Shown in pieces: positions 1 through 64,000 of a stretch of DNA of 64,000 nt. The DNA comes from Amycolatopsis sp. WQ 127309. Its GTDB lineage: Bacteria; Actinomycetota; Actinomycetes; Mycobacteriales; Pseudonocardiaceae. The translations under genes and the position numbers were made by a program. The number at the start of each line of letters is the position of its first letter. Within the stretch, counting starts at the first letter, position 1. The stretch covers positions 7,577,001 to 7,641,000 of the forward strand of contig NZ_CP095481.1 of assembly GCF_023023025.1 (NCBI RefSeq), read 5' to 3'. The notes under the pieces are model-generated. The model ran no database searches. It was not told the origin of the DNA and saw nothing but the letters and a program-made list of their open reading frames with translations.

Positions 1-13
1 GGAAGGTGCTCCG

Positions 14-886
14 ATGACCGCCCGGATCGACAGCGTGCCCGCGCCGCGGGTGCTGCCCGTGCTGCGCCGCCCGCGGCTGCCGTTCAGCCCCTGGCACCTG
101 CTGCTCGTGCCGCTGGCCGTGGTGTTCGCCGCGCCGCTGGTGTGGCTGCTGCTCAGCTCGGTGATGAGCAACGCCGAGATCAACCGGTTCCCGCCCGCGC
201 TCTGGCCGTCCCACGTGGACTTCTCGGGCTACCGCTACGTCCTCGACAACGCCCTGTTCGTGCGCTGGTTCACGAACTCGCTGATCGTGTCGGCGGTGAC
301 CGTGGTGTCGAACCTGCTGTTCGGCGCGCTCGGCGGGTACGCGTTCGCGCGGATGCGGTTCGCCGGGTCGCGGGCGCTGCTCGCGCTGATGATCGCGACG
401 ATGGCGATCCCGTTCCAGCTGACCATGATCCCGACGTTCCTGGTGATGAAGAAGCTCGGCCTGATCGACAGCCTGGGCGCGCTCATCGTGCCGTCGCTGG
501 TGACGCCGTTCGCGGTGTTCCTGCTGCGTCAGTTCTTCCTGTCCCTGCCCCGGGAACTGGAAGAGGCCGCCTGGATCGACGGCTGCTCGCGGCTGCGCGT
601 GCTGTTCACGATCGTGCTGCCGCTGTCGCGGCCTGCGTTGAGCACCGTGGCCGTGCTGACGTTCCTGAGCACCTGGAACGACCTGACCTGGCCGCTGATC
701 GCGCTCAACCACGACACCGTCTACACGCTGCAGCTGGGCCTGACGACGTTCCAGGGCCAGCACCACACCAACTGGGCCGCGGTGATGGCGGGCAACGTGA
801 TCACCGTGCTGCCGGTGCTGCTCGCGTTCCTCGGCGCGCAGAAGACGTTCATCCAGTCCATCACCTCCAGCGGGCTCAAGGGGTGA
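14..886 (+). CDS. ABC sugar transporter permease, MalG type
   Basis: Integral membrane subunit of a carbohydrate ABC importer (290 aa). A basic N-terminus leads into a first membrane segment at about residues 28-50, followed by several more hydrophobic helices. The cytoplasmic EAA loop that contacts the ATPase reads ELEEAAWIDGCS, followed by LPLSRPAL, which is diagnostic of binding-protein-dependent permeases. GGAAGG at bases 1-6 is a good ribosome site for the ATG. The partner permease and binding protein must lie upstream, outside the window. Its stop overlaps the next start (GTGA), so it is co-translated with a sugar kinase, a GH4 glycosidase and a SIS protein and probably imports their substrate. 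Confidence 0.93.
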   Translation: MTARIDSVPAPRVLPVLRRPRLPFSPWHLLLVPLAVVFAAPLVWLLLSSVMSNAEINRFPPALWPSHVDFSGYRYVLDNALFVRWFTNSLIVSAVTVVSNLLFGALGGYAFARMRFAGSRALLALMIATMAIPFQLTMIPTFLVMKKLGLIDSLGALIVPSLVTPFAVFLLRQFFLSLPRELEEAAWIDGCSRLRVLFTIVLPLSRPALSTVAVLTFLSTWNDLTWPLIALNHDTVYTLQLGLTTFQGQHHTNWAAVMAGNVITVLPVLLAFLGAQKTFIQSITSSGLKG

Positions 887-1827
887 GCGTGCACCGGTTC
901 GACCTGCTCGTGGTCGGCGACGCCAACCCCGACGTCATCATCGGTCCACTACGGACGGACCTGGCGTTCGGCCAGCGGGAGCAGCTCGCCGACTCCGGCG
1001 TGCTCACCCTCGGCGGCTCGGGCGCCATCACCGCCGCCGGCGCCGCCCGGCTGGGCCTGAAGGTCGCCTTCGCCGGGCGCGTCGGCGACGACGCCGGCGG
1101 CCGGTTCGTCCGCGACGCCCTCGACGAACGCGGCGTCGACACCAGCGCGTTGCGGATCGACCCGTCCTTGCCGACGCCGTTGACCACCGTCCTGACCCGC
1201 GACGGCGACCGCGCGATCGTCACCGCGCCGGGCACCCTGGCCGCGATCGGCGCCGGCGACGTCCCGCCGGAGCTGCTCGCGGCGAGCCGGCACGTCCACT
1301 CGTCGTCGTGCTTCCTGCTCCCGAAGCTCGCGCCCTCGTTGCCGGGTCTGCTGCGTGCCGCCCGCGGGCACGGCGCGACGACGTCCGTCGACACGAACGA
1401 CGACCCGGCCGGGCGATGGGAAGTCGGGGATCTGTTGTCAGAGACGGACTTCCTGCTGCCCAACGCGGCCGAGGCACGCCGGCTGACGGGCGCGGCCGGC
1501 GCGTGGGAGGCCGCCACGCTGCTGGCCGCCCGCGGCCCGGCCGTCGTGGTCAAGGACGGCGCCGCCGGCGCTTTCGCCTGCCGCGACGGCGAACTCACCA
1601 CCACCCCGGGGATCCCGGTGACCGCCGTCGACACCGTCGGCGCCGGGGACAGCTTCAACGCCGGGTTCCTCGCCGGCGTCCTGGCCGGGCTGCCGCTCGG
1701 GACGGCGCTGCGCTGCGGCGTCGTCTGCGGCGGCTTCTCGGTCCGCGCCCGCGGCGGCACCGCCGGCCAGGCCACGTGGGACGACGTCCTCGTCCACCTC
1801 GAACGCACCGAATCGGATCACGCATGA
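883..1827 (+). CDS. PfkB-family carbohydrate kinase
   Basis: Predicted ATP-dependent sugar kinase of the ribokinase/PfkB fold (314 aa). The N-terminal glycine-rich stretch LGGSGAITAAGAARLG matches PfkB signature 1. The C-terminal signature DTVGAGDSFNAGF carries the anion-hole glycines and the catalytic base Asp256. The GTG start is chosen because it overlaps the permease stop as GTGA and removes a long artefactual N-terminus. The stop overlaps the next ATG as ATGA. The sugar is unknown; given the GH4 and SIS neighbours, a hexose, or an amino sugar released from an imported glycoside, is likely. Confidence 0.9.
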   Translation: MSVHRFDLLVVGDANPDVIIGPLRTDLAFGQREQLADSGVLTLGGSGAITAAGAARLGLKVAFAGRVGDDAGGRFVRDALDERGVDTSALRIDPSLPTPLTTVLTRDGDRAIVTAPGTLAAIGAGDVPPELLAASRHVHSSSCFLLPKLAPSLPGLLRAARGHGATTSVDTNDDPAGRWEVGDLLSETDFLLPNAAEARRLTGAAGAWEAATLLAARGPAVVVKDGAAGAFACRDGELTTTPGIPVTAVDTVGAGDSFNAGFLAGVLAGLPLGTALRCGVVCGGFSVRARGGTAGQATWDDVLVHLERTESDHA

Positions 1828-3134
1828 CCACCCCCAAGATCACCTTCGTCGGCGCGGGCAGCGTCGTGTTCACCCAGGGCCTGCTCGCCGACCTGTTCAC
1901 CTACTCCGAGCTGGACGGCGTGCACGTCGCCCTGCACGACATCGACCCGGAACGGCTGGCGACGGCGCTGGCCGCGGCCCGGCAGATCGCCGCCGCCCGC
2001 GGTGTCAAACCCCTGCTCACCGCGCACGCCGACCGCCGGGAAGCGCTGGCGGACGCGGACTTCGTCGTGAACATGGTCCAGATCGGGATGGGGGAGTCGA
2101 CGCGTACCGACTTCGCCGTCCCGGCCCGCTACGGCCTGCGCCAGACCATCGGCGACACCCTCGGCATCGGCGGGATCTTCCGCGCCCTGCGGACGTTCCC
2201 GTTCCTGAAGGGACTCGGCGCGGACATCGCCGACGTCTGCCCGGAAGCGTGGCTGCTCAACTACACCAACCCGATGGCGATGAACGTCCAGTACCTGAGC
2301 GAGGCCACCGGGCTGACGCGGGTCGTCGGGCTGTGCCACTCGGTGTACTGGACGGTGCACGGGCTCGCCGAGCTGGTCGGGGTGCCGTTCGACGAGGTCA
2401 CCTACGTCGCGGCCGGCGTCAACCACCAGGCCTGGGTGCTGCGGTTCGAGCACGGCGGCACCGACCTCTACCCGCGGCTGACGTCGCTGGCCGAGGGCGA
2501 CGAGCAGCTGCGGCGGCGCGTCCGGTTCGACATGTTCCGGCGGCTCGGCTTCTACCCGACCGAGACCAGCGAGCACTCCGCCGAGTACGTGCCCTGGTAC
2601 CTGCACCACGACAGCGAGATCGAGCGGCTGCGGCTGCCGGTCGGGGCGTACCTGGAGATCGTCGCGGAGAACGAGGCCGAGTACGAGCGGACGCGCCACG
2701 CCGTCGCCGCCGGTGAGCCCCTGCCCGTCGAAGGCACCAACGAGTACGCGCCGCAGGTCATCCACAGCATCGTCACGGGCACCCCGCGCACGGTCTACGG
2801 CAACGTCGTCAACCGCGGCCTGATCGAGAACCTGCCCACGGGTGGTGTGGTCGAGGTGCCGTGCCTGGTCGACGGCACCGGCGTCCGGCCGACCCGGATC
2901 GGCGCGCTGCCCCCGCAGCTGGCCGCGCTGAACCGGACGTACCTGAGCATGAACGACCTGGTCGTGCGCGCGGCGATCGAGGACGACCCGCGGCACATCC
3001 GCCACGCCGCGATGACCGACCCCGCCACGGCGGCATCGCTGCCGGTCGAGCGGATCTGGGAGCTGTGCGACGACCTGGTCCGCGCGCACGGCGACCGTCT
3101 CCAGCCCGCACTGCGTACCCTTCTCGGCCACTGA
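1824..3134 (+). CDS. GH4 family alpha-glycosidase (MelA/AglA-like)
   Basis: NAD- and Mn-dependent glycosidase of family GH4 (436 aa), cytoplasmic. The N-terminus ITFVGAGSVVFTQGL is the GH4 Rossmann motif. LNYTNPMAMN, GLCHSV and GVNHQAW are family hallmarks; Cys171 and His201 are the expected metal ligands. GH4 enzymes oxidise C3 of the glycone and eliminate the aglycone; the motifs resemble alpha-galactosidases and alpha-glucosidases more than 6-phospho-beta-glucosidases. It starts inside the kinase gene (ATGA). Together with the importer and kinase it probably cleaves an imported alpha-glycoside. Anomer and sugar specificity cannot be read from the sequence. Confidence 0.92.
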   Translation: MTTPKITFVGAGSVVFTQGLLADLFTYSELDGVHVALHDIDPERLATALAAARQIAAARGVKPLLTAHADRREALADADFVVNMVQIGMGESTRTDFAVPARYGLRQTIGDTLGIGGIFRALRTFPFLKGLGADIADVCPEAWLLNYTNPMAMNVQYLSEATGLTRVVGLCHSVYWTVHGLAELVGVPFDEVTYVAAGVNHQAWVLRFEHGGTDLYPRLTSLAEGDEQLRRRVRFDMFRRLGFYPTETSEHSAEYVPWYLHHDSEIERLRLPVGAYLEIVAENEAEYERTRHAVAAGEPLPVEGTNEYAPQVIHSIVTGTPRTVYGNVVNRGLIENLPTGGVVEVPCLVDGTGVRPTRIGALPPQLAALNRTYLSMNDLVVRAAIEDDPRHIRHAAMTDPATAASLPVERIWELCDDLVRAHGDRLQPALRTLLGH

Positions 3135-3146
3135 TTCAGGAGAACG

Positions 3147-4028
3147 ATGTCCCACACCCTCGACGAGATCACCAGCCAGCCGGAGTGCTGGGCGCGCGTG
3201 GTCCGGGAACTGCCGCTGCACGCACCCGCGTTGCCCGCGATGGGGGAGCGCGTCGCCGTCATCGGCTGCGGCACCTCGTGGTTCATGGCGCAGAGTTACG
3301 CCCGGCTGCGCGAGGACGCCGGCCACGGCCTGACCGACGTCTTCGCGGCGTCGGAGGCGAAGCTCGACCGGCCGTACGACCGCGTGCTGGCGATGACCCG
3401 CTCCGGCACGACGACGGAGATCCTGACCGCGCTGGAACGAACGCGGCCGGGCACCCGCGTCACGACGATCACCGCGGTGGCCGACTCGCCGGCGGCGGCG
3501 CTGTCCGACGACGTCGTCCGCCTGCCGTACGCCGACGAGCGTTCGGTGGTCCAGACCCGGTTCCCGACGACGCAGCTGCTGCTCCTGCGCGCCCACCTGG
3601 GCCTGCCGATCGACCGGGCGCTGGCCGACGTCTCCCGCGCCTTGACCACCCCGCTCGCCCCGGAGCTGCTCGCGGCGTCGCAGCTCTCGTTCCTGGGCGC
3701 GGACTGGCACGTCGGAGTGGCGAACGAGGCGGCGCTGAAGGTCCGCGAGGCGGCGGCCTGGTGGACGGAGTCGTACTCGGCGATGGAGTACCGCCACGGC
3801 CCGATCGCCGTGGCCGCGCCGGGCCGGGCGGTCTGGAGCCTGGCGCCCCTGGACGCGGGCCTGGTCCGCCAGATCGAGGCGACGGGCGGGTACCTGCGGC
3901 AGGGCGAGCTGGACCCGCTGGCCGAGCTGGTGCTGGTCCAGCGCCTGGCGGTGGCCCTCGCCGAAGCGGCGGGCCGCGACCCGGACCGCCCGGCCCACCT
4001 GACCCGCTCGGTCGTCCTGGCGAGCTGA
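3147..4028 (+). CDS. SIS-domain sugar isomerase-like protein
   Basis: A 293-aa protein with two SIS phosphosugar-binding modules. VIGCGTSWFMAQSYA and TRSGTTTEIL are the phosphate-binding loops of the first half. The second half has EAALKVREAAAWWTES and AMEYRHGP, the pattern of GlmS-type isomerase domains and AgaS-like deaminase/isomerases. There is no glutaminase domain, so it is not a full GlmS. It follows the GH4 gene by 12 bases with AGGAG before the ATG. The likely role is isomerisation or deamination of an amino-sugar phosphate made by the upstream kinase. It is the last gene of the operon, with a strong hairpin 16 bases downstream. Confidence 0.88.
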   Translation: MSHTLDEITSQPECWARVVRELPLHAPALPAMGERVAVIGCGTSWFMAQSYARLREDAGHGLTDVFAASEAKLDRPYDRVLAMTRSGTTTEILTALERTRPGTRVTTITAVADSPAAALSDDVVRLPYADERSVVQTRFPTTQLLLLRAHLGLPIDRALADVSRALTTPLAPELLAASQLSFLGADWHVGVANEAALKVREAAAWWTESYSAMEYRHGPIAVAAPGRAVWSLAPLDAGLVRQIEATGGYLRQGELDPLAELVLVQRLAVALAEAAGRDPDRPAHLTRSVVLAS

Positions 4029-4043
4029 CCCCGGCCTGAAGTG

Positions 4044-4094
4044 CCGTGAGGGGCACCTTCAGGGACCTGAACGCCCTGAAGGTGCCCTTCACGG
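4044..4094 (+). terminator. 21-bp stem terminator
   Basis: Inverted repeat with arms 4044-4064 and 4074-4094 and a 9-base loop; 20 of 21 positions pair. It contains CACCTTCAGGG. It follows the SIS gene stop closely and precedes the next promoter, so it is a probable intrinsic terminator although no U-tract follows, which is usual in actinomycetes. Confidence 0.8.
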
Positions 4095-4098
4095 CGTT

Positions 4099-4130
4099 CT
4101 AGTCGCCTAGTGAGCTAGCGTGCTAGCATC
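4099..4130 (+). promoter_or_regulatory. Four CTAG boxes at exact 8-bp spacing, probable operator
   Basis: CTAG occurs at 4099, 4107, 4115 and 4123, an exact 8-bp phase, ending five bases before the ATG of the small repressor gene. CTAG is otherwise very rare in such GC-rich DNA. Short tandem boxes at 7-10 bp are what dimers of ribbon-helix-helix repressors bind cooperatively. The position suggests autoregulation of the two downstream genes. That the protein binds here is an inference. Confidence 0.65.
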
Positions 4131-4135
4131 CTGTC

Positions 4136-4306
4136 ATGAGCGACAAGGACGTCAAGCAGTTCAACGTGTACCTGCCGACGGACTTGATCCGGGAGGTCAA
4201 GCACCACGCCGTGGACACCGAACAGTCGCTGTCGGCCCTCGTCACCGCGGCGCTGCGCCAGTACCTCGCCACCGCCACGGCCGACTCAGAAGGAGAACAG
4301 CGATGA
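4136..4306 (+). CDS. Small ribbon-helix-helix (CopG/Arc-type) regulator
   Basis: A 56-aa protein. The segment [19 protein letters not shown], then [14 protein letters not shown], has the beta-strand, helix, turn, helix layout of the ribbon-helix-helix fold: alternating residues in FNVYL for the DNA-contacting strand, then two amphipathic helices. Such proteins are transcription repressors, often antitoxins. No toxin gene follows; the partner is instead a VOC protein whose ATG overlaps this stop (ATGA). Four CTAG boxes lie directly upstream. Its likely role is to repress its own operon; the inducer is unknown, possibly the VOC protein or its substrate. Confidence 0.82.
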
Positions 4307-4647
4307 AGAGTGACCGCGTCGAAGCCCTGTACCTGGAGACGCACAACTGGGGGAAGGCCACCAAGTTCTTCCAGGCGCTCGGGTTCGAGATCGACTTCGC
4401 GACGGACCACAGCTCGGGACTGCTGCGCAACGGCGACGGCGCCTACCTGTTCGTCGCCGAGGTGCCGCAGGACCAGCCGACCGGGATGCAGGTCGTCATC
4501 AAGGTCCCCGCCGAGGACACCTTCGAAGCCTGCGCGCCGGTGGAGGTCGTCAGCCCGTTCGCCGACACCCACTTCGGGACGCGCGAGATGAGCGTCCGCG
4601 ATCCCGACGGGCGCACGTGGATCCTCCAAGCGCCGTCCGGGACGTGA
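4303..4647 (+). CDS. VOC (glyoxalase/bleomycin-resistance fold) protein
   Basis: A 114-aa single VOC-domain protein of cytoplasmic type. [27 protein letters not shown] is represented by the typical first beta-alpha-beta unit (residues about 4-28), and [21 protein letters not shown] near the end is the second unit with its conserved RDPDGR turn. Such proteins bind or convert small molecules such as antibiotics, dioxygenase substrates or methylglyoxal adducts. The conserved metal ligands are not all evident, so it may be a binding protein. AGAAGGAG at 4289-4296 is the ribosome site. It is co-translated with the small repressor, suggesting it acts on the compound the repressor senses. Confidence 0.85.
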
Positions 4648-4658
4648 CCGAACGGCGC

Positions 4659-4696
4659 GCCGGACCGGAGCCGCCCCCTCGACGGCCCGGTCCGGC
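4659..4696 (+). terminator. GC-rich hairpin terminator
   Basis: Perfect 10-bp inverted repeat GCCGGACCGG (4659-4668) and CCGGTCCGGC (4687-4696) with an 18-base loop, 11 bases after the VOC stop. The remaining DNA to 4932 holds no gene; TAGCGT at 4892-4897 is a possible -10 element for the next operon. Confidence 0.6.
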
Positions 4697-4932
4697 GTAC
4701 CCCACAAGGATGCCCCGCGCACCGTGGCGAAACCTTGCAAGGACCTTGAATCCGCAGGTCAGCCGCGGACACCGGGTGATCCCCGAACGAGTGAATCGAT
4801 CTCCGTGCCCGCACCCGCCCGCCGGGTGCGGGCGCAGGCGCCGAGGTGCGGCCCGGCGCGAGCCGGGGATGCCGCGCCCGCCGCGGGCGGCTAGCGTCGG
4901 AACCGACCAGCCGTCGGCGGGGGGAGCGGGAA

Positions 4933-6696
4933 ATGCGGGACCGGGCGATCCGGATCGGCACCTTCTCCGGCTACCTCGGCGACCGCTTCACCGCGCTCGC
5001 CGAAGCGCTCGACGGCGACCCCGTCGACGTCCTCGCCGGGGACTACCTCGCCGAGATCACCCTGGCCGTGCTCGCCGCGCGGCACCGGCGCGATCCCGCG
5101 CGCGGCTACGTCGACTACTTCCTCGACCAGCTGCGGCCCCACCTCGCGACCCTCGCCGAGCGGGGCGTCAAGGTCGTCACCAACGCCGGCGGCTTCCACC
5201 CCGCCGGGCTCGCCGACGCCGTCCGCGCGGCCGCCGCCGAGGCCGGGGTCACGCTGTCGGTCGCGCACGTCGAAGGCGACAACCTCCTCGCGGACCTCGA
5301 CGCGCTGGCCGCCACGCACCCGTTGCCCCACCTCGACACCGGACGCCCCCTGTCGAGCTGGGGCACCACGCCGATCGCCGCCAACGCCTACCTCGGCGGC
5401 CACGGCATCGCCGCCGCGCTCGCCGGGGGCGCCGACGTCGTCGTGTGCGGGCGGGTCACCGACGCGTCGCTGGCCGCCGGGCCGGCCGCGTGGTGGCACG
5501 GCTGGGCCGCCGGCGACTGGGACCGGCTCGCCGGCGCCGTCGTCGCCGGGCACGTCGTCGAATGCGGGCCGCAGGCCGTCGGCGGCAACTTCTCCGGCTT
5601 CACCGGCGTCCCGGGCATGGTCAAGCCCGGCTTCCCGATCGCCGAGATCGCCGCGGACGGCGGCTGCGTGATCACCAAGCACACCCGCGACGGCGGCACG
5701 GTCACCGCCGACACCGTCACCGCCCAGCTCGTCTACGAGATCCAGGGCCCGCGCTACCTCAACCCCGACGTCACCGTCCACCTCGACGACGTCCGCCTCA
5801 CCCCGGCCGGCCCCGACCGGGTGGCGATCACCGGCGCGACCGGCTCGCCGCCGCCCCCGACCACCAAGGTCGCGCTGTTCGGGCAGATCGGGTACAGCGT
5901 CGTCAACACCGTGTACGTCACCGGCCTCGACGTCGACGCGAAGATCGCCCTGCTGCGCGAGCAGCTCGGCCGCGCGGACGGCGTCGACCTCGACGTCACG
6001 CGGATCGGCGTCCCGGCCGCGGACCCCGGCAGCCAGTGGGACGCCACCGCGGCCGTCCGGATCATGGCGACGTCCCGCGAGAAAGAACCCCTCGAACGCT
6101 TCGGGCTCGCGAAGCGGATCGGCAGCCTGTACCTCCAGAGCATCCCCGGCTTCTTCCACGACGGCGGCGGCGAACTGGCCGTCCGGCCGCGGCCGCGGAT
6201 CGACTACTGGCCCGCCGTGCTGGACGCCGACGTCGTTCCGCACCGTGTCGTTTTCGCCGACGGGCGAGCACAAGACGTCCCGCCGCCACCTCAGACGTCC
6301 ATTGTGGACCAACCGGCGCACCCGGACCCCACCGAAGAGCCGGCGGGGACCCGGCTCGTGCCGCTGGGCACGGTCGCGCACGCCCGCAGCGGCGACAAGG
6401 GCGGCAACGGCAACCTCGGCGTCTGGACCGCCGACCCGGACGCCTGGCCGTGGCTGCGGCGGACGCTGAGCACGGCCGGGCTCCGCACGCTGCTGCCGGA
6501 GACCGCCGGACTCGAGATCGTCCGGCACGAGTTCCCGCACCTGCGGGCCGTGCACTTCGTCCTGCGCGGGCTGCTCGGCACCGGCGGCTCGGCGAACCTG
6601 CGCGTCGACCAGGTCGGCAAGGCCGTCGGCGAGTACCTGCGCGCCCGGCTGGTGCCCGTCCCCGAAGAACTCCTGCAGCGGAAGGACTCCCGATGA
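4933..6696 (+). CDS. AtuA-family protein (DUF1446), first copy
   Basis: A 587-aa cytoplasmic protein of the acyclic terpene utilisation AtuA family. The N-terminal domain (to about residue 440) carries IRIGTFSGYLGDR, DYLAEITLAV, NAGGFHP, NAYLGGHGIAAAL and VTDASLAAGPAAWWHGW; a smaller C-terminal AtuA-like domain begins near LVPLGTVAHARSGDKGGN. The biochemical role of AtuA is not established. The ATG at 4933 follows GGGGAGCGGG and replaces an N-terminal extension with no family similarity. The stop overlaps the CoA-transferase start (ATGA). A second copy lies at 41870-43591; here the partner is a CoA-transferase rather than a carboxylase, so the substrate probably differs. Confidence 0.9.
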   Translation: MRDRAIRIGTFSGYLGDRFTALAEALDGDPVDVLAGDYLAEITLAVLAARHRRDPARGYVDYFLDQLRPHLATLAERGVKVVTNAGGFHPAGLADAVRAAAAEAGVTLSVAHVEGDNLLADLDALAATHPLPHLDTGRPLSSWGTTPIAANAYLGGHGIAAALAGGADVVVCGRVTDASLAAGPAAWWHGWAAGDWDRLAGAVVAGHVVECGPQAVGGNFSGFTGVPGMVKPGFPIAEIAADGGCVITKHTRDGGTVTADTVTAQLVYEIQGPRYLNPDVTVHLDDVRLTPAGPDRVAITGATGSPPPPTTKVALFGQIGYSVVNTVYVTGLDVDAKIALLREQLGRADGVDLDVTRIGVPAADPGSQWDATAAVRIMATSREKEPLERFGLAKRIGSLYLQSIPGFFHDGGGELAVRPRPRIDYWPAVLDADVVPHRVVFADGRAQDVPPPPQTSIVDQPAHPDPTEEPAGTRLVPLGTVAHARSGDKGGNGNLGVWTADPDAWPWLRRTLSTAGLRTLLPETAGLEIVRHEFPHLRAVHFVLRGLLGTGGSANLRVDQVGKAVGEYLRARLVPVPEELLQRKDSR

Positions 6697-8171
6697 CGCT
6701 CACCGACCGGGTCGCGCACGCGGTCGCCCACCCGGCGACCGGCGACGCCTTCGACCCGCACGCCGAGCTCGCCGACCTGCTGTCCGGCATCGGGATGAGC
6801 CCGGCCGACACCGGCGGCACGATCACCTTCGACGGCGCCGACCCGGTCGTCCCGAGCACGCTGCGCCTCGGCGGCGCGTCGGCCATCGCACTGGCCGCGA
6901 AGTCGGCGGCGATCGCGAAACTCTGGCGGCTGCGCGGCGGCGACGGCCAGGACATCGGCGTCGACCTGCGCGTCGCGCCGCACCGGCTGTGCCCGTTCTA
7001 CGATCGGAAGTGGGAGCTGGTCAACGGCTTCCCGCAGAGCGCGGCGGCCAACCCGAGCCAGGCGCTGGGGTTCCGGTTCTACCGCACCGCCGACGACCGC
7101 TGGGTGATGCCGCTCAACCCGTACCCGAAGATCAAGATCGCCGCGCAACGGCTGCTCGACGTCCCGGAGGACCCGGACCGGGTGGCCGCCGCCGTCGCCG
7201 GCTGGAAGGGCATCGAGCTGGAAGAGGCCGCGGTGGCGGCCGGGACCGTGCTGCCGATGCTGCGCACCACCACCGAGCTGCTCGCCGAGCCGCACTACCG
7301 GGAGACCCTGGCCGGGCTGCCGCTGATCGAGATCACGAAGATCGCCGACAGCGACCCGGTGCCGTTGCCCGCCGGCGCCGCCGATCCGCTGTCGGGCGTC
7401 CGCGCGCTGGGCATGGGCCACGTGATCGCGGGCGCGGGTGTCGGCCGCGCGCTCGCCCTGCACGGCGCCGACGTCCTCAACCTGTGGCGCCCGGGTGAAC
7501 TCGAGCACGACGTCACCTACGTGACGGCGAACGTCGGCACGCGGTCGGCCATCGTGAACCCGTACAGCGACGAGGGCGCTCGGAAGATCCGGGAGCTGCT
7601 CGGCACCGCGGACGTCTTCTACGCCAACCGAAGGCCCGGCTACCTCGCGAAGATCGGGCTGACCGCGGAGCAGGCCGCGGAAACCCGGCCGGGGATCGTG
7701 TACGCGACCGCGTCGCTCAACGGCGAGCACGGGCCGTGGGCCGGCCGGATCGGGTTCGACCAGACCGCCGGCAGCCTCACCGGCATGATGCACCTGGAAG
7801 GCGACGGCGAAACCCCGGCGCTGCCGCCGATCCTCGTCGTCAACGACTACATCGTCTCGTGGCTGCTGGCCGCGGGGATCGTGGAGGCGCTGGCGCGGCG
7901 GGCGACCGACGGTGGCAGCTACCGCGTGCACGTCTCGCTCACCCGTGCGGCGCTGTGGATCCTGAGCATGGGCGTGTTCGACAAGGCCTACGCGCTCGAC
8001 ACCGCCGGCCGCGGCGAGGAACACGCCTACCTCGACCCGGAGACGTTCACCGCGGACACCCCGCTCGGGCACTACCAGGGCGTCACCGACCAGGTCCGGA
8101 TGTCGGCGACGCCGGGCCACTACCGCACGGTCCTGGTGCCGCGCGGCTCGTCCCGTCCCGAGTGGTCGTGA
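6693..8171 (+). CDS. CaiB/BaiF-type (family III) CoA-transferase, long form
   Basis: A 492-aa protein. Residues about 230-492 show a CaiB-like core: LSGVRALGMGHVIAGAGVGRALALHGADVLNLW at the start, then IVNPYSDEGARK, and GRIGFDQTAGSLTGMM, where Asp356 is at the expected position of the catalytic aspartate that forms an acyl anhydride and CoA thioester. The N-terminal 220 residues resemble a second, degenerate CoA-transferase half, as in two-part family III enzymes. It is translationally coupled to the AtuA-family gene, so the two probably act in one pathway that activates a carboxylic acid by CoA transfer. The stop codon lies inside the hairpin at 8165-8210. Confidence 0.86.
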   Translation: MTLTDRVAHAVAHPATGDAFDPHAELADLLSGIGMSPADTGGTITFDGADPVVPSTLRLGGASAIALAAKSAAIAKLWRLRGGDGQDIGVDLRVAPHRLCPFYDRKWELVNGFPQSAAANPSQALGFRFYRTADDRWVMPLNPYPKIKIAAQRLLDVPEDPDRVAAAVAGWKGIELEEAAVAAGTVLPMLRTTTELLAEPHYRETLAGLPLIEITKIADSDPVPLPAGAADPLSGVRALGMGHVIAGAGVGRALALHGADVLNLWRPGELEHDVTYVTANVGTRSAIVNPYSDEGARKIRELLGTADVFYANRRPGYLAKIGLTAEQAAETRPGIVYATASLNGEHGPWAGRIGFDQTAGSLTGMMHLEGDGETPALPPILVVNDYIVSWLLAAGIVEALARRATDGGSYRVHVSLTRAALWILSMGVFDKAYALDTAGRGEEHAYLDPETFTADTPLGHYQGVTDQVRMSATPGHYRTVLVPRGSSRPEWS

Positions 8172-8210
8172 GTGTTCAGGGCGGTCAGAACCGCCCTGAA
8201 CACTCACGAC
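8165..8210. terminator. Perfect 21-bp hairpin, bidirectional terminator
   Basis: Arms 8165-8185 and 8190-8210 are perfectly complementary with a 4-base loop. It sits between convergent genes (stops at 8171 and 8218) and overlaps the last two codons of the CoA-transferase. The arm core GTCGTGAGTGTTCAGGGCGG recurs at 31580-31599 in the same convergent setting. Confidence 0.85.
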
Positions 8211-8217
8211 CGGCGGG

Positions 8218-8790
8218 TTACTTCACCAGTTTCGCGTAGACGATCACGTTGTCGAGGTAGTTGCGGCTCGCCGCGTCGTACTTGCCACCACAGGTGATCA
8301 GCCGCAGTTCCGGCTCGTTCGTGTTCCCGTACACGGCTTCCGTGGGGAACTCCTTCTTCGCGATCTGGTCGACCTTCGCCACGGTGAACGTGAGCTTGCC
8401 GCCGTCGGCGCGGTCGACGTGCACCTGGTCGCCGACCTTCATCTCGTGCAGCCGCCAGAAGATGCCCTTCTGGTGGTCGCCGTCGATGTGGCCCAGGATG
8501 ACCGCCGGGCCGACCTCGCCGGGCGTCGGCCCGTACTCGTACCAGCCGGCCTGCAGGGGCTGGTCGACCGGCGGAACCTCGACGGTCTTGTCGGCGTTGA
8601 GCCCGAGCGAGACCAGCGACGACTGCGCGTCGATGGCGGGGACGTCGATCGCGGTGGGCAGGGACCGCGACAGCCCAGCGGGGGCGACCGCGGCGGGCAC
8701 GGGCGCCGGGTTGCCGGCCGCGGTCGGCGTCGCGGCACCGCACCCGGCGAGCAGCAACGCGGTGAGGACGAAGAGAAGTGCGCGGCGCAT
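8218..8790 (-). CDS. Class F-like sortase, lipoprotein
   Basis: Predicted extracytoplasmic cysteine transpeptidase (190 aa). A lipoprotein signal ends in LLLAGC (Cys17), unusual for sortases, which are mostly anchored by a membrane helix. The fold runs from about residue 45: AIDVPAIDAQSSLVSLGL, AVILGHIDG with catalytic His101, LRLITCGG with catalytic Cys167, and SRNYLDNVIVYA with catalytic Arg176. This short form without a C-terminal membrane helix fits class F of actinobacteria. The ATG at 8790 is chosen because upstream in-frame sequence is arginine-rich and overlaps the preceding gene. It follows the exported protein gene by 4 bases and probably acts on it. Confidence 0.88.
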   Translation of the reverse strand: MRRALLFVLTALLLAGCGAATPTAAGNPAPVPAAVAPAGLSRSLPTAIDVPAIDAQSSLVSLGLNADKTVEVPPVDQPLQAGWYEYGPTPGEVGPAVILGHIDGDHQKGIFWRLHEMKVGDQVHVDRADGGKLTFTVAKVDQIAKKEFPTEAVYGNTNEPELRLITCGGKYDAASRNYLDNVIVYAKLVK

Positions 8791-8794
8791 CGGC

Positions 8795-9586
8795 TCAGCC
8801 CTCGGTCGCGAGGCTGCCGTCGCCGGTCTGCGGGGCACCGGCGGGCACGACGGTGACCTGGCCCGGGTTCTGCGGACGCGGCGGGGCCTGCGGCGCGAGT
8901 TCCTTCGCCGGGCCGCAGGAGACGGACGCGAGCTTGACGTCACCGCTGCCGATGGCGCCGGTGACGTCGCCGCCGAGCAGCTTGACGTGCAGCGCGGTCA
9001 CGTCGAGGCCGCCGTCGTAGCGCTGGTCCTGCTCGTTGACGATCACCTCGACCACGCCGGGGATGCCGAGACGCGTGTTGGGCGCGGCCTCCGCCGGGAT
9101 CGTGCCGAGCCGGCCGAGGTTGACCCCGGCCAGGTCGCTGCTGCCGACGACCTTGCCGTCGGCCGAAGCGCAGCGGGCGCTGATCACCCGCGCCGACGGC
9201 ACCCGGCCGGCGACCGCGGCCAGCACGGGCAGCGTCGCCTCGACGATGCTCGCCTTGCTCGCGACCGAAGCCGCGTCGGAGACGACGGAGCTGGAGATCG
9301 CCTTCGCCGTGACGAGCCCCTTCAGCGGGGCGTCGGCCACGTTCGCCGAGGTCGGGCCGGTGCTGCTCGACGGGGCCAGCTTGCCGGTCTCGACGGTGAT
9401 CCCCTTGCCACCGGCCAGATCCTTCAGCACGCCGGGCAGCAGGGAGACCCCGGCGGACGCACCGAAAGCGGAGCCGGTCACCCCGGCGTCCCCGGCCGGC
9501 GCACCGGTGGCGCCGGTGGCTCCGGTGGCCAGGACGACGGCGGTCAGGCCGGCCAGGCTCCCGGCTCGGAGCATGGTTGTGCGCAT
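8795..9586 (-). CDS. Secreted choice-of-anchor P-like protein, probable sortase partner
   Basis: A 263-aa exported protein. A signal peptide with a weakly charged start (MRTTMLRAGSLAGLTAVVLA) is followed by Ala/Gly/Thr-rich sequence. The body contains SARCASADGKVVGSSDLAG, NTRLGIPGVVEVIVNEQ and VTALHVKLLGG, the pattern of actinobacterial proteins annotated choice-of-anchor P. Two cysteines may form a disulphide. The C-terminus reads GAPQTGDGSLATEG: APQTG at 251-255 resembles a sortase motif, but no hydrophobic helix or basic tail follows. AAAGGA precedes the ATG. It is the first gene of a two-gene operon with the sortase. Function is unknown; a wall-associated role is inferred. Confidence 0.78.
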   Translation of the reverse strand: MRTTMLRAGSLAGLTAVVLATGATGATGAPAGDAGVTGSAFGASAGVSLLPGVLKDLAGGKGITVETGKLAPSSSTGPTSANVADAPLKGLVTAKAISSSVVSDAASVASKASIVEATLPVLAAVAGRVPSARVISARCASADGKVVGSSDLAGVNLGRLGTIPAEAAPNTRLGIPGVVEVIVNEQDQRYDGGLDVTALHVKLLGGDVTGAIGSGDVKLASVSCGPAKELAPQAPPRPQNPGQVTVVPAGAPQTGDGSLATEG

Positions 9587-9979
9587 GAACGAGGTCCTTT
9601 CAAAGAAATGGGCCGCGAAAACGTGCGGCGACGGCGGGCCGAGCGTGACTCGGTCCGCGGAGGAAAGCTCGGCCACGCTATCAAAATCGCGCTTGCTGCC
9701 AAGTAGGCCGAGATCCCCGGTGGTTACCCGAGTTCGCGAAACGTGATCTTCCGGAAAACAAACAACTCGAAGTGGCCACTTCGGCTCGACGCATTTCCCC
9801 GATGATCGACGGCGAGTAGTGCCCGTTGCGGCATTCGAGGGGGTTCACCCCCCGTTATGACACGTCCGAGTGATTACTCGGCTGGGGCGCGGCGAACACG
9901 GGGAGTGATGTGACCGCCACGGGATTCGACGGATTCGATTTCCTCGTCCAGCGGGACGGCGGAAGCTGTGCGTGGCCGG
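9587..9979. other. Intergenic region, 393 bp, no gene seen
   Basis: Relatively AT-rich DNA (for example around 9760-9800) between two minus-strand genes. It should hold the promoter of the anchor-P/sortase operon and the 3' end of the nitrilase transcript. A short stem CCGAGT (9866-9871) with ACTCGG (9876-9881) is the only hairpin of note and could terminate the nitrilase mRNA. I see no supported ORF. Confidence 0.5.
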
Positions 9980-10867
9980 TCAGAAGGTGCCGTGCTCGTC
10001 GCTTCGCGGGTCGCCGCGGACGACGTGGTCGTCGTAGAGCCCGGCTTGCGCGGTGCGGCGCCAGGGCCGCGCCAGCTGCACCGCCGTGACGATGTCCGGG
10101 TCCGACAGCTCGAGGTCGGCGACGGCCAGACCGGGCTCCGGACTCGAGGACGCCCGCGCGATCCACCGGCCACCGGGCGCGACGACACCGGCGGGCACGG
10201 TGGCGGCGAACTGGGCGGGGACCGAGTAGCCGAGCCAGTAGCTGTACAGCGTCCCGTACGCCTGGGCGACCGTGGCCCGGGCCGCGTCGTCCACCATCAC
10301 CGACACCAGGACGCAGTCGACGTCGAGGCGCTCGTACTCGGCGAACAGCTCGGGGAAGCTGACCTCGATGCACAACGCGCAGCCGAACCGGAAGCCGTCG
10401 ATCTCGAAGACCAGCGGCTCGGTGCCGGGCGAGTAGAGGTACCGCACCTCGGTGTTCGACAGGAACCGCTTGTCGTACCGGCCGACGAGCTTTCCGGTGT
10501 CCGACACGACGTAGAGGCTGTTGTGCGGGCGGTTTCCGCCGCTCAGCGGGTGGATCGAGCCGAACGCGACCCAGATCCCGAGCCGGCCGGCCAGCTCGGC
10601 GATCGCCTCGGCCTCCGCGCGCAGCACCGGCCACGCCGCGCGCGTCCAGTCGGCCGGGCCGACCCGCTCCGGGCCGTGCACCGACATCACCCGCTTGTGC
10701 GGGTAGGTGATCGCCCCTTCCGGGAACTGCACCAGCCGGGCGCCCGCGTCGCGCGCTTCGACCATCAGCTCGCGCAGCCGGGTACCCGACGCGCGGAGCG
10801 CCGTCACGTCGCCGGGATCTTCGACCACTTCGCTCTGGGCCACCGCCAAGCGGAACGTCCGCGCCAC
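9980..10867 (-). CDS. Carbon-nitrogen hydrolase (nitrilase superfamily)
   Basis: Cytoplasmic amidase-type enzyme (295 aa, normal length). The triad is visible: Glu50 in QFPEGAI, Lys133 in YDKRFL, and nucleophile Cys166 in CALCIEVSFPE. These enzymes hydrolyse amides, nitriles or carbamoyl groups through a Cys thioester. The sequence does not single out a known subfamily. It is transcribed divergently from the acyl-AMP ligase operon, with 43 bases to that operon's proposed first codon, so the two promoters face each other in a very short interval and may share control. Whether it functions with that operon is unknown. Confidence 0.9.
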   Translation of the reverse strand: MARTFRLAVAQSEVVEDPGDVTALRASGTRLRELMVEARDAGARLVQFPEGAITYPHKRVMSVHGPERVGPADWTRAAWPVLRAEAEAIAELAGRLGIWVAFGSIHPLSGGNRPHNSLYVVSDTGKLVGRYDKRFLSNTEVRYLYSPGTEPLVFEIDGFRFGCALCIEVSFPELFAEYERLDVDCVLVSVMVDDAARATVAQAYGTLYSYWLGYSVPAQFAATVPAGVVAPGGRWIARASSSPEPGLAVADLELSDPDIVTAVQLARPWRRTAQAGLYDDHVVRGDPRSDEHGTF

Positions 10868-10898
10868 GACCCGAGCCTAGTCCGGCTACCGCGCGCGG

Positions 10899-10904
10899 TA
10901 GGTT
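10899..10904 (+). promoter_or_regulatory. Candidate -10 element TAGGTT
   Basis: TAGGTT ends 7 bases before an ATG at 10911, the geometry of leaderless transcription in actinobacteria, where transcription starts at the A of the ATG. No consensus -35 is visible. Confidence 0.5.
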
Positions 10905-10910
10905 GCCCGT

Positions 10911-10940
10911 ATGCGTCCCGTCCGCCCGAGCCGCCGGTGA
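10911..10940 (+). CDS. Putative 9-codon Arg-rich leader peptide
   Basis: MRPVRPSRR followed by TGA. The ATG is placed at the expected start point of a leaderless transcript. The stop overlaps the GTG of the acyl-AMP ligase as GTGA, so ribosomes finishing the leader could restart on the ligase. Four arginines and two prolines in nine residues hint at attenuation or simply at translational coupling. Too short to prove by sequence alone. Confidence 0.4.
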   Translation: MRPVRPSRR

Positions 10941-12574
10941 ACGTGCCCGAAGAGGTGCTGCGCACCTCGATCGTCGAGCGCCTCTTCGCGCGCGGCGCCG
11001 ACGAGCGTCCGCTGTTCACCCACCAGGACCACAACGCCGGCGCCGAGCACACGCTGACGTGGGCCGGGTTCACGGCGCGGGTGCGCGTGGTGGCCGGCGC
11101 GCTGGGCCGCGTCGCCGAGCCGGGGGAGCGCGTCGCGATCCTCGCGGGCCAGGACCTGAACTACCCGCTCGCGTTCTTCGGCGCGCTCGCCGCCGGCCTG
11201 GTCGCGGTGCCGCTGATGGCGCCGGCGAGCCGCGGCCAGCGCGACCGGCTCACCGGCGTGCTGGCCGACTGCGGCGCCCGCGTCTGGCTGACGTCGTCGG
11301 CTGCGGCCGCCCGGGTGCGCGAAGCCGGCGATTTCGACCACCTCGTGGTGGCCGACGAAGTGTCCGGCCCGGGCGTCGATCCGGTCCCGGTGACGGCGGA
11401 AACCCCGGCGTACCTGCAATACACGTCCGGCTCGACGCGGGAACCGGCCGGCGCGGTGATCCCGCACCGGGCGATCGTCGCCGCCTGCTGGCAGGGCAGC
11501 CGCGCCTACGCCGTCGACGAAGGCACGACCTGCGCCGGCTGGATCCCGTTCTTCCACGACATGGGCCTGATCCAGCTGCTGTGCCTGCCCGTCTTCGCCG
11601 GCGGCCGCTCGGTGTTCATGGCCCCGGCCGAGTTCGTGCACCGGCCGCAGCGGTGGCTGCGGCAGCTGCACGACTACCCGGCGGTGTTCACCGCCGCCCC
11701 GAACTTCGCGTTCGACCTCGCGGCCGACGCGGCGGCCGAGGCCGGCGACGACCTCGACCTGTCCGGCGTGCGGGTCGCCCTCAACGGCAGCGAACCCGTC
11801 CGGCCGCGCACGGTTCGGCGGTTCCAGGAGGTGTTCGGCCCGCGCGGGTTCCGCCCCGGGGCGCACTGCCCGTCCTACGGCCTGGCCGAAGCCACCGTCT
11901 ACGTCACGAGCGCGGGCCCCGAAGGACCGCGCGGCGCGGTGTTCGACCGGGACGCCCTTGCGCAGGGCGCAGCCGTCGAAATGGTCGACGGCCAGGAACT
12001 CGTGTCGGTCGGGCGTCCGGTCGGGCAGCGCGTGCGGATCGTCCGGGATGGACGGACGGCGCCCGACGGCGAGGTCGGCGAGATCTGGATCCATGGCTCG
12101 AACGTGGCCACCGGCTACTGGGGCCGCGGTGACGCCGCCGCGTTCGGCGCCACGCTCGACGGCCTGCGCGGCTGGCTGCGCACCGGCGACCTCGGTGTCG
12201 TGCACCGCGGCGACCTCTACGTCACCGGCCGGATCAAGGACCTCATCGTCGTCGACGGCCGCAACTTCCACCCGCAGGACATCGAAGCGGCGGCGGGGGA
12301 AGCGCACCCGGCCGTCCGCCGGGACCGCGTCGCCGCGTTCGGCGTGGCCGACGACGACGGCGAGGGCGCGGTGGTCGTGGCCGAGTGGGCGCGTGACACC
12401 GACGGCGTGAACGTCCAAGAAGTGACCAGGGCGGTGCTGCGCGCGGTGTCGCGCGAGCACGACCTCACGCTGCGTTCGGTACGTCTGGTCCCTTCCGGCG
12501 GACTTCCGCGCACTTCCAGTGGCAAGGTCGCCCGGTCGGCCGCCAAGGCGCGTTATGGTGACTTCCGTGGGTGA
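10937..12574 (+). CDS. Fatty acyl-AMP ligase (FAAL-type adenylate-forming enzyme)
   Basis: Activates a fatty acid as acyl-AMP for transfer to an acyl carrier protein (545 aa). The adenylation motif YLQYTSGST (Thr163) lies in the family position. GWIPFFHDMGL, NGSEPVR, PSYGLAEATVYV, WLRTGDLG and the C-terminal GRIKDLIVVDGRNFHPQDIE are hallmarks of the FAAL/FadD32 branch rather than of acyl-CoA ligases. PRTSSGKVARSAAK holds the catalytic lysine. GTG at 10937 overlaps the stop of the 9-codon leader. The next gene encodes an ACP, the expected acceptor. No polyketide or peptide synthetase follows; the rest of the operon encodes type VII secretion-like proteins, which is unusual. Confidence 0.9.
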   Translation: MNVPEEVLRTSIVERLFARGADERPLFTHQDHNAGAEHTLTWAGFTARVRVVAGALGRVAEPGERVAILAGQDLNYPLAFFGALAAGLVAVPLMAPASRGQRDRLTGVLADCGARVWLTSSAAAARVREAGDFDHLVVADEVSGPGVDPVPVTAETPAYLQYTSGSTREPAGAVIPHRAIVAACWQGSRAYAVDEGTTCAGWIPFFHDMGLIQLLCLPVFAGGRSVFMAPAEFVHRPQRWLRQLHDYPAVFTAAPNFAFDLAADAAAEAGDDLDLSGVRVALNGSEPVRPRTVRRFQEVFGPRGFRPGAHCPSYGLAEATVYVTSAGPEGPRGAVFDRDALAQGAAVEMVDGQELVSVGRPVGQRVRIVRDGRTAPDGEVGEIWIHGSNVATGYWGRGDAAAFGATLDGLRGWLRTGDLGVVHRGDLYVTGRIKDLIVVDGRNFHPQDIEAAAGEAHPAVRRDRVAAFGVADDDGEGAVVVAEWARDTDGVNVQEVTRAVLRAVSREHDLTLRSVRLVPSGGLPRTSSGKVARSAAKARYGDFRG

Positions 12575-12830
12575 TCACCGCGCCGAGGTCACGAAGGTCG
12601 TCAGCGAGACCTTCATGCTGGACCCCGCCGGCGTCGAGCCCGACGCTCCCCTCGAGGAGCTGGGCATCGACTCCAAGGGCCGGATCAAGCTGCTGGCGGC
12701 GCTGGAGGTCTACTTCCGGGTGACGATCGACCTGGACCAGCTCGACCGGTTCACCGACGTGGGTTCGGTGGCCGAAGTGCTCACGGAAGCGCTCGCGGGC
12801 GCGACCGGCGGATCTGACGAGAGGCTCTGA
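12555..12830 (+). CDS. Acyl carrier protein
   Basis: A stand-alone carrier protein (91 aa from the ATG; GTG at 12567 is an equally possible start). ELGIDSKGRIKLLAALE is the helix-II motif; Ser40 is the phosphopantetheine attachment site. DLDQLDRFTDVGSVAEVL matches the ACP third and fourth helices. It overlaps the 3' end of the acyl-AMP ligase gene, so the two are made together and very probably form an acyl-loading pair. The destination of the acyl chain is not encoded in an obvious way nearby. Confidence 0.87.
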   Translation: MVTSVGDHRAEVTKVVSETFMLDPAGVEPDAPLEELGIDSKGRIKLLAALEVYFRVTIDLDQLDRFTDVGSVAEVLTEALAGATGGSDERL

Positions 12831-12831
12831 A

Positions 12832-13146
12832 ATGAGCGGGGGGTACACCGCGACGACCGACGCGTTGTCGTCGGCGTCGAAGAACATCGGCCAGCTTTCG
12901 GAACAGCTGCTGGACGACAACCCGGACCTGTCGAGCACGCCGGTCGACGCGGCCGGCTTCGGCCAGGCCCACGGCGCGCACGCGGCGAAGTACACCGCCG
13001 GGGTGACGGCGCTGTGGGCCGCGGTCAGCGGGTACAGCAGCACGCTGGGCTCGTTCGGCACGAACCTCGGCACCGCCGGCAGCAGCTACGGCGCGAACGA
13101 GGAAAACCAGTCGGGCGCGATCACCACCGCGGGGGCTGACCTGTAA
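12832..13146 (+). CDS. EspC-like type VII secretion-associated small protein
   Basis: A 104-aa helical-hairpin protein lacking a signal peptide. MSGGYTATTDALSSASKNI, then FGQAHGAHAAKYTAGVTAL and GTNLGTAGSSYGANEEN, follow the pattern of actinobacterial EspC/ESX-1 secretion-associated proteins: two amphipathic helices with a Gly-containing turn and a C-terminal Y/N-E segment. No WXG motif is present. Such proteins are exported by type VII systems, usually as partners of a larger substrate. It lies one base after the ACP gene and its stop overlaps the start of the large protein (TAATG), which supports a complex with it. Confidence 0.75.
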   Translation: MSGGYTATTDALSSASKNIGQLSEQLLDDNPDLSSTPVDAAGFGQAHGAHAAKYTAGVTALWAAVSGYSSTLGSFGTNLGTAGSSYGANEENQSGAITTAGADL

Positions 13147-16100
13147 TGGCCAAGACCTGGACCGAGGTCAAGGCGGTGCTCGACGACCCGAGCGTGCCCG
13201 CGCAGACCAAGAGCGTGCTGATCAGCAGCTGGATGCGGGAGAACCCGCCGCCCCCGCCGTTCCTGGCCGACCAGGAACCGGACGACATCAAGGCGAAGCG
13301 GCAGGAAGCCGAGAAGCTCGCCACCGCCTACAACGCGAACCCGCTCTTCTCCGGCGTCCCGCTCGACGAGGCCTACGACACCGCCAAGAAGGCGGGCGAC
13401 CAGGCCAGCTACAACGAAGACCAGGAGAAGAAGGCCGTCGACGACGGCAAGAAGAAGCTCGACGACACCAAGCCGCCCGCCTCGGACGAGTCCGGCGGCG
13501 GGGCCAGCACCGGCACGAAGACGTCCGACGAGATCTTCGACGCCGCCGCGCCCGCGCTGAAGCTGTTCGAGACGTTCGGCTCGCTGCTGGCGAAGCTCCC
13601 GGCCGACTGCCGCGGCAACACCCGCGCGCTCGACCTGGACAAGGACATCCGGAAGCCGTTCGACGAGCAGCGCGGCATCAGCTTCCAGAACTTCGTCGAG
13701 GACGCCGACCACTTCAAGACCGGCTCGACCACGGTCGACAAGACGGTGGAGAACACCGGCACCGAGCTGTCCGGCCTGTACCAGAGCTGGACCGGCGCCG
13801 GTGCCGACGCCGCGTCGGACACCTACAACGACAAGATCCTGCCCAAGGCGAACAAGCTGTCCCAGACCCTCGGCAACGCGGGCGAGGCGACGCTCAGCAC
13901 CGCGACCACGGTCTTCCAGCTGTGCAAGGGCAAGGCCGACGCGGTCATCGGGATGTACACCGACCTGGTCGGCAAGGCCGACTACACGATGGCGCAGAAG
14001 GTCGTCGCGGTCGCCAGCGGCGAGCACGGCAACGAGCAGGACCTGGCCCAGATCGCGGGCTGGATGGACGCCAACTTCGGCACCAACCTGGTCAAGACGC
14101 TCAACGACCAGGGCTGCTGCGACGGCGACGAGATCAAGAAGCACGGCCAGGACCTGGCCAAGCAGTGGATCCAGAACCAGTTCAACCCCGACATGTGGGA
14201 CCGGCTCTACCAGGGCTTCGCCAAGACCTGCAAGGACACCAAGGACCTCGTCGACCAGGCCTACGACGCGCTCGACAAGGTCATGGGCAAGGTCAAGAAC
14301 GAGTTCGAGGGCGTCACGATGCCCGGCGGTTCGGGCTCGGGTTCCGGGTCCGGCACCGGTGGGTCCGGTGGCGGCTCCGGTTCCGGTTCGGGCAACGGTG
14401 GTTACGGCGGCGGTTCCGGCTCGGGCAGTGGCTCGGGTTCGGGCGGTGGCGGCTACGGCGGTGGCTCGGGCGGCGGCGACGGTTCGGGTGCCGGTGGTTC
14501 CGGTTCCGGCTCGGGTTCCGGCGGGTCCGGCTCCGGCAGCGGTTCGGGCGGTGGGTCGGGTTCCGGCGGCTCGGGCTCGGGTGGCGGCGGCAACGTGCCG
14601 CCGATCCCGGACTTCGACACGCCGTCCGGTGCCTCCGGCGGCGGCTCCGGGTCCGGTTCGGGCCCGGGTTCCGGCTCCGGTGGTGGCGGTTCGGTGCCGC
14701 CGATCCCGGACATCTCCGGGGGTTCCGGTTCGGGCTCGGGCGGCGGTTCCGGCTCGGGTTCGGGCGCCGGTGGTGGTGGCCCGATGCCGTCCATTCCGGA
14801 CATGTCCGGTGGCGGGGGCTCGGGCGGTGGCGACGACACGACGCCGTCTTCGACGCCGCCACCGTCGTCTTCGGACGGTCAGGAGGCCGCGGCCGCGGCG
14901 GCGGAGGCCGCCAAGAAGAAGGCCGCCGACGCCCTGAGCCAGTTCTCCGGCGAGGGCATCAAGACCGACTCCGGCGACGGCGCGGGCGGCCTCGGCGGTG
15001 GCGGTGGCAGTGACTCCGGCGGTGGTGCCGGCGGCGGCAGCGACACGTCGCCGTCCGGGGCCGGTTCGGGCTCGGGAGCCGGCGGTGGTCAGGACGCGGC
15101 CGCCGCGGCGGCGGAAGCGGCGAAGAAGAAGGCCGCCGACGCGTTGAGCGAGTTCTCCGGCGAGGGCATCAAGACCGACTCCGGTGGCGGTTCGGGCCTC
15201 GGCGGCAGCGGCGGTGGCGACGACGCGGGCTCCGGCTCGGGGTCGGGCTCGGATTCCGGGTCGGACCCGGCCGCGGACGGCAAGGAAGCGGCCGAAAAGG
15301 CCGCGGAGGACGCGAAAAAGCAGGCGTCCGACGCGCTGGACAAGCTCGATGGCGACGGCATCAAGACCGACCAGGACGGCGACGGCCTGCTCGACGACGA
15401 CAAGTCCGACAAGGACGGCGACGGCAAGCCCGACGGCGACGAGAAGCTCGACCACCTGAAGGTCAAGCAGGGCGACAAGACCTTCGAGATGACCGAGCCG
15501 GACTCCGACGGCAAGATGGACATCAAGGTCGGCGAGGGCGACGGCCCGGCGAAGGATTTCAAGCTCGACTGGCCCGACGATGACGCCGCCAAGACCGACC
15601 TCGGCGTCGGCTCGGACGACCCGGGGAAGCCGGACGCCGACGGCGTCTACCACCCCGGCGCGGACGGCAAGATCCACATCCAGGACGGCGACGTCAAGAT
15701 CACCGCCGAGCGGCCCGACGGCCCGAACGGCCCGACGGTCGTGACCGTCGACGACGGCACCGGCAAGCCGACGACCTACACCCTCGGCGAGGACGACACG
15801 TCGCCCGGCGGCCTGGACGACGACGCCAGGAAGCACCTCGACGACGCGCTCAGCGGCGAGACCAGGGGCGACACGGCGTCGCACGCGCTCGGCGACACCC
15901 CCGACGCGAAGCCCGACGACCTGCCGAAGCACAGCGGCACCCTCGACGGGGCCGGCGCGCCGGGCGGCGGCGGGGGTGGCGCGCACGCGCTGTCCACGGC
16001 CGGTCTCGACACGGGCGGCGGTGCGGTGACGGGCTCGCTCGGCGAGTCGCCGTCGCTGTCCGAGGGCGTCCACAGCGGGGTGGGTGCGAGCCAGCAGCAG

Positions 16101-16343
16101 ACGGCGGCGCCCGCGTTCGCCTCGGCGGCCATGTCCGGTGCGAACGGCCAGCCCGGTCAGTCGATGGGCGGCGGCATGCCGATGGGCGGCATGGGCGGCG
16201 GCGGCCAGGGCGGCGGCGACCAGGAGCGCTCGAACCGCGCGTACCGGATCGAGGGCGCCGTCTTCGAGCCGATGGCCGAACCCACCGGCCGCATCGTCGG
16301 GTCGCTGGACGACGAGGAGCCACCGGCCCCCCGCCGGTGGTGA
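13146..16343 (+). CDS. Large WXG-type, Gly/Ser-rich probable type VII substrate
   Basis: A 1065-aa protein without signal peptide or membrane helix. Residues 1-200 are helical and charged. Residues about 200-390 form a helical WXG100-like region with SWTG (Trp215-Gly217) at the turn, and contain CC and other cysteines. Residues 394-571 are almost pure Gly/Ser with VPPIPD and MPSIPD spacers. Three copies of a 32-residue helical unit (EAAKKKAADALSxFSGEGIKTDS core) start at 579, 649 and 713. Residues 742-766 have DxDGDG repeats like calcium-binding thrombospondin type 3 motifs. The acidic C-terminal half ends PPAPRRW. It is probably a surface or secreted protein; the function is unknown. Confidence 0.8.
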   Translation: MAKTWTEVKAVLDDPSVPAQTKSVLISSWMRENPPPPPFLADQEPDDIKAKRQEAEKLATAYNANPLFSGVPLDEAYDTAKKAGDQASYNEDQEKKAVDDGKKKLDDTKPPASDESGGGASTGTKTSDEIFDAAAPALKLFETFGSLLAKLPADCRGNTRALDLDKDIRKPFDEQRGISFQNFVEDADHFKTGSTTVDKTVENTGTELSGLYQSWTGAGADAASDTYNDKILPKANKLSQTLGNAGEATLSTATTVFQLCKGKADAVIGMYTDLVGKADYTMAQKVVAVASGEHGNEQDLAQIAGWMDANFGTNLVKTLNDQGCCDGDEIKKHGQDLAKQWIQNQFNPDMWDRLYQGFAKTCKDTKDLVDQAYDALDKVMGKVKNEFEGVTMPGGSGSGSGSGTGGSGGGSGSGSGNGGYGGGSGSGSGSGSGGGGYGGGSGGGDGSGAGGSGSGSGSGGSGSGSGSGGGSGSGGSGSGGGGNVPPIPDFDTPSGASGGGSGSGSGPGSGSGGGGSVPPIPDISGGSGSGSGGGSGSGSGAGGGGPMPSIPDMSGGGGSGGGDDTTPSSTPPPSSSDGQEAAAAAAEAAKKKAADALSQFSGEGIKTDSGDGAGGLGGGGGSDSGGGAGGGSDTSPSGAGSGSGAGGGQDAAAAAAEAAKKKAADALSEFSGEGIKTDSGGGSGLGGSGGGDDAGSGSGSGSDSGSDPAADGKEAAEKAAEDAKKQASDALDKLDGDGIKTDQDGDGLLDDDKSDKDGDGKPDGDEKLDHLKVKQGDKTFEMTEPDSDGKMDIKVGEGDGPAKDFKLDWPDDDAAKTDLGVGSDDPGKPDADGVYHPGADGKIHIQDGDVKITAERPDGPNGPTVVTVDDGTGKPTTYTLGEDDTSPGGLDDDARKHLDDALSGETRGDTASHALGDTPDAKPDDLPKHSGTLDGAGAPGGGGGGAHALSTAGLDTGGGAVTGSLGESPSLSEGVHSGVGASQQQTAAPAFASAAMSGANGQPGQSMGGGMPMGGMGGGGQGGGDQERSNRAYRIEGAVFEPMAEPTGRIVGSLDDEEPPAPRRW
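14880..15377 (+). repeat. Three in-frame copies of a 96-bp coding repeat
   Basis: Within the large protein gene, 32-codon units start at 14880, 15090 and 15282. Copies 1 and 2 are nearly identical at the protein level (both contain EAAKKKAADALS and FSGEGIKTDSG); copy 3 is diverged and leads straight into the DxDGDG segment. They are separated by Gly/Ser spacers of unequal length. Confidence 0.8.
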
Positions 16344-16363
16344 GCGCGGGCTGAGGAGGACGC

Positions 16364-16759
16364 ATGAGCGACGAGATGGCGGGCATGAAGGCCGGCTTGG
16401 ACGGCCTCGTCCGCGAACAGGCCGAGCGCCGCTCCCTGCGCGAGCAGCAGGGTGAGGAGATCAAGGCCAAGTCCCAGGAGTACATGACCAAGCAGGTGCA
16501 GGCGGCCGAGCGGTACGTCCAGCACGTGCGGGAGATGGCCAACCGCAAGACCAAGTCCGGCTGGGGCGTCCGCGACGACAGCGGCGGCCCGCAGAGCTTC
16601 GAGCCGGAGGGTTTCGCGGGGGAGCAGGGCGCGGGCGCGGCGTCGCCGTTCGCCCCCACCCCGGCCCCGCCATCGGCCCCGGCGGAGCCCCGCCGCGGCC
16701 GCCGCCACCGAGCAGCCGACCCGGACGACGACGACGGCTTCGGCAACAACCCCTGGTAA
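16364..16759 (+). CDS. Small helical protein of the type VII-like operon
   Basis: A 131-aa protein I do not recognise. Residues 1-70 are highly charged and helical (GLVREQAERRSLREQQGEEI and following), probably a coiled coil with one Trp near residue 67. The remainder is a Pro/Ala-rich tail ending in a basic patch RRGRRHR and an acidic DPDDDDG. GAGGA precedes the ATG at optimal distance. It is the last gene of the operon, 20 bases after the large protein, and could be its chaperone or structural partner. No known domain is evident. Confidence 0.75.
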   Translation: MSDEMAGMKAGLDGLVREQAERRSLREQQGEEIKAKSQEYMTKQVQAAERYVQHVREMANRKTKSGWGVRDDSGGPQSFEPEGFAGEQGAGAASPFAPTPAPPSAPAEPRRGRRHRAADPDDDDGFGNNPW

Positions 16760-16808
16760 CCCGCCCCGCTCACACCGACGGCGGCCCCGTGCCCACTCGG
16801 CACCGACG

Positions 16809-16843
16809 GCCACCGTGTTGGCCGTTCCGGCCAACACGGTGGC
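16809..16843 (+). terminator. Perfect 15-bp hairpin
   Basis: Arms 16809-16823 (GCCACCGTGTTGGCC) and 16829-16843 with a 5-base loop, 49 bases after the operon's last stop. The GTGTTGGCC core is shared with the repeat array at 47950-48214. Confidence 0.75.
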
Positions 16844-16878
16844 CGCTCGTGAACGGCCTGGCGCCGTGATGCCCCGCC

Positions 16879-17213
16879 GATCACCCGTGATGCCCCTGCG
16901 ATCACCCGTGATGCCCCTCCGGACACGCGAGTTCGCCCGCTGATCACGTGAGTTCCGGCCGGGATCACGTGAGTTCCGGGTCAGGTCACGCGAGTTCCGG
17001 CCCGGATCACGCGAGTTCCGGGTCAGGTCACGCGAGTTCCGGCCCGGATCATGTGTGACCCGAGCCGGAACTCACGTGATCAAGCCCGGAACTCACGTGA
17101 CCCGAGCCGGAACTCACGTGATCAGGCCCGGAACTCGCGTGACTCAGCCCGGAAGTCACGTGATCAGGCCCGGAACTCGCGTGACTCAGCCCGGAACTCG
17201 CGTGATCCGGGCC
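16879..17213. repeat. Inverted array of 21-bp intergenic repeats
   Basis: Units with the core GATCACGTGAGTTCCGG start at 16879, 16900, 16921, 16942, 16963, 16984, 17005, 17026 and 17047, exactly 21 bp apart; the first two or three are diverged (GATCACCCGTGATGCCC type). The array then inverts: GGAACTCACGTGATC units start at 17067, 17088, 17109, 17130, 17151, 17172 and 17193, again exactly 21 bp apart. The dyad lies near 17055-17066. It fills the gap between convergent genes. ORFs read through it only because 21 is divisible by 3. Confidence 0.9.
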
Positions 17214-17383
17214 GGATCACGCAGGATCGGGTCAGGCACGCGGCCACCGCCGACTTGCGGTTTCCTGCTGACGGCCGGGAAGGGCCACAATGGCGCCCGG
17301 TGTGGCCGATATGGCGACCCGGTGTGGCCAAGACGCTGGCCGGACTGGCCGACACGGGACCGGAGTGGTTGCCGCGGGCCGGG

Positions 17384-19195
17384 CTAGGTGTCCAGGGCTC
17401 GGTCCAGGTTGAGGGCTGCGCTGATCAGCGCCAGGTGGGTGAACGCCTGCGGGAAGTTGCCCAGCTGCTCCCCGGTCAACCCGATCTGCTCGGCGTAGAG
17501 CCCGACGTGGTTGGCGTAGGTGAACATCTTCTCCAGCGCCAGCCGCGCGTCGTCGGTGCGGCCGGCGCGGGTCAGGGCCTCCACCCACCAGAACGAGCAC
17601 AGCGAGAACGTGCCCTCCGAGCCGTCGAGGCCGTCGGGGGCTTCCTCCGGGTTGTAGCGGAACACCAGGCTGTCCAGCACCAGCTCCTCGCCGATGCGTT
17701 CCACAGTGGACAGGAACCGCGGGTCGGTGGGGGAGCAGAACTTCACCATCGGCATCAGCAGCAGTGACGCGTCGAGCGCGGTGCCGGGTTCGGGCTCGCA
17801 GTGCTGGACGAACGCGCCGATCTCCGCGTTCCAGCCCTGCTCCTGGATCCGGCCGTAGATCTCGTCGCGCACCGACGTCCAGCGCGTGAGGTCGGCGGGC
17901 AGGCCGCGGCGGCGCGCCACCCGGACCATCCGCTCCACCGCGACCCAGCTCATCAGCCGGGAGAACGTGTGGTTCCGTTGCCCCGAACGGGTTTCCCAGA
18001 TGCCGTGATCAGGCCGGTCCCAGTTCTCCAGCAGCCAGTCCAGCATCGTGCACAGGCTCGCCCAGCTGGCGTGCGAGATGCCCTTGCCGTACTTGTCGAA
18101 CAGGTAGATCGAGTCGATGACCTCGCCGTAGACGTCCAGCTGCAGCTGCTCGGCCGCGCCGTTGCCGACGCGCACCGGGCGGGAGCCGCGGTACCCCTCG
18201 AGGTGCGCCAGCTCGTGCTCGGTGAGGTCGGCGTCGCCGTCGATGGAGTACATCACGCGCAGCGGGCCGAGGTCGCCGTCGCGGTCGTCGGAGACGCGGT
18301 CGGTCAGCCAGCCGACGAACGCCTCGGCCTCGTCGGTGAAACCCAGGCGCAGCAACGCGTACAGCGAGAACCCGGCGTCACGCAGCCAGACGTGCCGGTA
18401 GTCCCAGTTGCGTTCCCCGCCGATCCGCTCCGGCAGGCCGAGGGTCGGCGCGGCGACGATCGCGCCGCTCGGCTCGTGCGTGAGCAGCTTCAACGTCAAC
18501 GCCGAGCGGTGCACCATCTCCCGCCACCGGCCGGTGTAGGACGAGCGGGACAGCCAGTCGCGCCAGAACCCGACGGTCGCGTCGAACAGGTCCTGGGCCT
18601 CGGCCGCGTCGGCCGCCGGGTGGTCGGCCGTGTCGTCGGCGACCTCCAGCACGAACAGCTCCGCGTCGCCGGCGGGGACGTCGAACTCGGCCGTGGCCGC
18701 GCCGTCGCCGGTGTCCAGGGTGACCGACGAGTCGAGGCAGACGCGCATCTCCCTGCCCTGGAAGGAGATGCGACTGTCCTTCTCGGACACCTCCGGGACG
18801 TCGCGGCCGTAGTCGAAGCACGGCCGGACCCGGGTGCGCATCCGGACGTGCCCGCGGATGTTGACCACCCGCCGCACCAGCCGTTGCCGGTGCTCGTCGT
18901 CGTGCGGGCGCAGGATCGGCATGAAGTCCTGCAGCTCGACGATGCCGTCCTCGGTGAGGAACCGGGTGATGAGGATGTTCGTGTCCGGGAAGTAGAACTG
19001 GTGGCGCGCGGTGACCTCGCACACCGGCGCCAGCTCCCAGTCGCCGCCGCGCCCGTCGTCGACGAGCGCCCCGAAGACGCTCGGCGAGTCGAACCGCGGC
19101 GCGCAGAACCAGCTCACCCGGCCGTCGGTGCCGACGAGCGCCGCGGTGCGCAGGTCGCCGACCAGGCCGTGCTCGGCGATCGGCAGGTAGGTCAC
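17384..19195 (-). CDS. GH15 family glycoside hydrolase (trehalase/glucoamylase-like)
   Basis: A 603-aa cytoplasmic enzyme. The N-terminal beta-sandwich starts YLPIAEHGLVGDLRTAALVGTDGRVSWFCAPRFDSPSVF, represented by LVGTDGRVSWFC and PRFDSPSVF; the (alpha/alpha)6 catalytic barrel contains LPERIGGERNWDYRHVWLRDA split as LPERIGGERNWDYR and HVWLRDA (about residues 255-274), and a C-terminal helical region with GLYAEQIG near the second catalytic Glu. In actinobacteria several such proteins are trehalases. The GTG start overlaps the zwf stop (GTGA), so glucose-releasing and glucose-6-phosphate-oxidising steps are coupled. No signal peptide is present, which favours intracellular trehalose or maltooligosaccharide as the substrate. 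Confidence 0.9.
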   Translation of the reverse strand: MTYLPIAEHGLVGDLRTAALVGTDGRVSWFCAPRFDSPSVFGALVDDGRGGDWELAPVCEVTARHQFYFPDTNILITRFLTEDGIVELQDFMPILRPHDDEHRQRLVRRVVNIRGHVRMRTRVRPCFDYGRDVPEVSEKDSRISFQGREMRVCLDSSVTLDTGDGAATAEFDVPAGDAELFVLEVADDTADHPAADAAEAQDLFDATVGFWRDWLSRSSYTGRWREMVHRSALTLKLLTHEPSGAIVAAPTLGLPERIGGERNWDYRHVWLRDAGFSLYALLRLGFTDEAEAFVGWLTDRVSDDRDGDLGPLRVMYSIDGDADLTEHELAHLEGYRGSRPVRVGNGAAEQLQLDVYGEVIDSIYLFDKYGKGISHASWASLCTMLDWLLENWDRPDHGIWETRSGQRNHTFSRLMSWVAVERMVRVARRRGLPADLTRWTSVRDEIYGRIQEQGWNAEIGAFVQHCEPEPGTALDASLLLMPMVKFCSPTDPRFLSTVERIGEELVLDSLVFRYNPEEAPDGLDGSEGTFSLCSFWWVEALTRAGRTDDARLALEKMFTYANHVGLYAEQIGLTGEQLGNFPQAFTHLALISAALNLDRALDT

Positions 19196-20619
19196 TCGGG
19201 CACCCGCCAGCCGCGTTCGCCGGGCAGGCGCAACGCCGCTTCGGGGCCCCACGACCCCTGCGCGTACGGCTGGGTCTTCGGCGGGTTCCGCAGGACGGGC
19301 TCGCAGACCTGCCAGAGCCGTTCGATCTCCTCGGCGCTGCTGAACAGCGTGTGGTCGCCGCGCATGACGTCGAGCAGCAGCTTCTGGTAGGCCTCGAGCG
19401 GCTCGACGCCGTCGAAGGTGCCGGCGACGTCGAGGGTCAGCGCGGCCTTGCCGACGGACAGGTCCGCGCCGGGCCGCTTCGCCCGCAGCTCCAGGGTCAG
19501 CTGCGGCTGCTCGGTGAGCTCGAAGACGAGCTCGTTGCCGCCGCCGAGGTCGTCGGCCCCGGTGAACATCGCCAGCGGCGGCTCCCGCAGCCCGATGGTC
19601 ACGGTGCGGCGGGTCTGGGCCAGGGCCTTGCCGGTGCGCAGGTAGAACGGCACGCCCTGCCAGCGCCAGTTGTCGATCCGGGCCTCCAGCGCGACGAACG
19701 TCTCGACGTCCGAGGCGTCATTGACGCCCTCTTCGTCGCGGTAGCCCTCGTACTGGCCGAACACGACGTCGCCGGGGTCGAGCGGCCGGAGGCTGTGGTA
19801 GAGCTTGTGCTTCTCGGCGCGCAGCCACTCGGCGCTGATCTCCGGCGGCGGTTCCATCGCGAGGAAGCCGAGCACCTGCAGCAGGTGCGTGGAGACCATG
19901 TCGCGGAAGGTCCCGGTCGACTCCATGAAGGCCGCGCGGCCCTCGATGCCGATCGACTCGGGGATGTCGATCTGGACGTAGGCGATGTGGTCGTGGTTCC
20001 AGAGCGACTCGACCAGGCCGTTGGCGAAGCGGAACACGAGGATGTTCTGCACCGCCTCCTTGCCGAGGAAGTGGTCGATCCGGAAGATCTGCTCCTCGGT
20101 GAACACCTCGTGCAGCGCGGCGGTGAGCTCGCGCGACGACTCGAGGTCGCTGCCGAACGGCTTCTCGAGCACCAGCCGGGAGCCCTCGGCCAGGCCGGTC
20201 TCGCCGAGCATGCCGACCATCCCGGTCATCGCGCCGGGCGGCACCGAGAGGTAGAGCAGGGTCCGGGCGTCGTCGCCGAGGCTTTCGCGCTGCTCGCGGA
20301 CGTGTCCGGCCAGGTCGGCGCCGTCGTCGGCGGAGGAGACGCGGAAGGAGAGCCGCTGGGCGAACTCGCGCCAGGCGTCGTCGTCGAAGTCGTCCCCGAG
20401 GTTCTCACGCAGGGCGTCGCCGATGCGGTCGCGGAACTCGTCGTCGGTGCCCGGTGAGTGCCGCCCCGACCCGACGATCGCGAACCCGTCGGGCAGCATC
20501 TTCGCGGTGTAGAGGCGGAAGAGCCCGGGGAACAGCTTCCGGCGCGCGAGGTCACCGGTGGCTCCGAACAGGACGAGCACGTGGGGCTGCGGTGTCTGCA
20601 CGTCCCGATCGTCGATCAC
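19192..20619 (-). CDS. zwf: Glucose-6-phosphate 1-dehydrogenase
   Basis: First enzyme of the oxidative pentose phosphate pathway, making 6-phosphogluconolactone and NADPH (475 aa). LFGATGDLARRKL (residues 18-30) is the nucleotide-binding fingerprint and FRIDHFLGKE (179-188) the substrate-binding active-site motif. EKPFG and NHDHIAYVQI are also family hallmarks. It is not next to the transaldolase, opcA and gnd genes that usually accompany the housekeeping copy, but is followed by a GH15 hydrolase with overlapping codons. It may therefore be a second, trehalose- or storage-linked isoenzyme. Confidence 0.96.
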   Translation of the reverse strand: MIDDRDVQTPQPHVLVLFGATGDLARRKLFPGLFRLYTAKMLPDGFAIVGSGRHSPGTDDEFRDRIGDALRENLGDDFDDDAWREFAQRLSFRVSSADDGADLAGHVREQRESLGDDARTLLYLSVPPGAMTGMVGMLGETGLAEGSRLVLEKPFGSDLESSRELTAALHEVFTEEQIFRIDHFLGKEAVQNILVFRFANGLVESLWNHDHIAYVQIDIPESIGIEGRAAFMESTGTFRDMVSTHLLQVLGFLAMEPPPEISAEWLRAEKHKLYHSLRPLDPGDVVFGQYEGYRDEEGVNDASDVETFVALEARIDNWRWQGVPFYLRTGKALAQTRRTVTIGLREPPLAMFTGADDLGGGNELVFELTEQPQLTLELRAKRPGADLSVGKAALTLDVAGTFDGVEPLEAYQKLLLDVMRGDHTLFSSAEEIERLWQVCEPVLRNPPKTQPYAQGSWGPEAALRLPGERGWRVPE

Positions 20620-20652
20620 GCGGGCCGGTTGCGCACTTCGAACGCGCCGAGC

Positions 20653-20681
20653 GGCCCCCGGGGAGCGGATCCCCGGGGGCC
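20653..20681 (-). terminator. 11-bp GC hairpin terminator
   Basis: GGCCCCCGGGG (20653-20663) pairs perfectly with CCCCGGGGGCC (20671-20681) around a 7-base loop. It lies just downstream of the snapalysin gene in its direction of transcription. Confidence 0.75.
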
Positions 20682-20701
20682 GTCGGTGGTGCCGGGGCCG
20701 G

Positions 20702-21274
20702 TCAGAAGGTCAGGACGGTGCCGTCCTCGTAGATGCGCTGCTCCGGCGCGTTGTTCGCGGCGAAGCCGTTGGCCCACAGGGAGTTCACCCGGCTGCGCTC
20801 GGTCGAGTTCGGGACCGCGACGCGGCAGGACGTGCCGGGGCCGCCACCGGACATCAGCTCGGAGCACGGGCCCGAGTAGTGGTCCGGCAGGCCGAGGGCG
20901 TGGCCGGTCTCGTGCGCGGTGATCCGGACCGGGTAGTACTGCTGGGCCTGGGTGTAGTCGATGAAGATGGTGCCGCTGCCGTGGCCGTTGGTCTGGGCGT
21001 ACGAGCCGCGGGGGTCGTTGCCCTCGACGTAGCGCAGGCTGGCGCCGGAGGACCGCTCGACCAGCTTGACGTTGGTCACGCTGCTGTTCCAGTTCGCGGC
21101 GCCCTGGTTGATCTGCGAGCGGAACGACGGGGCGCCCGACGTGCTGTAGTACACCGTGGTGACGGCGGCTTCCTGCTGGGTGGAGGCCGGTGCGGCGGTC
21201 GCGGTGCCCGCGGCGAGCGGGGTGAGGGCGATCGCGAGCGCGACAGCGCCGGTCAGAGCGAACTTCCTGGACAT
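20702..21274 (-). CDS. Snapalysin-type secreted zinc metalloprotease (M7)
   Basis: Small secreted protease (190 aa). A signal peptide of about 28 residues ends TATAA. The mature part begins with [11 protein letters not shown] and holds [11 protein letters not shown] (His121, Glu122, His125, Asp131), the exact M7 zinc motif in which the third ligand is Asp. Cys137 and Cys150 form the expected disulphide. The size and motif are those of Streptomyces snapalysins. AGGAG lies before the ATG. A LysR activator often neighbours snapalysin genes; none is present here. It is exported by Sec and probably degrades extracellular protein. Confidence 0.95.
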
Positions 21275-21553
21275 CGGAAGACTCCTCGTTGGGGGACGGG
21301 GATTTGCCGGATTTGCGCGCGCTTGGGGAATTTACCCCGTGGACACACACCGCCGGAGCCGACTTCCGTAGGGCCTCGCGATTGGTGATTTCCCAACACT
21401 ATCTGCGGGTTGACAAGCCGAAGGTGGGCGACACCTTCAGGTGAACGGCCCGTGGACCACCCCCGCCGGCGTCGTCTGTTCTCGCCGGACCACTCCACCG
21501 GCTTCTGCAAGATCTGAGCCCGTCCGCCGCGGCGCCGGTTCCGAACCCCGGGT
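21275..21553. other. Divergent intergenic region, 279 bp
   Basis: Contains the promoters of the snapalysin gene (minus strand) and of the esterase (plus strand). TTGACA at 21410-21415 is a consensus -35 on the plus strand, but no good -10 follows at the right distance. A 7-bp stem GAAGGTG (21420-21426) with CACCTTC (21432-21438) lies beside it. I see no ORF. Confidence 0.5.
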
Positions 21554-22393
21554 ATGAGGCTCCGGGACCGGCTCGCGGCGATGGTCATGCACGGCACCGC
21601 GCGGTGGACCGTGCACTACGGCGACAACCTGCGCTTCGCCGGGACCGACCTCCCGGCGCCCTCGGTGGTGCGGGCCCCGACCCGGCACGGACCGGTCCGC
21701 GTGCACGTCTACCGCCCCGCCGGCGATTCCGGCGGCGAGTACGTCCACTTCCACGGCGGCGCCTGGCTGATGCGCTACCCGGCGATGGACGACTGGTGGT
21801 GCCGGTACGTCGCGGCCACGGCCGGGGTCACGGTGTATAACGTCGATTACCGTTGCGGTCCGTACGTCGCATTCCCGGTGGCGCAGCACCAGTGCTTCGA
21901 CGTCGCTTCGTGGGCCGCGGCGGACCCCGTCGCCGTCGGCGGGTTCTCCTCCGGCGGCGGTCTCGCGGCGGCGGTCTGCCTGCAGGCGCGCGACGCCGGT
22001 GGGTGGCGGCCGCGGTTGCAGGTGCTGGGCGTGCCCGCGCTGGACCTCGCCACCGACCCGGACCCGGCCGCCGGCGGGATGATCTCGCCGGGCCTGCGCG
22101 ACCTCGTCCGCCGGGTGTACTTCCCGGACCCGGCGACGCGGCGGCACCCGTACGCGTCCCCGCTGCTGGCCGACGACCTCGCCGGCCTGCCGCGAGCGGT
22201 GGTGCTGACCGCCGAGCGCGACGCCCTGCGCGCCGACGGCGAGAACTACGTCTCCCGGCTGCGCGCGGCGGGCGTCGAGGTGCTGCACGACCGGACGCCC
22301 GGGGTGGACCACTACTTCCTGACCGAGGACCCGGACCGCGCCCGCACCACAATGGCCCTGGTGGCCGCGGAAATCGCCCGCGCGGTCGCGTGA
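21554..22393 (+). CDS. Alpha/beta hydrolase, HSL-like esterase
   Basis: A 279-aa cytoplasmic esterase/lipase-fold protein. HFHGGAW gives the oxyanion hole, GFSSG the nucleophile elbow (Ser132), Asp223 in TAERDALRADG and His253 in GVDHYF complete the triad. The layout matches the hormone-sensitive-lipase group, which usually hydrolyses short acyl esters. An internal ATG at residue 10 is an alternative start. The gene is convergent with the SGNH hydrolase gene and only 4 bases separate them. The physiological substrate cannot be told. Confidence 0.85.
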   Translation: MRLRDRLAAMVMHGTARWTVHYGDNLRFAGTDLPAPSVVRAPTRHGPVRVHVYRPAGDSGGEYVHFHGGAWLMRYPAMDDWWCRYVAATAGVTVYNVDYRCGPYVAFPVAQHQCFDVASWAAADPVAVGGFSSGGGLAAAVCLQARDAGGWRPRLQVLGVPALDLATDPDPAAGGMISPGLRDLVRRVYFPDPATRRHPYASPLLADDLAGLPRAVVLTAERDALRADGENYVSRLRAAGVEVLHDRTPGVDHYFLTEDPDRARTTMALVAAEIARAVA

Positions 22394-22397
22394 GGGG

Positions 22398-23078
22398 TCA
22401 GTCGCGGGCCCAGCGGGCCACGCACGCGCGGACCGGGCCTTCGAAGAGTCCCGCCATCCGCTCGTAGCCGACGTCGTTCGGGTGGAACCAGTCGTCGGCC
22501 AGGCTGCCGCGCAGCGGGCCCAGCGCCGGGCCGCGCAGGTCGGCGACGTCGATGCGGCCGCCCGCGCCCGCTCGGTCCAGCAAGGCGTTGACCGCCAAGG
22601 CTTGTGTATTGCCCTGCGGCAGCGTGGCGACGACCGAGCGGCCCGCCGGGAGCCGGTCCAGCAACGCCTCGAACCGGGCCGGGACGTCGCGGCGGCGGCT
22701 CCGGGTGAGCATGTCGTTCGCGCCCACCAGCACGGTGACCAGGGCCGGAGTGGCCGGAAGGCGCGGCAGCTGGTCGTCGAGGACGTCCTGGACCCGCGCG
22801 CCGGACGCCGACAGGTTGACCACCGCGAACGGCTCGCCGAGGCGGGCGTTGAGGCGCGGGACCCAGCCGCCGTCGACGTCGTGGGCGCCGATGCCCTGGG
22901 TCATCGAGTCGCCCAGTGCCACCCATAGCGGCCGGCCGGACTCGAGCGCGACGCGGTTGGCCGCCGCCCAGGCGAGGGCGAACGGTTCCTTCTGCGCGCG
23001 GACCCGGCCGATGCCGGGCACCACCTTGGCCGAGACGTCGAGCAAGCGGCTCGACCACGTCCGACGCGGCACGGGCAC
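22398..23078 (-). CDS. SGNH/GDSL hydrolase
   Basis: A 226-aa esterase of the SGNH family. The four blocks are present: VALGDSMTQG with Ser58, NLSASGARV with the block II Gly, VGAND with Asn121, and DDWFHPND with Asp196 and His199. No signal peptide is visible; the first residues are basic. It is likely an intracellular esterase or thioesterase. Its gene lies directly downstream of the ketosynthase-III-like gene on the same strand, but a strong terminator at 23124-23155 separates them. Confidence 0.88.
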   Translation of the reverse strand: MPVPRRTWSSRLLDVSAKVVPGIGRVRAQKEPFALAWAAANRVALESGRPLWVALGDSMTQGIGAHDVDGGWVPRLNARLGEPFAVVNLSASGARVQDVLDDQLPRLPATPALVTVLVGANDMLTRSRRRDVPARFEALLDRLPAGRSVVATLPQGNTQALAVNALLDRAGAGGRIDVADLRGPALGPLRGSLADDWFHPNDVGYERMAGLFEGPVRACVARWARD

Positions 23079-23123
23079 GTCCCTTCGTGAAGCGGTTTCT
23101 CGGGATTCGGTGCCGATCCCGCC

Positions 23124-23155
23124 CCGGATGGGGTGGCCGGGGCCACCCCATCCGG
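23124..23155 (-). terminator. Perfect 15-bp hairpin terminator
   Basis: CCGGATGGGGTGGCC (23124-23138) and its complement (23141-23155), directly after the stop of the ketosynthase-III-like gene in its transcription direction. Confidence 0.85.
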
Positions 23156-23156
23156 T

Positions 23157-24182
23157 TCAGCAGAGTTCCAGGACCACCGCGGTCCACGTCATGCCCACGC
23201 CGATGCCCAGCAGCAGCACCGTGTCACCCGGACCCGCGTCGCCGCCGGCCAGCAGGTGCTCGAGCGCCACGACCTGGTCGCTCGCGCCCAGGTGGCCCAC
23301 CCGCAGCCCGAACTCCGTCATCGTGCGGTCCTCGGTGATGCCGAGCGGGCGCAGGATCTGTGTCTCCACCAGCCGCCTGCCGTAGTGCGGCGCGCAGATC
23401 TTCGCGATGTCCGGCAGGTCGACCCCGGCGTCGGAAAGCGCTGTCTTCACGACCGTCGTGACGGCGTCGCCGTTGCGGGTCGCGACGTGCGCCGGCCCGC
23501 CCTGGCGGCTGAGCCACTGGCGCTTGCGGCGGCGGATGTCGATGCCCCGGTGGGCGGCGACGCTCGCCGCGCGGAACGGCTCGTCCCCGCGCTGCAGGCC
23601 CTCCAGCGACGGGTCGGTGTACGACGCGATCGCCCGGATCCGGGCCAGGCCCGGCCGCCGGGTCAGCACCACGGCGCTGCCCGCGTCGCCGTAGACGATC
23701 CCGATGTCCGTGCTCCAGTGCGGGAACCCGGGCGCGCCGAACCGGTCGCCGGCCGTGATGAGGGCGGCTTCGTGGTCCGGACGGCCGCGCAGCACGCTGG
23801 CCGCGACGTCGATCCCGGCGACGAGGCTGTTGCTCATCGCGCCGAGCTCCAGCGTCAGTCCCGGCCCGGCGCCGACCCCCAGCTGGTCGCGCACGTACGA
23901 CGCGGCGTGCCAGAAGTCGATGCCGGAGTGGTAGATCCCGGCGTGCAGGCACAGGCTCGGCCAGACCGGCTCGCCGGTCGTGGCGCGGGCCTGCGCCAGT
24001 GCCTGCCGCCCGGCCCGGACGGCCAGTTCCGGGCCGGGGCGTTCGGCGACGGCGGTGGACAGCTGCCCGGTGCGGGCGGCGTCGTCGTGGGTGAACTCCC
24101 CGGCCGCGATCGGCGCCGAGACCGGGATCAGCGCACCGACGTCGCAGCCGATCCCGTTGAGGTACAGGTCATCGAGCCGCAT
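23157..24182 (-). CDS. KAS III-like protein with Ser in place of the active Cys (DpsC-like)
   Basis: A thiolase-fold protein of 341 aa. The region of the FabH active cysteine reads LELGAMSNSLVAG, placing Ser117 where Cys is expected. VGHLGASDQ near the end supplies His297 and Asp302. As I recall it, the daunorubicin priming acyltransferase DpsC uses Ser118, His297 and Asp302, so the residues and spacing match closely. It is therefore more likely an acyltransferase than a condensing enzyme. No polyketide synthase, ACP or other biosynthetic gene lies next to it; only an unknown small protein overlaps its start by 14 bases. The ATG is well placed. Confidence 0.85.
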   Translation of the reverse strand: MRLDDLYLNGIGCDVGALIPVSAPIAAGEFTHDDAARTGQLSTAVAERPGPELAVRAGRQALAQARATTGEPVWPSLCLHAGIYHSGIDFWHAASYVRDQLGVGAGPGLTLELGAMSNSLVAGIDVAASVLRGRPDHEAALITAGDRFGAPGFPHWSTDIGIVYGDAGSAVVLTRRPGLARIRAIASYTDPSLEGLQRGDEPFRAASVAAHRGIDIRRRKRQWLSRQGGPAHVATRNGDAVTTVVKTALSDAGVDLPDIAKICAPHYGRRLVETQILRPLGITEDRTMTEFGLRVGHLGASDQVVALEHLLAGGDAGPGDTVLLLGIGVGMTWTAVVLELC

Positions 24183-24471
24183 CGGTGCTCACCTCCCGGT
24201 GGGCGAGCACGGCTTCGATCTCGGACAGCGTGTCGTCGATGTGCAGTGGGGGAGCGGAAACGCACCCCGCGGCCGCCAGCTCGGCGGCGACGGCGTCGGT
24301 GGTACCGCCGGTGAACCGGTGGAACCCGGCGAAGCGGGCCTGCTCGGTGCCCGGAACGGCGATGGCCAGGTGCGCCCAGCCCGTTTCGCGGTCCCAGCGC
24401 ACGATCAGCCGGGTGGTCCCGGTGGTCTGGCGGGTGTCACGAAGCACCTGCGTCAACGTCGTGGCGGTCAA
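24169..24471 (-). CDS. Hypothetical protein upstream of the KAS III-like gene
   Basis: About 100 aa from a TTG start, preceded by GCCGAAAGGAAG, the best ribosome site in the region; an in-frame TTG at 24591 would give 140 aa but has no such site. The sequence (TATTLTQVLRDTRQ, TRLIVRWDRETGWAHLAIAV, FAGFHRFTGGTTDAVAAEL) suggests a small alpha/beta fold with central strands. I do not recognise the family. It overlaps the ketosynthase-III-like start by 14 bases, so the two are co-translated and may form a complex. Confidence 0.65.
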   Translation of the reverse strand: MTATTLTQVLRDTRQTTGTTRLIVRWDRETGWAHLAIAVPGTEQARFAGFHRFTGGTTDAVAAELAAAGCVSAPPLHIDDTLSEIEAVLAHREVSTDAAR

Positions 24472-24623
24472 GGAACTTCCTTTCGGCACGGCGAAGCGGC
24501 GCACGCCGGAGACGCGGGCCGCTTGAGGAGTGGCGCGGGCCGCGTCGTCGGGGCTCGCGAGGAACGCCGCGAAACGTACCGCGATGATCAAGGCCGCCGG
24601 AGCACCCCCGGATACAGACAGTG

Positions 24624-24638
24624 ATCAGCGCGGCTGAT
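24624..24638. promoter_or_regulatory. Dyad ATCAGC-N3-GCTGAT, candidate operator
   Basis: Perfect 6-bp half-sites around GCG in the 265-bp upstream region of the small gene at 24169-24471. The surrounding 24640-24735 is unusually AT-rich for this genome and includes TATATT read on the minus strand, a possible -10. No regulator gene is adjacent, so the binding protein is unknown. Confidence 0.4.
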
Positions 24639-24736
24639 AAGGAAGCTCAACCATGCGTTTTCCCGAATATAGCTCGATTTCCCACTCAGTGGATCATGAG
24701 GTTCTTTCGCGTGGTTGTCACCGAGTGTGATCGGTG

Positions 24737-25360
24737 TCAGTTTTTCCAGACGATCGGCGCCTTGTCGTAGCCGTCTCCCTTGTCGAAGGTCGCCGCAGCC
24801 ACTTCGGAGCCCTCTCGCGCACCTTGCAGCGTGCAGGTTTCGAACTTCGCGCCCGGCGCGGCGAACTCTTTGGGGGCGGTGCCCGACTTGCACTGGTCCG
24901 TGCTGCCCGTGATGATCACGCCTGTGGACCGTCCATCGGTGCCGAGGGCGCGCAAGCTCACCGAAGCGTAGGAAAGGTCGGCCCCGTCGACGTTCTCGAT
25001 CGACGCGCGCAGGTAGTACGGCGTGATGCCCTTCGCTTTGTCGCCGTACTTGGCCAGATCGGCGTTCGCGCCCTTGTCGATGGCCGTCACGGTGATCGCG
25101 ATGGTGCCGGACTTGGTCGTGCCGTACTTGAACGGGACGACCGCGCGGTCGCCGACCTTCAGCTCGGTGCCCGGCTTCGTGGCGTCGCCCGCGGGGGAGG
25201 CGGCCGACGACTCCGCCGCGCTCGACTCGGCCGGTGCCGCTGAAGACGGGGCGGCCGGCACCGCGGGCGCGGCCGTTCCGGATTCCCCGCCACAGGCGGA
25301 AAGCAGGAGGGCGGCGGCGGATCCGGCGGCGGCGAGCAGGGTGGTGCGGACGTGCTTCAT
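24737..25360 (-). CDS. Secreted lipoprotein, DUF4352-like
   Basis: A 207-aa lipoprotein. The signal ends in LLLSAC (Cys23). A Ser/Ala/Pro-rich linker (about 25-65) follows, then a beta-rich domain with LKVGDRAVVPF, TIAITVTAIDKG, YYLRASIENVDGADLSYASVSLRAL, represented here in short pieces, resembling DUF4352/telomeric-repeat-binding-like immunoprotective lipoprotein domains. Two cysteines (DQC and ETC) probably pair. GAGGAG precedes the ATG. Monocistronic. The function is unknown; similar proteins are common surface lipoproteins of actinomycetes. Confidence 0.82.
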   Translation of the reverse strand: MKHVRTTLLAAAGSAAALLLSACGGESGTAAPAVPAAPSSAAPAESSAAESSAASPAGDATKPGTELKVGDRAVVPFKYGTTKSGTIAITVTAIDKGANADLAKYGDKAKGITPYYLRASIENVDGADLSYASVSLRALGTDGRSTGVIITGSTDQCKSGTAPKEFAAPGAKFETCTLQGAREGSEVAAATFDKGDGYDKAPIVWKN

Positions 25361-25507
25361 GGATCTCCTCGTGCGGCCCGCCGGACGGGTTTCCGGCGCG
25401 GGCGAGGAGCCGGGCGAACGCCGCGATCGCGCCCCCAGGGCGGTCGCGGCGGCCCGTACGGGGCACCCGCGCGGCTCCGTCGCCGGGAACGTAGCCCCTT
25501 TCGGCGG

Positions 25508-25542
25508 TGTCCGGTGTGGGCCGTTCGCACCACACGCGGACA
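25508..25542 (-). terminator. Hairpin terminator of the two-component operon
   Basis: TGTCCGGTGTGG (25508-25519) pairs with CCACACGCGGACA (25530-25542) with one bulged base. It abuts the stop codon of the response-regulator gene. Confidence 0.65.
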
Positions 25543-26193
25543 TCAGAGGTCGTCGACGCCGATCAGGCCGTCCTGGATGGCACGCGCGACGAGCGCGGCC
25601 TTCGTCGGCGCTTCGCGGCCGATGCGCGCGTACTTGACGCGGATGCGTTCGAGGTGGGAGTTCACGGTGCTCGCCGAGATCCCCAGCCGGTGGGCCACGA
25701 ACTCCTTCGACTCCGACTGGAACCACTCGACGAGCACCTCGGCCTCCCGGGCTGAGAGCGCGGGCCGCGTCTCGGAGCGGTCCCCGGCGAGCGCGCCGGC
25801 CAGCGACGGCGGCGTGTAGGGCCGGTCCAGCGCGGCGGCCCGCGTCGCCTCCACGAGGTGCCCGGCCCCCTCCGCCTTCGTGAGGTAGCAGAGCGCGCCG
25901 AGTTCGAGGCACCGCAACGCGACGTCGTCGTCGGCGCGCATCGAGTAGACGACCACGCGGCGCCCGGCCTCGGCGAGCCGCCGCAGGTCGCCGAACGCGG
26001 GCCCGGGTCCGCCGAGGTGCAGGTCGAGGATCACGACGTCGGCCGCGGCGCCGTCGCCGAGCCACGCGACCTTGACGTCCTCGCCGTCGGCCACGACGTC
26101 GATCGGCGGGTCGCCGCCGGCCAGCCAGTACGCCACGCCGGCGCGCACCGCCGGGTGGTCGTCGACGACGACGGCCGTCACGCGGGTTGCCAT
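25543..26193 (-). CDS. NarL/LuxR-type response regulator
   Basis: A 216-aa two-component regulator. The receiver domain has Asp11 and Asp12 in VVVDDHP, phospho-acceptor Asp57 in VILDLHL and the conserved Lys in CYLTKAEG. The LuxR helix-turn-helix (about 145-210) starts LSAREAEVLVEW and includes HRLGISASTVNSHLERIR. The N-terminus overlaps the pseudokinase gene by 16 bases, making it the last gene of an operon with SDR, kinase and pseudokinase. It presumably controls genes elsewhere, and the operon itself. Target sites cannot be read from the window. Confidence 0.92.
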   Translation of the reverse strand: MATRVTAVVVDDHPAVRAGVAYWLAGGDPPIDVVADGEDVKVAWLGDGAAADVVILDLHLGGPGPAFGDLRRLAEAGRRVVVYSMRADDDVALRCLELGALCYLTKAEGAGHLVEATRAAALDRPYTPPSLAGALAGDRSETRPALSAREAEVLVEWFQSESKEFVAHRLGISASTVNSHLERIRVKYARIGREAPTKAALVARAIQDGLIGVDDL

Positions 26194-27527
26194 CGCGCCT
26201 CCATCCAGGTCTGCCCGTCCTGGGTGTGGGACGTGACGACGACGCCGGTCGCTCCCGGGAATTCGTGGCCGTCGCCGGTGGTGTCCGCCACTACGGCGAC
26301 CCGCACCAGACCGGGCGTCCGCAGCACGCTCACCCGGGCGCGCGTGCGGGCGCCGGTCAGCGCGGTGAGGACCGGGCCGGTCAGGTGGCGGCGCAGCGCG
26401 GGCGGGACGTCGACGGGATCGCCGCTGACCGCGAGCGTCACGGCGACCCCGCGCCGCTCGGCGACGTCGAGGCAGGCGGTGACCTCGTGGACGAGCGGAT
26501 CGGGCACGTCGTCGTTTTCCGCGAACAGCCGCCGAAGCTGCGCGGCGGCGAGCGCGCACCGGGTGCGCGCGGCGTCGCTGCGCGGGTCGACGGTGCCGTC
26601 GGCGAGCCCGGCCAGCAGCGGCAGGGTGGCGCCGAGCTGTTCGGCGAACCCGGCTCGCAGGTCCCGCCCGGCCTGCCGCGCGAGGGCGGCGCGGGTCTCG
26701 AGGCGCTCCCGCTCGGCGGCGACGGCGGTGGCTTCGCCGGTGCGCCGGTCGACCAGCCGGATCAGCCCGCCGATGGCGAGCTGAAAAGCGGTGACGGCGA
26801 ACAGCACGATCGCTGCGTCGCCGAATTCGGTCCGCGCGGGCGCCCCGGCGAGCAGGAACTGCGCGACGCTGACGGCGGCGTGCAGGCCGAGCGCACCGGC
26901 CAGAAGCGGCGGCCGATCGGACAACAGAACGAGGAGCAGCCACCCGACGAGCCCGAACGACCAGTGCCGATCCCGGAAGAAGTCATCGGCGGGCACGACA
27001 GCGGTGGCGGCGCTGGACGCGGCGAGCACGAGGACGGTCCCGATGGCGGCGACGACGCCGGGGAGCGGTCGCCGGCGGAGCAGCCAGAAAGCGGAGGCCG
27101 AGGTGACGACGGCGAAGGTGACGTAGGCGACAACGGCGGCGAGGGAGGGATGGCGGAGCAGGGGAGCGAGGCAGAGTCCGATTTGGACGATGGCGGCGAC
27201 GCCCAGCGTCACGATCCGGACCGCTGCCGCAAGCCGGACGGCGGGATCGGCGAGAGCGAGCGGTCCGGCACCGGCCGAGCGCTTTGCCGCGGCGGCGGTG
27301 GCGGCCGCAGTGTCGGTTGAGGCCGGCGGTCCGGCGAGGTGTCCGGCCGCTTCGGCGGGGGTGTGGGGTGGTGGTTCGGTGAGGGGGCGGGTCGGGTGTG
27401 TCGCCGTCGTGGTGGAGGTGCCGGGGCGTGGCGGTGCTTCGGTCGCGCGGCCGAGGGCGTGGTTCGCCGTGGGGTTGGCGTGGTTCGGGGCTTGTTCGTC
27501 CGGGGTTGCCGGTTCGTGGTCAGGCAT
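26178..27527 (-). CDS. Membrane pseudo-histidine kinase
   Basis: A 449-aa protein. A Pro/Thr/Ala-rich disordered N-terminus (1-90) precedes about six membrane helices (100-260). The C-terminal part has a dimerisation-like helix, ARQAGRDLRAGFAEQLGATL, at the place where NarL-type kinases carry their phosphorylated His, but no His is present. The ATPase-like remainder lacks clear N, G1 and G2 boxes. It is probably a catalytically dead sensor partner that pairs with the active kinase encoded just upstream (8-base overlap). It could set signal specificity or dampen the kinase. No close named family is recognised. Confidence 0.78.
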   Translation of the reverse strand: MPDHEPATPDEQAPNHANPTANHALGRATEAPPRPGTSTTTATHPTRPLTEPPPHTPAEAAGHLAGPPASTDTAAATAAAAKRSAGAGPLALADPAVRLAAAVRIVTLGVAAIVQIGLCLAPLLRHPSLAAVVAYVTFAVVTSASAFWLLRRRPLPGVVAAIGTVLVLAASSAATAVVPADDFFRDRHWSFGLVGWLLLVLLSDRPPLLAGALGLHAAVSVAQFLLAGAPARTEFGDAAIVLFAVTAFQLAIGGLIRLVDRRTGEATAVAAERERLETRAALARQAGRDLRAGFAEQLGATLPLLAGLADGTVDPRSDAARTRCALAAAQLRRLFAENDDVPDPLVHEVTACLDVAERRGVAVTLAVSGDPVDVPPALRRHLTGPVLTALTGARTRARVSVLRTPGLVRVAVVADTTGDGHEFPGATGVVVTSHTQDGQTWMEARWQPA

Positions 27528-28578
27528 CGGGCCACCTCAGCGTCACCGTCGTGCCCTCGCCCGGTTGTGACCGGACCTCCGCCGTTCCGCCCGCGGTGCG
27601 CAGACGCTCGACCACCGAGACCCGGACTCCCCGGCGGGACACCGGAATCCCCGATGGGTCGAAACCCCCGCCGGTGTCCGAGATCGTCACCACGACGCCG
27701 TCCCGCGTCGGTGCCAGGTGCAGGGTTGCGCACGCCGCGCCGGAGTGGCGTTCGGCGTTGCGTAATACCTCGTCCGTCGCGCGGATCAGGGCCAGGGCTG
27801 CCGCGGCCGGGATCAGCGGGACCTGTGTCCAGACCGTTTCGACGCGGAACTCGCGGTTCGCGACCACCGCCCGCAGGCCCGCTTCCAGTTCGGCCGGTGC
27901 GTCCTCCTGGCCGGTGAGGATGGCCAGGTCCCGCGCGGCGTAGCCCGCCACCGCCGCCGGGTCGGCTGTGGCGCCCGCGGCCACCGTGAGGAAGGTCGCC
28001 GATGCCGTGTCGTGGAGCAGGGCCAGGTACTCGCGCTCGCGGCGGCGGCGGTCGCGGGCCAGGGTTTCCGTTCGCTCGAGCGCGGCCCGGTCGGCGCGCA
28101 GTGCGTCTGTACGTGTCGTTGAGCGGATCAGCAGGACGAACGCCAAGCGCGCCAGGACGGTCTCCACGACCACCCGCAGCGCGACCGGGAGCCAGTCGTC
28201 CAAGCCGGTGAGCGCGGCCAGCACCAGCAGCCCGGCCACCACCGGCCCGGTCAAGCGCGGCCGGTACTCCCACTGCCACGTGATCGCCGTGATCGTCAGG
28301 ACGTTGACCGCCCACAGGTTCGTCGTCCACGGCTGGCACGCGCACACCGCGCCCGCGCGCAGCACCGACAGGACGAACGCCGTCCCGCGGCCCGCGAAGA
28401 CGTCGGCCGCGCCCGCGACCAGGGTGAGCGCGAGCAGGCCGAACGCGAGGGGCAGCGCGCCGGTCGGGGTGGCGAGGACGCCGAACGTGCCGACGAGCCC
28501 GGTCGCCACCGCCCGCGCGGGCCCGGCGAACCGCGTGACCGCCGCCCGGAACTGGGCTTCGACGGGGCCGGGCGTCAC
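27520..28578 (-). CDS. NarL-family sensor histidine kinase
   Basis: A 352-aa membrane sensor kinase. Helices fill about residues 20-155 with almost no extracellular loops, suggesting a membrane-embedded signal. The H-box is EYLALLHDTASATFL (His189). The ATPase domain has EVLRNAERHSGA (N box, Asn274), ISDTGGGFDPSGI (G1) and GEGTTVTLRWP (G2). The GTG start overlaps the SDR stop (GTGA). It phosphorylates, in all likelihood, the LuxR-type regulator encoded two genes downstream, with the pseudokinase between them. Confidence 0.9.
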   Translation of the reverse strand: MTPGPVEAQFRAAVTRFAGPARAVATGLVGTFGVLATPTGALPLAFGLLALTLVAGAADVFAGRGTAFVLSVLRAGAVCACQPWTTNLWAVNVLTITAITWQWEYRPRLTGPVVAGLLVLAALTGLDDWLPVALRVVVETVLARLAFVLLIRSTTRTDALRADRAALERTETLARDRRRREREYLALLHDTASATFLTVAAGATADPAAVAGYAARDLAILTGQEDAPAELEAGLRAVVANREFRVETVWTQVPLIPAAAALALIRATDEVLRNAERHSGAACATLHLAPTRDGVVVTISDTGGGFDPSGIPVSRRGVRVSVVERLRTAGGTAEVRSQPGEGTTVTLRWPDA

Positions 28579-29333
28579 CAGGTGGGCCGGGCCGAGACGC
28601 CGCCGTCGACGACGAGGTCGTGGCCGGTGACCCAGGACGCCAGCGGTGAAGCCAAGAAGACGCACGCGTTCGCGACGTCTTCGGGCGTGCCCAGCCGCCC
28701 CAGGGGTGCGGCGCGGCGCCAGCGTTCGACGCCCTCGGGCCAGTCCATGCCCGGGCGATCGATCAGCCCGGGCGACACCGTGTTGACGCGGATCCCGCGC
28801 GGCCCGTACTCCAGCGCCGCACCGCGCGCGTGCATCACCAGCGCCGCCTTGGCCGCGCTGTAGTGGACGTGCCCGGGCGCGGGCTGCTTCGCCTCGATCG
28901 ACGCGATGTGCGTGACGCTGCCGCCGTCGCCCATCAGCCCGACCGCGGCCTGGGTGCAGGAGAACGCGCTCGTCAGGTTCGCGTCCAGCATCGCCCGCCA
29001 CCGCTCGACCGGCAGCCCGTCGAGGTCTTCCACCGGCTGGACGCCGGCGTTGTTGACGAGCGCGTCGAGCCGGCCGCCCCAGTCCGCGACGGCGGCCAGC
29101 ATCGCGTGGCAGGCGTCGTCGTCGGTCAGGTCGGCGGTGAACGCGCGGGCCCGGTCGCCGAGCTCGGCCACGAGGTCGTCGGCCGCGCCGGGACGCCGGT
29201 GGTGCACCGCCACGGCGCCGCCCGCCTCGGTGAACCGCCACGCGATCCTGCGGCCGATTGTGCCGGACGCGCCGGTGACACAGGTGACCGTGCCGGACAG
29301 GTCGGGCAGGCCGGGGGCCACGTCGTTCGTCAC
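28575..29333 (-). CDS. Short-chain dehydrogenase/reductase
   Basis: A 252-aa NAD(P)-dependent oxidoreductase. TGASGTIG is the cofactor motif, NNAG the central strand motif and YSAAK the active-site Tyr-Lys pair; DGGVS near the C-terminus is typical of classical SDRs. GTG at 29333 is chosen because TACGAT lies 6 bases upstream, as in leaderless starts; longer in-frame starts lie inside the operator-like palindrome. It is the first gene of an operon with a two-component system, an unusual combination. The substrate is unknown. Confidence 0.85.
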   Translation of the reverse strand: MTNDVAPGLPDLSGTVTCVTGASGTIGRRIAWRFTEAGGAVAVHHRRPGAADDLVAELGDRARAFTADLTDDDACHAMLAAVADWGGRLDALVNNAGVQPVEDLDGLPVERWRAMLDANLTSAFSCTQAAVGLMGDGGSVTHIASIEAKQPAPGHVHYSAAKAALVMHARGAALEYGPRGIRVNTVSPGLIDRPGMDWPEGVERWRRAAPLGRLGTPEDVANACVFLASPLASWVTGHDLVVDGGVSARPTW

Positions 29334-29357
29334 GCTCCGATCGTAGATCACGGCCGA

Positions 29358-29375
29358 ATGAGCAAACATGCTCAT
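29358..29375. promoter_or_regulatory. Perfect 18-bp palindrome, candidate operator
   Basis: ATGAGCA-AACA-TGCTCAT. It lies at the -35 region of the SDR/two-component operon and upstream of the divergent lectin gene, so one regulator could control both. TTGACA at 29384-29389 on the plus strand follows it. The binding protein is not identified. Confidence 0.55.
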
Positions 29376-29458
29376 AACGACCCTTGACAGATCAGAAAAC
29401 GACACAGAAGCTGTTCGATATTGTTCGATCGCTCGCTCAGGCCCCCGAGGAGACGACC

Positions 29459-31564
29459 GTGGTCATGTCATCGCTCAGCGCTTCGCTCGCCGCCGCGGCA
29501 CTTGCCGCGGGCCTCGTCGCCGCCTCTCCGGCCGACGCGGCCGCCGCCTACACCGTCACCGTCGGGTCCACCGGCACGTACGCCCATCCGACCGACACCC
29601 CGGCCGGCGCGTTCATCGACAAGGACGGCACGTTCTACTTCCAGCAGTCCGCCGCCCTCTACGGCGCGGACGGCCCGCGCGAGTGGGAGTTCTACACCGG
29701 CGCCGAGTTCGACTCGGCGACGAAGTCGAGCGCGCTCAGCAACGCCGTGAACCCGGCCGAGCCCCGGGACAAGAACAACGACACCACCTGGCGCTGCAAC
29801 ACGAGCCCGACCGGCAAGGAGGCGACCGACCCACCGGCCGGGTCGAGCTACGTGGAGAAGAACTTCTGCGACCTGGTCGGCACCTGGGTCGACCCGGACA
29901 CCGGCGCCTGGTACGGCCTGGTGCACAACGAGTTCACCCCCGAGCCGTTCGGCGCGTACTCGTTCTCGCACTACGACGCGATCGACTGGGCGGTCTCGAC
30001 CGACCAGGGCCACACCTGGAGCATCAAGGGCCACGCCATCACCTCGCCGTACAGCACGAAGCGCGGCGACACGGCGGCGTTCCCGAACCAGACCTTCGAC
30101 TACGGCGACGGCGACCCGCGCCTGTTCGCCGACCCGGTGTCGGGCTACTTCTACGTCTACTACGGCTCGCGGATCGTGCCGAAGGCCGGCGCGGGCGGGG
30201 GCATGGTCGGGCTCGCGCACGTCGCGCGGTCGCCGATGTCGGCCAAGATGGCGACCGGCTCGTGGCAGAAGTGGTACGACGGCAAGTGGACGCAGCCCGG
30301 CGTCGGCGGCCAGGAGAGCAACATGGTGCCGACCGGCACCACCGCCACCGGCTACACCCCGCCGTCCGACGACTACGACCCCGCGAACACCGGCAACGTC
30401 GACCAGCAGGTCGCGGCCGGGCAGCTGCCGCCGAAGTCCGACCTGTTCGTCATGAACATCGCCTACGACGCGCACCTCGGCGTCTACATCGGCGAGCCCG
30501 AGGTGGTCACCGGCACCGCGCCGCAGAAGTTCTACGTCACCGACGACCTGGCCACGCAGAAGTGGCGGCTGATCGGCGACTCCGGCGCGTACAAGTCCGG
30601 CTCCTGGTACCGCTGGTTCGCCGACGACGCGAACAAGACCAGCGCCACGATCGTCGGCAAGTCGTTCCGGTCGTACTGCTCGATCGCGTGCGCGTCGTCG
30701 GACGGCGAGTACGCGAACGTCACGGTCACCGGCACGCCCGCCGCGTCGCCGGTCGACCCGGCGAAGACCTACCGCATCGGCAGCGGCGCCGGCCGCGTCC
30801 TGGCCCAGGTTTCGGGCAGCTCCGCGACGACGTCGACGACCGGGACCTCGGACCTGGCCGCGTGGACGTTCACGGCGACCGGTGACGGCGCCTACCGGAT
30901 CACCAACGCGGCCACCGGCCAGGCGCTCGGCGTGCCGACGTCGCCCGCGAACCGCGCCTGGGGCACGAAACCGGTCGTGACGACGGGGTCGTCGGTCGGG
31001 CAGCAGTGGTTCGCCGTCCCGGCCCAGGGCGGCGGGTTCCGGCTGGTCAACCGCTACAGCGGGCTGTCGCTCAGTCTCTCCGGCGCGGCCGACACCACGC
31101 CGTTCCGCGCCTGGTCGGGTGCCTCGCGGACCGCGGCCGAGCAGACACTGACGTTCACCGCCTCGTCCACTGTGGACGGGACGCACACGCTGACCGCGTC
31201 CGGCAAGGCCCTCGACGTCCCGGCCCACTCGACGACCGCGGGCACGGCGCTGGTGACGTGGACGCCGAACGGCGGCAGCAACCAGAAGTGGGTCTTCACC
31301 CACCAGACCGACGGCAGCTACCGCATCGCGAACGCGGAATCGGGCCTGTGCCTGGACGTCGCCGACGGCTCGACGTCGGCGGGCGCGAAGGTCATCCAGT
31401 GGACGTGCACGGGCGGCGCCAACCAGCGCTGGCTGGTCACGGGCTCGACACTGAAGGCGCAGCACAGCGGCCTGGTACTGATCACGGCGTCCACAGTGGA
31501 CGGCGCGGCGGTGACCCAGCAGGCGGACACGGGGACGGCGCTGCAGCGCTGGGCACTCGGCTGA
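29459..31564 (+). CDS. Secreted beta-propeller protein with ricin-type lectin domain
   Basis: About 701 aa. A hydrophobic signal segment LAAAALAAGLVAASPADA lies near the N-terminus. Residues about 30-450 have repeated Asp-box-like and propeller strands (DWAVSTDQGHTWSIKG, GDGDPRLFADPVSGYFYVYYGS in parts), as in sialidase or GH43-type folds. Residues about 455-701 form ricin B-like beta-trefoil repeats with QW motifs (NQKWVF, NQRWLV, LQRW). GTG at 29459 has GAGGAG 7 bases upstream; ATG at 29465 is possible. The n-region lacks positive charges, which is odd for Sec. It is probably a secreted carbohydrate-binding or -cleaving protein. Confidence 0.82.
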   Translation: MVMSSLSASLAAAALAAGLVAASPADAAAAYTVTVGSTGTYAHPTDTPAGAFIDKDGTFYFQQSAALYGADGPREWEFYTGAEFDSATKSSALSNAVNPAEPRDKNNDTTWRCNTSPTGKEATDPPAGSSYVEKNFCDLVGTWVDPDTGAWYGLVHNEFTPEPFGAYSFSHYDAIDWAVSTDQGHTWSIKGHAITSPYSTKRGDTAAFPNQTFDYGDGDPRLFADPVSGYFYVYYGSRIVPKAGAGGGMVGLAHVARSPMSAKMATGSWQKWYDGKWTQPGVGGQESNMVPTGTTATGYTPPSDDYDPANTGNVDQQVAAGQLPPKSDLFVMNIAYDAHLGVYIGEPEVVTGTAPQKFYVTDDLATQKWRLIGDSGAYKSGSWYRWFADDANKTSATIVGKSFRSYCSIACASSDGEYANVTVTGTPAASPVDPAKTYRIGSGAGRVLAQVSGSSATTSTTGTSDLAAWTFTATGDGAYRITNAATGQALGVPTSPANRAWGTKPVVTTGSSVGQQWFAVPAQGGGFRLVNRYSGLSLSLSGAADTTPFRAWSGASRTAAEQTLTFTASSTVDGTHTLTASGKALDVPAHSTTAGTALVTWTPNGGSNQKWVFTHQTDGSYRIANAESGLCLDVADGSTSAGAKVIQWTCTGGANQRWLVTGSTLKAQHSGLVLITASTVDGAAVTQQADTGTALQRWALG

Positions 31565-31578
31565 CGCTCGGTGCAAGT

Positions 31579-31626
31579 TGTCGTGAGTGTTCAGGGCGGA
31601 TCTAACCGCCCTGAACACTCACGACA
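31579..31626. terminator. Perfect 21-bp hairpin, second family copy
   Basis: Arms 31579-31599 and 31606-31626 pair without mismatch around ATCTAA. It lies between convergent stops at 31564 and 31630 and shares 20 bases of its arm with the hairpin at 8165-8210. Confidence 0.85.
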
Positions 31627-31629
31627 CCC

Positions 31630-33321
31630 CTAGCCGTACAAAGCTGCGTGCTGGGCTCGGAGTTTGTACTTGAGGATCTTGCCGCCCACCGTGTCCGGCA
31701 GGGTCTCGGCGAACACCACGCGCTTGGGGCTTTCGTAGCCGGCCAGGCGTTCGCGGCAGTAGCCGATCAGTTCGGCTTCGGTGGCGGGAGCGCGGAGGAC
31801 GACGACCGCCGTCACCGCTTCGCCCCAGTGCTCGTGCGGCAGGCCGATCACCGCGGCCCGCAGGACCGCCGGGTGCTGGCCCAGCACCGCCTCGACGCGC
31901 ATGCTGGAGACGTTCTCGCCGCCCGTCTTCACGATGTCCTTGTAGCGGTCGACCATCACGCGCAGGCCGTCTTCGTCCACGACGGCCGAGTCGCCGGAGT
32001 GGAACCAGCCGCCACGGAATGCCTCGCGGGTCGCCTCCGCGTCGCGGTAGTAGCCCGCCGTCATCACCGGCGACCGGTAGACCGCCTCGCCCGGGACGCC
32101 GCGAACCGGTTCGCCCAGCTCGTCGACGACGTCGGAGGCGAGCAGCCCGCTCGGCACGCCGACGTAGTTCATCGCCGGCGCCGTGCGCGCGTGCACCTCC
32201 GGCCACGCCGACGGCCAGAACCGGTGACAGGCGATGGCTTCCGTCTGCCCGAAGATTCCGACCGTGACGAACCCGGGTGCCGTCCGGGCTTCGAGGCGCC
32301 GCAGCAACCCGGGCGCGAGCGCGCCCCAGCCGTAGACGAGCGTGGTCAGCGACGTCAGGTCCAGCGACAGGTCGGCGTCGATCGTGTCGGCGAGCGCCGC
32401 GACGAACTGCGGTGAGCCGGCCCAGACGGCGGTGGCGCGTGACTGCGCGAGCGACGCCGCGACCGGGCCGGGGACCGGGCGGCGGCCTAGGACGAGCGTG
32501 CCGCCGGCGAGGAACGTCGAGTAGGTGAACAGCGCATCACCTACGTGGTAGAGCATCGGCAGGAACGTGCAGACCCGCAGGTCGGTCTCGTGCCGCAGGC
32601 CGCGCGTGAGCGACAGCGCGAAGTTCAGCCCGGCCAGGTGCGCGTAGCTGTGCGAGAGCATCACGCCCTTCGGCATCGCGGTGGTGCCGGAGGTGAACAG
32701 CAGCTGGAAGATGTCGTCGCCGTGGATCTCGACGTCGGGTTCGGTGTCCGGCTGCCCGGCCAGGAACGCGCCGAACGACGGCGTGCCCGCGACCGGGCCG
32801 CCGCCGACCGTGATGGTGGCGCCGACCCGCACGCCCGCGACGCCTTCGAGGCGCGGCCACAGTTCGGCGTCGACGATCGCCAGCCGCGGCTCGGTCTGCC
32901 GCACGAGGTGCTCGACGACGTCCGGGGCGAGGCCGGGGTTCAGCGGGACGACGACCATGCCCGCTTTGGCGATGCCGATCTTGGCCAGGAACGCCTCGAC
33001 GGTGTTCTCGCAGAACAGCAGCACGCGGTCGCCGGGCACGAGACCTTCCGCGGCGAGGGCGTGGGCGAGCCGGTTCGCGATCCGGTCGGCTTCGCGGTAC
33101 GTCACGGAGGCGAACTGCTCCTCGCCGTACGCGCCCTCGGCCGCGCTGATCGCGACCTGGTCCGGCCGGCTCCAGGTGAGCCGCTCGAAGATGTCGCCGA
33201 CCGACGTCCGTTCCCAGCGGTTCACCGCGCGGCGTCCGCGCAGGGTTTCGACGTCGATGGCGGCCGGGTCCGGCAAGGCGGCGCCGTGCGGGTGGTGGGG
33301 CAGGGCACTGGTCGTGGTCAT
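31630..33321 (-). CDS. Acyl-CoA/AMP-dependent ligase
   Basis: A 563-aa adenylate-forming enzyme that activates a carboxylic acid to its CoA thioester. LLFTSGTTAMPKGVMLSH is the P-loop-like motif, FGQTEAIACH and GWFHSGDSAVVDEDG the later core motifs, and VKTGGENVSSMRVE the hinge; GGKILKYKLR holds the catalytic Lys. A copy of the TetR operator found before the catabolic operon lies 68 bases upstream of its ATG, so it is probably part of the same regulon although on the opposite strand and beyond the TetR gene. Confidence 0.92.
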   Translation of the reverse strand: MTTTSALPHHPHGAALPDPAAIDVETLRGRRAVNRWERTSVGDIFERLTWSRPDQVAISAAEGAYGEEQFASVTYREADRIANRLAHALAAEGLVPGDRVLLFCENTVEAFLAKIGIAKAGMVVVPLNPGLAPDVVEHLVRQTEPRLAIVDAELWPRLEGVAGVRVGATITVGGGPVAGTPSFGAFLAGQPDTEPDVEIHGDDIFQLLFTSGTTAMPKGVMLSHSYAHLAGLNFALSLTRGLRHETDLRVCTFLPMLYHVGDALFTYSTFLAGGTLVLGRRPVPGPVAASLAQSRATAVWAGSPQFVAALADTIDADLSLDLTSLTTLVYGWGALAPGLLRRLEARTAPGFVTVGIFGQTEAIACHRFWPSAWPEVHARTAPAMNYVGVPSGLLASDVVDELGEPVRGVPGEAVYRSPVMTAGYYRDAEATREAFRGGWFHSGDSAVVDEDGLRVMVDRYKDIVKTGGENVSSMRVEAVLGQHPAVLRAAVIGLPHEHWGEAVTAVVVLRAPATEAELIGYCRERLAGYESPKRVVFAETLPDTVGGKILKYKLRAQHAALYG

Positions 33322-33388
33322 CCCGGGCTCCTTCGCCGTCGCCGACGTCGATCAGCATGCCGTGAGCCAGGTCACCAAATCAAGAGAA

Positions 33389-33406
33389 AGTTATTCGCCA
33401 TTCACT
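33389..33406. promoter_or_regulatory. TetR operator copy upstream of the ligase gene
   Basis: Read on the minus strand this is AGTGAATGGCGAATAACT. It matches 15 of 18 bases of AGTGAATGAAGAATCACT at 34050-34067. It touches the TetR stop codon and lies in the promoter region of the minus-strand ligase. Confidence 0.7.
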
Positions 33407-34011
33407 CACGGGGATGGTGGTGCCGGGACGCCGAGGCAAGCGTGCGCCATTTCGCCGAGCAGGGCGGCGAGCCGCTCCGGGGCGAGCCCGCTGCGGAAGA
33501 ACAACGTGGACTGCACGGCGCCGATCGCCGCGTGCACGGCCAGGCGCAGTTCGCCGTCGGCGAGGTCGGGGCGCAGCGGGGCCAGCACGTGGACCCAGTC
33601 CTCGAGGTAGTGGCGCTGCAGCCGGCGCAGCCGCCGCCGGTCCTCCTCGGGCAGGTTGTGGATTTCGCGGTGGTAGACCGCCAGCACGGTGCGATCCTCG
33701 ATGGCAACGCGGATGTGATCCCTGATCAGGCCGGAAAGCACGGCGTGGTCGGCGGGCGCTTCGGCGAGGATCGCGGCGGCGCCGTCCTGCAGCCGCGTCA
33801 TCACCCGGTCGAGCAGTGCGACCAGGATGGCGTCCTTGTTCTCGAAGTGCCGGTAGACGCCGGATCCGACGATGCCCGCCTCCGCGCCGATGTCGGCCAT
33901 GCCGATCGCGTGGAACCCGCGCCGCGCGGTCAGTTCGGCCGCGGCGGTCAGGATCCGCTCCCGCCGGTCTGGGTCGCGCCGGCGGCGGGTGGTCGAGGAG
34001 GGTGCCGTCAT
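33406..34011 (-). CDS. TetR-family transcriptional regulator
   Basis: A 201-aa repressor. Residues about 14-60 form the TetR helix-turn-helix: RRERILTAAAELTARRGFHA, then MADIGAEAGIVGSGVYRHFENKD. The C-terminal helical domain has EIHNLPEEDRRRL, as in TetR proteins of fatty-acid or terpene catabolism. It is divergent from the acyl-CoA dehydrogenase operon with an 18-bp operator in the 69-base gap, and a second operator follows its own gene. The likely ligand is an acyl-CoA intermediate of the pathway. The position corresponds to that of AtuR in pseudomonad terpene clusters. Confidence 0.92.
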   Translation of the reverse strand: MTAPSSTTRRRRDPDRRERILTAAAELTARRGFHAIGMADIGAEAGIVGSGVYRHFENKDAILVALLDRVMTRLQDGAAAILAEAPADHAVLSGLIRDHIRVAIEDRTVLAVYHREIHNLPEEDRRRLRRLQRHYLEDWVHVLAPLRPDLADGELRLAVHAAIGAVQSTLFFRSGLAPERLAALLGEMAHACLGVPAPPSP

Positions 34012-34045
34012 CTTGTCATCCTCGCAGACCAGCGCTACGGTGCGC

Positions 34046-34067
34046 TATAAGTGAATGAAGAATCACT
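34046..34067 (+). promoter_or_regulatory. Promoter and TetR operator of the catabolic operon
   Basis: TATAAG (34046-34051) is a good -10. The operator AGTGAATGAAGAATCACT (34050-34067; AGTGA and TCACT as half-sites) overlaps it and the likely transcription start, so binding would block the polymerase. AAGGAG follows at 34068-34073. Confidence 0.7.
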
Positions 34068-34080
34068 AAGGAGCGTCGGC

Positions 34081-35232
34081 GTGGACGTGTTCGAGAGCGA
34101 CGAGGCCCGTGACCTGCGGGCCGCGGTCGGCGCCATCGCGGCCCCGTTCGGCGGTAAGTACTACGTCGACCACGCGCGTGAAGGCCGTGAGTGCACCGAG
34201 CTGTGGCACGCGCTCGGCGACGCCGGCTTCATCGGCGTCAACATCCCCGAGGAGTACGGCGGGGGCGGCCGCGGCCTGGCCGAGCTGACCATCGTCATCG
34301 AGGAGAGCGCCGCGAAGGGCGCGCCGATCCTGCTCCTGCTCGTCACCGAAGCCATCTCCGCCGAGGTGCTCACCGAGTTCGGCACGCCGGAGCAGCGCAA
34401 GGAGTGGCTGCCCGGCATCGCGAGCGGCCGGACGAAGGTCGTCTTCGCCATCACCGAGCCCGACGCCGGCTCCAACACCCACAAGCTGGCCACCACCGCC
34501 CGCCGCGACGGCGACGACTGGGTGGTCGACGGCGAGAAGTACTACATCTCCGGCGTCGACACCGCCGACGCGCTGCTGCTCGTCGCCCGCACCGGCCGCG
34601 ACCCCGACGGCACGGCCCAGCTGTCGCTGTTCCTGGTCCCGGTGGACGCGCCCGGCCTCACGGTGACGCCGCTGCCGGTGGACGTCATGCTCCCGGAGAA
34701 GCAGTTCACCCTGCACTTCGACGGCGTCCGCCTGCCCGCCACGGCGCTCGTCGGCGATGAAGGCGCGGGCTTCCGGCAGGTCTTCCACGGCCTCAACCCC
34801 GAGCGCATCACCGGCGCCGCGCTCTGCGTCGGCATCGCGCGCTACGCCCTCGACGTCGCCGCCCGCTACGCCCGGGAGCGGACCGTGTGGGACCGGCCGA
34901 TCGGTGTCCACCAGGGGGTTTCGCACCCGCTGGCCAAGGCCAAGATCGAAACCGAGCTGGCCGCCCTGATGACGCACCGCGCGGCGGCCCTGCACGACGC
35001 CGGCCGGCCGGCGGGCGAGGCGTCGAACATGGCCAAGTACGCCGCCGCGGAGGCCGCGCTGGCCGCCGTCGACGCCGCGATCCAGACCCACGGCGGCAAC
35101 GGCGTCTCGGCGGACTTCGGGCTGCTGCCGTACTGGGGGCTCGCCCGGTTGCTGCGGATCGCCCCGGTGAACCGCGAAATGATCCTCAACTTCGTCGCGC
35201 AGCACAGCCTCGGGCTGCCCCGGTCCTACTAG
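34081..35232 (+). CDS. Acyl-CoA dehydrogenase
   Basis: FAD-dependent dehydrogenase of 383 aa. FAITEPDAGSN is the FAD/substrate signature, and ALCVGIARYALDVAARYA, then QTHGGNGVS, are the C-terminal hallmarks. PEEYGGGGRGL is the N-terminal motif. The GTG start at 34081 lies 7 bases after AAGGAG; an earlier in-frame GTG is inside the operator. As the first gene after the TetR promoter, its place matches that of citronellyl-CoA dehydrogenase (AtuD) in terpene clusters, though isovaleryl-CoA or other branched acyl-CoAs are possible substrates. Confidence 0.93.
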   Translation: MDVFESDEARDLRAAVGAIAAPFGGKYYVDHAREGRECTELWHALGDAGFIGVNIPEEYGGGGRGLAELTIVIEESAAKGAPILLLLVTEAISAEVLTEFGTPEQRKEWLPGIASGRTKVVFAITEPDAGSNTHKLATTARRDGDDWVVDGEKYYISGVDTADALLLVARTGRDPDGTAQLSLFLVPVDAPGLTVTPLPVDVMLPEKQFTLHFDGVRLPATALVGDEGAGFRQVFHGLNPERITGAALCVGIARYALDVAARYARERTVWDRPIGVHQGVSHPLAKAKIETELAALMTHRAAALHDAGRPAGEASNMAKYAAAEAALAAVDAAIQTHGGNGVSADFGLLPYWGLARLLRIAPVNREMILNFVAQHSLGLPRSY

Positions 35233-35240
35233 GAGGACTG

Positions 35241-36793
35241 ATGACGGACCACAACCTCGTCCACCGGGTCAACGTCGGTGACGCCCTGACCCGCGTCGCG
35301 TTCGCCCGCCCGGAGACGCTCGCCGTGGTCGACGGCGACCGCCGCTGGACCTACGGCGAGTTCGACACCTGGGTCAACCGGCTCGCGCACGGCCTGGCGG
35401 CGCGCGGGTACACGACCGGCGACGTCCTCGCGCTGGCGTCGGCCAACAGCGCCGAGTTCCTCGCCGTCTACTACGCCTGCGCGAAGCTCGGTCTCGTCTG
35501 CGTGCCGATCAACCTCGGCTGGCGCGGCGACGAGATCGCTTACGTGCTCGGCCATTCGCAGGCTCGCGGCATCGTCGTGGAAAGCCGGCTCGCCGACGCG
35601 GTCCTGCCCGCGGTGCCCGGCGACACCGACGTGATCATCGCGCCCGGCACCGGCGGCGACGTCACCGGACTGACCCTCGACGACGTGGTCTCGGACGACA
35701 CGACGTCACCCGAGGTGGTCATCGAGGACCGTGCGCCACTGTCCTATCTGTACACCTCCGGGACCACGGCCTCACCGAAGGGCGTCGTCGGGACGCACCT
35801 GGCGATCCACCTGGAGTCGATGTCGGCCGCGCTGGACTCCGGCTGGCGTCCCGACGACCGGTTCGTCGCGATGATGCCGATGTTCCACACCGCGCAGCTG
35901 AACGCCTTCTGCACACCCGCGATCCTCCTCGGCGCCACGATCTTCGTGCACCGCGGCTTCGACCCGGCCCGGTTCCTCGACACGATCGAACGCGAGCGGA
36001 TCACCCAGGTCTTCGGCCTGCCGATGATGTTCCGCGCGGCGCTGGAGCACCCGTCGTTCGCCGGACGTGACCTGTCGTCGCTGCGCCGCGCCGTCTACGC
36101 CATGGCACCGATGCCGGAGGCGCAGATCAAGGCGTGCCTCGACGGCTTCCGCTGCGACTTCGCGCTGCTGTTCGGGCAGACCGAGATGAGCCCGATCACG
36201 ACGCTGTTCCGGCCCGAGCACCAGCTCTCGCACGTCGGCGCGGTCGGCACCCCGCTCACCGGCGTCCAGGTCGGGATCATGGACTCCGGCGGGAAGCTGC
36301 TGCCGCGCGGCGAACAGGGCGAGATCGTCTACCGGGCGCCGTCGACGATGCAGGAGTACCTGCACAACCCCGAGGCGACCGAGGAGGCGTTCCGGTACGG
36401 CTGGTTCCACTCCGGCGACGTCGGCCGGTTCGGGCCGGACGGCATGCTGTGGTTCGCCGACCGCTCCAAGGACGTCATCAAGACCGGCGGCGAGAACGTC
36501 GCCTCGATCGAGGTCGAGCGGGCCGTCTACGACACCGAGCCGGACGTCGCCGAGGTGGTGGTCGTCGGGCTGCCGCACGAGCGGTGGACCGAGGCCATCA
36601 CGGCGGTGGTCGTGCCGAAGCCGGGGGCGTCGATCGACGCCGAGGACCTGCGGCTGCGGCTGAAGGACCGCCTGGATGGTTACAAGGTCCCGAAGGCCGT
36701 GATCGTCACCGACGAGCTGCCGCGGACATCCACCGGGAAGATCCAGAAGAACGTGGTCCGGGACCAGCACTCCGGGCACTACGGGGGAGCGGA

Positions 36794-36797
<4 letters not shown>
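35241..36797 (+). CDS. Acyl-CoA ligase (AMP-forming)
   Basis: A 518-aa adenylate-forming ligase. YLYTSGTTASPKGVVGTH is the core P-loop motif, LLFGQTEMSPIT and YGWFHSGDVGRFGPDG the later motifs, VIKTGGENVASIEVE the hinge and STGKIQKNVVRD the catalytic Lys region. AGGAGG precedes the ATG. It probably makes the CoA ester that the dehydrogenase and carboxylase use, the role of AtuH in terpene catabolism. The stop overlaps the carboxylase beta-subunit start (ATGA). Confidence 0.93.
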
Positions 36798-38392
<1,595 letters not shown>

Positions 38393-38396
38393 GCCG

Positions 38397-40349
38397 ATGA
38401 TCGCGAAACTGCTCGTCGCCAACCGCGGGGAGATCGCCGCCCGGGTCATGCGCACCGCGCACGACCTCGGCATCTCCACCGTCGCGGTCTACTCCGACCC
38501 GGACGCGGGCGCGCCCTTCGTCCGGCTCGCCGACGAGGCCGTCCGGCTGCCCGGGTCCGCACCTGGTGACACCTACCTGCGTGCTGACCTGGTGATCGCC
38601 GCCGCGCGCGCGACCGGGGCCGACGCCGTCCACCCCGGTTATGGGTTCCTGTCGGAGAACGCCGCTTTTGCCCGCGCCTGCGGCGAGGCCGGGCTGACGT
38701 TCGTTGGGCCGTCGCCCGAGGCCATCGCCTCGATGGGGTCGAAGATCGAGGCGAAGGCGCTGATGGACGCGGCCGGGGTGCCGGTGCTGCCGGGGGCGAC
38801 CGTCACCGACGAGACCGACCTGGCCGCCGTGGCCGCGTCGATCGGGTTCCCGGTGCTGGTCAAGGCCGCGTTCGGCGGTGGCGGCCGGGGCATGCGTGTC
38901 GTGCACGACGCCGCCGGGCTGTCCGAGGCCGTCGAGGGTGCCCGGAGGGAAGCCGCGTCGGCGTTCGGCGACGGCTCGGTGTTCCTGGAACGGTTCGTCG
39001 TCGACCCGCGTCACGTCGAGGTCCAGATCCTCGGCGACACCCACGGCGAGGTGGTGCACCTCTTCGAGCGCGAGTGCTCGATCCAGCGGCGGTACCAGAA
39101 GATCGTCGAGGAGTGCCCGTCTCCGGCGGTCGACGACGCCCTGCGCGCCGAGCTGGGTGCCGCGGCCGTCGCCGCCGGGAAGGCCATCGGCTACACCGGC
39201 GCGGGCACGGTCGAGTTCGTGCTGGACTCCGGCGGCAAGTTCTTCTTCCTGGAGGTCAACACGCGGCTGCAGGTCGAGCACCCGGTCACCGAGCTGGTCA
39301 CCGGCCTGGACCTCGTCGAGCTGCAGCTGCGGGTGGCCGAGGGTGAACCGCTGCCGCCTTCGGTGCTGGGTGCGCGGATCGACGGGCACGCGATCGAAGT
39401 CCGGCTCTACGCCGAAGACGTCCCGGCCGGGTTCCTGCCCGCCACCGGCACCCTGCACCGCTTCCGCGTCCCCGCGCTGAAGGGTGTCCGCGTCGACTCC
39501 GGCGTCCAGGACGGCTCCGTCGTCGGCCCGCACTACGACCCGATGCTCGCCAAGGTGATCGCCCACGGCCGGACCCGCCGCGAAGCCGCGCGGACCCTCG
39601 CGCGGGCGCTGCGGCAGGCCGAACTGCACGGCGTCACGACCAACCGGAACCTCCTCTCCGGCATCCTGGCCGAGCCGGAGTTCCTGGCCGGGCACACCGA
39701 CACCGGCTACCTGACCCGGCACGACCCGGCCGCACTCGGCGCGTCCCCGGACGGCGCCCGGCAGGCGGTGGCCGCGGCTCTGGCGGCCCAGGCGCGCAAC
39801 CGGCGTGACGCGCGGGTGGTGCCCGAGATGCCGTCCGGGTGGCGCAACGTCGGCCGCGCCCCTCAGCGGATCGCGTACACCCTGGACGGGGAGGCCCTGG
39901 AGGTCGCGTATTCACTGAGCCGGTCCGGCTTGCGCGTCATGGTGAACGGCGAGCCGCTCGGTGGTTCCGTGCGGCTGCTGTCCGCGTCACCTTCGCTGGT
40001 TGAACTGGAGATCGACGGCGTCCACCGCACCTACGCCGTGCAGACGGCGGCCGATGTGTCCTATGTGGACAGTCCGGACGGGTCGGCCGCGCTGGCCGAG
40101 GTGCCGCGCTTCGCCGACCCGGATGCCGCCGCGGCCGCGGGGTCGCTGCTCGCCACCATGCCCGGTGCGGTGGTGCGCGTGCTGGCGGGTGAGGGCGACG
40201 CCGTGACGGCCGGGCAGCCGCTGGTCGTCCTGGAGGCGATGAAGATGGAGCACACCGTCGCCGCCCCGGCCGACGGCGTCCTGTCCGACCTGCGGGTGGG
40301 TCAAGGCGACCAGGTCGACACCGGCCAGGTGCTGGCGGTCGTGTCGTGA
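38397..40349 (+). CDS. Acyl-CoA carboxylase, biotin carboxylase/BCCP (alpha) subunit
   Basis: A 650-aa subunit that charges biotin with bicarbonate and ATP. LLVANRGEIAARVMRTA opens the biotin carboxylase domain, KAAFGGGGRGMR is the ATP-grasp loop, EVNTRLQVEHPVTE the catalytic region. A linker with BT-like sequence (about 450-570) leads to the biotinyl domain ending LEAMKMEH, where the Lys carries biotin. It forms the alpha subunit for the preceding beta subunit and corresponds to AtuF or MccA. The stop overlaps the enoyl-CoA hydratase start. Confidence 0.95.
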   Translation: MIAKLLVANRGEIAARVMRTAHDLGISTVAVYSDPDAGAPFVRLADEAVRLPGSAPGDTYLRADLVIAAARATGADAVHPGYGFLSENAAFARACGEAGLTFVGPSPEAIASMGSKIEAKALMDAAGVPVLPGATVTDETDLAAVAASIGFPVLVKAAFGGGGRGMRVVHDAAGLSEAVEGARREAASAFGDGSVFLERFVVDPRHVEVQILGDTHGEVVHLFERECSIQRRYQKIVEECPSPAVDDALRAELGAAAVAAGKAIGYTGAGTVEFVLDSGGKFFFLEVNTRLQVEHPVTELVTGLDLVELQLRVAEGEPLPPSVLGARIDGHAIEVRLYAEDVPAGFLPATGTLHRFRVPALKGVRVDSGVQDGSVVGPHYDPMLAKVIAHGRTRREAARTLARALRQAELHGVTTNRNLLSGILAEPEFLAGHTDTGYLTRHDPAALGASPDGARQAVAAALAAQARNRRDARVVPEMPSGWRNVGRAPQRIAYTLDGEALEVAYSLSRSGLRVMVNGEPLGGSVRLLSASPSLVELEIDGVHRTYAVQTAADVSYVDSPDGSAALAEVPRFADPDAAAAAGSLLATMPGAVVRVLAGEGDAVTAGQPLVVLEAMKMEHTVAAPADGVLSDLRVGQGDQVDTGQVLAVVS

Positions 40350-41092
40350 GCGTCTCCTACGAAGTCCGCAACGGCGTGGCCTGGCTGACGATCGACCGGC
40401 CCGAAGCCCGCAACGCCCTGTCGAAGGAGGTCCGCGACGGCCTCTGGGCCGGCACCCGGCGGTTCGTCGCCGACGACTCGGCCGCGGTGCTCGTCCTGAC
40501 CGGCGCGGGCGACAAGGCGTTCTGCGCCGGCGGCGACCTCAAAGAGATGGCCGAGACGGCCCTGGAGATCCCGCCGCCGGGCTTCCTGCCGCAGTTCGGC
40601 CGCAACATCGACGTCCCGAAGCCGACGATCGCGGCCGTCAACGGCGTCGCCTACGCGGGCGGGTTCCTGCTGGCCCAGCAGTGCGATCTCGTCGTGGCCG
40701 CTGAGCACGCCCGGTTCGCCGTGACCGAGGTGAAGGTGGGCCGCGGCGCGCCGTGGGCCGCACCGCTGTCCTGGCTGGTGCCGCCACGGATCGCGATGGA
40801 GATCCTGCTGACCGGCGACCCCCTCACCGCCCACCGCGCCCGGGAGGTCGGGCTGGTGAACGACGTCGTACCGCTGGACGAGCTGCGGTCCCGGACGCAG
40901 GCCCTGGCGGAGCGGATCGCCGCCAACGCGCCGCTGTCCGTGCGGGCGGCGAAGCAGACGGCGTACCTGCAACGCCAGGACGTCTACGACCGCGCCGACG
41001 AGATCTGGGCGCCGGTCTACCGCTCGCGGGACGCGCAGGAAGGGCCCGCGGCGTTCCGCGAGAAGCGCACGCCCGTGTGGGAAGGACGCTGA
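40346..41092 (+). CDS. Enoyl-CoA hydratase/isomerase family protein
   Basis: A 248-aa crotonase-fold enzyme. LTIDRPEARNALS, GDKAFCAGGDLKEM (oxyanion-hole loop) and AAVNGVAYAGGFLLAQQCDLVVAA are typical; VKVGRGAPWAAPLSWLVPP covers the second active-site segment, where the usual catalytic Glu positions are not clearly conserved. The GTG start overlaps the carboxylase stop (GTGA). In terpene catabolism this step hydrates isohexenyl-glutaconyl-CoA (AtuE); in leucine catabolism it would be methylglutaconyl-CoA. Confidence 0.92.
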   Translation: MSVSYEVRNGVAWLTIDRPEARNALSKEVRDGLWAGTRRFVADDSAAVLVLTGAGDKAFCAGGDLKEMAETALEIPPPGFLPQFGRNIDVPKPTIAAVNGVAYAGGFLLAQQCDLVVAAEHARFAVTEVKVGRGAPWAAPLSWLVPPRIAMEILLTGDPLTAHRAREVGLVNDVVPLDELRSRTQALAERIAANAPLSVRAAKQTAYLQRQDVYDRADEIWAPVYRSRDAQEGPAAFREKRTPVWEGR

Positions 41093-41093
41093 C

Positions 41094-41873
41094 ATGCCCG
41101 TTTCCCTGGACGTTCTCCTCGACGACCTGCTCGCCGAGACCGCCGACGTCGAGGCCATGCTCGCCCCGCTCGACGACGACGGCGTCGCCCGGCCGACCCC
41201 CGCGGTGGGCTGGGACATCCGCGACCAGGTCACGCACCTGGCCTTCTTCGACCAGACCGCGACGCAGGCCGCCGTCGACCCCGAGGGCTTCCGGCTCGCG
41301 TCGGCCGCGTTGCTGGCCGACGGGATGGACTTCCCCGACCGCGTCGCCGCCCAGCACCGGGGGCTGGGCGCCGACGAGATCCGGGTGTGGTTCCGGCGCG
41401 CGCGGACGACGTTCGTCACGGCGTTCCGCGGCCGCGACCCGCGCGCCCGGCTGCCGTGGTACGGGCCGGACATGAGCGTCGCGTCGTCGGTGACCGCGCG
41501 GATCATGGAGACCTGGGCGCACGGGCAGGACATCGCCGACACGCTCGGCGTGACGCGCGAGCCGACCGACCGGCTCCGGCACATCGCGCACCTCGGCGTC
41601 TCGACGACGGCGTTCAGCTTCGGGCTCCACGATCGCCCGGCGCCGGTCGTCCCGATCCGGGTCGTCCTGCACGCGCCGTCGGGGGACAGGTGGACGTGGG
41701 GTGACGGCGCCGCCGCCGACCGCGTCGAAGGTTCGGCGCTGGACTTCTGCCTGGCGGTCACCCAACGGCGTGACGCTTCGGACACCGGCCTGGTCGTGCG
41801 AGGACCCGTTGCGCAGGAGTGGATCGGCATCGCCCAAGCCTTCGCCGGCGCGCCCGGCCGGGGACGCGCGTGA
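41094..41873 (+). CDS. TIGR03084-type maleylpyruvate isomerase-fold protein
   Basis: A 259-aa protein of the DinB/maleylpyruvate isomerase-like metal-binding group. AVGWDIRDQVTHLAFFDQTA and RIMETWAHGQDIADTLG contain the three His ligands expected for a divalent metal. FCLAVTQRRD is typical of the C-terminal SCP2-like part. TIGR03084 proteins are commonly encoded in actinobacterial acyl-CoA gene clusters; the reaction is not established. One base separates it from the hydratase gene and its stop overlaps the AtuA start. Confidence 0.88.
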   Translation: MPVSLDVLLDDLLAETADVEAMLAPLDDDGVARPTPAVGWDIRDQVTHLAFFDQTATQAAVDPEGFRLASAALLADGMDFPDRVAAQHRGLGADEIRVWFRRARTTFVTAFRGRDPRARLPWYGPDMSVASSVTARIMETWAHGQDIADTLGVTREPTDRLRHIAHLGVSTTAFSFGLHDRPAPVVPIRVVLHAPSGDRWTWGDGAAADRVEGSALDFCLAVTQRRDASDTGLVVRGPVAQEWIGIAQAFAGAPGRGRA

Positions 41874-43591
41874 AGCGCCCGGTCCGGATCGCGAACTGCT
41901 CCGGCTTCTACGGCGACCGCCTGGAGGCGGCGCGGGAGATGGTCGAGGGCGGCCCGATCGACGTCCTCACCGGCGACTACCTCGCCGAACTGACCATGCT
42001 GATCCTCTGGAAGGCGCGCCGGAAAGATCCCGCCGCCGGCTACGCCAAGACGTTCCTCACCCAGCTCGAACACGTGCTCGGCACCTGCCTCGACCGGGGT
42101 ATCCGGATCGTTTCGAACGCCGGTGGCCTGAACCCGGCCGGGCTGGCGGCCCGGATCGAAGCGCTGGGCCTGCACCCGAAGGTCGCCTACGTCGACGGCG
42201 ACGACATCGTCGACCGCCTGCCGGACCTGGTGCACCTCGACACCGGCCGCAAGCTCTCCGAAGCCGGCGTGGAACCGTTGACCGCCAACGCTTATCTCGG
42301 CGGCTGGGGGATCGCGGCGGCGCTGGAGGCGGGCGCGGACGTCGTCGTCACCGGGCGGGTCACCGACGCGTCGCTGCTCACCGGCCCGGCCGCGTGGTGG
42401 CACGGCTGGACGCCGGGGGACGTCGACGAGATCGCCGGGGCGATGGCCGCCGGGCACGTGATCGAGTGCGGCCCGCAGGCGACCGGCGGCAACTACGCCT
42501 TCTTCGACGAGGTCACCGACCGGCGCTACCCCGGCTTCCCGATCGCCGAGGTCGCGGCCGACGGGTCGAGCGTCATCACGAAGCACGCGGACACCGGGGG
42601 ACTGGTCTCGGTCGGCACGGTCACCGCGCAGTTGCTGTACGAGATCGCCGAGCCCGCGTACGCCGGGCCGGACGCCGTCGCGCACTTCGACAGCCTGCGG
42701 CTTGACACGGAGGCGCCGGACCGCGTCCGGATCAGCGGGACCCGCGGCAGCCCGCCGGGCGAGCGGCTCAAGGTCGCGCTGAACCACGACGGCGGCTACC
42801 GCAACACGATGACGCTGGTGCTGACCGGCGACCGCATCGAGGAGAAGGCCGCGTGGGCCGAGCAGCAGCTGTTCGACCTGCTGGGCGGCCGGGAGCAGTT
42901 CGCCGAGGTCGACGTCACGCTGCTGCGGTTCGACCACCCGGGCTCGCCGGTCAACGCCGAGGCGACCGCGCACCTGCGGATCACGGTGAAGGACCCGGAC
43001 GCCCGCAAGGTCGGCCGCCGCTTCGCCAACACGACGATGGAACTCGCGCTCGGTGGCTACCCGGGCTTCCACACGACAACGCCGCCGACCGCGGAGAGCG
43101 CTTTCGGTGTCTACTGGCCTGCGTTGGTGCCCGCGTCCTCGGTGGAGCACCGGGTGACCTTGCCGGATGGTTCACGGCTCGTGATCCCGCATCCGCCGAC
43201 CGGCGCTTCGGTGTCTTCGCCAGCGGTTTCTTTTGAGCCCCGCGACTTCGGGCCGACACGACGGGTGTCGCTCGGCACGATCGCGGGCGCACGGTCGGGG
43301 GACAAGGGCGGCAACGCGAACGTCGGGTTCTGGACGCGCACCGACGACGAGTTCCTGTGGTTGCGCGGTTATCTGGACGTCTCGCGCTTCCGGGAGTTGC
43401 TGCCGGAGGCTGCCGAGCTGGAGATCCGCCGGTTCGAGCTGCCGAACCTGCGGGCACTGAACTTCGTGGTGGTGGGATTGCTGGGCGACGGCGTGGCGTC
43501 GGCTACCCGGCCGGACCCGCAGGCGAAGGGACTGGGCGAATACCTGCGAAGCCGGCCCGCCAGCGTCCCGGTGGCGTTGCTGGAGCCGTGA
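41870..43591 (+). CDS. AtuA-family protein (DUF1446), second copy
   Basis: A 573-aa protein clearly homologous to the one at 4933-6696: IRIANCSGFYGDR, LTGDYLAELTML, NAYLGGWGIAAALEAGADVV, TGRVTDASLLTGPAAWWHGW and a C-terminal domain with SLGTIAGARSGDKGGNANVGFW. A linker near residue 450 uses more AT-rich codons than the rest. GTG at 41870 overlaps the TIGR03084 stop. As the last gene of the carboxylase operon it completes the resemblance to the pseudomonad atu cluster, in which atuA is present but of undefined activity. Confidence 0.91.
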   Translation: MKRPVRIANCSGFYGDRLEAAREMVEGGPIDVLTGDYLAELTMLILWKARRKDPAAGYAKTFLTQLEHVLGTCLDRGIRIVSNAGGLNPAGLAARIEALGLHPKVAYVDGDDIVDRLPDLVHLDTGRKLSEAGVEPLTANAYLGGWGIAAALEAGADVVVTGRVTDASLLTGPAAWWHGWTPGDVDEIAGAMAAGHVIECGPQATGGNYAFFDEVTDRRYPGFPIAEVAADGSSVITKHADTGGLVSVGTVTAQLLYEIAEPAYAGPDAVAHFDSLRLDTEAPDRVRISGTRGSPPGERLKVALNHDGGYRNTMTLVLTGDRIEEKAAWAEQQLFDLLGGREQFAEVDVTLLRFDHPGSPVNAEATAHLRITVKDPDARKVGRRFANTTMELALGGYPGFHTTTPPTAESAFGVYWPALVPASSVEHRVTLPDGSRLVIPHPPTGASVSSPAVSFEPRDFGPTRRVSLGTIAGARSGDKGGNANVGFWTRTDDEFLWLRGYLDVSRFRELLPEAAELEIRRFELPNLRALNFVVVGLLGDGVASATRPDPQAKGLGEYLRSRPASVPVALLEP

Positions 43592-43644
43592 GCCGGGCGA
43601 TCCTGATCGGGTGATCAAGGACAGCCCCTGACCTGAGTCACGCC

Positions 43645-43650
43645 TAGGTT
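43645..43650 (+). promoter_or_regulatory. Candidate -10 TAGGTT of a leaderless gene
   Basis: TAGGTT ends 7 bases before the ATG at 43658, identical in sequence and spacing to the element at 10899-10904. Confidence 0.5.
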
Positions 43651-43657
43651 GATCTTC

Positions 43658-44806
43658 ATGAGCACCGACATCGTTCCGTTCCGGATCGACATTCCGCAGA
43701 GCGAACTCGATGACCTGCGGGAGCGCCTGGCCCGTACCCGGTCGCCGTACCCGGTGCCGGGTGGCGAATCGGACTGGGACCGGGGGATCCCCGCCGGTTA
43801 CCTCCGCGACTTGGCCGCGTACTGGGCCGACGGGTTCGACTGGCGCGCTCACGAGGCCGAGCTGAACACCTTCGACCAGTTCGTCACCGAGATCGACGGG
43901 CAAACCATCCACTTCCTGCACCTGCGCTCGCCCGAACCGGACGCCACGCCGCTGCTGCTCAACCACAGCTACCCGACCTCGTTCGTCGAGTTCCTCACCG
44001 CGAGCGGGCCACTGACCGATCCACGCGCCCACGGCGGCGACCCGGCCGACGCGTTCCACTTGGTCATCCCCTCGTTGCCCGGCTTCGTTTTCTCCAGCCC
44101 GCTCTCCGCACGAGGCTGGAACCTCGAGCGGACCGCGCCGGCGTTCGGCGAACTGATGACCCGTCTGGGGTACGAGCGCTTCGGCGTCGAGGGAGGCGAC
44201 CTCGGCGCCGGCGTGACCGGCCGGGTCGCGGCGCTGCTACCCGACCGGGTGATCGGTGCCCACACCCACGGCGACCGGCTCCAGCTCGGCATGGCCGGCG
44301 AAGACCTCCCGGTGCCGGACGGCCTGAGCCCCGGCGAACGCACCGAACTCGAGGCCGCGCAGCGACGCTGGTCGCGGACGAAGGGCTACCGCGTCCTGCA
44401 CTCGACCGAGCCCAACGCGTTGTCGGCGGGCCTGGCCGACTCCCCGATCCTGCAGCTGGCCTGGATCGCCGAGAAGTTCGCCGAATGGGCCAACCCCGCG
44501 ACGCCGATCAGCCGCGACGACGTCCTGATCACCGCCAGTCTCTACTGGTTCACCCGGACCGGGCCCGCGGCGGCCGACTTCTACTGGGAACTGGCCCACG
44601 CCGAGAACACCGGCTGGGGCGGATCGTCCCCGGTTCCGCAGGGTCAGTCCCTCTTCTACTGTGACCCGGTCGTGCGCAGGGTGCTCGCCGCCGACAACGT
44701 GGTCTTCTTCCGCGACCACACCGAAGGCGGGCACTTCCCCGCGTTCGAAGTCCCCGATCTGTTCGTCGGCGACATCCGCGCTTTCTTCCGGGAACTCCGG
44801 CACTGA
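43658..44806 (+). CDS. Epoxide hydrolase-type alpha/beta hydrolase
   Basis: A 382-aa alpha/beta hydrolase of the microsomal epoxide hydrolase type. The N-terminal EHN region (about 1-110) has FRIDIPQSELDDLRERLART; the nucleophile elbow is VEGGDLGAG with Asp181; TEGGHFPAFE holds the catalytic His. The usual HGWPGS oxyanion motif is changed to NHSYPTS, which might alter activity. Related proteins open epoxides or hydrolyse esters in catabolism. It has its own leaderless-type promoter and may serve a substrate related to the terpenoid operon that ends 66 bases upstream; that link is speculative. Confidence 0.88.
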   Translation: MSTDIVPFRIDIPQSELDDLRERLARTRSPYPVPGGESDWDRGIPAGYLRDLAAYWADGFDWRAHEAELNTFDQFVTEIDGQTIHFLHLRSPEPDATPLLLNHSYPTSFVEFLTASGPLTDPRAHGGDPADAFHLVIPSLPGFVFSSPLSARGWNLERTAPAFGELMTRLGYERFGVEGGDLGAGVTGRVAALLPDRVIGAHTHGDRLQLGMAGEDLPVPDGLSPGERTELEAAQRRWSRTKGYRVLHSTEPNALSAGLADSPILQLAWIAEKFAEWANPATPISRDDVLITASLYWFTRTGPAAADFYWELAHAENTGWGGSSPVPQGQSLFYCDPVVRRVLAADNVVFFRDHTEGGHFPAFEVPDLFVGDIRAFFRELRH

Positions 44807-44826
44807 CGCCGTTCCGCGGTCCGTGG

Positions 44827-45861
44827 CTACGGCTCGGTGTCCACTTCGGACGGTCCGGCGTCGCGCAGCCGCCGCAGCATCAGGGCCAGGTGCAGCCGGA
44901 ACCGGCCCGCGGGGGAGTCGACGTCGAAGCCGAGGACGGCCCCGGCGCGGGCGAGGCGTGCGGGCATCGTGCTGTGGTGGCGGTGCAGGACGGCCGCCGC
45001 CTTGCGGGCCGAGCCCGTCGCGCAGAGCGCCGTCAACGCCGCGACGAGGTCGTCGCCGTGCGGTTCGGCGGCGAGGCGGTCGAGGGCCTGGACGTCCGGG
45101 AGCGCGGCGAGGTCCGCGGGGCCGAGCACCCCGGCCAGCGCGGCGAGGCTGCCGAGGCGGTCCCACCACACCACGGGCTCGGCGCCGGCCGTGAACCGCA
45201 GCGCCGTGCGCGCGGCCTGCCAGGACCGCGCCAGGTCGAGCACCGGCACCACGGGCCCGACGCCGATCCGGGCGCCCGGCGGCGCCGTTTCGGGTCCGTC
45301 GGCGGTGAGCACGGCACGGACGTCGCCGAACGTGGCGGCGCGGCCGTCGAGGTCGGTGCCGGTGGCCGCCAGCACCCGCAGCCGGGCCGTCGTGCCGAGG
45401 CCGAGCAGGTGCAGCGCCCGCGACCGCTCGGCCGTCCCGATCCCCTCGGACAGCACCAGCTCGACCAGCGCGGGGTCGCCGAGCGCGGGCAGCGGCACGC
45501 TGGTGTGCTCCAGCAGGACGGCGGTGGCGATCGCGAAGCGCTCCAGCAGGATGTCGTCGAGCGGGGTGGGCGCGCCCGCGCGGGCCACCCAGACCACGAC
45601 GCCGCCCTCGAGCCGGCGCACGGCGGCCCCGGTCGGCACCCGGCCCGCGGCCGCGGCGTCGGCGTCCGGCTCCGCCCGCAGCGCCAGGCCCTGGGCGGGG
45701 GCGTGCACCCCGGCCGGGCAGTCGGCCAGCCGGGCCGTGCTGCGCACGAGGACGTCGAGACTCGCGCGATCGGTGATCAGGCGGTCGAAGAACCCGATCA
45801 CCCGCACCGCGTTCTCGGCGTCGGCGTCGAGTCCGGACAGCCTCAGCAGCAGGCCCTTCAT
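44827..45861 (-). CDS. PucR-type transcriptional regulator
   Basis: A 344-aa regulator. The central GGDEF-like/CdaR region (about 60-280) has VLLEHTSVPLPALGDPALVELVL and VVPVLDLARSWQAARTALRF, represented in short as DLARSWQAARTALRF. The C-terminal helix-turn-helix, GSARKAAAVLHRHHSTMPARL, is the PucR/CdaR HTH_30 pattern. ATG at 45861 is chosen over an arginine-rich extension. It is divergent from the esterase at 45965 and is probably its regulator, given the 103-base shared interval. Confidence 0.82.
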   Translation of the reverse strand: MKGLLLRLSGLDADAENAVRVIGFFDRLITDRASLDVLVRSTARLADCPAGVHAPAQGLALRAEPDADAAAAGRVPTGAAVRRLEGGVVVWVARAGAPTPLDDILLERFAIATAVLLEHTSVPLPALGDPALVELVLSEGIGTAERSRALHLLGLGTTARLRVLAATGTDLDGRAATFGDVRAVLTADGPETAPPGARIGVGPVVPVLDLARSWQAARTALRFTAGAEPVVWWDRLGSLAALAGVLGPADLAALPDVQALDRLAAEPHGDDLVAALTALCATGSARKAAAVLHRHHSTMPARLARAGAVLGFDVDSPAGRFRLHLALMLRRLRDAGPSEVDTEP

Positions 45862-45964
45862 GAGGCCACGATAGGCGCGTCCGCCGCCGGATGGCGAGGC
45901 CCGGGCCGCCAACCCCCGCCGCGTGGCGGTGGCGACGTCGGCGGCGCGAGCCGAAGATCGGAGC

Positions 45965-46921
45965 ATGACCTACGCGATCGATCCCGAGCTGCTGCCCTGG
46001 CTGGACATGCTCCCCGCGGTGACCCTGCCCGACTACGACGCCCTCCTGGCCGCGCGCGCTTCGATGGCGCAGCTGCAGGAGGTCATGCCGGCCTACGAGC
46101 CGGTGCACCCGGTCGACGTCCGCGACACGACGGTGCCGGGGCCGTCCGGCGCGCCCGACGTCCCGGTGCGCGTGTACGGCCCGGCTGACCGCGAAGGCAC
46201 CGTGCCCGGGCTGGTCTACATCCACGGCGGCGGGTTCATCCTCGGCGACCTGGACATGTTCCACGCGTCGCTGCTGCACCTGGTCGACGAGCTGGGCATC
46301 GTGATCGTGTCGGTGGACTACCGGCTCGCGCCCGAGCACCCGTTCCCCGCGCCGGTCGAGGACTGCTACGCGGCACTGACCTGGACGGCGGCGAAGGCGG
46401 CCGAGCTGGGCATCGACCCGGACCGCATCGGCGTCGGCGGCGAGAGCGCGGGCGGCGGCCTCGCCGCCGCGACGGCCCTGCTGGCCCGCGACCGCGGCGG
46501 CCCGGCGCTGCGCTTCCAGTACCTCGGCATCCCGGAGCTGGACGACCGCCTGGAAACGCCGTCGATGCAGGCGTACGTCGACACTCCGATGTGGAACCGC
46601 CCGAACGCCGTCTACAGCTGGGCGAGCTACCTGGGCCCCGAACCGGGCGACGTCTCGCCGTACGCGGCCCCGGCCCGCGCCACGGACCTGACGGGGCTGC
46701 CGCCGGCGTTCGTGACGACCTGCCAGTTCGACCCGCTGCGCGACGAGGGAATCCAGTACGCGCAACGTCTTCTGCAGGCGGGAGTAACGACGGAGCTGCA
46801 CCACTACCCGGGCACGTTCCACGGCTCGGCGATCATCCAGGACGCGGCGGTGTCACGCCGCATGCTGGCGGACGAGGTGGCGGCTTTGCGCCGCGGCCTC
46901 GGCGTGACGGCGAAGGACTGA
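45965..46921 (+). CDS. Alpha/beta hydrolase, HSL-type esterase
   Basis: A 318-aa esterase. VYIHGGGFILGD is the HGGG oxyanion motif, VGGESAGGGLAAA contains nucleophile Ser161, QFDPLRDEG holds Asp256 and PGTFHGSA His286. DYRLAPEHPFPAP is the classical family IV lipase motif. Cytoplasmic. Divergent from a PucR-type regulator. It probably hydrolyses short-chain esters; the substrate is not evident. Confidence 0.93.
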   Translation: MTYAIDPELLPWLDMLPAVTLPDYDALLAARASMAQLQEVMPAYEPVHPVDVRDTTVPGPSGAPDVPVRVYGPADREGTVPGLVYIHGGGFILGDLDMFHASLLHLVDELGIVIVSVDYRLAPEHPFPAPVEDCYAALTWTAAKAAELGIDPDRIGVGGESAGGGLAAATALLARDRGGPALRFQYLGIPELDDRLETPSMQAYVDTPMWNRPNAVYSWASYLGPEPGDVSPYAAPARATDLTGLPPAFVTTCQFDPLRDEGIQYAQRLLQAGVTTELHHYPGTFHGSAIIQDAAVSRRMLADEVAALRRGLGVTAKD

Positions 46922-46966
46922 CGCACCGGGCGGTGTGTTGGCCGTTGCGAGGCGGGCGCGGGTGGC

Positions 46967-47812
46967 TCAGCCGAGGCGTTCGCGCAAGAAAGTGAGGCCG
47001 GACTCGGTGGCCTGCTGCAGTTTCTGCCTGCTGTAGAAGTGGCCGGCGCCTTCGAGCCGGATGAGGTCGGCGTCGGCCCCGGCGCGCCAGTACGCCGCGA
47101 CGAGCGCTTCGCTGTGGGCGATCGGGATGCCGGAGTCGTCGGTGCCGTGCACCAACAGCAGCGGGGCGGCGGTGGCCGAGACGTGCAGCAGCGGGCTCGC
47201 CGTCGCGTCCGGCAGCCAGTCGTGCGGGTCGTGGCCGGTGCGGTGCAACGACGTTCCCTCGGGCGGGGGCGGGATGCGGGTGAAGTCCGTCGGCGGGCTC
47301 CAGGCGACGGCCGCGGCGAGCCCGCTCGGCTCGCCGGTGACGCCGAGGTCGCCGTCCAGGCTCGGGTGGTCCGCCGTGACGGCGAGCATCGCGGCGAGGT
47401 ACCCGCCCGCCGAGTGCCCCCAGGCCGCGACCCGGCCGACGTCGACGCCCAGTTCGGTGCCGTGCCGGCGGATCCACCGGACGGCGGCCTTCACGTCGTG
47501 CAGCTGTGCGGGGAAGGCGGCCTCCCGGCCCAGCCGGTACTGCGCCCGCGCGACCGCGAAACCGTTGTCCACCAACGTTTCGGTGACGTGGTCGCCGATC
47601 CGCCCGTGCTTGTGCGAGCCGGCCGCGAGCGCGCCGCCGTCCAGGAACACCACCACCGCGGGCGGGGCGCCGGCCGGCACGACGAGGTCCAGCAGCAACG
47701 GCCGATAGCCGGGCAACGGCGCCACGAGCGCATCGCGGTAGACCACCCGGGCCCCGGCACGCTCGGCTCGGGGCAGGGCGAACGCGGCCAGGGGAGCACG
47801 GGGCGTGAGCAC
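46967..47812 (-). CDS. Alpha/beta hydrolase (BD-FAE-like esterase)
   Basis: A 281-aa esterase. VVVFLDGGALAAGSH replaces the HGGG motif of relatives, WGHSAGGYLAAM contains nucleophile Ser134, LVHGTDDSGIPIAHSE holds the acid and GAGHFYSRQ the His. GTG at 47812 lies 6 bases after GATAGT (minus strand), again a leaderless layout; upstream in-frame sequence is the repeat array and is not coding. It is convergent with the preceding esterase. The substrate is unknown. Confidence 0.85.
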   Translation of the reverse strand: MLTPRAPLAAFALPRAERAGARVVYRDALVAPLPGYRPLLLDLVVPAGAPPAVVVFLDGGALAAGSHKHGRIGDHVTETLVDNGFAVARAQYRLGREAAFPAQLHDVKAAVRWIRRHGTELGVDVGRVAAWGHSAGGYLAAMLAVTADHPSLDGDLGVTGEPSGLAAAVAWSPPTDFTRIPPPPEGTSLHRTGHDPHDWLPDATASPLLHVSATAAPLLLVHGTDDSGIPIAHSEALVAAYWRAGADADLIRLEGAGHFYSRQKLQQATESGLTFLRERLG

Positions 47813-47949
47813 GGGACCACTATCGGGACCCAGCCGTGCGCGCGGCCAGCAGTACCACGATGCGGGAGGAATGCCGCGTTTCGCCGGAGTTGCGCCCGGG
47901 GCCCGGCAAGGCCGGTTTCGGGCCGGTGCCAGGTTCCCACGGCCCGCCC

Positions 47950-48214
47950 GGAGTGGCCAACACACCGCCGGGAGTGGCCAGCATGACGACTGGAGCGGCC
48001 AACACGGCGTTAGGGCCTGCCAACACGCCGCCCCCGGAGTGACAAAGGTGCTGCCCGGGCCGGCTAACACGGTGCCCGGAGTGGTTAACGCGGCGACCGC
48101 GACGGTCGACACGGTGCCCGGAGTGGGCAACACGGCGACCGCGACGGCCAACACACCGCCTGGAGTGGCCAACGCGCGGCGCGGAAGCGAGGTCGCGCGT
48201 GTGTTGGCCACTCC
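47950..48214. repeat. Second 21-bp phased intergenic repeat array
   Basis: Units with the core GGAGTGGCCAACAC start at 47950, 47971, 47992 and 48013; after a 2-bp slip they continue at 48036, 48057, 48078, 48099, 48120, 48141 and 48162, each 21 bp apart. Several are diverged (GCGACGGTCGACAC type). One inverted unit, GTGTTGGCCACTCC, lies at 48201-48214 and could pair with any of them. It fills the gap between the divergent esterase and LacI genes, upstream of the LacI operators. Confidence 0.85.
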
Positions 48215-48312
48215 GGGGCGGCACCGAGGGGCCAGGCCGGGCGATTTCACAACGCGGGTTCCGGTGGTTGACACAACCGCCGACCGAGTGTCAGGATCGG
48301 CGTCAACTCCAG

Positions 48313-48328
48313 TTGGAAACGTTTCCAA
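48313..48328. promoter_or_regulatory. LacI-family operator O1
   Basis: Perfect 16-bp palindrome TTGGAAACGTTTCCAA with the central CG typical of LacI/GalR sites. It lies 60 bases before the LacI gene. Confidence 0.9.
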
Positions 48329-48344
48329 ACCCGGCTTCCGCAGG

Positions 48345-48360
48345 CTGGAAACGTTTCCAG
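48345..48360. promoter_or_regulatory. LacI-family operator O2
   Basis: Perfect 16-bp palindrome CTGGAAACGTTTCCAG, 27 bases before the LacI ATG. Its centre is 32 bp from that of O1, about three helical turns, so two dimers would sit on the same DNA face. Confidence 0.9.
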
Positions 48361-48387
48361 AAGACTTATCCGAGGGTAGAAGCGACG

Positions 48388-49395
48388 ATGACGTCACCAC
48401 GCGCCACGCTGATCCAGGTGGCCGAGCGCGCCGGGGTTTCCCTGGCCTCGACCTCCCGTGCCCTGCACGGCACCGGGGCGAGCCCGGCGATGGTCGAGCG
48501 CGTGCGGGCCGCGGCCGCCGCGCTCGGGTACAGCGCCGATGCCATCGGGCGCTCGCTGCGGATGAAGAAGACCTTCCAGGTCGCGTTCGCGGTCGCGGAC
48601 ATCGGCAACCCCGTCTACGTCGAGATGATGCGGGCCATCCACGCGGTCCTCGAACCGCACGGCTACCGCGTCGTCGTGATGAGCACCGGCGACACCGCGA
48701 CGTCGACCACCGAGCTCGTCCGCAGCCTGAACAGCGGCTTCGTCGACGGCATGATCGTCAGCCCGCTGCGCACCGACGACCGGCTGATCGCCGAGATCCA
48801 GCAGGCCCCGGTGCCGGTCGTGGTGATCGGGCGGGCCCTCGACGACCGCGGCATCAGCTCGGTCTCCACGGACTCCGCGGGCGGGATCGGCGACGCCGTC
48901 CGCCACCTGCACGCCCTCGGCCGCCGCCGGCTCGGCTTCCTCAACGGCCCGCTCGACACCACGCCCGGCGCCGCGCGCCAGCGGGGGTTCGACGCCGTCA
49001 CGCAGGAGATCACCTTTGACCGGGAGGACCAGGAGATCGCCGCCGACTTCACCGTCACCGCCGGGCTCGACGCGGCCCGCCGGCTCTTCGCCCGCGGCCC
49101 GGTCGACGCGCTCGTCGCGGCCAACGACCTGCTGGCCATCGGCGCCATCCGGGCCGTGCGGGAACTCGGGCTGTCGGTGCCCGAAGACGTCGCGGTCACC
49201 GGGATGGACGACACCGAGATCGGCCGCGTCTTCCAGCCGAGCCTGACCAGCGTCTCCCTCGGCTCGACCGAACGCGGCCGCGCGGCCGCCGAGATCATGC
49301 TCCAGCTCGCCGACGACCCGGACCGCGCGGTGCAGCAGATCGCCGTCGGCCCCGAACTCGTGGTGCGCGAGTCCTCGAACCCGGGAAGTGCGTGA
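48388..49395 (+). CDS. LacI-family transcriptional regulator
   Basis: A 335-aa repressor. The helix-turn-helix with hinge is TLIQVAERAGVSLASTSRAL, followed by ALGYSADAIGRSLRM. The periplasmic-binding-protein-like effector domain has AFAVADIGNPVYVEMMRAI, VSTDSAGGIGDAVRHL and DALVAANDLLAIGAIRA. Two perfect operators precede the gene, so it is autoregulated. It is the first gene of the operon it controls, its stop overlapping the permease start. The effector is probably the imported sugar or a phosphorylated product. Confidence 0.94.
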   Translation: MTSPRATLIQVAERAGVSLASTSRALHGTGASPAMVERVRAAAAALGYSADAIGRSLRMKKTFQVAFAVADIGNPVYVEMMRAIHAVLEPHGYRVVVMSTGDTATSTTELVRSLNSGFVDGMIVSPLRTDDRLIAEIQQAPVPVVVIGRALDDRGISSVSTDSAGGIGDAVRHLHALGRRRLGFLNGPLDTTPGAARQRGFDAVTQEITFDREDQEIAADFTVTAGLDAARRLFARGPVDALVAANDLLAIGAIRAVRELGLSVPEDVAVTGMDDTEIGRVFQPSLTSVSLGSTERGRAAAEIMLQLADDPDRAVQQIAVGPELVVRESSNPGSA

Positions 49396-50336
49396 TGACG
49401 GCCCCGGCCCTGAAAGAGCGTCCCGTGCCGACGAAGCGGAAGCCGACGCGGCAGCGCACCCGGCGCCGCGAGGCGATCGGGCTCGTGCTGCCGTCGCTGA
49501 TCCCGATCCTCGTGCTCAGCGTGGCGCCGATCGTCGTCGGGATCTTCCTGGCCTTCACCGACGCGCGCCTGGTGCGCCACCCGGACTACGCCTTCGCCGG
49601 TTTTGACAACTTCGGGCGCCTGGCGGAGAACGACCTGTTCTGGGACTCGCTGCGGATCGGCATGATCTGGACCGTCGGGGTCACCGTGCTCCAGCTTGCC
49701 GCCGCGATGGGCTTGGCACTGCTGCTCAACTCGGGCCTGCGGCTCCAGGGGCTCACGCGGGTGCTCGCGCTCGTGCCGTGGGCGATGCCGCCGGTCGTCG
49801 TGGCGATCATGTGGCAGATGATCTACTCGGCCAACGGCGGCCCGCTCAACGCCGTCCTCGGCAGCGTCGGCCTGCCCGACGACATCAACTGGCTCGGCGA
49901 CTTCTCGTTCGCGCTGCCCGCGGTGATCGTCGTCGGCGTCTGGGTCGGCATGCCGCAGACGACCGTGACGCTCCTGGCCGGCCTGCAGCAGATCCCGGCC
50001 GAGCTGCACGAAGCCGCGGCGATGGACGGCGCCGGCGCGTGGCGGCGCTTCACCGCGGTGACGTGGCCGAGCCTGCGCCCGATCGTCACGTCGATCACGT
50101 CGCTCAACTTCATCTGGAACTTCAACTCGTTCTCGCTGGTCTACGTCCTCACCGCGGGCGGGCCGGGCGGCAAGACCATGGTCCCGGTGCTGTTCGTCTA
50201 CCTGGAGGCCTTCAAGAACCGCGAGATCGGTTACGCCGCCGCGATGGGCCTCGTGCTCGTCCTCGTGGTCGTGCTGATCCTCGCCGTCTACCTGCGGTCG
50301 CAGTTCCGCGACGACCGTGCCGGAAAGGGGCGCTGA
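49395..50336 (+). CDS. ABC sugar transporter permease, MalF type
   Basis: A 313-aa permease with six membrane helices after a very basic N-terminus (RKPTRQRTRRRE). The EAA loop is ELHEAAAMDGAGAWRRFTAV. The start could be GTG at 49392 or ATG at 49395, both overlapping the LacI stop; the ATG has GGGAAG at a good distance. It pairs with the MalG-type permease that follows after 3 bases. The ATPase gene is missing, as is usual in actinomycetes, where a shared MsiK-type ATPase drives several importers. Confidence 0.93.
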   Translation: MTAPALKERPVPTKRKPTRQRTRRREAIGLVLPSLIPILVLSVAPIVVGIFLAFTDARLVRHPDYAFAGFDNFGRLAENDLFWDSLRIGMIWTVGVTVLQLAAAMGLALLLNSGLRLQGLTRVLALVPWAMPPVVVAIMWQMIYSANGGPLNAVLGSVGLPDDINWLGDFSFALPAVIVVGVWVGMPQTTVTLLAGLQQIPAELHEAAAMDGAGAWRRFTAVTWPSLRPIVTSITSLNFIWNFNSFSLVYVLTAGGPGGKTMVPVLFVYLEAFKNREIGYAAAMGLVLVLVVVLILAVYLRSQFRDDRAGKGR

Positions 50337-50339
50337 GCC

Positions 50340-51167
50340 ATGCGCGGACTCGTGCGCCCGGCCCAGTACGCGGCCCTCGCGCTGTACATCCTGTTCCTCG
50401 GGTTCCCGTTGCTGTGGCTGATGTCCGCGTCGGTGAAGTCGTCCGGTGAGCTGAACTCGCTGACGGTGAGCCTGCTGCCGAGCGAGTGGCACTGGGAGAA
50501 CTACACCGAGGCCCTCGACAAGCAGGGCCTGATCCGCTCGGCGGGCAACAGCCTGGTCGTCGCGCTCGCGTCGACCGCGCTGGCCGTGCTCATCGCCGTG
50601 CCCGCGGCCTACGTGCTGGCCCGGCTGCGGGGCAAGCTGCGGGTCGCCGGGGTCGGCTGGATCCTGGTCAGCCAGGTGTTCCCGGTCGTGCTGATCATCC
50701 TGCCGCTGTTCCTGATCCTGCGGACGCTCGGGCTGGCCGACAACCTCGCCGGCCTGACGCTGGTGCACACGACGTACATGCTGCCGTTCGCGCTGTGGAT
50801 GCTGCAGGGGTACGTCGCCGCGATCCCGGTGGAGCTCGAGGAAGCCGGGGCGATGGACGGCGCGAGCCGGCTGAACGTGCTGCGCACCATCGTGTTCCCG
50901 CTGCTCGCCCCCGGCGTCGTCGCGACGGCGATGTTCAGCTTCGTCTCGTCGTGGAACGAGTTCTTCTTCGCGCTGGTCCTCCTGCAGTCGCCGGAGAACT
51001 ACACGCTGCCCATCACGCTCAACATGTTCGTCGGCGGCGAGGGCAAGGTCGCCCTCGGCCCGCTCGCGGCGGGCGCCGTGCTCGCCGCCATCCCCAGCAT
51101 CGTCTTCTTCAGCATCCTGCGCCGCAAGCTGACCAGCGGCTTGATGGCCGGGGCGGTGAAGGGATGA
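50340..51167 (+). CDS. ABC sugar transporter permease, MalG type
   Basis: A 275-aa permease with six helices. The EAA loop ELEEAGAMDGASRLNVLRTI is clear, and the first helix YAALALYILFLGFPLLWLM lies at the very N-terminus. It forms the transmembrane pore with the preceding MalF-type subunit. Its stop is 38 bases before the binding-protein start; an in-frame ATG overlapping the stop would add 14 residues to that protein. Confidence 0.94.
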   Translation: MRGLVRPAQYAALALYILFLGFPLLWLMSASVKSSGELNSLTVSLLPSEWHWENYTEALDKQGLIRSAGNSLVVALASTALAVLIAVPAAYVLARLRGKLRVAGVGWILVSQVFPVVLIILPLFLILRTLGLADNLAGLTLVHTTYMLPFALWMLQGYVAAIPVELEEAGAMDGASRLNVLRTIVFPLLAPGVVATAMFSFVSSWNEFFFALVLLQSPENYTLPITLNMFVGGEGKVALGPLAAGAVLAAIPSIVFFSILRRKLTSGLMAGAVKG

Positions 51168-51205
51168 CTCCCACCCCACTGAGAGATTCCTCGAAAGGTC
51201 GGTCG

Positions 51206-52483
51206 ATGAAGACACGACGCGCGGTGGTCGCCGCCTGCCTGATGGTCACCAGCCTGCTGCTCGCCGCGTGCGGCGGCGGCAGCGGCGACAGCGGCGACGG
51301 GCCGGTCACCCTCACCTTCCAGTCCCTTTCGGACCAGCCGGCCGCGATCGCCCAGACGCAGAAGATCGTCGGCGACTGGAACAAGGCGCACCCGGACGTC
51401 CAGGTCAAGATCGTCCAGGCGGGCTGGGACGGCGTCTACGACAAGCTGATCACCCAGTTCAACGCGGGCACCGCGCCGGACATCGTGCACTACGAGGCGG
51501 CGAGCATCGCGCCGTTCGCCACCGACGGCTACCTCGCGGACCTGACGCAGTACCTGCCGGCGGAAAAGAAAGCGGACATCCCGAAGGGCGTCCTCGACTC
51601 GGTGACGGTCGACGGCAAGGTGGTCGCCTTCCCGACCGAGCTGCAGTCCTATGTGGTCTTCGCGAACAAGACCCAGCTGCAGCAGGCCGGTGTGACGATC
51701 CCGACCGGCGCGACGATGACCTGGGACCAGCTGCGCGACATCGCGAAGGCGACGACCAAGGACGGCAAGTTCGGCCTCGGCTGGGGCCTGTCGAGCCCGA
51801 CGGCGGCGTTCGTCGCGCTGGCCCCGGGCTTCGGCGGGAAGTACTTCGAAGGCGCCGGCAACGACGCGAAGCTGGCCGTCGGCCCGGGGGAGCAGGCACT
51901 GCCGCAGCTCGTCGACGCGATGGCGCACCAGGACCACTCGATCATGCCGGTCACGCTGACGCAGTCCGGGACGAAGGCCCTCGCGCCGTTCTACGCCGGC
52001 CAGATCGCCATGACCGTGCAGGGTTCCTACCAGGCGGCCAACATCGCGAAGGACGCGCCGAAGGGCTTCGACTGGGTCGTGCTGCCGCCGCTGGCCGGCT
52101 CGGCCGGGCCCGCGCAGGCCGCCAACCCGCAGACGCTGTCGGTGAACAAGGACTCGGGCCACGTCAAGGAAGCCGCGGAGTTCGTCGACTTCTTCACCAG
52201 CACCGACAACCTCGCCGCGATGAACGAGGCCGACGCGCTGATCCCGCCGACGACGTCCGCGCGGCAGGCGCTGACCACGAAGCTCGCCGCGTTGAACGGC
52301 TGGGGCCCGATCCTCGCGTCCGGCCAGTACCTGACTTCGGCGCCGTATCTGTTCGCCGGCAAGTACGCGCAGTGGAAGGACACCGTCGCGACCCCGGCGT
52401 ACCAGCAGTTCCTCGGGCAGAAGATCGACGCGGCCGGCTTGGCCAAGCAGCTGGAAGACGGCTGGAAGAGCGTCAGCAAGTGA
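51206..52483 (+). CDS. Sugar ABC transporter substrate-binding lipoprotein
   Basis: A 425-aa solute-binding protein of cluster B (sugar) type. The signal ends LLLAAC (Cys22), followed by a Gly/Ser/Asp linker. VTLTFQSLSDQPAAIAQTQKIV, FNAGTAPDIVHYEAASIAPFA in part, and TVQGSYQAANIAKDA are typical of family 1 extracellular sugar-binding proteins. ATG at 51206, with AAAGG 7 bases upstream, gives a correct lipoprotein signal. It captures the substrate for the two permeases; two ADP-ribosylglycohydrolase-family enzymes follow, suggesting a nucleoside-like or other glycosylated ligand. Confidence 0.93.
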   Translation: MKTRRAVVAACLMVTSLLLAACGGGSGDSGDGPVTLTFQSLSDQPAAIAQTQKIVGDWNKAHPDVQVKIVQAGWDGVYDKLITQFNAGTAPDIVHYEAASIAPFATDGYLADLTQYLPAEKKADIPKGVLDSVTVDGKVVAFPTELQSYVVFANKTQLQQAGVTIPTGATMTWDQLRDIAKATTKDGKFGLGWGLSSPTAAFVALAPGFGGKYFEGAGNDAKLAVGPGEQALPQLVDAMAHQDHSIMPVTLTQSGTKALAPFYAGQIAMTVQGSYQAANIAKDAPKGFDWVVLPPLAGSAGPAQAANPQTLSVNKDSGHVKEAAEFVDFFTSTDNLAAMNEADALIPPTTSARQALTTKLAALNGWGPILASGQYLTSAPYLFAGKYAQWKDTVATPAYQQFLGQKIDAAGLAKQLEDGWKSVSK

Positions 52484-52496
52484 CAGGAGCGGATTC

Positions 52497-53660
52497 TTGA
52501 CCTGGCTGGAAGACCGGGCCGTCGCGGTGATCACCGGCGCGGCCGTCGGGGACGCGCTCGGCGGCGCCACCGAAGGGTGGACCCCCGAGCAGATCGAAGA
52601 GCGGCACGGCGGCCGGGTGACCGGCGTCGTCGGCCCGTGGTACCCGGACTGGCGGGCCGCCCGCCCGATCGCGCCGTACCACAAGGGCGACGGGCACGTC
52701 ACCGACGACACCCTCATGACGCGGGCGCTCGTCGAGGTGTACGCGAAGCGCCGCGAACACCTCGACGCGTACGCGATGGCCGAGGACCTGGTGCCGCTCA
52801 TGATCGGCGAGCCGCGCTGGGTGCCGGAGCTGGAGTCGACGGCGTTGCTGCTGCAGCGGGTGTTCCTCGCGGAGAAGTGGATCGTCGCGAGACTCCACTA
52901 CGGACACGTCGACCCGCGCGAAGCCGGTGTGGGCAACGTCGTCAACTGCGGGGCGGCGATGTACGTCGCGCCGGTCGGGGTCGTCAACGCGGGTGACCCG
53001 CGGGCCGCGTACGCCGAAGCGATCGACCTGACGGCCGCGCACCAGTCGAGCTACGGCCGGGAGGCGGCGGGGGTGCTGGCCGCGATGGTCGCCGCCGCGG
53101 TCGCGCCGGGCGCGTCGCTCGACGACGTGGTCGCGGCGGGGTTGGATGTCGCTCACGACGGGACGGCGGCGGCGCTGCGGGCCGTCGTCGACGAGTTCGG
53201 TGGCCGGACCGTCGCCCCGGCCACCGACGACGAGGAACGAAAGCTGGCCGCGCTCGTGCGGGAGACGGTGGCGCCGTTCGACTCGGTCGGGCCGCACTAC
53301 CGGCAGATGTCGATGGACGCGAGGCGCCCGTCGCGGACCAAGGCGATCGAGGAGCTGCCGGCCGCGCTGGCGTTCGTCCTCGCGCACCGCGGCGACTTCC
53401 GCGGCGCGGTGCTCGCCTCGGTGAACTACGGCCGCGACGCCGACTCGATCGCCGTGATGGCCGCGGCGCTCTGCGCGGGCCTCGGTGGCACGGCCGTCGT
53501 GCCGAAGGAGTGGGTCGACACGATCGGCGACGCCAGCCGGATGGACCTGCGGGAGACCGGGCACCTGCTGGCCTCGGCGGCCGCGGACATCCTGCGGGCC
53601 GACCGCGAACGCGCGCTCGCGCGAGTGGCGGCCCTCGACGTCCTCGGGGGCGCCGCGTGA
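52497..53660 (+). CDS. ADP-ribosylglycohydrolase-family protein, copy 1
   Basis: A 387-aa all-helical hydrolase of the ADP-ribosylglycohydrolase (DraG-like) family. ITGAAVGDALGGATEGW opens the fold; VTDDTLMTRALVEVY provides the first Asp cluster of the binuclear Mg site and NYGRDADSIAVMAAALCAGLGG the second. All key Asp residues appear present. TTG is the start, with AGGAG 7 bases upstream. Family members in sugar operons remove groups N- or O-linked to ribose, not only ADP-ribose from proteins. Two copies here may act on different linkages, or form a heterodimer. Confidence 0.9.
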   Translation: MTWLEDRAVAVITGAAVGDALGGATEGWTPEQIEERHGGRVTGVVGPWYPDWRAARPIAPYHKGDGHVTDDTLMTRALVEVYAKRREHLDAYAMAEDLVPLMIGEPRWVPELESTALLLQRVFLAEKWIVARLHYGHVDPREAGVGNVVNCGAAMYVAPVGVVNAGDPRAAYAEAIDLTAAHQSSYGREAAGVLAAMVAAAVAPGASLDDVVAAGLDVAHDGTAAALRAVVDEFGGRTVAPATDDEERKLAALVRETVAPFDSVGPHYRQMSMDARRPSRTKAIEELPAALAFVLAHRGDFRGAVLASVNYGRDADSIAVMAAALCAGLGGTAVVPKEWVDTIGDASRMDLRETGHLLASAAADILRADRERALARVAALDVLGGAA

Positions 53661-54955
53661 GGCTGACCTGGGCGCAACCGGAGGACCTCCTGGCTCACGA
53701 ACTGGTGCAGTCGGCCGCGGAGGGCCGGGACGTCTCGGCGGTCCGGGCCCGCTGGGTCGCGGCGGGCGGCGACCCCGTCCCGGTCGTGAGCGGCGCAGGA
53801 CCGGGAGCGGCGGAACTGCGGGCGCTGGCGCGGGAACTGCTGGACGAACTCGACGCGCGGCCGTCTGTTCCGGAGCCGTCGTGGGACTTTCCGGCCTCGC
53901 CTGAGCTGCCGCGGGGTGGGACGGACCGGCTGCTCGGCGCGTGGACCGGCCGGGCCGCCGGGTGCCTGCTGGGCAAGCCGGTGGAGAAGATCCCGCGCGC
54001 GGGCATCGAGGAGATCCTGCGCGCGACCGGCCGCTGGCCGCTGTCGGGCTGGTTCACCGCGGTGGGCCTGCCCGACGAGGTGGCCGCGCGGTGGCCGTGG
54101 AACCGGCGCTCGGCCCCGACGTCGCTCGAGGAGAACATCGACGGGATGCCCGAGGACGACGACCTCAACTACCCGATCCTCGCGCTCACCCTGCTGGAGA
54201 CGCACGGGCGGGACTTCGGCACGGACGACGTCGCCCAGCTGTGGCTGGACAACCTGCCCGCGGGCCGGGTGTTCACGGCCGAGCGGGCGGCGTACCGCAA
54301 CATCCTCGACGCGCGACCGTCGCCCGCCACGTACCGCAACCCGTTCCGGGAGTGGATCGGCGCGCTGATCCGCGCGGACGTCTTCGGCTGGGTCTCGCCG
54401 GGTGACGTCGTGGCGGCGGCACGGCTGGCGCGGACGGACGCGCGGCTGAGCCACACCCGCAACGGCGTGTACGGCGCGATGTGGGCCGCGGCCCTGGCGT
54501 CGGCGGCGATGGTGTGCGCGACGCCGGACGAGGTCCTCGACGCGGCCGACGTCGTGATCCCCGCCGGGAGTTCGCTGGCGTCCGCGGTCGCGCTGGGTCG
54601 TTCGGCGGCGCGGTCGGGCGATGTCCGCGCGGGCCTCGACCAGCTGCACGCCGCGTACGGCGACCTGCACTGGGTACACGTGCTCAACAACGCCGCGGTG
54701 ATCGCCTTCGCCTTGGCCAAGGGCGGCGGCGAGTTCGGCCCGAGCGTCTCGATCGCGGTGACGGCGGGCTGGGACACGGATTCGGCCGCGGCGACGGTCG
54801 GGGGAGTGGTCGGCGCGTTGCGCGGAGTCGACGGCATCGGCGAGTACTGGACAAAGCCCCTGGACGGCCGCATCGCGACATCCCTGCCGGGCGGGGAACG
54901 GCAGATCACGGACCTGGCGGCCCGCACGGCGGCGCTGGTGGAGGTGACGTCGTGA
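53657..54955 (+). CDS. ADP-ribosylglycohydrolase-family protein, copy 2
   Basis: A 432-aa protein. An N-terminal extension of about 90 residues (RLTWAQPEDLLAHELVQSAAEGRD and so on) precedes the fold, which starts RLLGAWTGRAAGCLLGKPVE. PEDDDLNYPILAL and VTAGWDTDSAAATVGGVVGAL carry the metal-binding Asp residues, with the Thr-Asp pattern of the first site replaced by EDDDLNY as in a distinct subfamily. GTG overlaps the stop of copy 1 (GTGA). The two copies are quite different in sequence, so this is not a recent duplication. Confidence 0.9.
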   Translation: MRLTWAQPEDLLAHELVQSAAEGRDVSAVRARWVAAGGDPVPVVSGAGPGAAELRALARELLDELDARPSVPEPSWDFPASPELPRGGTDRLLGAWTGRAAGCLLGKPVEKIPRAGIEEILRATGRWPLSGWFTAVGLPDEVAARWPWNRRSAPTSLEENIDGMPEDDDLNYPILALTLLETHGRDFGTDDVAQLWLDNLPAGRVFTAERAAYRNILDARPSPATYRNPFREWIGALIRADVFGWVSPGDVVAAARLARTDARLSHTRNGVYGAMWAAALASAAMVCATPDEVLDAADVVIPAGSSLASAVALGRSAARSGDVRAGLDQLHAAYGDLHWVHVLNNAAVIAFALAKGGGEFGPSVSIAVTAGWDTDSAAATVGGVVGALRGVDGIGEYWTKPLDGRIATSLPGGERQITDLAARTAALVEVTS

Positions 54956-55005
54956 CGGAGTGGGCGGCGCAGATCGGCACGGCGTTCGTGGGTGGTGTGG
55001 CGTGA
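54952..55005 (+). CDS. 17-codon mini-ORF bridging two genes
   Basis: Translates as MTEWAAQIGTAFVGGVA. Its GTG overlaps the stop of the preceding gene and its stop overlaps the GTG of the next (GTGA at both ends), so ribosomes could pass through it without leaving the mRNA. It resembles the N-terminus of an enzyme and may be a relic of a deleted gene, or a coupling element. No other support. Confidence 0.35.
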   Translation: MTEWAAQIGTAFVGGVA

Positions 55006-55883
55006 GTGGGCGTGTGGTCGTCGTCGGGTCGGCGAATGTGGACCTTGTCGTCGACGTGCCCCGGCATCCGCATGGGGGCGAGACCGTCCTCGGGGATCGG
55101 TTGCGGCGCAGTCCTGGCGGCAAGGGTGCGAACCAAGCCGTCGCCGCCGCGTGGGCCGGTGGGGCCGATACCTCCTTCGTCGGCGCTCTCGGGGACGACG
55201 AGGCCGCCGATCTGCTGCTCGTCTCGCTAGGCGGCGCCGGTGTCCGCACCGATCTCGTCGCGCGCGTGGATGCGCCCACCGGGACCGCGTTCGTGACCGT
55301 CGATCCGGGCGGGGAGAACGCCATCGTCGTCGCCCCCGGGGCCAATGACCTCCTGCAGCTCAATGACAAGCACGCCGAGCGGATCGCTCAAGCCGACGTC
55401 GTGCTCGCCCAGCTGGAGATTCCTCTTGACGTTGTGACCGAAGCCGCCGCGGCACGCGAGGCCGGGGCGCTCTTCGTGCTCAACGCCGCGCCGTCGCGTG
55501 CGTTGCCGCCGGAGCTGTGGGGCGCGGTCGACATCCTCGTCGTCAACGAGCACGAAGCCGCCGACCTCACGGGCACTCCCGAAGCGCTGCTCGACCGTGT
55601 GCCGGTGGCCGTGGTGACACTGGGCGGTGAGGGCTGCGTGGTCCTCCGCCGTGAGCGGGAACCGGTGCACGTCAACGGTATCCCGGTGCAGGTCATCGAC
55701 ACGACCGGCGCCGGCGACACCTTCTGCGGCGTCCTCGCAGCGTCGCTCGCCCGCGGGCTCGACGTCGAAGCCGCCACCCGGCTGGCCTGTGCGGCCGGTG
55801 CCCTGGCCGTGACGCGGCCCGGGGCGCAGACCGCCGTCCCGTCCGCCGATGAGGTCGCGCTGCTCGGAGGAAGGGTGTCATGA
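55002..55883 (+). CDS. Ribokinase-like PfkB sugar kinase
   Basis: A 293-aa sugar kinase. VVVVGSANVDLVVDVPRHP is the ribokinase N-terminus, SPGGKGANQAVAAAWAGG signature 1, and DTTGAGDTFCGVLAA signature 2 with catalytic Asp239. The sequence fits true ribokinases better than the kinase at 883-1827. It would phosphorylate ribose or a related pentose freed by the glycohydrolases. The GTG start gives the conserved SGRVVVVGS beginning. The stop overlaps the next ATG (ATGA). Confidence 0.92.
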   Translation: MSGRVVVVGSANVDLVVDVPRHPHGGETVLGDRLRRSPGGKGANQAVAAAWAGGADTSFVGALGDDEAADLLLVSLGGAGVRTDLVARVDAPTGTAFVTVDPGGENAIVVAPGANDLLQLNDKHAERIAQADVVLAQLEIPLDVVTEAAAAREAGALFVLNAAPSRALPPELWGAVDILVVNEHEAADLTGTPEALLDRVPVAVVTLGGEGCVVLRREREPVHVNGIPVQVIDTTGAGDTFCGVLAASLARGLDVEAATRLACAAGALAVTRPGAQTAVPSADEVALLGGRVS

Positions 55884-57754
55884 CCGACCCGCTTGTCCCG
55901 CGGCCCATCGACCGGCCGACGCCGGTGCGTGGCCCGCTGTCCGAATTGGACGAAGCCAAGATCTTCGCCGCACCCGACGATCCCGCGGACGTCCCCGCGT
56001 GGCGCGAGAAGCTGCACGTCTGGCGCGAAGACGCGCGAGCCCGCCACGGCTACACCGGCGACGCCTACGCGCGGCCGGGTGCGGCCTGGGCGCAGACCTG
56101 CTACAGCGTCGCCCAGGTGTGGTTGTGGGACGAGCTGCTCTACTCCTTCGCCGACCACCGCTTCACGCCCGAGCGGTTCCTCGACGACGCCCGCGCCCGC
56201 TTCGGCGGCCTCGACGCCGTCGTCCTGTGGCACGCCTACCCGGTGATCGGCCTCGACGACCGCAACCAGTGGGACTTCTACCGCGACGTCCCCGGCCTCG
56301 AGGTCCTCGTCGAGGACCTGCACCGGGCCGGCCTGCGCGTGTTCGTCGACTACAACCCCTGGGACGTCGGGACCCGCCGTGGTGCCGACGACCTCACCGA
56401 GCTGGCCGCGCTCGTCGCCGACCTCGACGTCGACGGCGTCTTCCTCGACACCCTCAAGAAGGCCGAGCCGGAGTTCGTCGAGCGGCTCGAAGCCGCCAAG
56501 CCGGGGCTCGTGCTGGAAGGCGAGTCGAAGCTCGCGGTCGAGCGGATCGAGGACCACGCCGCGTCGTGGGCCCAGTTCTTCGCCGACTCGCCCGTGCCCG
56601 GCGTCCTGCGCTCCCACTGGTACGAGCGCCGGCACATGCAGCACCACGTCCGCCGCTGGCACCGCGACCACACCGAAGAACTGCAGTCCGCGTGGCTCAA
56701 CGGCGTCGGCGTGATGGTCTGGGAGGTCGTGTTCGGCGTGTGGGTCGGCTGGTCCCGCCGGGACGCCGCGACCGTGCGGCGGATGGTGACCGTCCAGCGT
56801 GCGGCGAGCGACTTGCTCCTTGACGGCGACTGGACACCGCTGGCCGACCTGGCCCGCGGGCTCCACGCGTCGAGCTGGGAGCGGGACGGCGTGACACTGT
56901 GGACGATCGTCAACCGCGGCGACACCGACTACGAGGGTGCGCTGCCGGGCATCGACCTCCTGGGCGGAGTCCCGGCCCGGGGGATCGGCGCGGCACTGGA
57001 GGTCGCCGAAGGCGCCACCGAGCCCGCGTGGCTGCACGACCTGGAGACCACCCCGCACGACCCCGACGCTCGCTTCCCGCACCGGCTCGCGACGCGCATA
57101 AGTCCACAAAGGACCAAAGGTGAACCCGAGCCGGACGCCGTGATCGTCCCCAACGGACCGTACGTGCTGACCGTCCGGTACCGCGCCCGCGAAACCGGGA
57201 TGTACCAGGGCGCGCCCTACGTGGACGAATGGAAACCGCTCCCGCCACGCCTGCACGACGCCCGGACGCTGCAACGCGACGGCGAGCTGGCCACGCCGGT
57301 CGCCGTCGCGGCCACCGAGGTGACGAACGCCGAGTTCGCCGAGTTCGTCGAGGCCACCGGTTACCGGCCGGAGTACCCGCACCGGTTCCTGGAGCACCGC
57401 GGCGGCCCGGACGAGCCGGTGACCTACGTCGACCTCGACGACGCCCGCGCGTACTGCGCCTGGCGCGGCGGGCGGCTGCCCACCGAGGACGAATGGCAGC
57501 TCGCGGGGGAGACCGGAAGCCTCAAGCGCGGCACTCCGGCCGTGTGGAACTGGACCGAAAGCGAACACTCGGACGGACGGACGCGCTTCGTGATGCTCAA
57601 GGGCGGCAGCGACTTCCGGGCCGACGGCTCCGAGTGGTACGTCGAGGGCGGGCGCCGGGAACCGGCGTACAGCGTCAAGCTGCTGCTGCCCGGACTCGGC
57701 CTCGCCCGCGCGGCGACGGTCGGCTTCCGGTGCGCGTGGGACGTGCCGGCATGA
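55880..57754 (+). CDS. Fusion of a GH-like TIM-barrel domain and an FGE-like domain
   Basis: A 624-aa cytoplasmic protein. Residues about 50-330 look like a retaining glycoside hydrolase barrel: VDYNPWDVGTRR, GVFLDTLKKAEPEF (Asp190) and LVLEGESKLAVERI (Glu213) are plausible catalytic strands. Residues 340-400 may be a beta-sandwich. Residues 470-620 have the formylglycine-generating-enzyme/SUMF1 fold: VTNAEFAEFVEATGY, GRLPTEDEWQLAG, VWNWTES and KGGSDFRADG, ending GFRCAW. The copper-binding cysteines of real FGEs are absent, so it probably binds ligand rather than making formylglycine. I know no named family with this pairing. The joint uses rare codons. Confidence 0.75.
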   Translation: MTDPLVPRPIDRPTPVRGPLSELDEAKIFAAPDDPADVPAWREKLHVWREDARARHGYTGDAYARPGAAWAQTCYSVAQVWLWDELLYSFADHRFTPERFLDDARARFGGLDAVVLWHAYPVIGLDDRNQWDFYRDVPGLEVLVEDLHRAGLRVFVDYNPWDVGTRRGADDLTELAALVADLDVDGVFLDTLKKAEPEFVERLEAAKPGLVLEGESKLAVERIEDHAASWAQFFADSPVPGVLRSHWYERRHMQHHVRRWHRDHTEELQSAWLNGVGVMVWEVVFGVWVGWSRRDAATVRRMVTVQRAASDLLLDGDWTPLADLARGLHASSWERDGVTLWTIVNRGDTDYEGALPGIDLLGGVPARGIGAALEVAEGATEPAWLHDLETTPHDPDARFPHRLATRISPQRTKGEPEPDAVIVPNGPYVLTVRYRARETGMYQGAPYVDEWKPLPPRLHDARTLQRDGELATPVAVAATEVTNAEFAEFVEATGYRPEYPHRFLEHRGGPDEPVTYVDLDDARAYCAWRGGRLPTEDEWQLAGETGSLKRGTPAVWNWTESEHSDGRTRFVMLKGGSDFRADGSEWYVEGGRREPAYSVKLLLPGLGLARAATVGFRCAWDVPA

Positions 57755-58959
57755 GCGTCACCCGCGACCCCGCCGGCGGTGCCCTCGCCGGGCTGCGCGT
57801 CGTCGACGCGTCCACGCTGTTCGCCGGCCCGATGGCCGCGATGCACCTGGGCGACATGGGCGCCGAGGTGATCAAGGTCGAGCACCCGCGCAAACCCGAC
57901 CCGTCGCGCAGCCACGGCGCCGCCAAGGACGGCGTCAACCTGTGGTGGAAGACCCTGGGCCGCAACAAGCGCACCATCACCGCCGACCTCGGCAGCGACG
58001 GCGGCCGCGAGGTCTTCCTCGCGCTCGTGACCAGCGCGGACGTCGTGATCGAGAACTTCCGCCCGGGCACCCTCGAGCGCTGGGGCCTCGGGTACGACGT
58101 CCTGGCCGGCTGGAACCCGCGGCTCGTGCTCGCCCGCGTGACCGGTTTCGGCCAGCTAGGGCCGTACCGGTCGCGCCCGGGCTTCGGCACGCTCGCCGAG
58201 GCGATGAGCGGCTTCGCGGCCACGACCGGGGAGCCCGACGGCCCGCCGACGCTCCCGCCGTTCGGGCTCGCGGACGGCGTCGCGTCGCTGGCCACGGCGT
58301 ACGCGATCATGGTCGCGCTCGCCTCGCGCGGGCAGAGCGGGCGCGGCCAGGTCGTCGACACCGCCATCATCGAGCCGATGCTGGCCATGCTCGGGCCGCA
58401 GATCACCCGCTGGGACCAGCTGCGCACCGTCCAGCCGCGCACCGGGAACCGGTCCACGAACAACGCGCCGCGCAACACCTACCGCACCGCCGACGGCCAG
58501 TGGGTCGCGGTGTCGACGTCGGCGCAGTCGATCGCGGAGCGCGTCGTCCGGCTCGTCGGACGGCCCGACCTGGCCGACGAGCCGTGGTTCGCGACCGGTG
58601 CCGAACGCGCGCGGCACGCCGACGAACTCGACGAAGCCGTCGGCGCGTGGATCGGGCAGCGCACGCGCGACGACGTCGTCGCCGCGTTCGAACAGGCACA
58701 GGCCGCCGTGGCGCCGATCTACGACGCCGCGGACATCGTCGAAGACCCGCAGTTCCGGGCGCTCGGCACGATCCACGAGATCGAGGACCCCGACCTCGGG
58801 CCGATGCTGATGCAGGGCCCGCTGTTCCGGCTTTCGGGCCACGACGGCGTCATCGGCTTCACCGGCCGGCCGCACGGCGCCGACACCGACGCGGTGCTCG
58901 GCGAGCTGGGGTTCTCCCCGGAGCGCGTCGCCGAGCTGCGCGAGCGGGGTGCGGTGTGA
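57751..58959 (+). CDS. CaiB/BaiF-type (family III) CoA-transferase
   Basis: A 402-aa CoA-transferase. LRVVDASTLFAGPMAAMHLGDMGAEVIKVE, given here in part (LGDMGAEVIKVEHP), starts the fold; NKRTITADLGS, VIENFRPGTLERWGLGYD and VARVTGFGQLGPYR-like strands follow. At the catalytic position the sequence is RPGFGTLAEAMSG, with Gly-Thr where most relatives have Asp, seen also in some family members; a nearby Glu may serve. Together with the citrate-lyase-like gene it suggests activation of a hydroxyacid to its CoA ester. It overlaps the fusion-protein stop. Confidence 0.9.
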   Translation: MSVTRDPAGGALAGLRVVDASTLFAGPMAAMHLGDMGAEVIKVEHPRKPDPSRSHGAAKDGVNLWWKTLGRNKRTITADLGSDGGREVFLALVTSADVVIENFRPGTLERWGLGYDVLAGWNPRLVLARVTGFGQLGPYRSRPGFGTLAEAMSGFAATTGEPDGPPTLPPFGLADGVASLATAYAIMVALASRGQSGRGQVVDTAIIEPMLAMLGPQITRWDQLRTVQPRTGNRSTNNAPRNTYRTADGQWVAVSTSAQSIAERVVRLVGRPDLADEPWFATGAERARHADELDEAVGAWIGQRTRDDVVAAFEQAQAAVAPIYDAADIVEDPQFRALGTIHEIEDPDLGPMLMQGPLFRLSGHDGVIGFTGRPHGADTDAVLGELGFSPERVAELRERGAV

Positions 58960-59771
58960 GCCCGCCGCTGACGTTCCTCTACGTACCCGCCGACCGGCCG
59001 GACCGGGTGGCCAAGGCCCTCGGCTCCGCGGCCGACGTCGTGCTCGTCGACCTGGAGGACGCCGTCGCGCCCGCGCACAAGGACGCGGCGCGGGCGAACG
59101 TCTTGCGGCTGCTGGCTTCCGTCGCGCGTCCGGTGCAGGTGCGCGTCAACCACCCGAGCACACCGTGGCACGCGGCCGACCTCGCTGCGGTCGCCACGTT
59201 GCCGCTGGAAGTGGGCGTACGGCTGCCGAAAGTCGAGTCGCCCGAGGAGATCCGGGCCGTCGCGGCCGCCCTGCCGGACCGCGCGCTGCACCCGCTCATC
59301 GAGTCCGCGCTGGGCGTCGAACGGGCCCTCGACATCGCGACGGCGTCGCCGCGGATCGCGTCGCTCGGCCTCGGCGAAGCCGACCTGCGCTCGGACCTCG
59401 GCGTCGCCGGCGACGCCGGGCTGACGTGGGCCCGCAGCCGCGTGATCGTCGCGGCCCGCGCGGCCCGGCTGGCGCCGCCCGCGATGTCGGCTTACGCCAA
59501 CGTCCGGGACCTCGACGGCCTGGCCGAGTCCTGCCGGGCCGGGCGGGCCCTCGGCTTCCGCGGCCGGACGGCGATCCACCCGGTGCAGCTGGCCACGATC
59601 CGCGCCGCGTTCCTGCCGACGCCGCAGGAGATCGCGCGGGCGCGGGAGGTCGTCGAGCGCGTCACGGACGCGACGGCGGCCGGGGTCGGCGCGATCGCCC
59701 TCGCCGACGGCACCTTCCTCGACGTCGCCATGGTCGAACAAGCGCGCACGGTGCTCTCGCTCGCGGAGTAG
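58956..59771 (+). CDS. HpcH/HpaI-CitE-like C-C lyase
   Basis: A 271-aa TIM-barrel lyase of the citrate lyase beta/malyl-CoA lyase group. FLYVPADRPDRVAKAL is the N-terminal signature, VVLVDLEDAVAP carries the metal-coordinating acid pair, VRLPKVESPEEI and HPLIESALGVERA the substrate region, LGLGEADLRSDLG the second ligand. KGRTAIHP-like motif FRGRTAIHPVQ closes the site. It would cleave a hydroxyacyl-CoA made by the preceding CoA-transferase into acetyl-CoA and an oxo acid. Last gene of the operon. Confidence 0.92.
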   Translation: MSPPLTFLYVPADRPDRVAKALGSAADVVLVDLEDAVAPAHKDAARANVLRLLASVARPVQVRVNHPSTPWHAADLAAVATLPLEVGVRLPKVESPEEIRAVAAALPDRALHPLIESALGVERALDIATASPRIASLGLGEADLRSDLGVAGDAGLTWARSRVIVAARAARLAPPAMSAYANVRDLDGLAESCRAGRALGFRGRTAIHPVQLATIRAAFLPTPQEIARAREVVERVTDATAAGVGAIALADGTFLDVAMVEQARTVLSLAE

Positions 59772-59790
59772 TACAGCGGAGCAGTACAAA

Positions 59791-59807
59791 GCTGTTGTCC
59801 GAACAGC
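59791..59807 (+). terminator. Short hairpin after the operon
   Basis: GCTGTT (59791-59796) and AACAGC (59802-59807) with a 5-base loop, 20 bases after the lyase stop. Weak but in the right place between convergent genes. Confidence 0.45.
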
Positions 59808-59822
59808 AGCAGTGGAGCGGTC

Positions 59823-61307
59823 TCAGCCGACCTGAGCGGGCGCCTCGGGCTCGGGCGCCGCGACCTTCCGACGTCGGTTCAGCTGGTCCCGGACGAACCG
59901 GTAGACCACCGGGGCCGCCATGACGCACAACGACAGCGCCGCCACGTCCAGCAGGTACGCCGCCAGCCAGACGTGCTTCGCGATCTCGAAGTAGCCGTCG
60001 CCGACCACGGCCATCACCGCGATGCCCAGGGCCGCCGTCACCGAGACGCCGGCCTGCAGACCCGCGCGGTTCGTCCACGCCCGGCGGCGCAGCAGGGCGA
60101 GCACGGCGCCGGCCAGGCCGAGCAGCACCAGCAGGGACGGCCACCACGGCAGGCTCATGGTGTCGAGCCACTCGCGGAACGTCTGCGGGTTGCCGCCCAT
60201 GTCGCCGCTGACCGGGGCCGAGTTGTCCGGGGCCTTGGTCGCCGCGCCCCAGGGGCGGTTCGGGAGGTACGGCAGGTCGCGGCCGTGCGTGGCCTGCAGG
60301 CCGATGCCGATCGCGCGGGCCAGCGCCGCCGGGTGGGCCAGCAGCAGGCTCCAGACCTTGCCCTTGACCGCGCTGGGTTCCTCCAGCAGCACGTCCGCGC
60401 CGGCCAGCTGCTCCGGCCCGTCGGGGTAGTACGCCTTGCCCGCGCTCTGGCTCGCGGCTTCGGGCAGACCCAGCTCGGCCGCCGACCCCGGCAGCTCGAC
60501 CAGGCCGAGGGTGTAAACGACGTTCACCGCGTTGACGTCGGCGTAGTTGCGCTCCTGCCAGGCGAGGTTCGCCCGGATCGGCGCGATGATCTCCAGCACG
60601 AGCAGGACGGCGATCAGCGGCCCGACGAGCCGGCCCGACCACCAGCGCCCGGCCCCCGCCCGGGCGCCGGTCACCGCGCAGACGAGCACCGCCAGCACGA
60701 ACAGCGGCAGGAACCCGATCTTCGCCAGCCCCGCGACGACGCCGCCGGCCGCGACCAGCAGCAGCGCGGACAGCCGCTCGAAGCCGTCCTCGACCTGGGT
60801 GCCGGCGATCACCGCGAGCCCGCAGAGCAGCGTGTACGCGCCGAACAGGCCGGCGGGCTCGCCGAACGTCGAGAGGAACAGCCGCGCGAAGTCGGGGTTG
60901 AGCAGCGGGAGGACGGGCGGGAGCAGCAGTGCGAGACGGCGCCAGCCACGGGCGAGCAACGCCCAGGCCGCAAGCGCGGTGACCAGGAAGACCAGCAGCG
61001 TGTACAGCCAGCCGAGCGAGGTGAGGCTGAACGGCCCGTCGCCGTCCGCGACCGCTTTGAACAGCACCGCGGCGCTCGAGGGCTGCGGGTCGGGGCACGG
61101 CGTGCCGCGGCCGAAGTCCAGCACGACGCCGCCGAGCCAGCTCGCTTTGTGGTCGGGGGTGGCCGGGCTGAGCCCGGCGGTGCAGAACAGCCGGTAACCG
61201 TCACCGTTGTCGCCGGCGCCGTTCGGGGTGCCGAGCAGACCGAGGCTGATGATCAGCCCCAGCGCAGCGACGAACCCGGCCGCGACGGCCATCCCCACCC
61301 TCTTCAC
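59823..61307 (-). CDS. Multi-spanning membrane protein
   Basis: A 494-aa integral membrane protein with about 10-11 helices: one near residues 5-27, then a long extracytoplasmic loop with two cysteines (LFCTAG and GTPC) and further pairs of helices, another loop around 270-370 containing ELPGSAAELGLPEAASQSAG and NRPWGAA, and a basic C-terminus. The layout recalls GT-C type glycosyltransferase-like or O-antigen/arabinan-polymerase-like membrane proteins, but no catalytic Asp motif is obvious. GTG at 61307 lies 7 bases after TAGGCT (minus strand), a leaderless start. Function not recognised. Confidence 0.82.
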   Translation of the reverse strand: MKRVGMAVAAGFVAALGLIISLGLLGTPNGAGDNGDGYRLFCTAGLSPATPDHKASWLGGVVLDFGRGTPCPDPQPSSAAVLFKAVADGDGPFSLTSLGWLYTLLVFLVTALAAWALLARGWRRLALLLPPVLPLLNPDFARLFLSTFGEPAGLFGAYTLLCGLAVIAGTQVEDGFERLSALLLVAAGGVVAGLAKIGFLPLFVLAVLVCAVTGARAGAGRWWSGRLVGPLIAVLLVLEIIAPIRANLAWQERNYADVNAVNVVYTLGLVELPGSAAELGLPEAASQSAGKAYYPDGPEQLAGADVLLEEPSAVKGKVWSLLLAHPAALARAIGIGLQATHGRDLPYLPNRPWGAATKAPDNSAPVSGDMGGNPQTFREWLDTMSLPWWPSLLVLLGLAGAVLALLRRRAWTNRAGLQAGVSVTAALGIAVMAVVGDGYFEIAKHVWLAAYLLDVAALSLCVMAAPVVYRFVRDQLNRRRKVAAPEPEAPAQVG

Positions 61308-61474
61308 ACCGGTCAGCCTAGGTGGTCGGTTCGCCGGGTGGTTCCGGAACACCCGATTCCGGTGGTCCGGATCTCACTGCGCGTGGCCGGACGCGCCGGT
61401 GCTGGGTGCCTGGTCACGGGGTGTCCGCGGACGTGCGCGGCGCGTTCGGCGCACGCCGTGACGCGGGGTGCGCC

Positions 61475-61687
61475 TCAGCCGGAGTGGCCGCAGTGCAGGA
61501 CCGCCGCGCCGGCCAGCGCTTCGCAGGCCGGGCACCGCGTCATCGGGCGCTCACGACGTCCCCAGTACGGGTGGGTGGCCCCGCACAACGCGGTGACGCG
61601 GTCACCCGGCTGGGGATCCGGGTTGCAGCGGGGGCAGTAGGCGTGCGCCGCGCGTTCGACGGCGGTGCTGTCTTGGCTGGCGCTCAT
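61475..61687 (-). CDS. Small zinc-ribbon protein
   Basis: A 70-aa protein with three Cys-rich knuckles: AYCPRCNP, TALCG and TRCPACEA, then LHCGH. The spacing suggests one or two zinc sites. The pattern of TALCG...P...CPxC is similar to small actinobacterial DUF3039 proteins. TATCCC lies 6 bases before the ATG (minus strand), a leaderless arrangement. The function is unknown; a nucleic-acid or metal role is possible. Confidence 0.75.
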   Translation of the reverse strand: MSASQDSTAVERAAHAYCPRCNPDPQPGDRVTALCGATHPYWGRRERPMTRCPACEALAGAAVLHCGHSG

Positions 61688-61725
61688 GGATCCGGGATAC
61701 CCGGCCGGCCGGCGCGGCAACCACG

Positions 61726-61938
61726 TCAGTCCGCGGTGAGCTCGGCGAGCACTTCCGCGGCCGTCGTGCTGCCGCCGTCCGCGAGGCGCCGCAGCTCGGC
61801 GAGGTTCTCCTGCTCGGTGGCCACCTCGATGAGCACGTCGAGCGCCGTCGGGTCGCCGGTGTCGGCGATGCGGCGGAGGCCGGCGAGGTCGCCTCGCTCG
61901 CCCAGCTGCTCGATGAGCACGTCGAGGGAGTCGGACAT
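61726..61938 (-). CDS. Small tandem-repeat helical protein
   Basis: A 70-aa protein built from a 28-residue repeat: LDVLIEQLGERGDLAGLRRI and ADTGDPTA, then LDVLIEVATEQENLAELRRL and ADGGSTTA, then a third partial copy AEVLAELTAD. Helical hairpins of this kind resemble HEAT repeats but are too few for a standard fold. TAGGCT lies 7 bases before the ATG on the minus strand (leaderless). It is acidic, with no cysteine. It may be a binding adaptor; no family is recognised. Confidence 0.75.
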   Translation of the reverse strand: MSDSLDVLIEQLGERGDLAGLRRIADTGDPTALDVLIEVATEQENLAELRRLADGGSTTAAEVLAELTAD

Positions 61939-61948
61939 GGCCGTCAGC

Positions 61949-62344
61949 CTACGCGCGAGCCGTGCGCAGCGACGCCACGACGGACCGCCCGCCGGTGAAG
62001 CACCAGATCGCGATCACCGGGTCGCAGAACGCGCAGCCGAACGACGAGTCGTGGGCGAACGGGAGGATCGGCTGGCCCTTCAGGTGGTGGACGACGTCCC
62101 AGCCGGTGTGCAGGAGCCAGCCGATCCCGATGAACGTCCACGAGTCGAGCCCGCGGAACGCGACGTAGGTCAGCACCGCGCAGAACGCCAGCTCCCACGG
62201 CCCGAGCGCACCACCGGAGAGGTAGGCCGCCCCGGCACCGGCGACCATCAGCGCGTTGAAGCGCTGCCGGTGCGGCTCGCGGATCAGCGAGTTGAGCAGG
62301 ACGTAGACGAGGCCGACCAGGATCGGCGCCAGTACCGCGATCAT
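61949..62344 (-). CDS. DUF6010-like small membrane protein
   Basis: A 131-aa membrane protein with about four helices: IAVLAPILVGLVYVLLN, FNALMVAGAGAAYL, LAFCAVLTYVAF and FIGIGWLLHTGWDVVHH. HTGWDVVHHLKGQPI and FGCAFCDPVIAIW are striking His/Trp/Cys motifs near the membrane face and are typical of DUF6010 as I recall it. The function is unknown. ATG at 62344 excludes a long upstream extension overlapping the MarR gene. Confidence 0.75.
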   Translation of the reverse strand: MIAVLAPILVGLVYVLLNSLIREPHRQRFNALMVAGAGAAYLSGGALGPWELAFCAVLTYVAFRGLDSWTFIGIGWLLHTGWDVVHHLKGQPILPFAHDSSFGCAFCDPVIAIWCFTGGRSVVASLRTARA

Positions 62345-62418
62345 GGTGGACCACGCTAGGAACCCGCGGCCGCACCGGCCAGTGGCTGTTCTGCCATCCT
62401 CCGCCGGATTCTCGCCAG

Positions 62419-62904
62419 TCAGGCTCCGAGGTGCTCCCGGTCCAGCCGGACGAGCGCCGCCAGCAGGTCGCCGCCCGGCGCGCCTTCGGCGCCGAACAGC
62501 CGCTGCTGGACCTCGATGACCAAGGGCAGCGCCGCCCGCAGGACGTCCCGCCCGGCGGTGGTGACCTCGACGCACTTGGCCCGGACGTCGGCCGCGCTGG
62601 GCGTCCGGGTGATGAATCCCTTGCCCGCCAGCGCCTTGAGCATGTGCGAGAGCTGCATCGGGTGGATGTCGCCGAAGCGGGAGAGCGCGGCCTGCGGCAC
62701 CGGTTCGCCGGCGCGCGCGAGCCACGCGGCCATGGTCAGCGTCATGAACTGGAGCTGGGTGAGGTCCAGCGGCACCAGCGCGCGGTCGGCCTCGCGCTGG
62801 TAGCGGTGTACGAGCCGCCACAGCACGAACCCGACCGCGTTCTCCGGCGCGCCGAGGGAGGCGTCGGCGAAGAGCGCGTCGAGGGCGCGGGTGTCGTTCT
62901 CCAT
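62419..62904 (-). CDS. MarR-family transcriptional regulator
   Basis: A 161-aa winged-helix repressor. VLWRLVHRYQREADRALVPL is the dimerisation helix; LTQLQFMTLTMAAWL, LSRFGDIHPMQLSHMLKALAGKGFI with the wing ITRTPSAADVRAKCVEVT follows. ATG at 62904 has TAGGAT 8 bases upstream. A 20-bp perfect palindrome lies 38 bases before the start, between it and the divergent gene at 62960, so it probably represses both. The inducer is likely an aromatic acid given the neighbour. Confidence 0.92.
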   Translation of the reverse strand: MENDTRALDALFADASLGAPENAVGFVLWRLVHRYQREADRALVPLDLTQLQFMTLTMAAWLARAGEPVPQAALSRFGDIHPMQLSHMLKALAGKGFITRTPSAADVRAKCVEVTTAGRDVLRAALPLVIEVQQRLFGAEGAPGGDLLAALVRLDREHLGA

Positions 62905-62941
62905 GCCGCCGGATCCTAAGCGTTGCGAGACGTGAAGGCCG

Positions 62942-62961
62942 ATACTAAAGTCGTTTAGTAT
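62942..62961. promoter_or_regulatory. MarR operator, perfect 20-bp palindrome
   Basis: ATACTAAA-GTCG-TTTAGTAT. It reaches into the ATG of the plus-strand gene (62960-62962), so bound repressor would cover both the promoter and the start codon. Confidence 0.85.
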
Positions 62962-63937
62962 GAGTGACGTACCCCTGAAGATCGGCTGCATGAAGTACGA
63001 CCGGACGCGTGCCCTGTTCGACGGCACCGTCGAGATCCCCGGCGCCGACGCGGTTTTCGAAGACGCGCGCCTCGCTTCGGACGTCTTCGAACGCATGGTG
63101 CGGGACCAGGCCTACGACATCGCCGAGCTGGGCCTGACGTTCTACCTGCGCACGCTCGACCTGGCGGACCCGCCGTTCGTGGCCCTCCCGGTGTTCCCGG
63201 CCCGGCACTTCCGCCACGCCGCCGTCTTCGTCAACACCAAGAGCGGCATCGAGCAGCCCGAGGACCTGGCCGGCAAGACGATCGGCGAGTTCGGCACCTA
63301 CGGCCACGATGCCGGCGTGGTCGCGAAAGGCGTCCTCGCCGATGACTACGGCGTGACGCCCGATCAGTCCCACTGGCTGGTCGGCGGCGTCGACGAACCC
63401 ATGGCGCCCTTCGGCTTCGTGCCCTTCCGGCACCCCGCGGACGTCGACGTCACCCCGGCCGGCCGGGCGCTCGGCCCGATGCTGGCCACCGGCGAGATCG
63501 ACGCCCTGATCTCGGGCCGCGTCCCGCAGTGCGTCGTCGACGGCGACCCGGCGGTCGGGCGGCTGTTCCCCGACTACGAGACCGTGGAACGGGAGTACTT
63601 CACGCGCACCGGCAGCCACCCGATCATGCACATCCTGGTCGTGCGCCGGGAGTTCCTCGCCGAGCACCCGGACGTCGTCCACGCGACGTGCCGGGCCTTC
63701 GGCGAGGCCAAGGACGCCGCGCTGACGCAGTACCGGCGCGGCGCCCTCGGCCAGCACGTCGAGCTGATGATCCCGTGGTTCACCCCGCTCTTCGAGCGCG
63801 ACGACCGGATGCTGAACGGCGACTGGTGGCCCTACGGCGTCGAGAAGAACCGCGACACGCTCGACACCTTCCTTCGCTACTTCTTCGAACAGGGCCTGGG
63901 TGACCGGCGGCGGACGGTCGACGAGCTGTTCACATGA
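62960..63937 (+). CDS. 4,5-dihydroxyphthalate decarboxylase-like protein
   Basis: A 325-aa cytoplasmic protein with a periplasmic-binding-protein-like fold, as in Pht5/4,5-dihydroxyphthalate decarboxylases. KIGCMKYDRTRALFDG, AYDIAELGLTFYLRTL, PVFPARHFRHAAVFVN, EDLAGKTIGEFGTYGHDAGV in parts and FGEAKDAAL match. No signal peptide. It would decarboxylate a hydroxylated aromatic acid. The ATG is fixed by the overlap with the operator. Phthalate oxygenase genes are not adjacent in the window; a minus-strand gene overlaps its 3' end. Confidence 0.88.
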   Translation: MSDVPLKIGCMKYDRTRALFDGTVEIPGADAVFEDARLASDVFERMVRDQAYDIAELGLTFYLRTLDLADPPFVALPVFPARHFRHAAVFVNTKSGIEQPEDLAGKTIGEFGTYGHDAGVVAKGVLADDYGVTPDQSHWLVGGVDEPMAPFGFVPFRHPADVDVTPAGRALGPMLATGEIDALISGRVPQCVVDGDPAVGRLFPDYETVEREYFTRTGSHPIMHILVVRREFLAEHPDVVHATCRAFGEAKDAALTQYRRGALGQHVELMIPWFTPLFERDDRMLNGDWWPYGVEKNRDTLDTFLRYFFEQGLGDRRRTVDELFT

Positions 63938-64000
63938 CCTCGTCCATTCCGCCGTTCTCCCGCCAGTCGGCGAGCAGTGCGTGGAAGGCGACCGGCCCGT
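63930..64000 (-). CDS. Partial CDS, C-terminus only
   Basis: Last 22 codons of a gene that continues beyond the window: GPVAFHALLADWRENGGMDEV plus Met, then TGA. Codon choice is GC-rich at third positions as in real genes. It overlaps the 3' end of the decarboxylase-like gene by 8 bases. The family cannot be told from this fragment. Confidence 0.5.
   Translation of the reverse strand, partial: GPVAFHALLADWRENGGMDEVM

Follow-up and report, generated by a model that had tools for sequence, protein, structure and literature searches.

Here we report that five genes of soil bacteria of the genus Amycolatopsis, encoding a fatty acyl-AMP ligase (FAAL), a stand-alone acyl carrier protein (ACP), an EspC/PE-like small helical protein, a large T7SS-type protein (BIG) and a small coiled-coil protein (SMALL), behave as a single unit. 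The best overall explanation, which we put forward tentatively and at somewhat under an even chance, is that they form an export cassette with its own supply of acyl-ACP.

Results

Organization of the five genes

All five genes lie on the + strand of the window, by which we mean the whole 64,000-nucleotide stretch of Amycolatopsis sp. WQ 127309 analyzed here, and their order and spacing are those given by a previous sequence-only reading. The start of the ligase gene that it had placed at 10911 had to be rejected, as the ATG there is out of frame and soon followed by a stop codon; the FAAL reading frame (10937..12574, 545 aa) begins with a GTG, and the GTG at 10943 is an alternative start. The FAAL gene overlaps the ACP gene (12555..12830, 91 aa) by 20 bases, and a gap of 1 base separates the latter from the EspC-like gene (12832..13146, 104 aa). 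A TAATG overlap joins the EspC-like gene to BIG (13146..16343, 1065 aa), which is followed after 20 bases by SMALL (16364..16759, 131 aa). Genes in the window and at the loci of relatives were called with a custom script instead of a standard gene caller. Consistent with the earlier claim that no polyketide or lipopeptide synthetase is nearby, no modular synthetase could be seen in the window's 57 called genes, the longest of which, besides BIG, encodes 701 aa. Scans of the window for promoters, Rfam families and tRNAs returned 0 sites, 0 matches and 0 genes, respectively.

The ligase is a FAAL by sequence and atypical by context

The ligase matches PF00501 at 7e-59, and FAAL models outscore those for other ANL ligases. 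The best eight NCBIfam models (459 to 342 bits) describe FAALs or a FAAL-bearing synthetase, ahead of PRK07768 (named as a CoA ligase; 316), MbtM (224) and the remainder (150 or less), with the ligase reaching the curated cut-off of none of these models. Its closest solved structures are FadD32-type enzymes and, as judged by alignment and not from a structure, the window FAAL retains like FadD32 a long stretch after YGLAE, the region of the FAAL-specific insertion; this stretch is shortened in the FAALs of a second type of copy described below. The exact YTSGST motif is missing from 5 of 15 FAALs. The ACP matches PF00550 at 4e-11, above the cut-off, and the carrier-site Ser is kept in all 37 cassette ACPs listed, including that of the window. 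The ligase very probably loads an acyl group onto the cassette's own ACP.

A FAAL search of the same genome revealed five other FAAL-like enzymes (35-50% identity), all encoded elsewhere, against which the cassette FAALs form their own clade (0.992); one of the five genes precedes a 1445-aa gene that appears PKS/NRPS-like by eye. Neither a synthetase nor a condensation-domain partner is present in the window gene list or in the cassettes, making the enzyme a FAAL by sequence that is atypical by context. Typical bacterial FAALs are said always to occur with PKS or PKS/NRPS genes (PMC8460268), and the cassette is an exception to the rule as worded there.

The EspC-like protein and BIG resemble a WXG/PE-type pair

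Taken by themselves, the EspC-like and SMALL proteins match neither a Pfam nor an NCBIfam family. The EspC-like protein has a C-terminal YxxxE, and a Tyr with Asp or Glu at +4 occupies the same column in 80 of 80 relatives (3 of 83 proteins were dropped for length) versus 13% in shuffled sequences. A profile of these proteins matches EsxB (5e-4) and PE25 (0.009), both ranking behind an engineered cytochrome and a designed coiled coil, and an EspC-like homologue matches PF10824 at 0.0014, below the cut-off; by curated models, assignment of the protein to EspC is weak. BIG comprises a WXG domain (residues ~171-256), a variable Gly/Ser linker, a conserved domain (~755-885) and a conserved C-terminal tail. 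Its match to the WXG100 model TIGR03930 (E 4.1e-7) is below the cut-off, W215-x-G217 is invariant in all 55 aligned sequences (chosen from 91), and the BIG profile matches EsxA/EsxB structures. As in PE-PPE and EsxA-EsxB pairs, a small YxxxD/E partner and a larger WXG partner are encoded by adjacent genes, whereas BIG differs from those proteins in its large linker and C-terminal domains and in the acyl-ACP module alongside. The EspC-like protein and BIG would form a WXG/PE-type pair that is probably exported via an ESX-4-type system.

It had been suggested that the activated fatty acid serves to acylate a very Ser-rich surface protein, and the window BIG does have 14.0% Ser in its linker and a Gly/Ser-only run of 33 residues. 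However, Ser makes up 3.4-11.9% of the linker in 15 other large proteins (14 encoded beside a FAAL and one from a triplet without it), the runs of the FAAL-bearing relatives are shorter, and DxDGDG repeats were found in none of the 15. We therefore reject the idea that a Ser-rich or DxDGDG region accounts for the presence of the FAAL, and consider it highly improbable that the Ser-rich region is the site of acylation. Our analysis of the cassette identified no acceptor residue for an acyl group.

The unit is conserved and mobile

The proposal that the FAAL and ACP genes belong with type VII-like secreted-protein genes raised the question of whether such genes are routinely found apart. For this clade they are not: a search of 150 family genomes yielded 15 close ACP relatives, every one of them in the order FAAL-ACP-EspC-BIG-SMALL, and both this search and the own-genome FAAL search are free of selection through BIG. 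A further set of 77 named loci was found through BIG, from the best 80 matches, so that a FAAL cassette without BIG cannot appear in it; 62 of these loci, all from Amycolatopsis, carry FAAL-ACP-EspC-BIG. The two sets overlap (a 9512-base contig, for example, is in both). SMALL directly follows BIG in 14 of 14 FAAL loci from the family genomes and in 60 of 62 from the named set, the other two stopping at the end of a contig.

The same genome contains a second, diverged copy of the cassette (30-55% identity, all five genes kept), situated between glmM and glmS and adjacent to a complete ESX-4-like type VII locus. The neighbours of this copy include EccE, EccB, mycosin, EccD, EccC and a WXG100 pair, each of which passes the curated cut-off; ESX-4-type core genes are absent from the window gene list. 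The order at the glm site is WXG100 pair, rplM, rpsI, glmM, EspC-like, BIG-like, a/b hydrolase, glmS, and certain other families of the order have this arrangement without the ACP. We take the pair of EspC-like and large WXG genes at the ESX-4 locus to correspond to the mycobacterial Rv3440c/Rv3439c region. ESX-4 loci share the gene order around the pair, but the FAAL-ACP genes, or an ACP with ketosynthases (KS), are added only in part of the window's family. On sequence evidence, EspC-BIG-SMALL is a unit linked to ESX-4 that can also occur by itself, and the cassette's ancestral site is the glm site. The a/b hydrolase gene preceding glmS does not belong to the unit, being found at the glm site with or without the ACP and not beside moved cassettes. 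A P450-like gene, next to the FAAL gene at the glm site, is also missing at moved sites.

In 31 of the 62 FAAL-bearing named loci, as well as in the window, the unit lies away from the glm site among differing neighbours. Upstream, the 31 loci with a call show 17 distinct neighbours; downstream, 32 loci show 14. Across 15 loci, the pairwise distances of FAAL, ACP, EspC and BIG are correlated (r 0.93-0.99); the correlations for SMALL (r 0.75-0.78) are compromised by an incorrect choice of SMALL in L034 and L035. Median dN/dS is 0.21 for FAAL and 0.26 for ACP at moved sites, and 0.30 and 0.49, respectively, at the glm site. Purifying selection acts on both FAAL and ACP.

A different acyl-ACP module occurs at the same triplet

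BIG is present in 88 family genomes, of which 85 were examined (without G061, G103 and G130); at 4 of 80 family loci (L125, L141, L144 and L145) the BIG match is weak. No ACP module is present at the examined loci in 54 of the 85 genomes, eight have FAAL and ACP, 21 have an ACP with a KS and a KS-like gene, and two have an ACP only, one being a decayed ACP-KS module and the other (L089) keeping the ACP alone. Triplets of EspC-BIG-SMALL without a FAAL also coexist with the FAAL cassette in the same genomes. Two different acyl-ACP modules are thus found on one export triplet, and the 54 genomes without a module, together with the decayed module and the lone ACP, indicate that such a module is dispensable. 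The triplet is older than the lipid genes and usually without them, and the 54 genomes contradict a strict need of the triplet for lipid genes.

This pattern bears on whether FAAL and ACP landed by chance in the conserved ribosomal/glmM-glmS neighbourhood and were simply carried along. The ancestral site is strongly conserved, which would slow the break-up of neighbours, and most genomes have no module. Against this, the five genes are still together after moves to many other sites, FAAL and ACP are under selection, and a second kind of ACP module is found repeatedly at the triplet, where it is maintained even in inverted orientation (4 of 21 genomes). Given the 15 of 15 ACP relatives in the unit, the intact moved cassettes and the correlated distances, we regard linkage without function as very unlikely.

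By tree (20 of the 21 cassette KS sequences) and context, the nearest relatives of the KS pair are ketosynthase pairs of highly reducing type II PKSs, systems that likewise have a KS, a KS-like partner and an ACP; here, by contrast, the pair sits beside T7SS-type genes at an export locus without ketoreductase and dehydratases. Its kinship to ketosynthases from clusters that include SDR and dehydratase genes would suit an alternative in which the acyl-ACP contributes to a small lipid, lipopeptide or glycolipid that needs the T7SS-type proteins for export or display, the proteins themselves not being acylated. So would the P450-like gene, which at the glm site adjoins the FAAL gene in most loci of both sets, and the known FAAL-ACP pairs that start lipopeptides, such as that of the daptomycin cluster, in which DptE loads DptF (PMC9113097). 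DptE-DptF resembles the cassette as a stand-alone FAAL followed by a stand-alone ACP, but feeds an NRPS condensation domain, whereas the cassette continues with T7SS-type genes and no synthetase. Moreover, the moved cassette consists of just five genes, with no finishing enzyme for a small molecule, and its neighbours vary between loci. We consider this alternative unlikely.

As the sequence-only reading had noted for the window, no acyltransferase is visible in any FAAL cassette examined. We considered one hidden inside the cassette; there is no intergenic room for it, and the EspC-like and SMALL proteins are those that match no family. The absence of an acyltransferase would fit a role of the acyl-ACP as regulator, sensor or chaperone, with its acyl state or its binding to the EspC-like protein, BIG or SMALL controlling secretion and no transfer taking place. 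In addition, the FAAL and KS versions have the ACP in common, and it is the one part retained in L089. No sequence evidence of an ACP-binding site was found, however, and we rate this role as quite unlikely.

Discussion

We tentatively favour an export cassette supplied with acyl-ACP. According to this model, FAAL would adenylate a fatty acid and load the cassette ACP; the EspC-like protein and BIG, bearing the YxxxE signal, would leave the cell through the ESX-4-type machine whose genes lie at the cassette's ancestral site; and a putative acyltransferase would pass the acyl group to a cassette protein or to a co-exported envelope molecule. In other genera, Prauserella among them, the acyl-ACP would come from a ketosynthase and its ketosynthase-like partner in place of FAAL. 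Dedicated carriers serving an exported product occur in DltA-DltC (D-alanine ligase and carrier) and NodE-NodF (ketosynthase and ACP). The cassette similarly has a dedicated carrier alongside an adenylating enzyme or ketosynthase, but contains no DltB- or NodA-like acyltransferase.

The retention of FAAL and ACP with cargo-like genes, and the different module in relatives, point to a link between lipid chemistry and type VII export. That the acyl-ACP lipid ends on or with the exported complex is possible, if short of an even chance. More doubtful is the specific proposal that the ESX-4-type complex of Pseudonocardiaceae is fatty-acylated, or exits carrying an acyl chain bound covalently or tightly, the chain coming from a dedicated acyl-ACP module of FAAL or ketosynthase-pair origin.

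To our knowledge, what ESX-4-type systems export outside mycobacteria, and for what purpose, is poorly known. Titles and abstract openings on type VII, ESX-4 or WXG100 together with FAAL, ACP or acylation mention no such operon, most subscription journals lying outside this scope, and none is described in the available part of PMC11004387. An acyl-ACP module that comes in two chemical versions on an ESX-4-linked triplet offers a small, direct genetic test of the coupling of lipids to type VII secretion. Should the complex prove to be acylated, lipid modification would be added to type VII secretion, in the form of a lipid-modified type VII substrate.

The five genes form one cassette

The sequence-only reading placed five adjoining genes in one operon, and this layout held: the genes for a fatty acyl-AMP ligase (FAAL; 10937-12574), an ACP (12555-12830), an EspC-like protein (12832-13146), the 1065-residue WXG protein that we call BIG (13146-16343) and a coiled-coil protein, SMALL (16364-16759), are consecutive, and no overlap or gap between them exceeds 20 bases. 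The proposed ligase start at 10911 was ruled out, as it is not in the FAAL reading frame. The nearest flanking genes, both on the opposite strand, encode a carbon-nitrogen hydrolase (9980-10867) and a GH15 enzyme (17384-19195). At 16864-17216, 3' of the operon, lie 21- and 42-base tandem repeats, and the 238-residue ORF crossing them (17051-17767) is probably not a real gene.

A search with the ACP across 150 genomes of the Pseudonocardiaceae returned 15 matches at an E-value of 1e-10 or better, from eight genomes. All 15, the window counted in, lay in the order FAAL-ACP-EspC-BIG-SMALL, which bears out the earlier proposal that FAAL and ACP travel with type VII-like genes. The window's genome, a single contig of 11.13 Mb, holds a second, diverged cassette (copy 2) with all five genes kept at 30-55% identity, and the pairwise distances of FAAL, ACP, EspC and BIG were correlated across 15 loci (r 0.93 to 0.99). 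Relatives with near-identical organisation are Amycolatopsis. The strongest evidence that these five genes are the functional unit comes from cassettes which, like that in the window, lie away from the ancestral site between glmM and glmS (the glm site). With the window's cassette counted, these moved cassettes have 17 different kinds of gene upstream (31 loci) and 14 downstream (32 loci), yet the five genes have not separated. In Amycolatopsis acididurans (L160), a moved cassette is preceded by a gene that, judged by eye, is similar to the GH15 gene following the window's cassette.

The ancestral site adjoins an ESX-4-like locus

Copy 2 is located between glmM and glmS. Upstream of it, at a distance of a few kilobases, lie genes for EccE, EccB, a mycosin, EccD, EccC and a WXG100 pair, all scoring above curated cut-offs, and by these predicted products the locus is an ESX-4-like type VII locus. 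Scanning named genomes with BIG yielded at least 77 loci. Among the best matches listed, FAAL-ACP-EspC-BIG was present in 62 of 77, all in Amycolatopsis, with SMALL in 60 and the other two stopping at a contig end; the 62 were split evenly, 31 at the glm site and 31 away from it, two truncated loci being assigned from their remaining neighbours. Five of the 77 listed (three Prauserella, Amycolatopsis arida and one MAG) carried instead ACP-KS, an ACP with ketosynthase genes, and 10 carried neither module, two of these being cut by contig ends. Directly upstream of some glm-site FAAL cassettes (L023, L032-L035, L191, L195 and others) is a second EspC-BIG(-SMALL) triplet lacking FAAL or ACP. At most glm-site FAAL loci (L022-L035; for example L023:11243-12175) a short P450-like gene diverges from FAAL; its FGLGRHxCPG-type Cys motif is kept, and its PF00067 match is weak (0.0047, below cut-off).

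The ligase, the carrier and the putative secreted pair

The cassette ligase is, judged by its sequence, a FAAL. Its eight top-scoring NCBIfam models, at 459 to 342 bits, each describe a FAAL or a synthetase that bears one; they are followed by one named CoA ligase (316), MbtM (224) and others at 150 or less, every score lying below its curated cut-off. FadD32-type enzymes are the closest solved structures. Motifs A4, A5, A8 and A10 occur in 15/15 cassette FAALs; motif A3 is exact in 10/15. These FAALs form one clade (support 0.992) against five other FAAL-like enzymes encoded elsewhere in the window's genome. In FAALs of the copy-2 type (L022, L023, L027, L032-L035) the FAAL-specific insertion region is shortened. 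The ACP matches PF00550. All 37 cassette ACPs, counting those with FAAL and those with KS, have the carrier Ser. Median dN/dS for FAAL was 0.21 at moved sites and 0.30 at the glm site; for ACP it was 0.26 and 0.49, respectively.

The window's EspC-like protein, queried alone, had no family match. In all 80 relatives compared (83, less three left out for length) a Tyr and an acid at +4 share one alignment column, against 13% for shuffled tails; YxxxD/E is a type VII signal according to PMC3935865. The EspC profile matched EsxB (5e-4) and PE25 (0.009), with an engineered cytochrome trimer and a designed coiled coil ranking higher. Within BIG lies a WXG domain, matched by TIGR03930 at 4.1e-7 (below its cut-off), in which W215 and G217 are invariant across 55 aligned relatives selected from 91. 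BIG also matches the structures of EsxA and EsxB, with values of 1e-4 to 4e-4. The putative secreted part of the cassette resembles EsxA-EsxB and PE-PPE pairs.

One export triplet joined to two makers of acyl-ACP

BIG is present in 88 of the 150 family genomes (35/46 genera). Among the 85 whose loci were fetched, 54 lack an ACP module, eight have FAAL and ACP, 21 have ACP and two ketosynthase-like genes, and two have ACP only, one in a decayed ACP-KS stretch and one intact and alone. After SMALL at L082:11800-12950 is a decayed remnant of an ACP-KS-KS module. A search of 249 genomes of the order Mycobacteriales added 15 genomes outside the family that have BIG relatives; of eight fetched, four are at the glm site, and no FAAL, ACP or KS was found in the examined stretch of any of the eight. 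L281, L286, L280 and L285, from other families of the order, have EspC-like and BIG-like genes at glmM-glmS without ACP. The EspC-BIG-SMALL triplet predates the lipid genes.

In the 21 genomes with an ACP and two ketosynthase-like genes, the order is ACP, KSa (about 395 residues), KSb (about 330). The module mostly comes after SMALL; in four genomes it is inverted and precedes EspC. On visual reading, the Cys, the two His and the Lys motifs are retained in all 21 aligned KSa. The active Cys is missing from KSb, again on visual reading and with no joint alignment. Cassette KSa form a clade (support 0.836; 20/21 sequences in the tree). The ketosynthases nearest to them in the tree lie in clusters mostly with short-chain reductase and dehydratase genes (10 regions, by eye), which we take to be highly reducing type II PKS-like. 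At L070-L096 (for example L080:12376-14825), in other Pseudonocardiaceae, the ACP, ketosynthase and ketosynthase-like genes lie in the ESX-4/glmM-glmS neighbourhood, and no ketoreductase or dehydratase accompanies them there. One export triplet is thus joined to two different predicted makers of acyl-ACP.

A proposed role in acylation and export

FAAL probably activates a fatty acid and then loads the ACP, as its family would predict; the loading of DptF by DptE (PMC9113097) is the parallel for this step. The cassette pair would work like the DptE-DptF starter module, but has no condensation partner. An ESX-4-type machine would export the EspC-like protein and BIG as a pair, as the signal, the WXG domain and the ancestral locus suggest, and the acyl chain may end up on one of the cassette proteins or on an envelope molecule exported alongside. 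In the window, BIG has a Ser-rich linker, and lipidation of a very Ser-rich surface protein was among the roles suggested earlier; this linker is disfavoured as acceptor, because it is not common to FAAL-bearing relatives, whose linkers have 3.4 to 11.9% Ser and no DxDGDG. Three findings count against the proposed mechanism: no FAAL cassette seen contains an acyltransferase, many genomes have lost the module, and triplets lacking FAAL occur alongside a FAAL cassette within the same genome.

Typical bacterial FAALs are always found with PKS or PKS/NRPS genes, as stated in PMC8460268; the cassette FAAL is like them by sequence but unlike them in gene context. Among the titles and abstract openings listed by literature searches, none describes a type VII operon that contains an ACP module.
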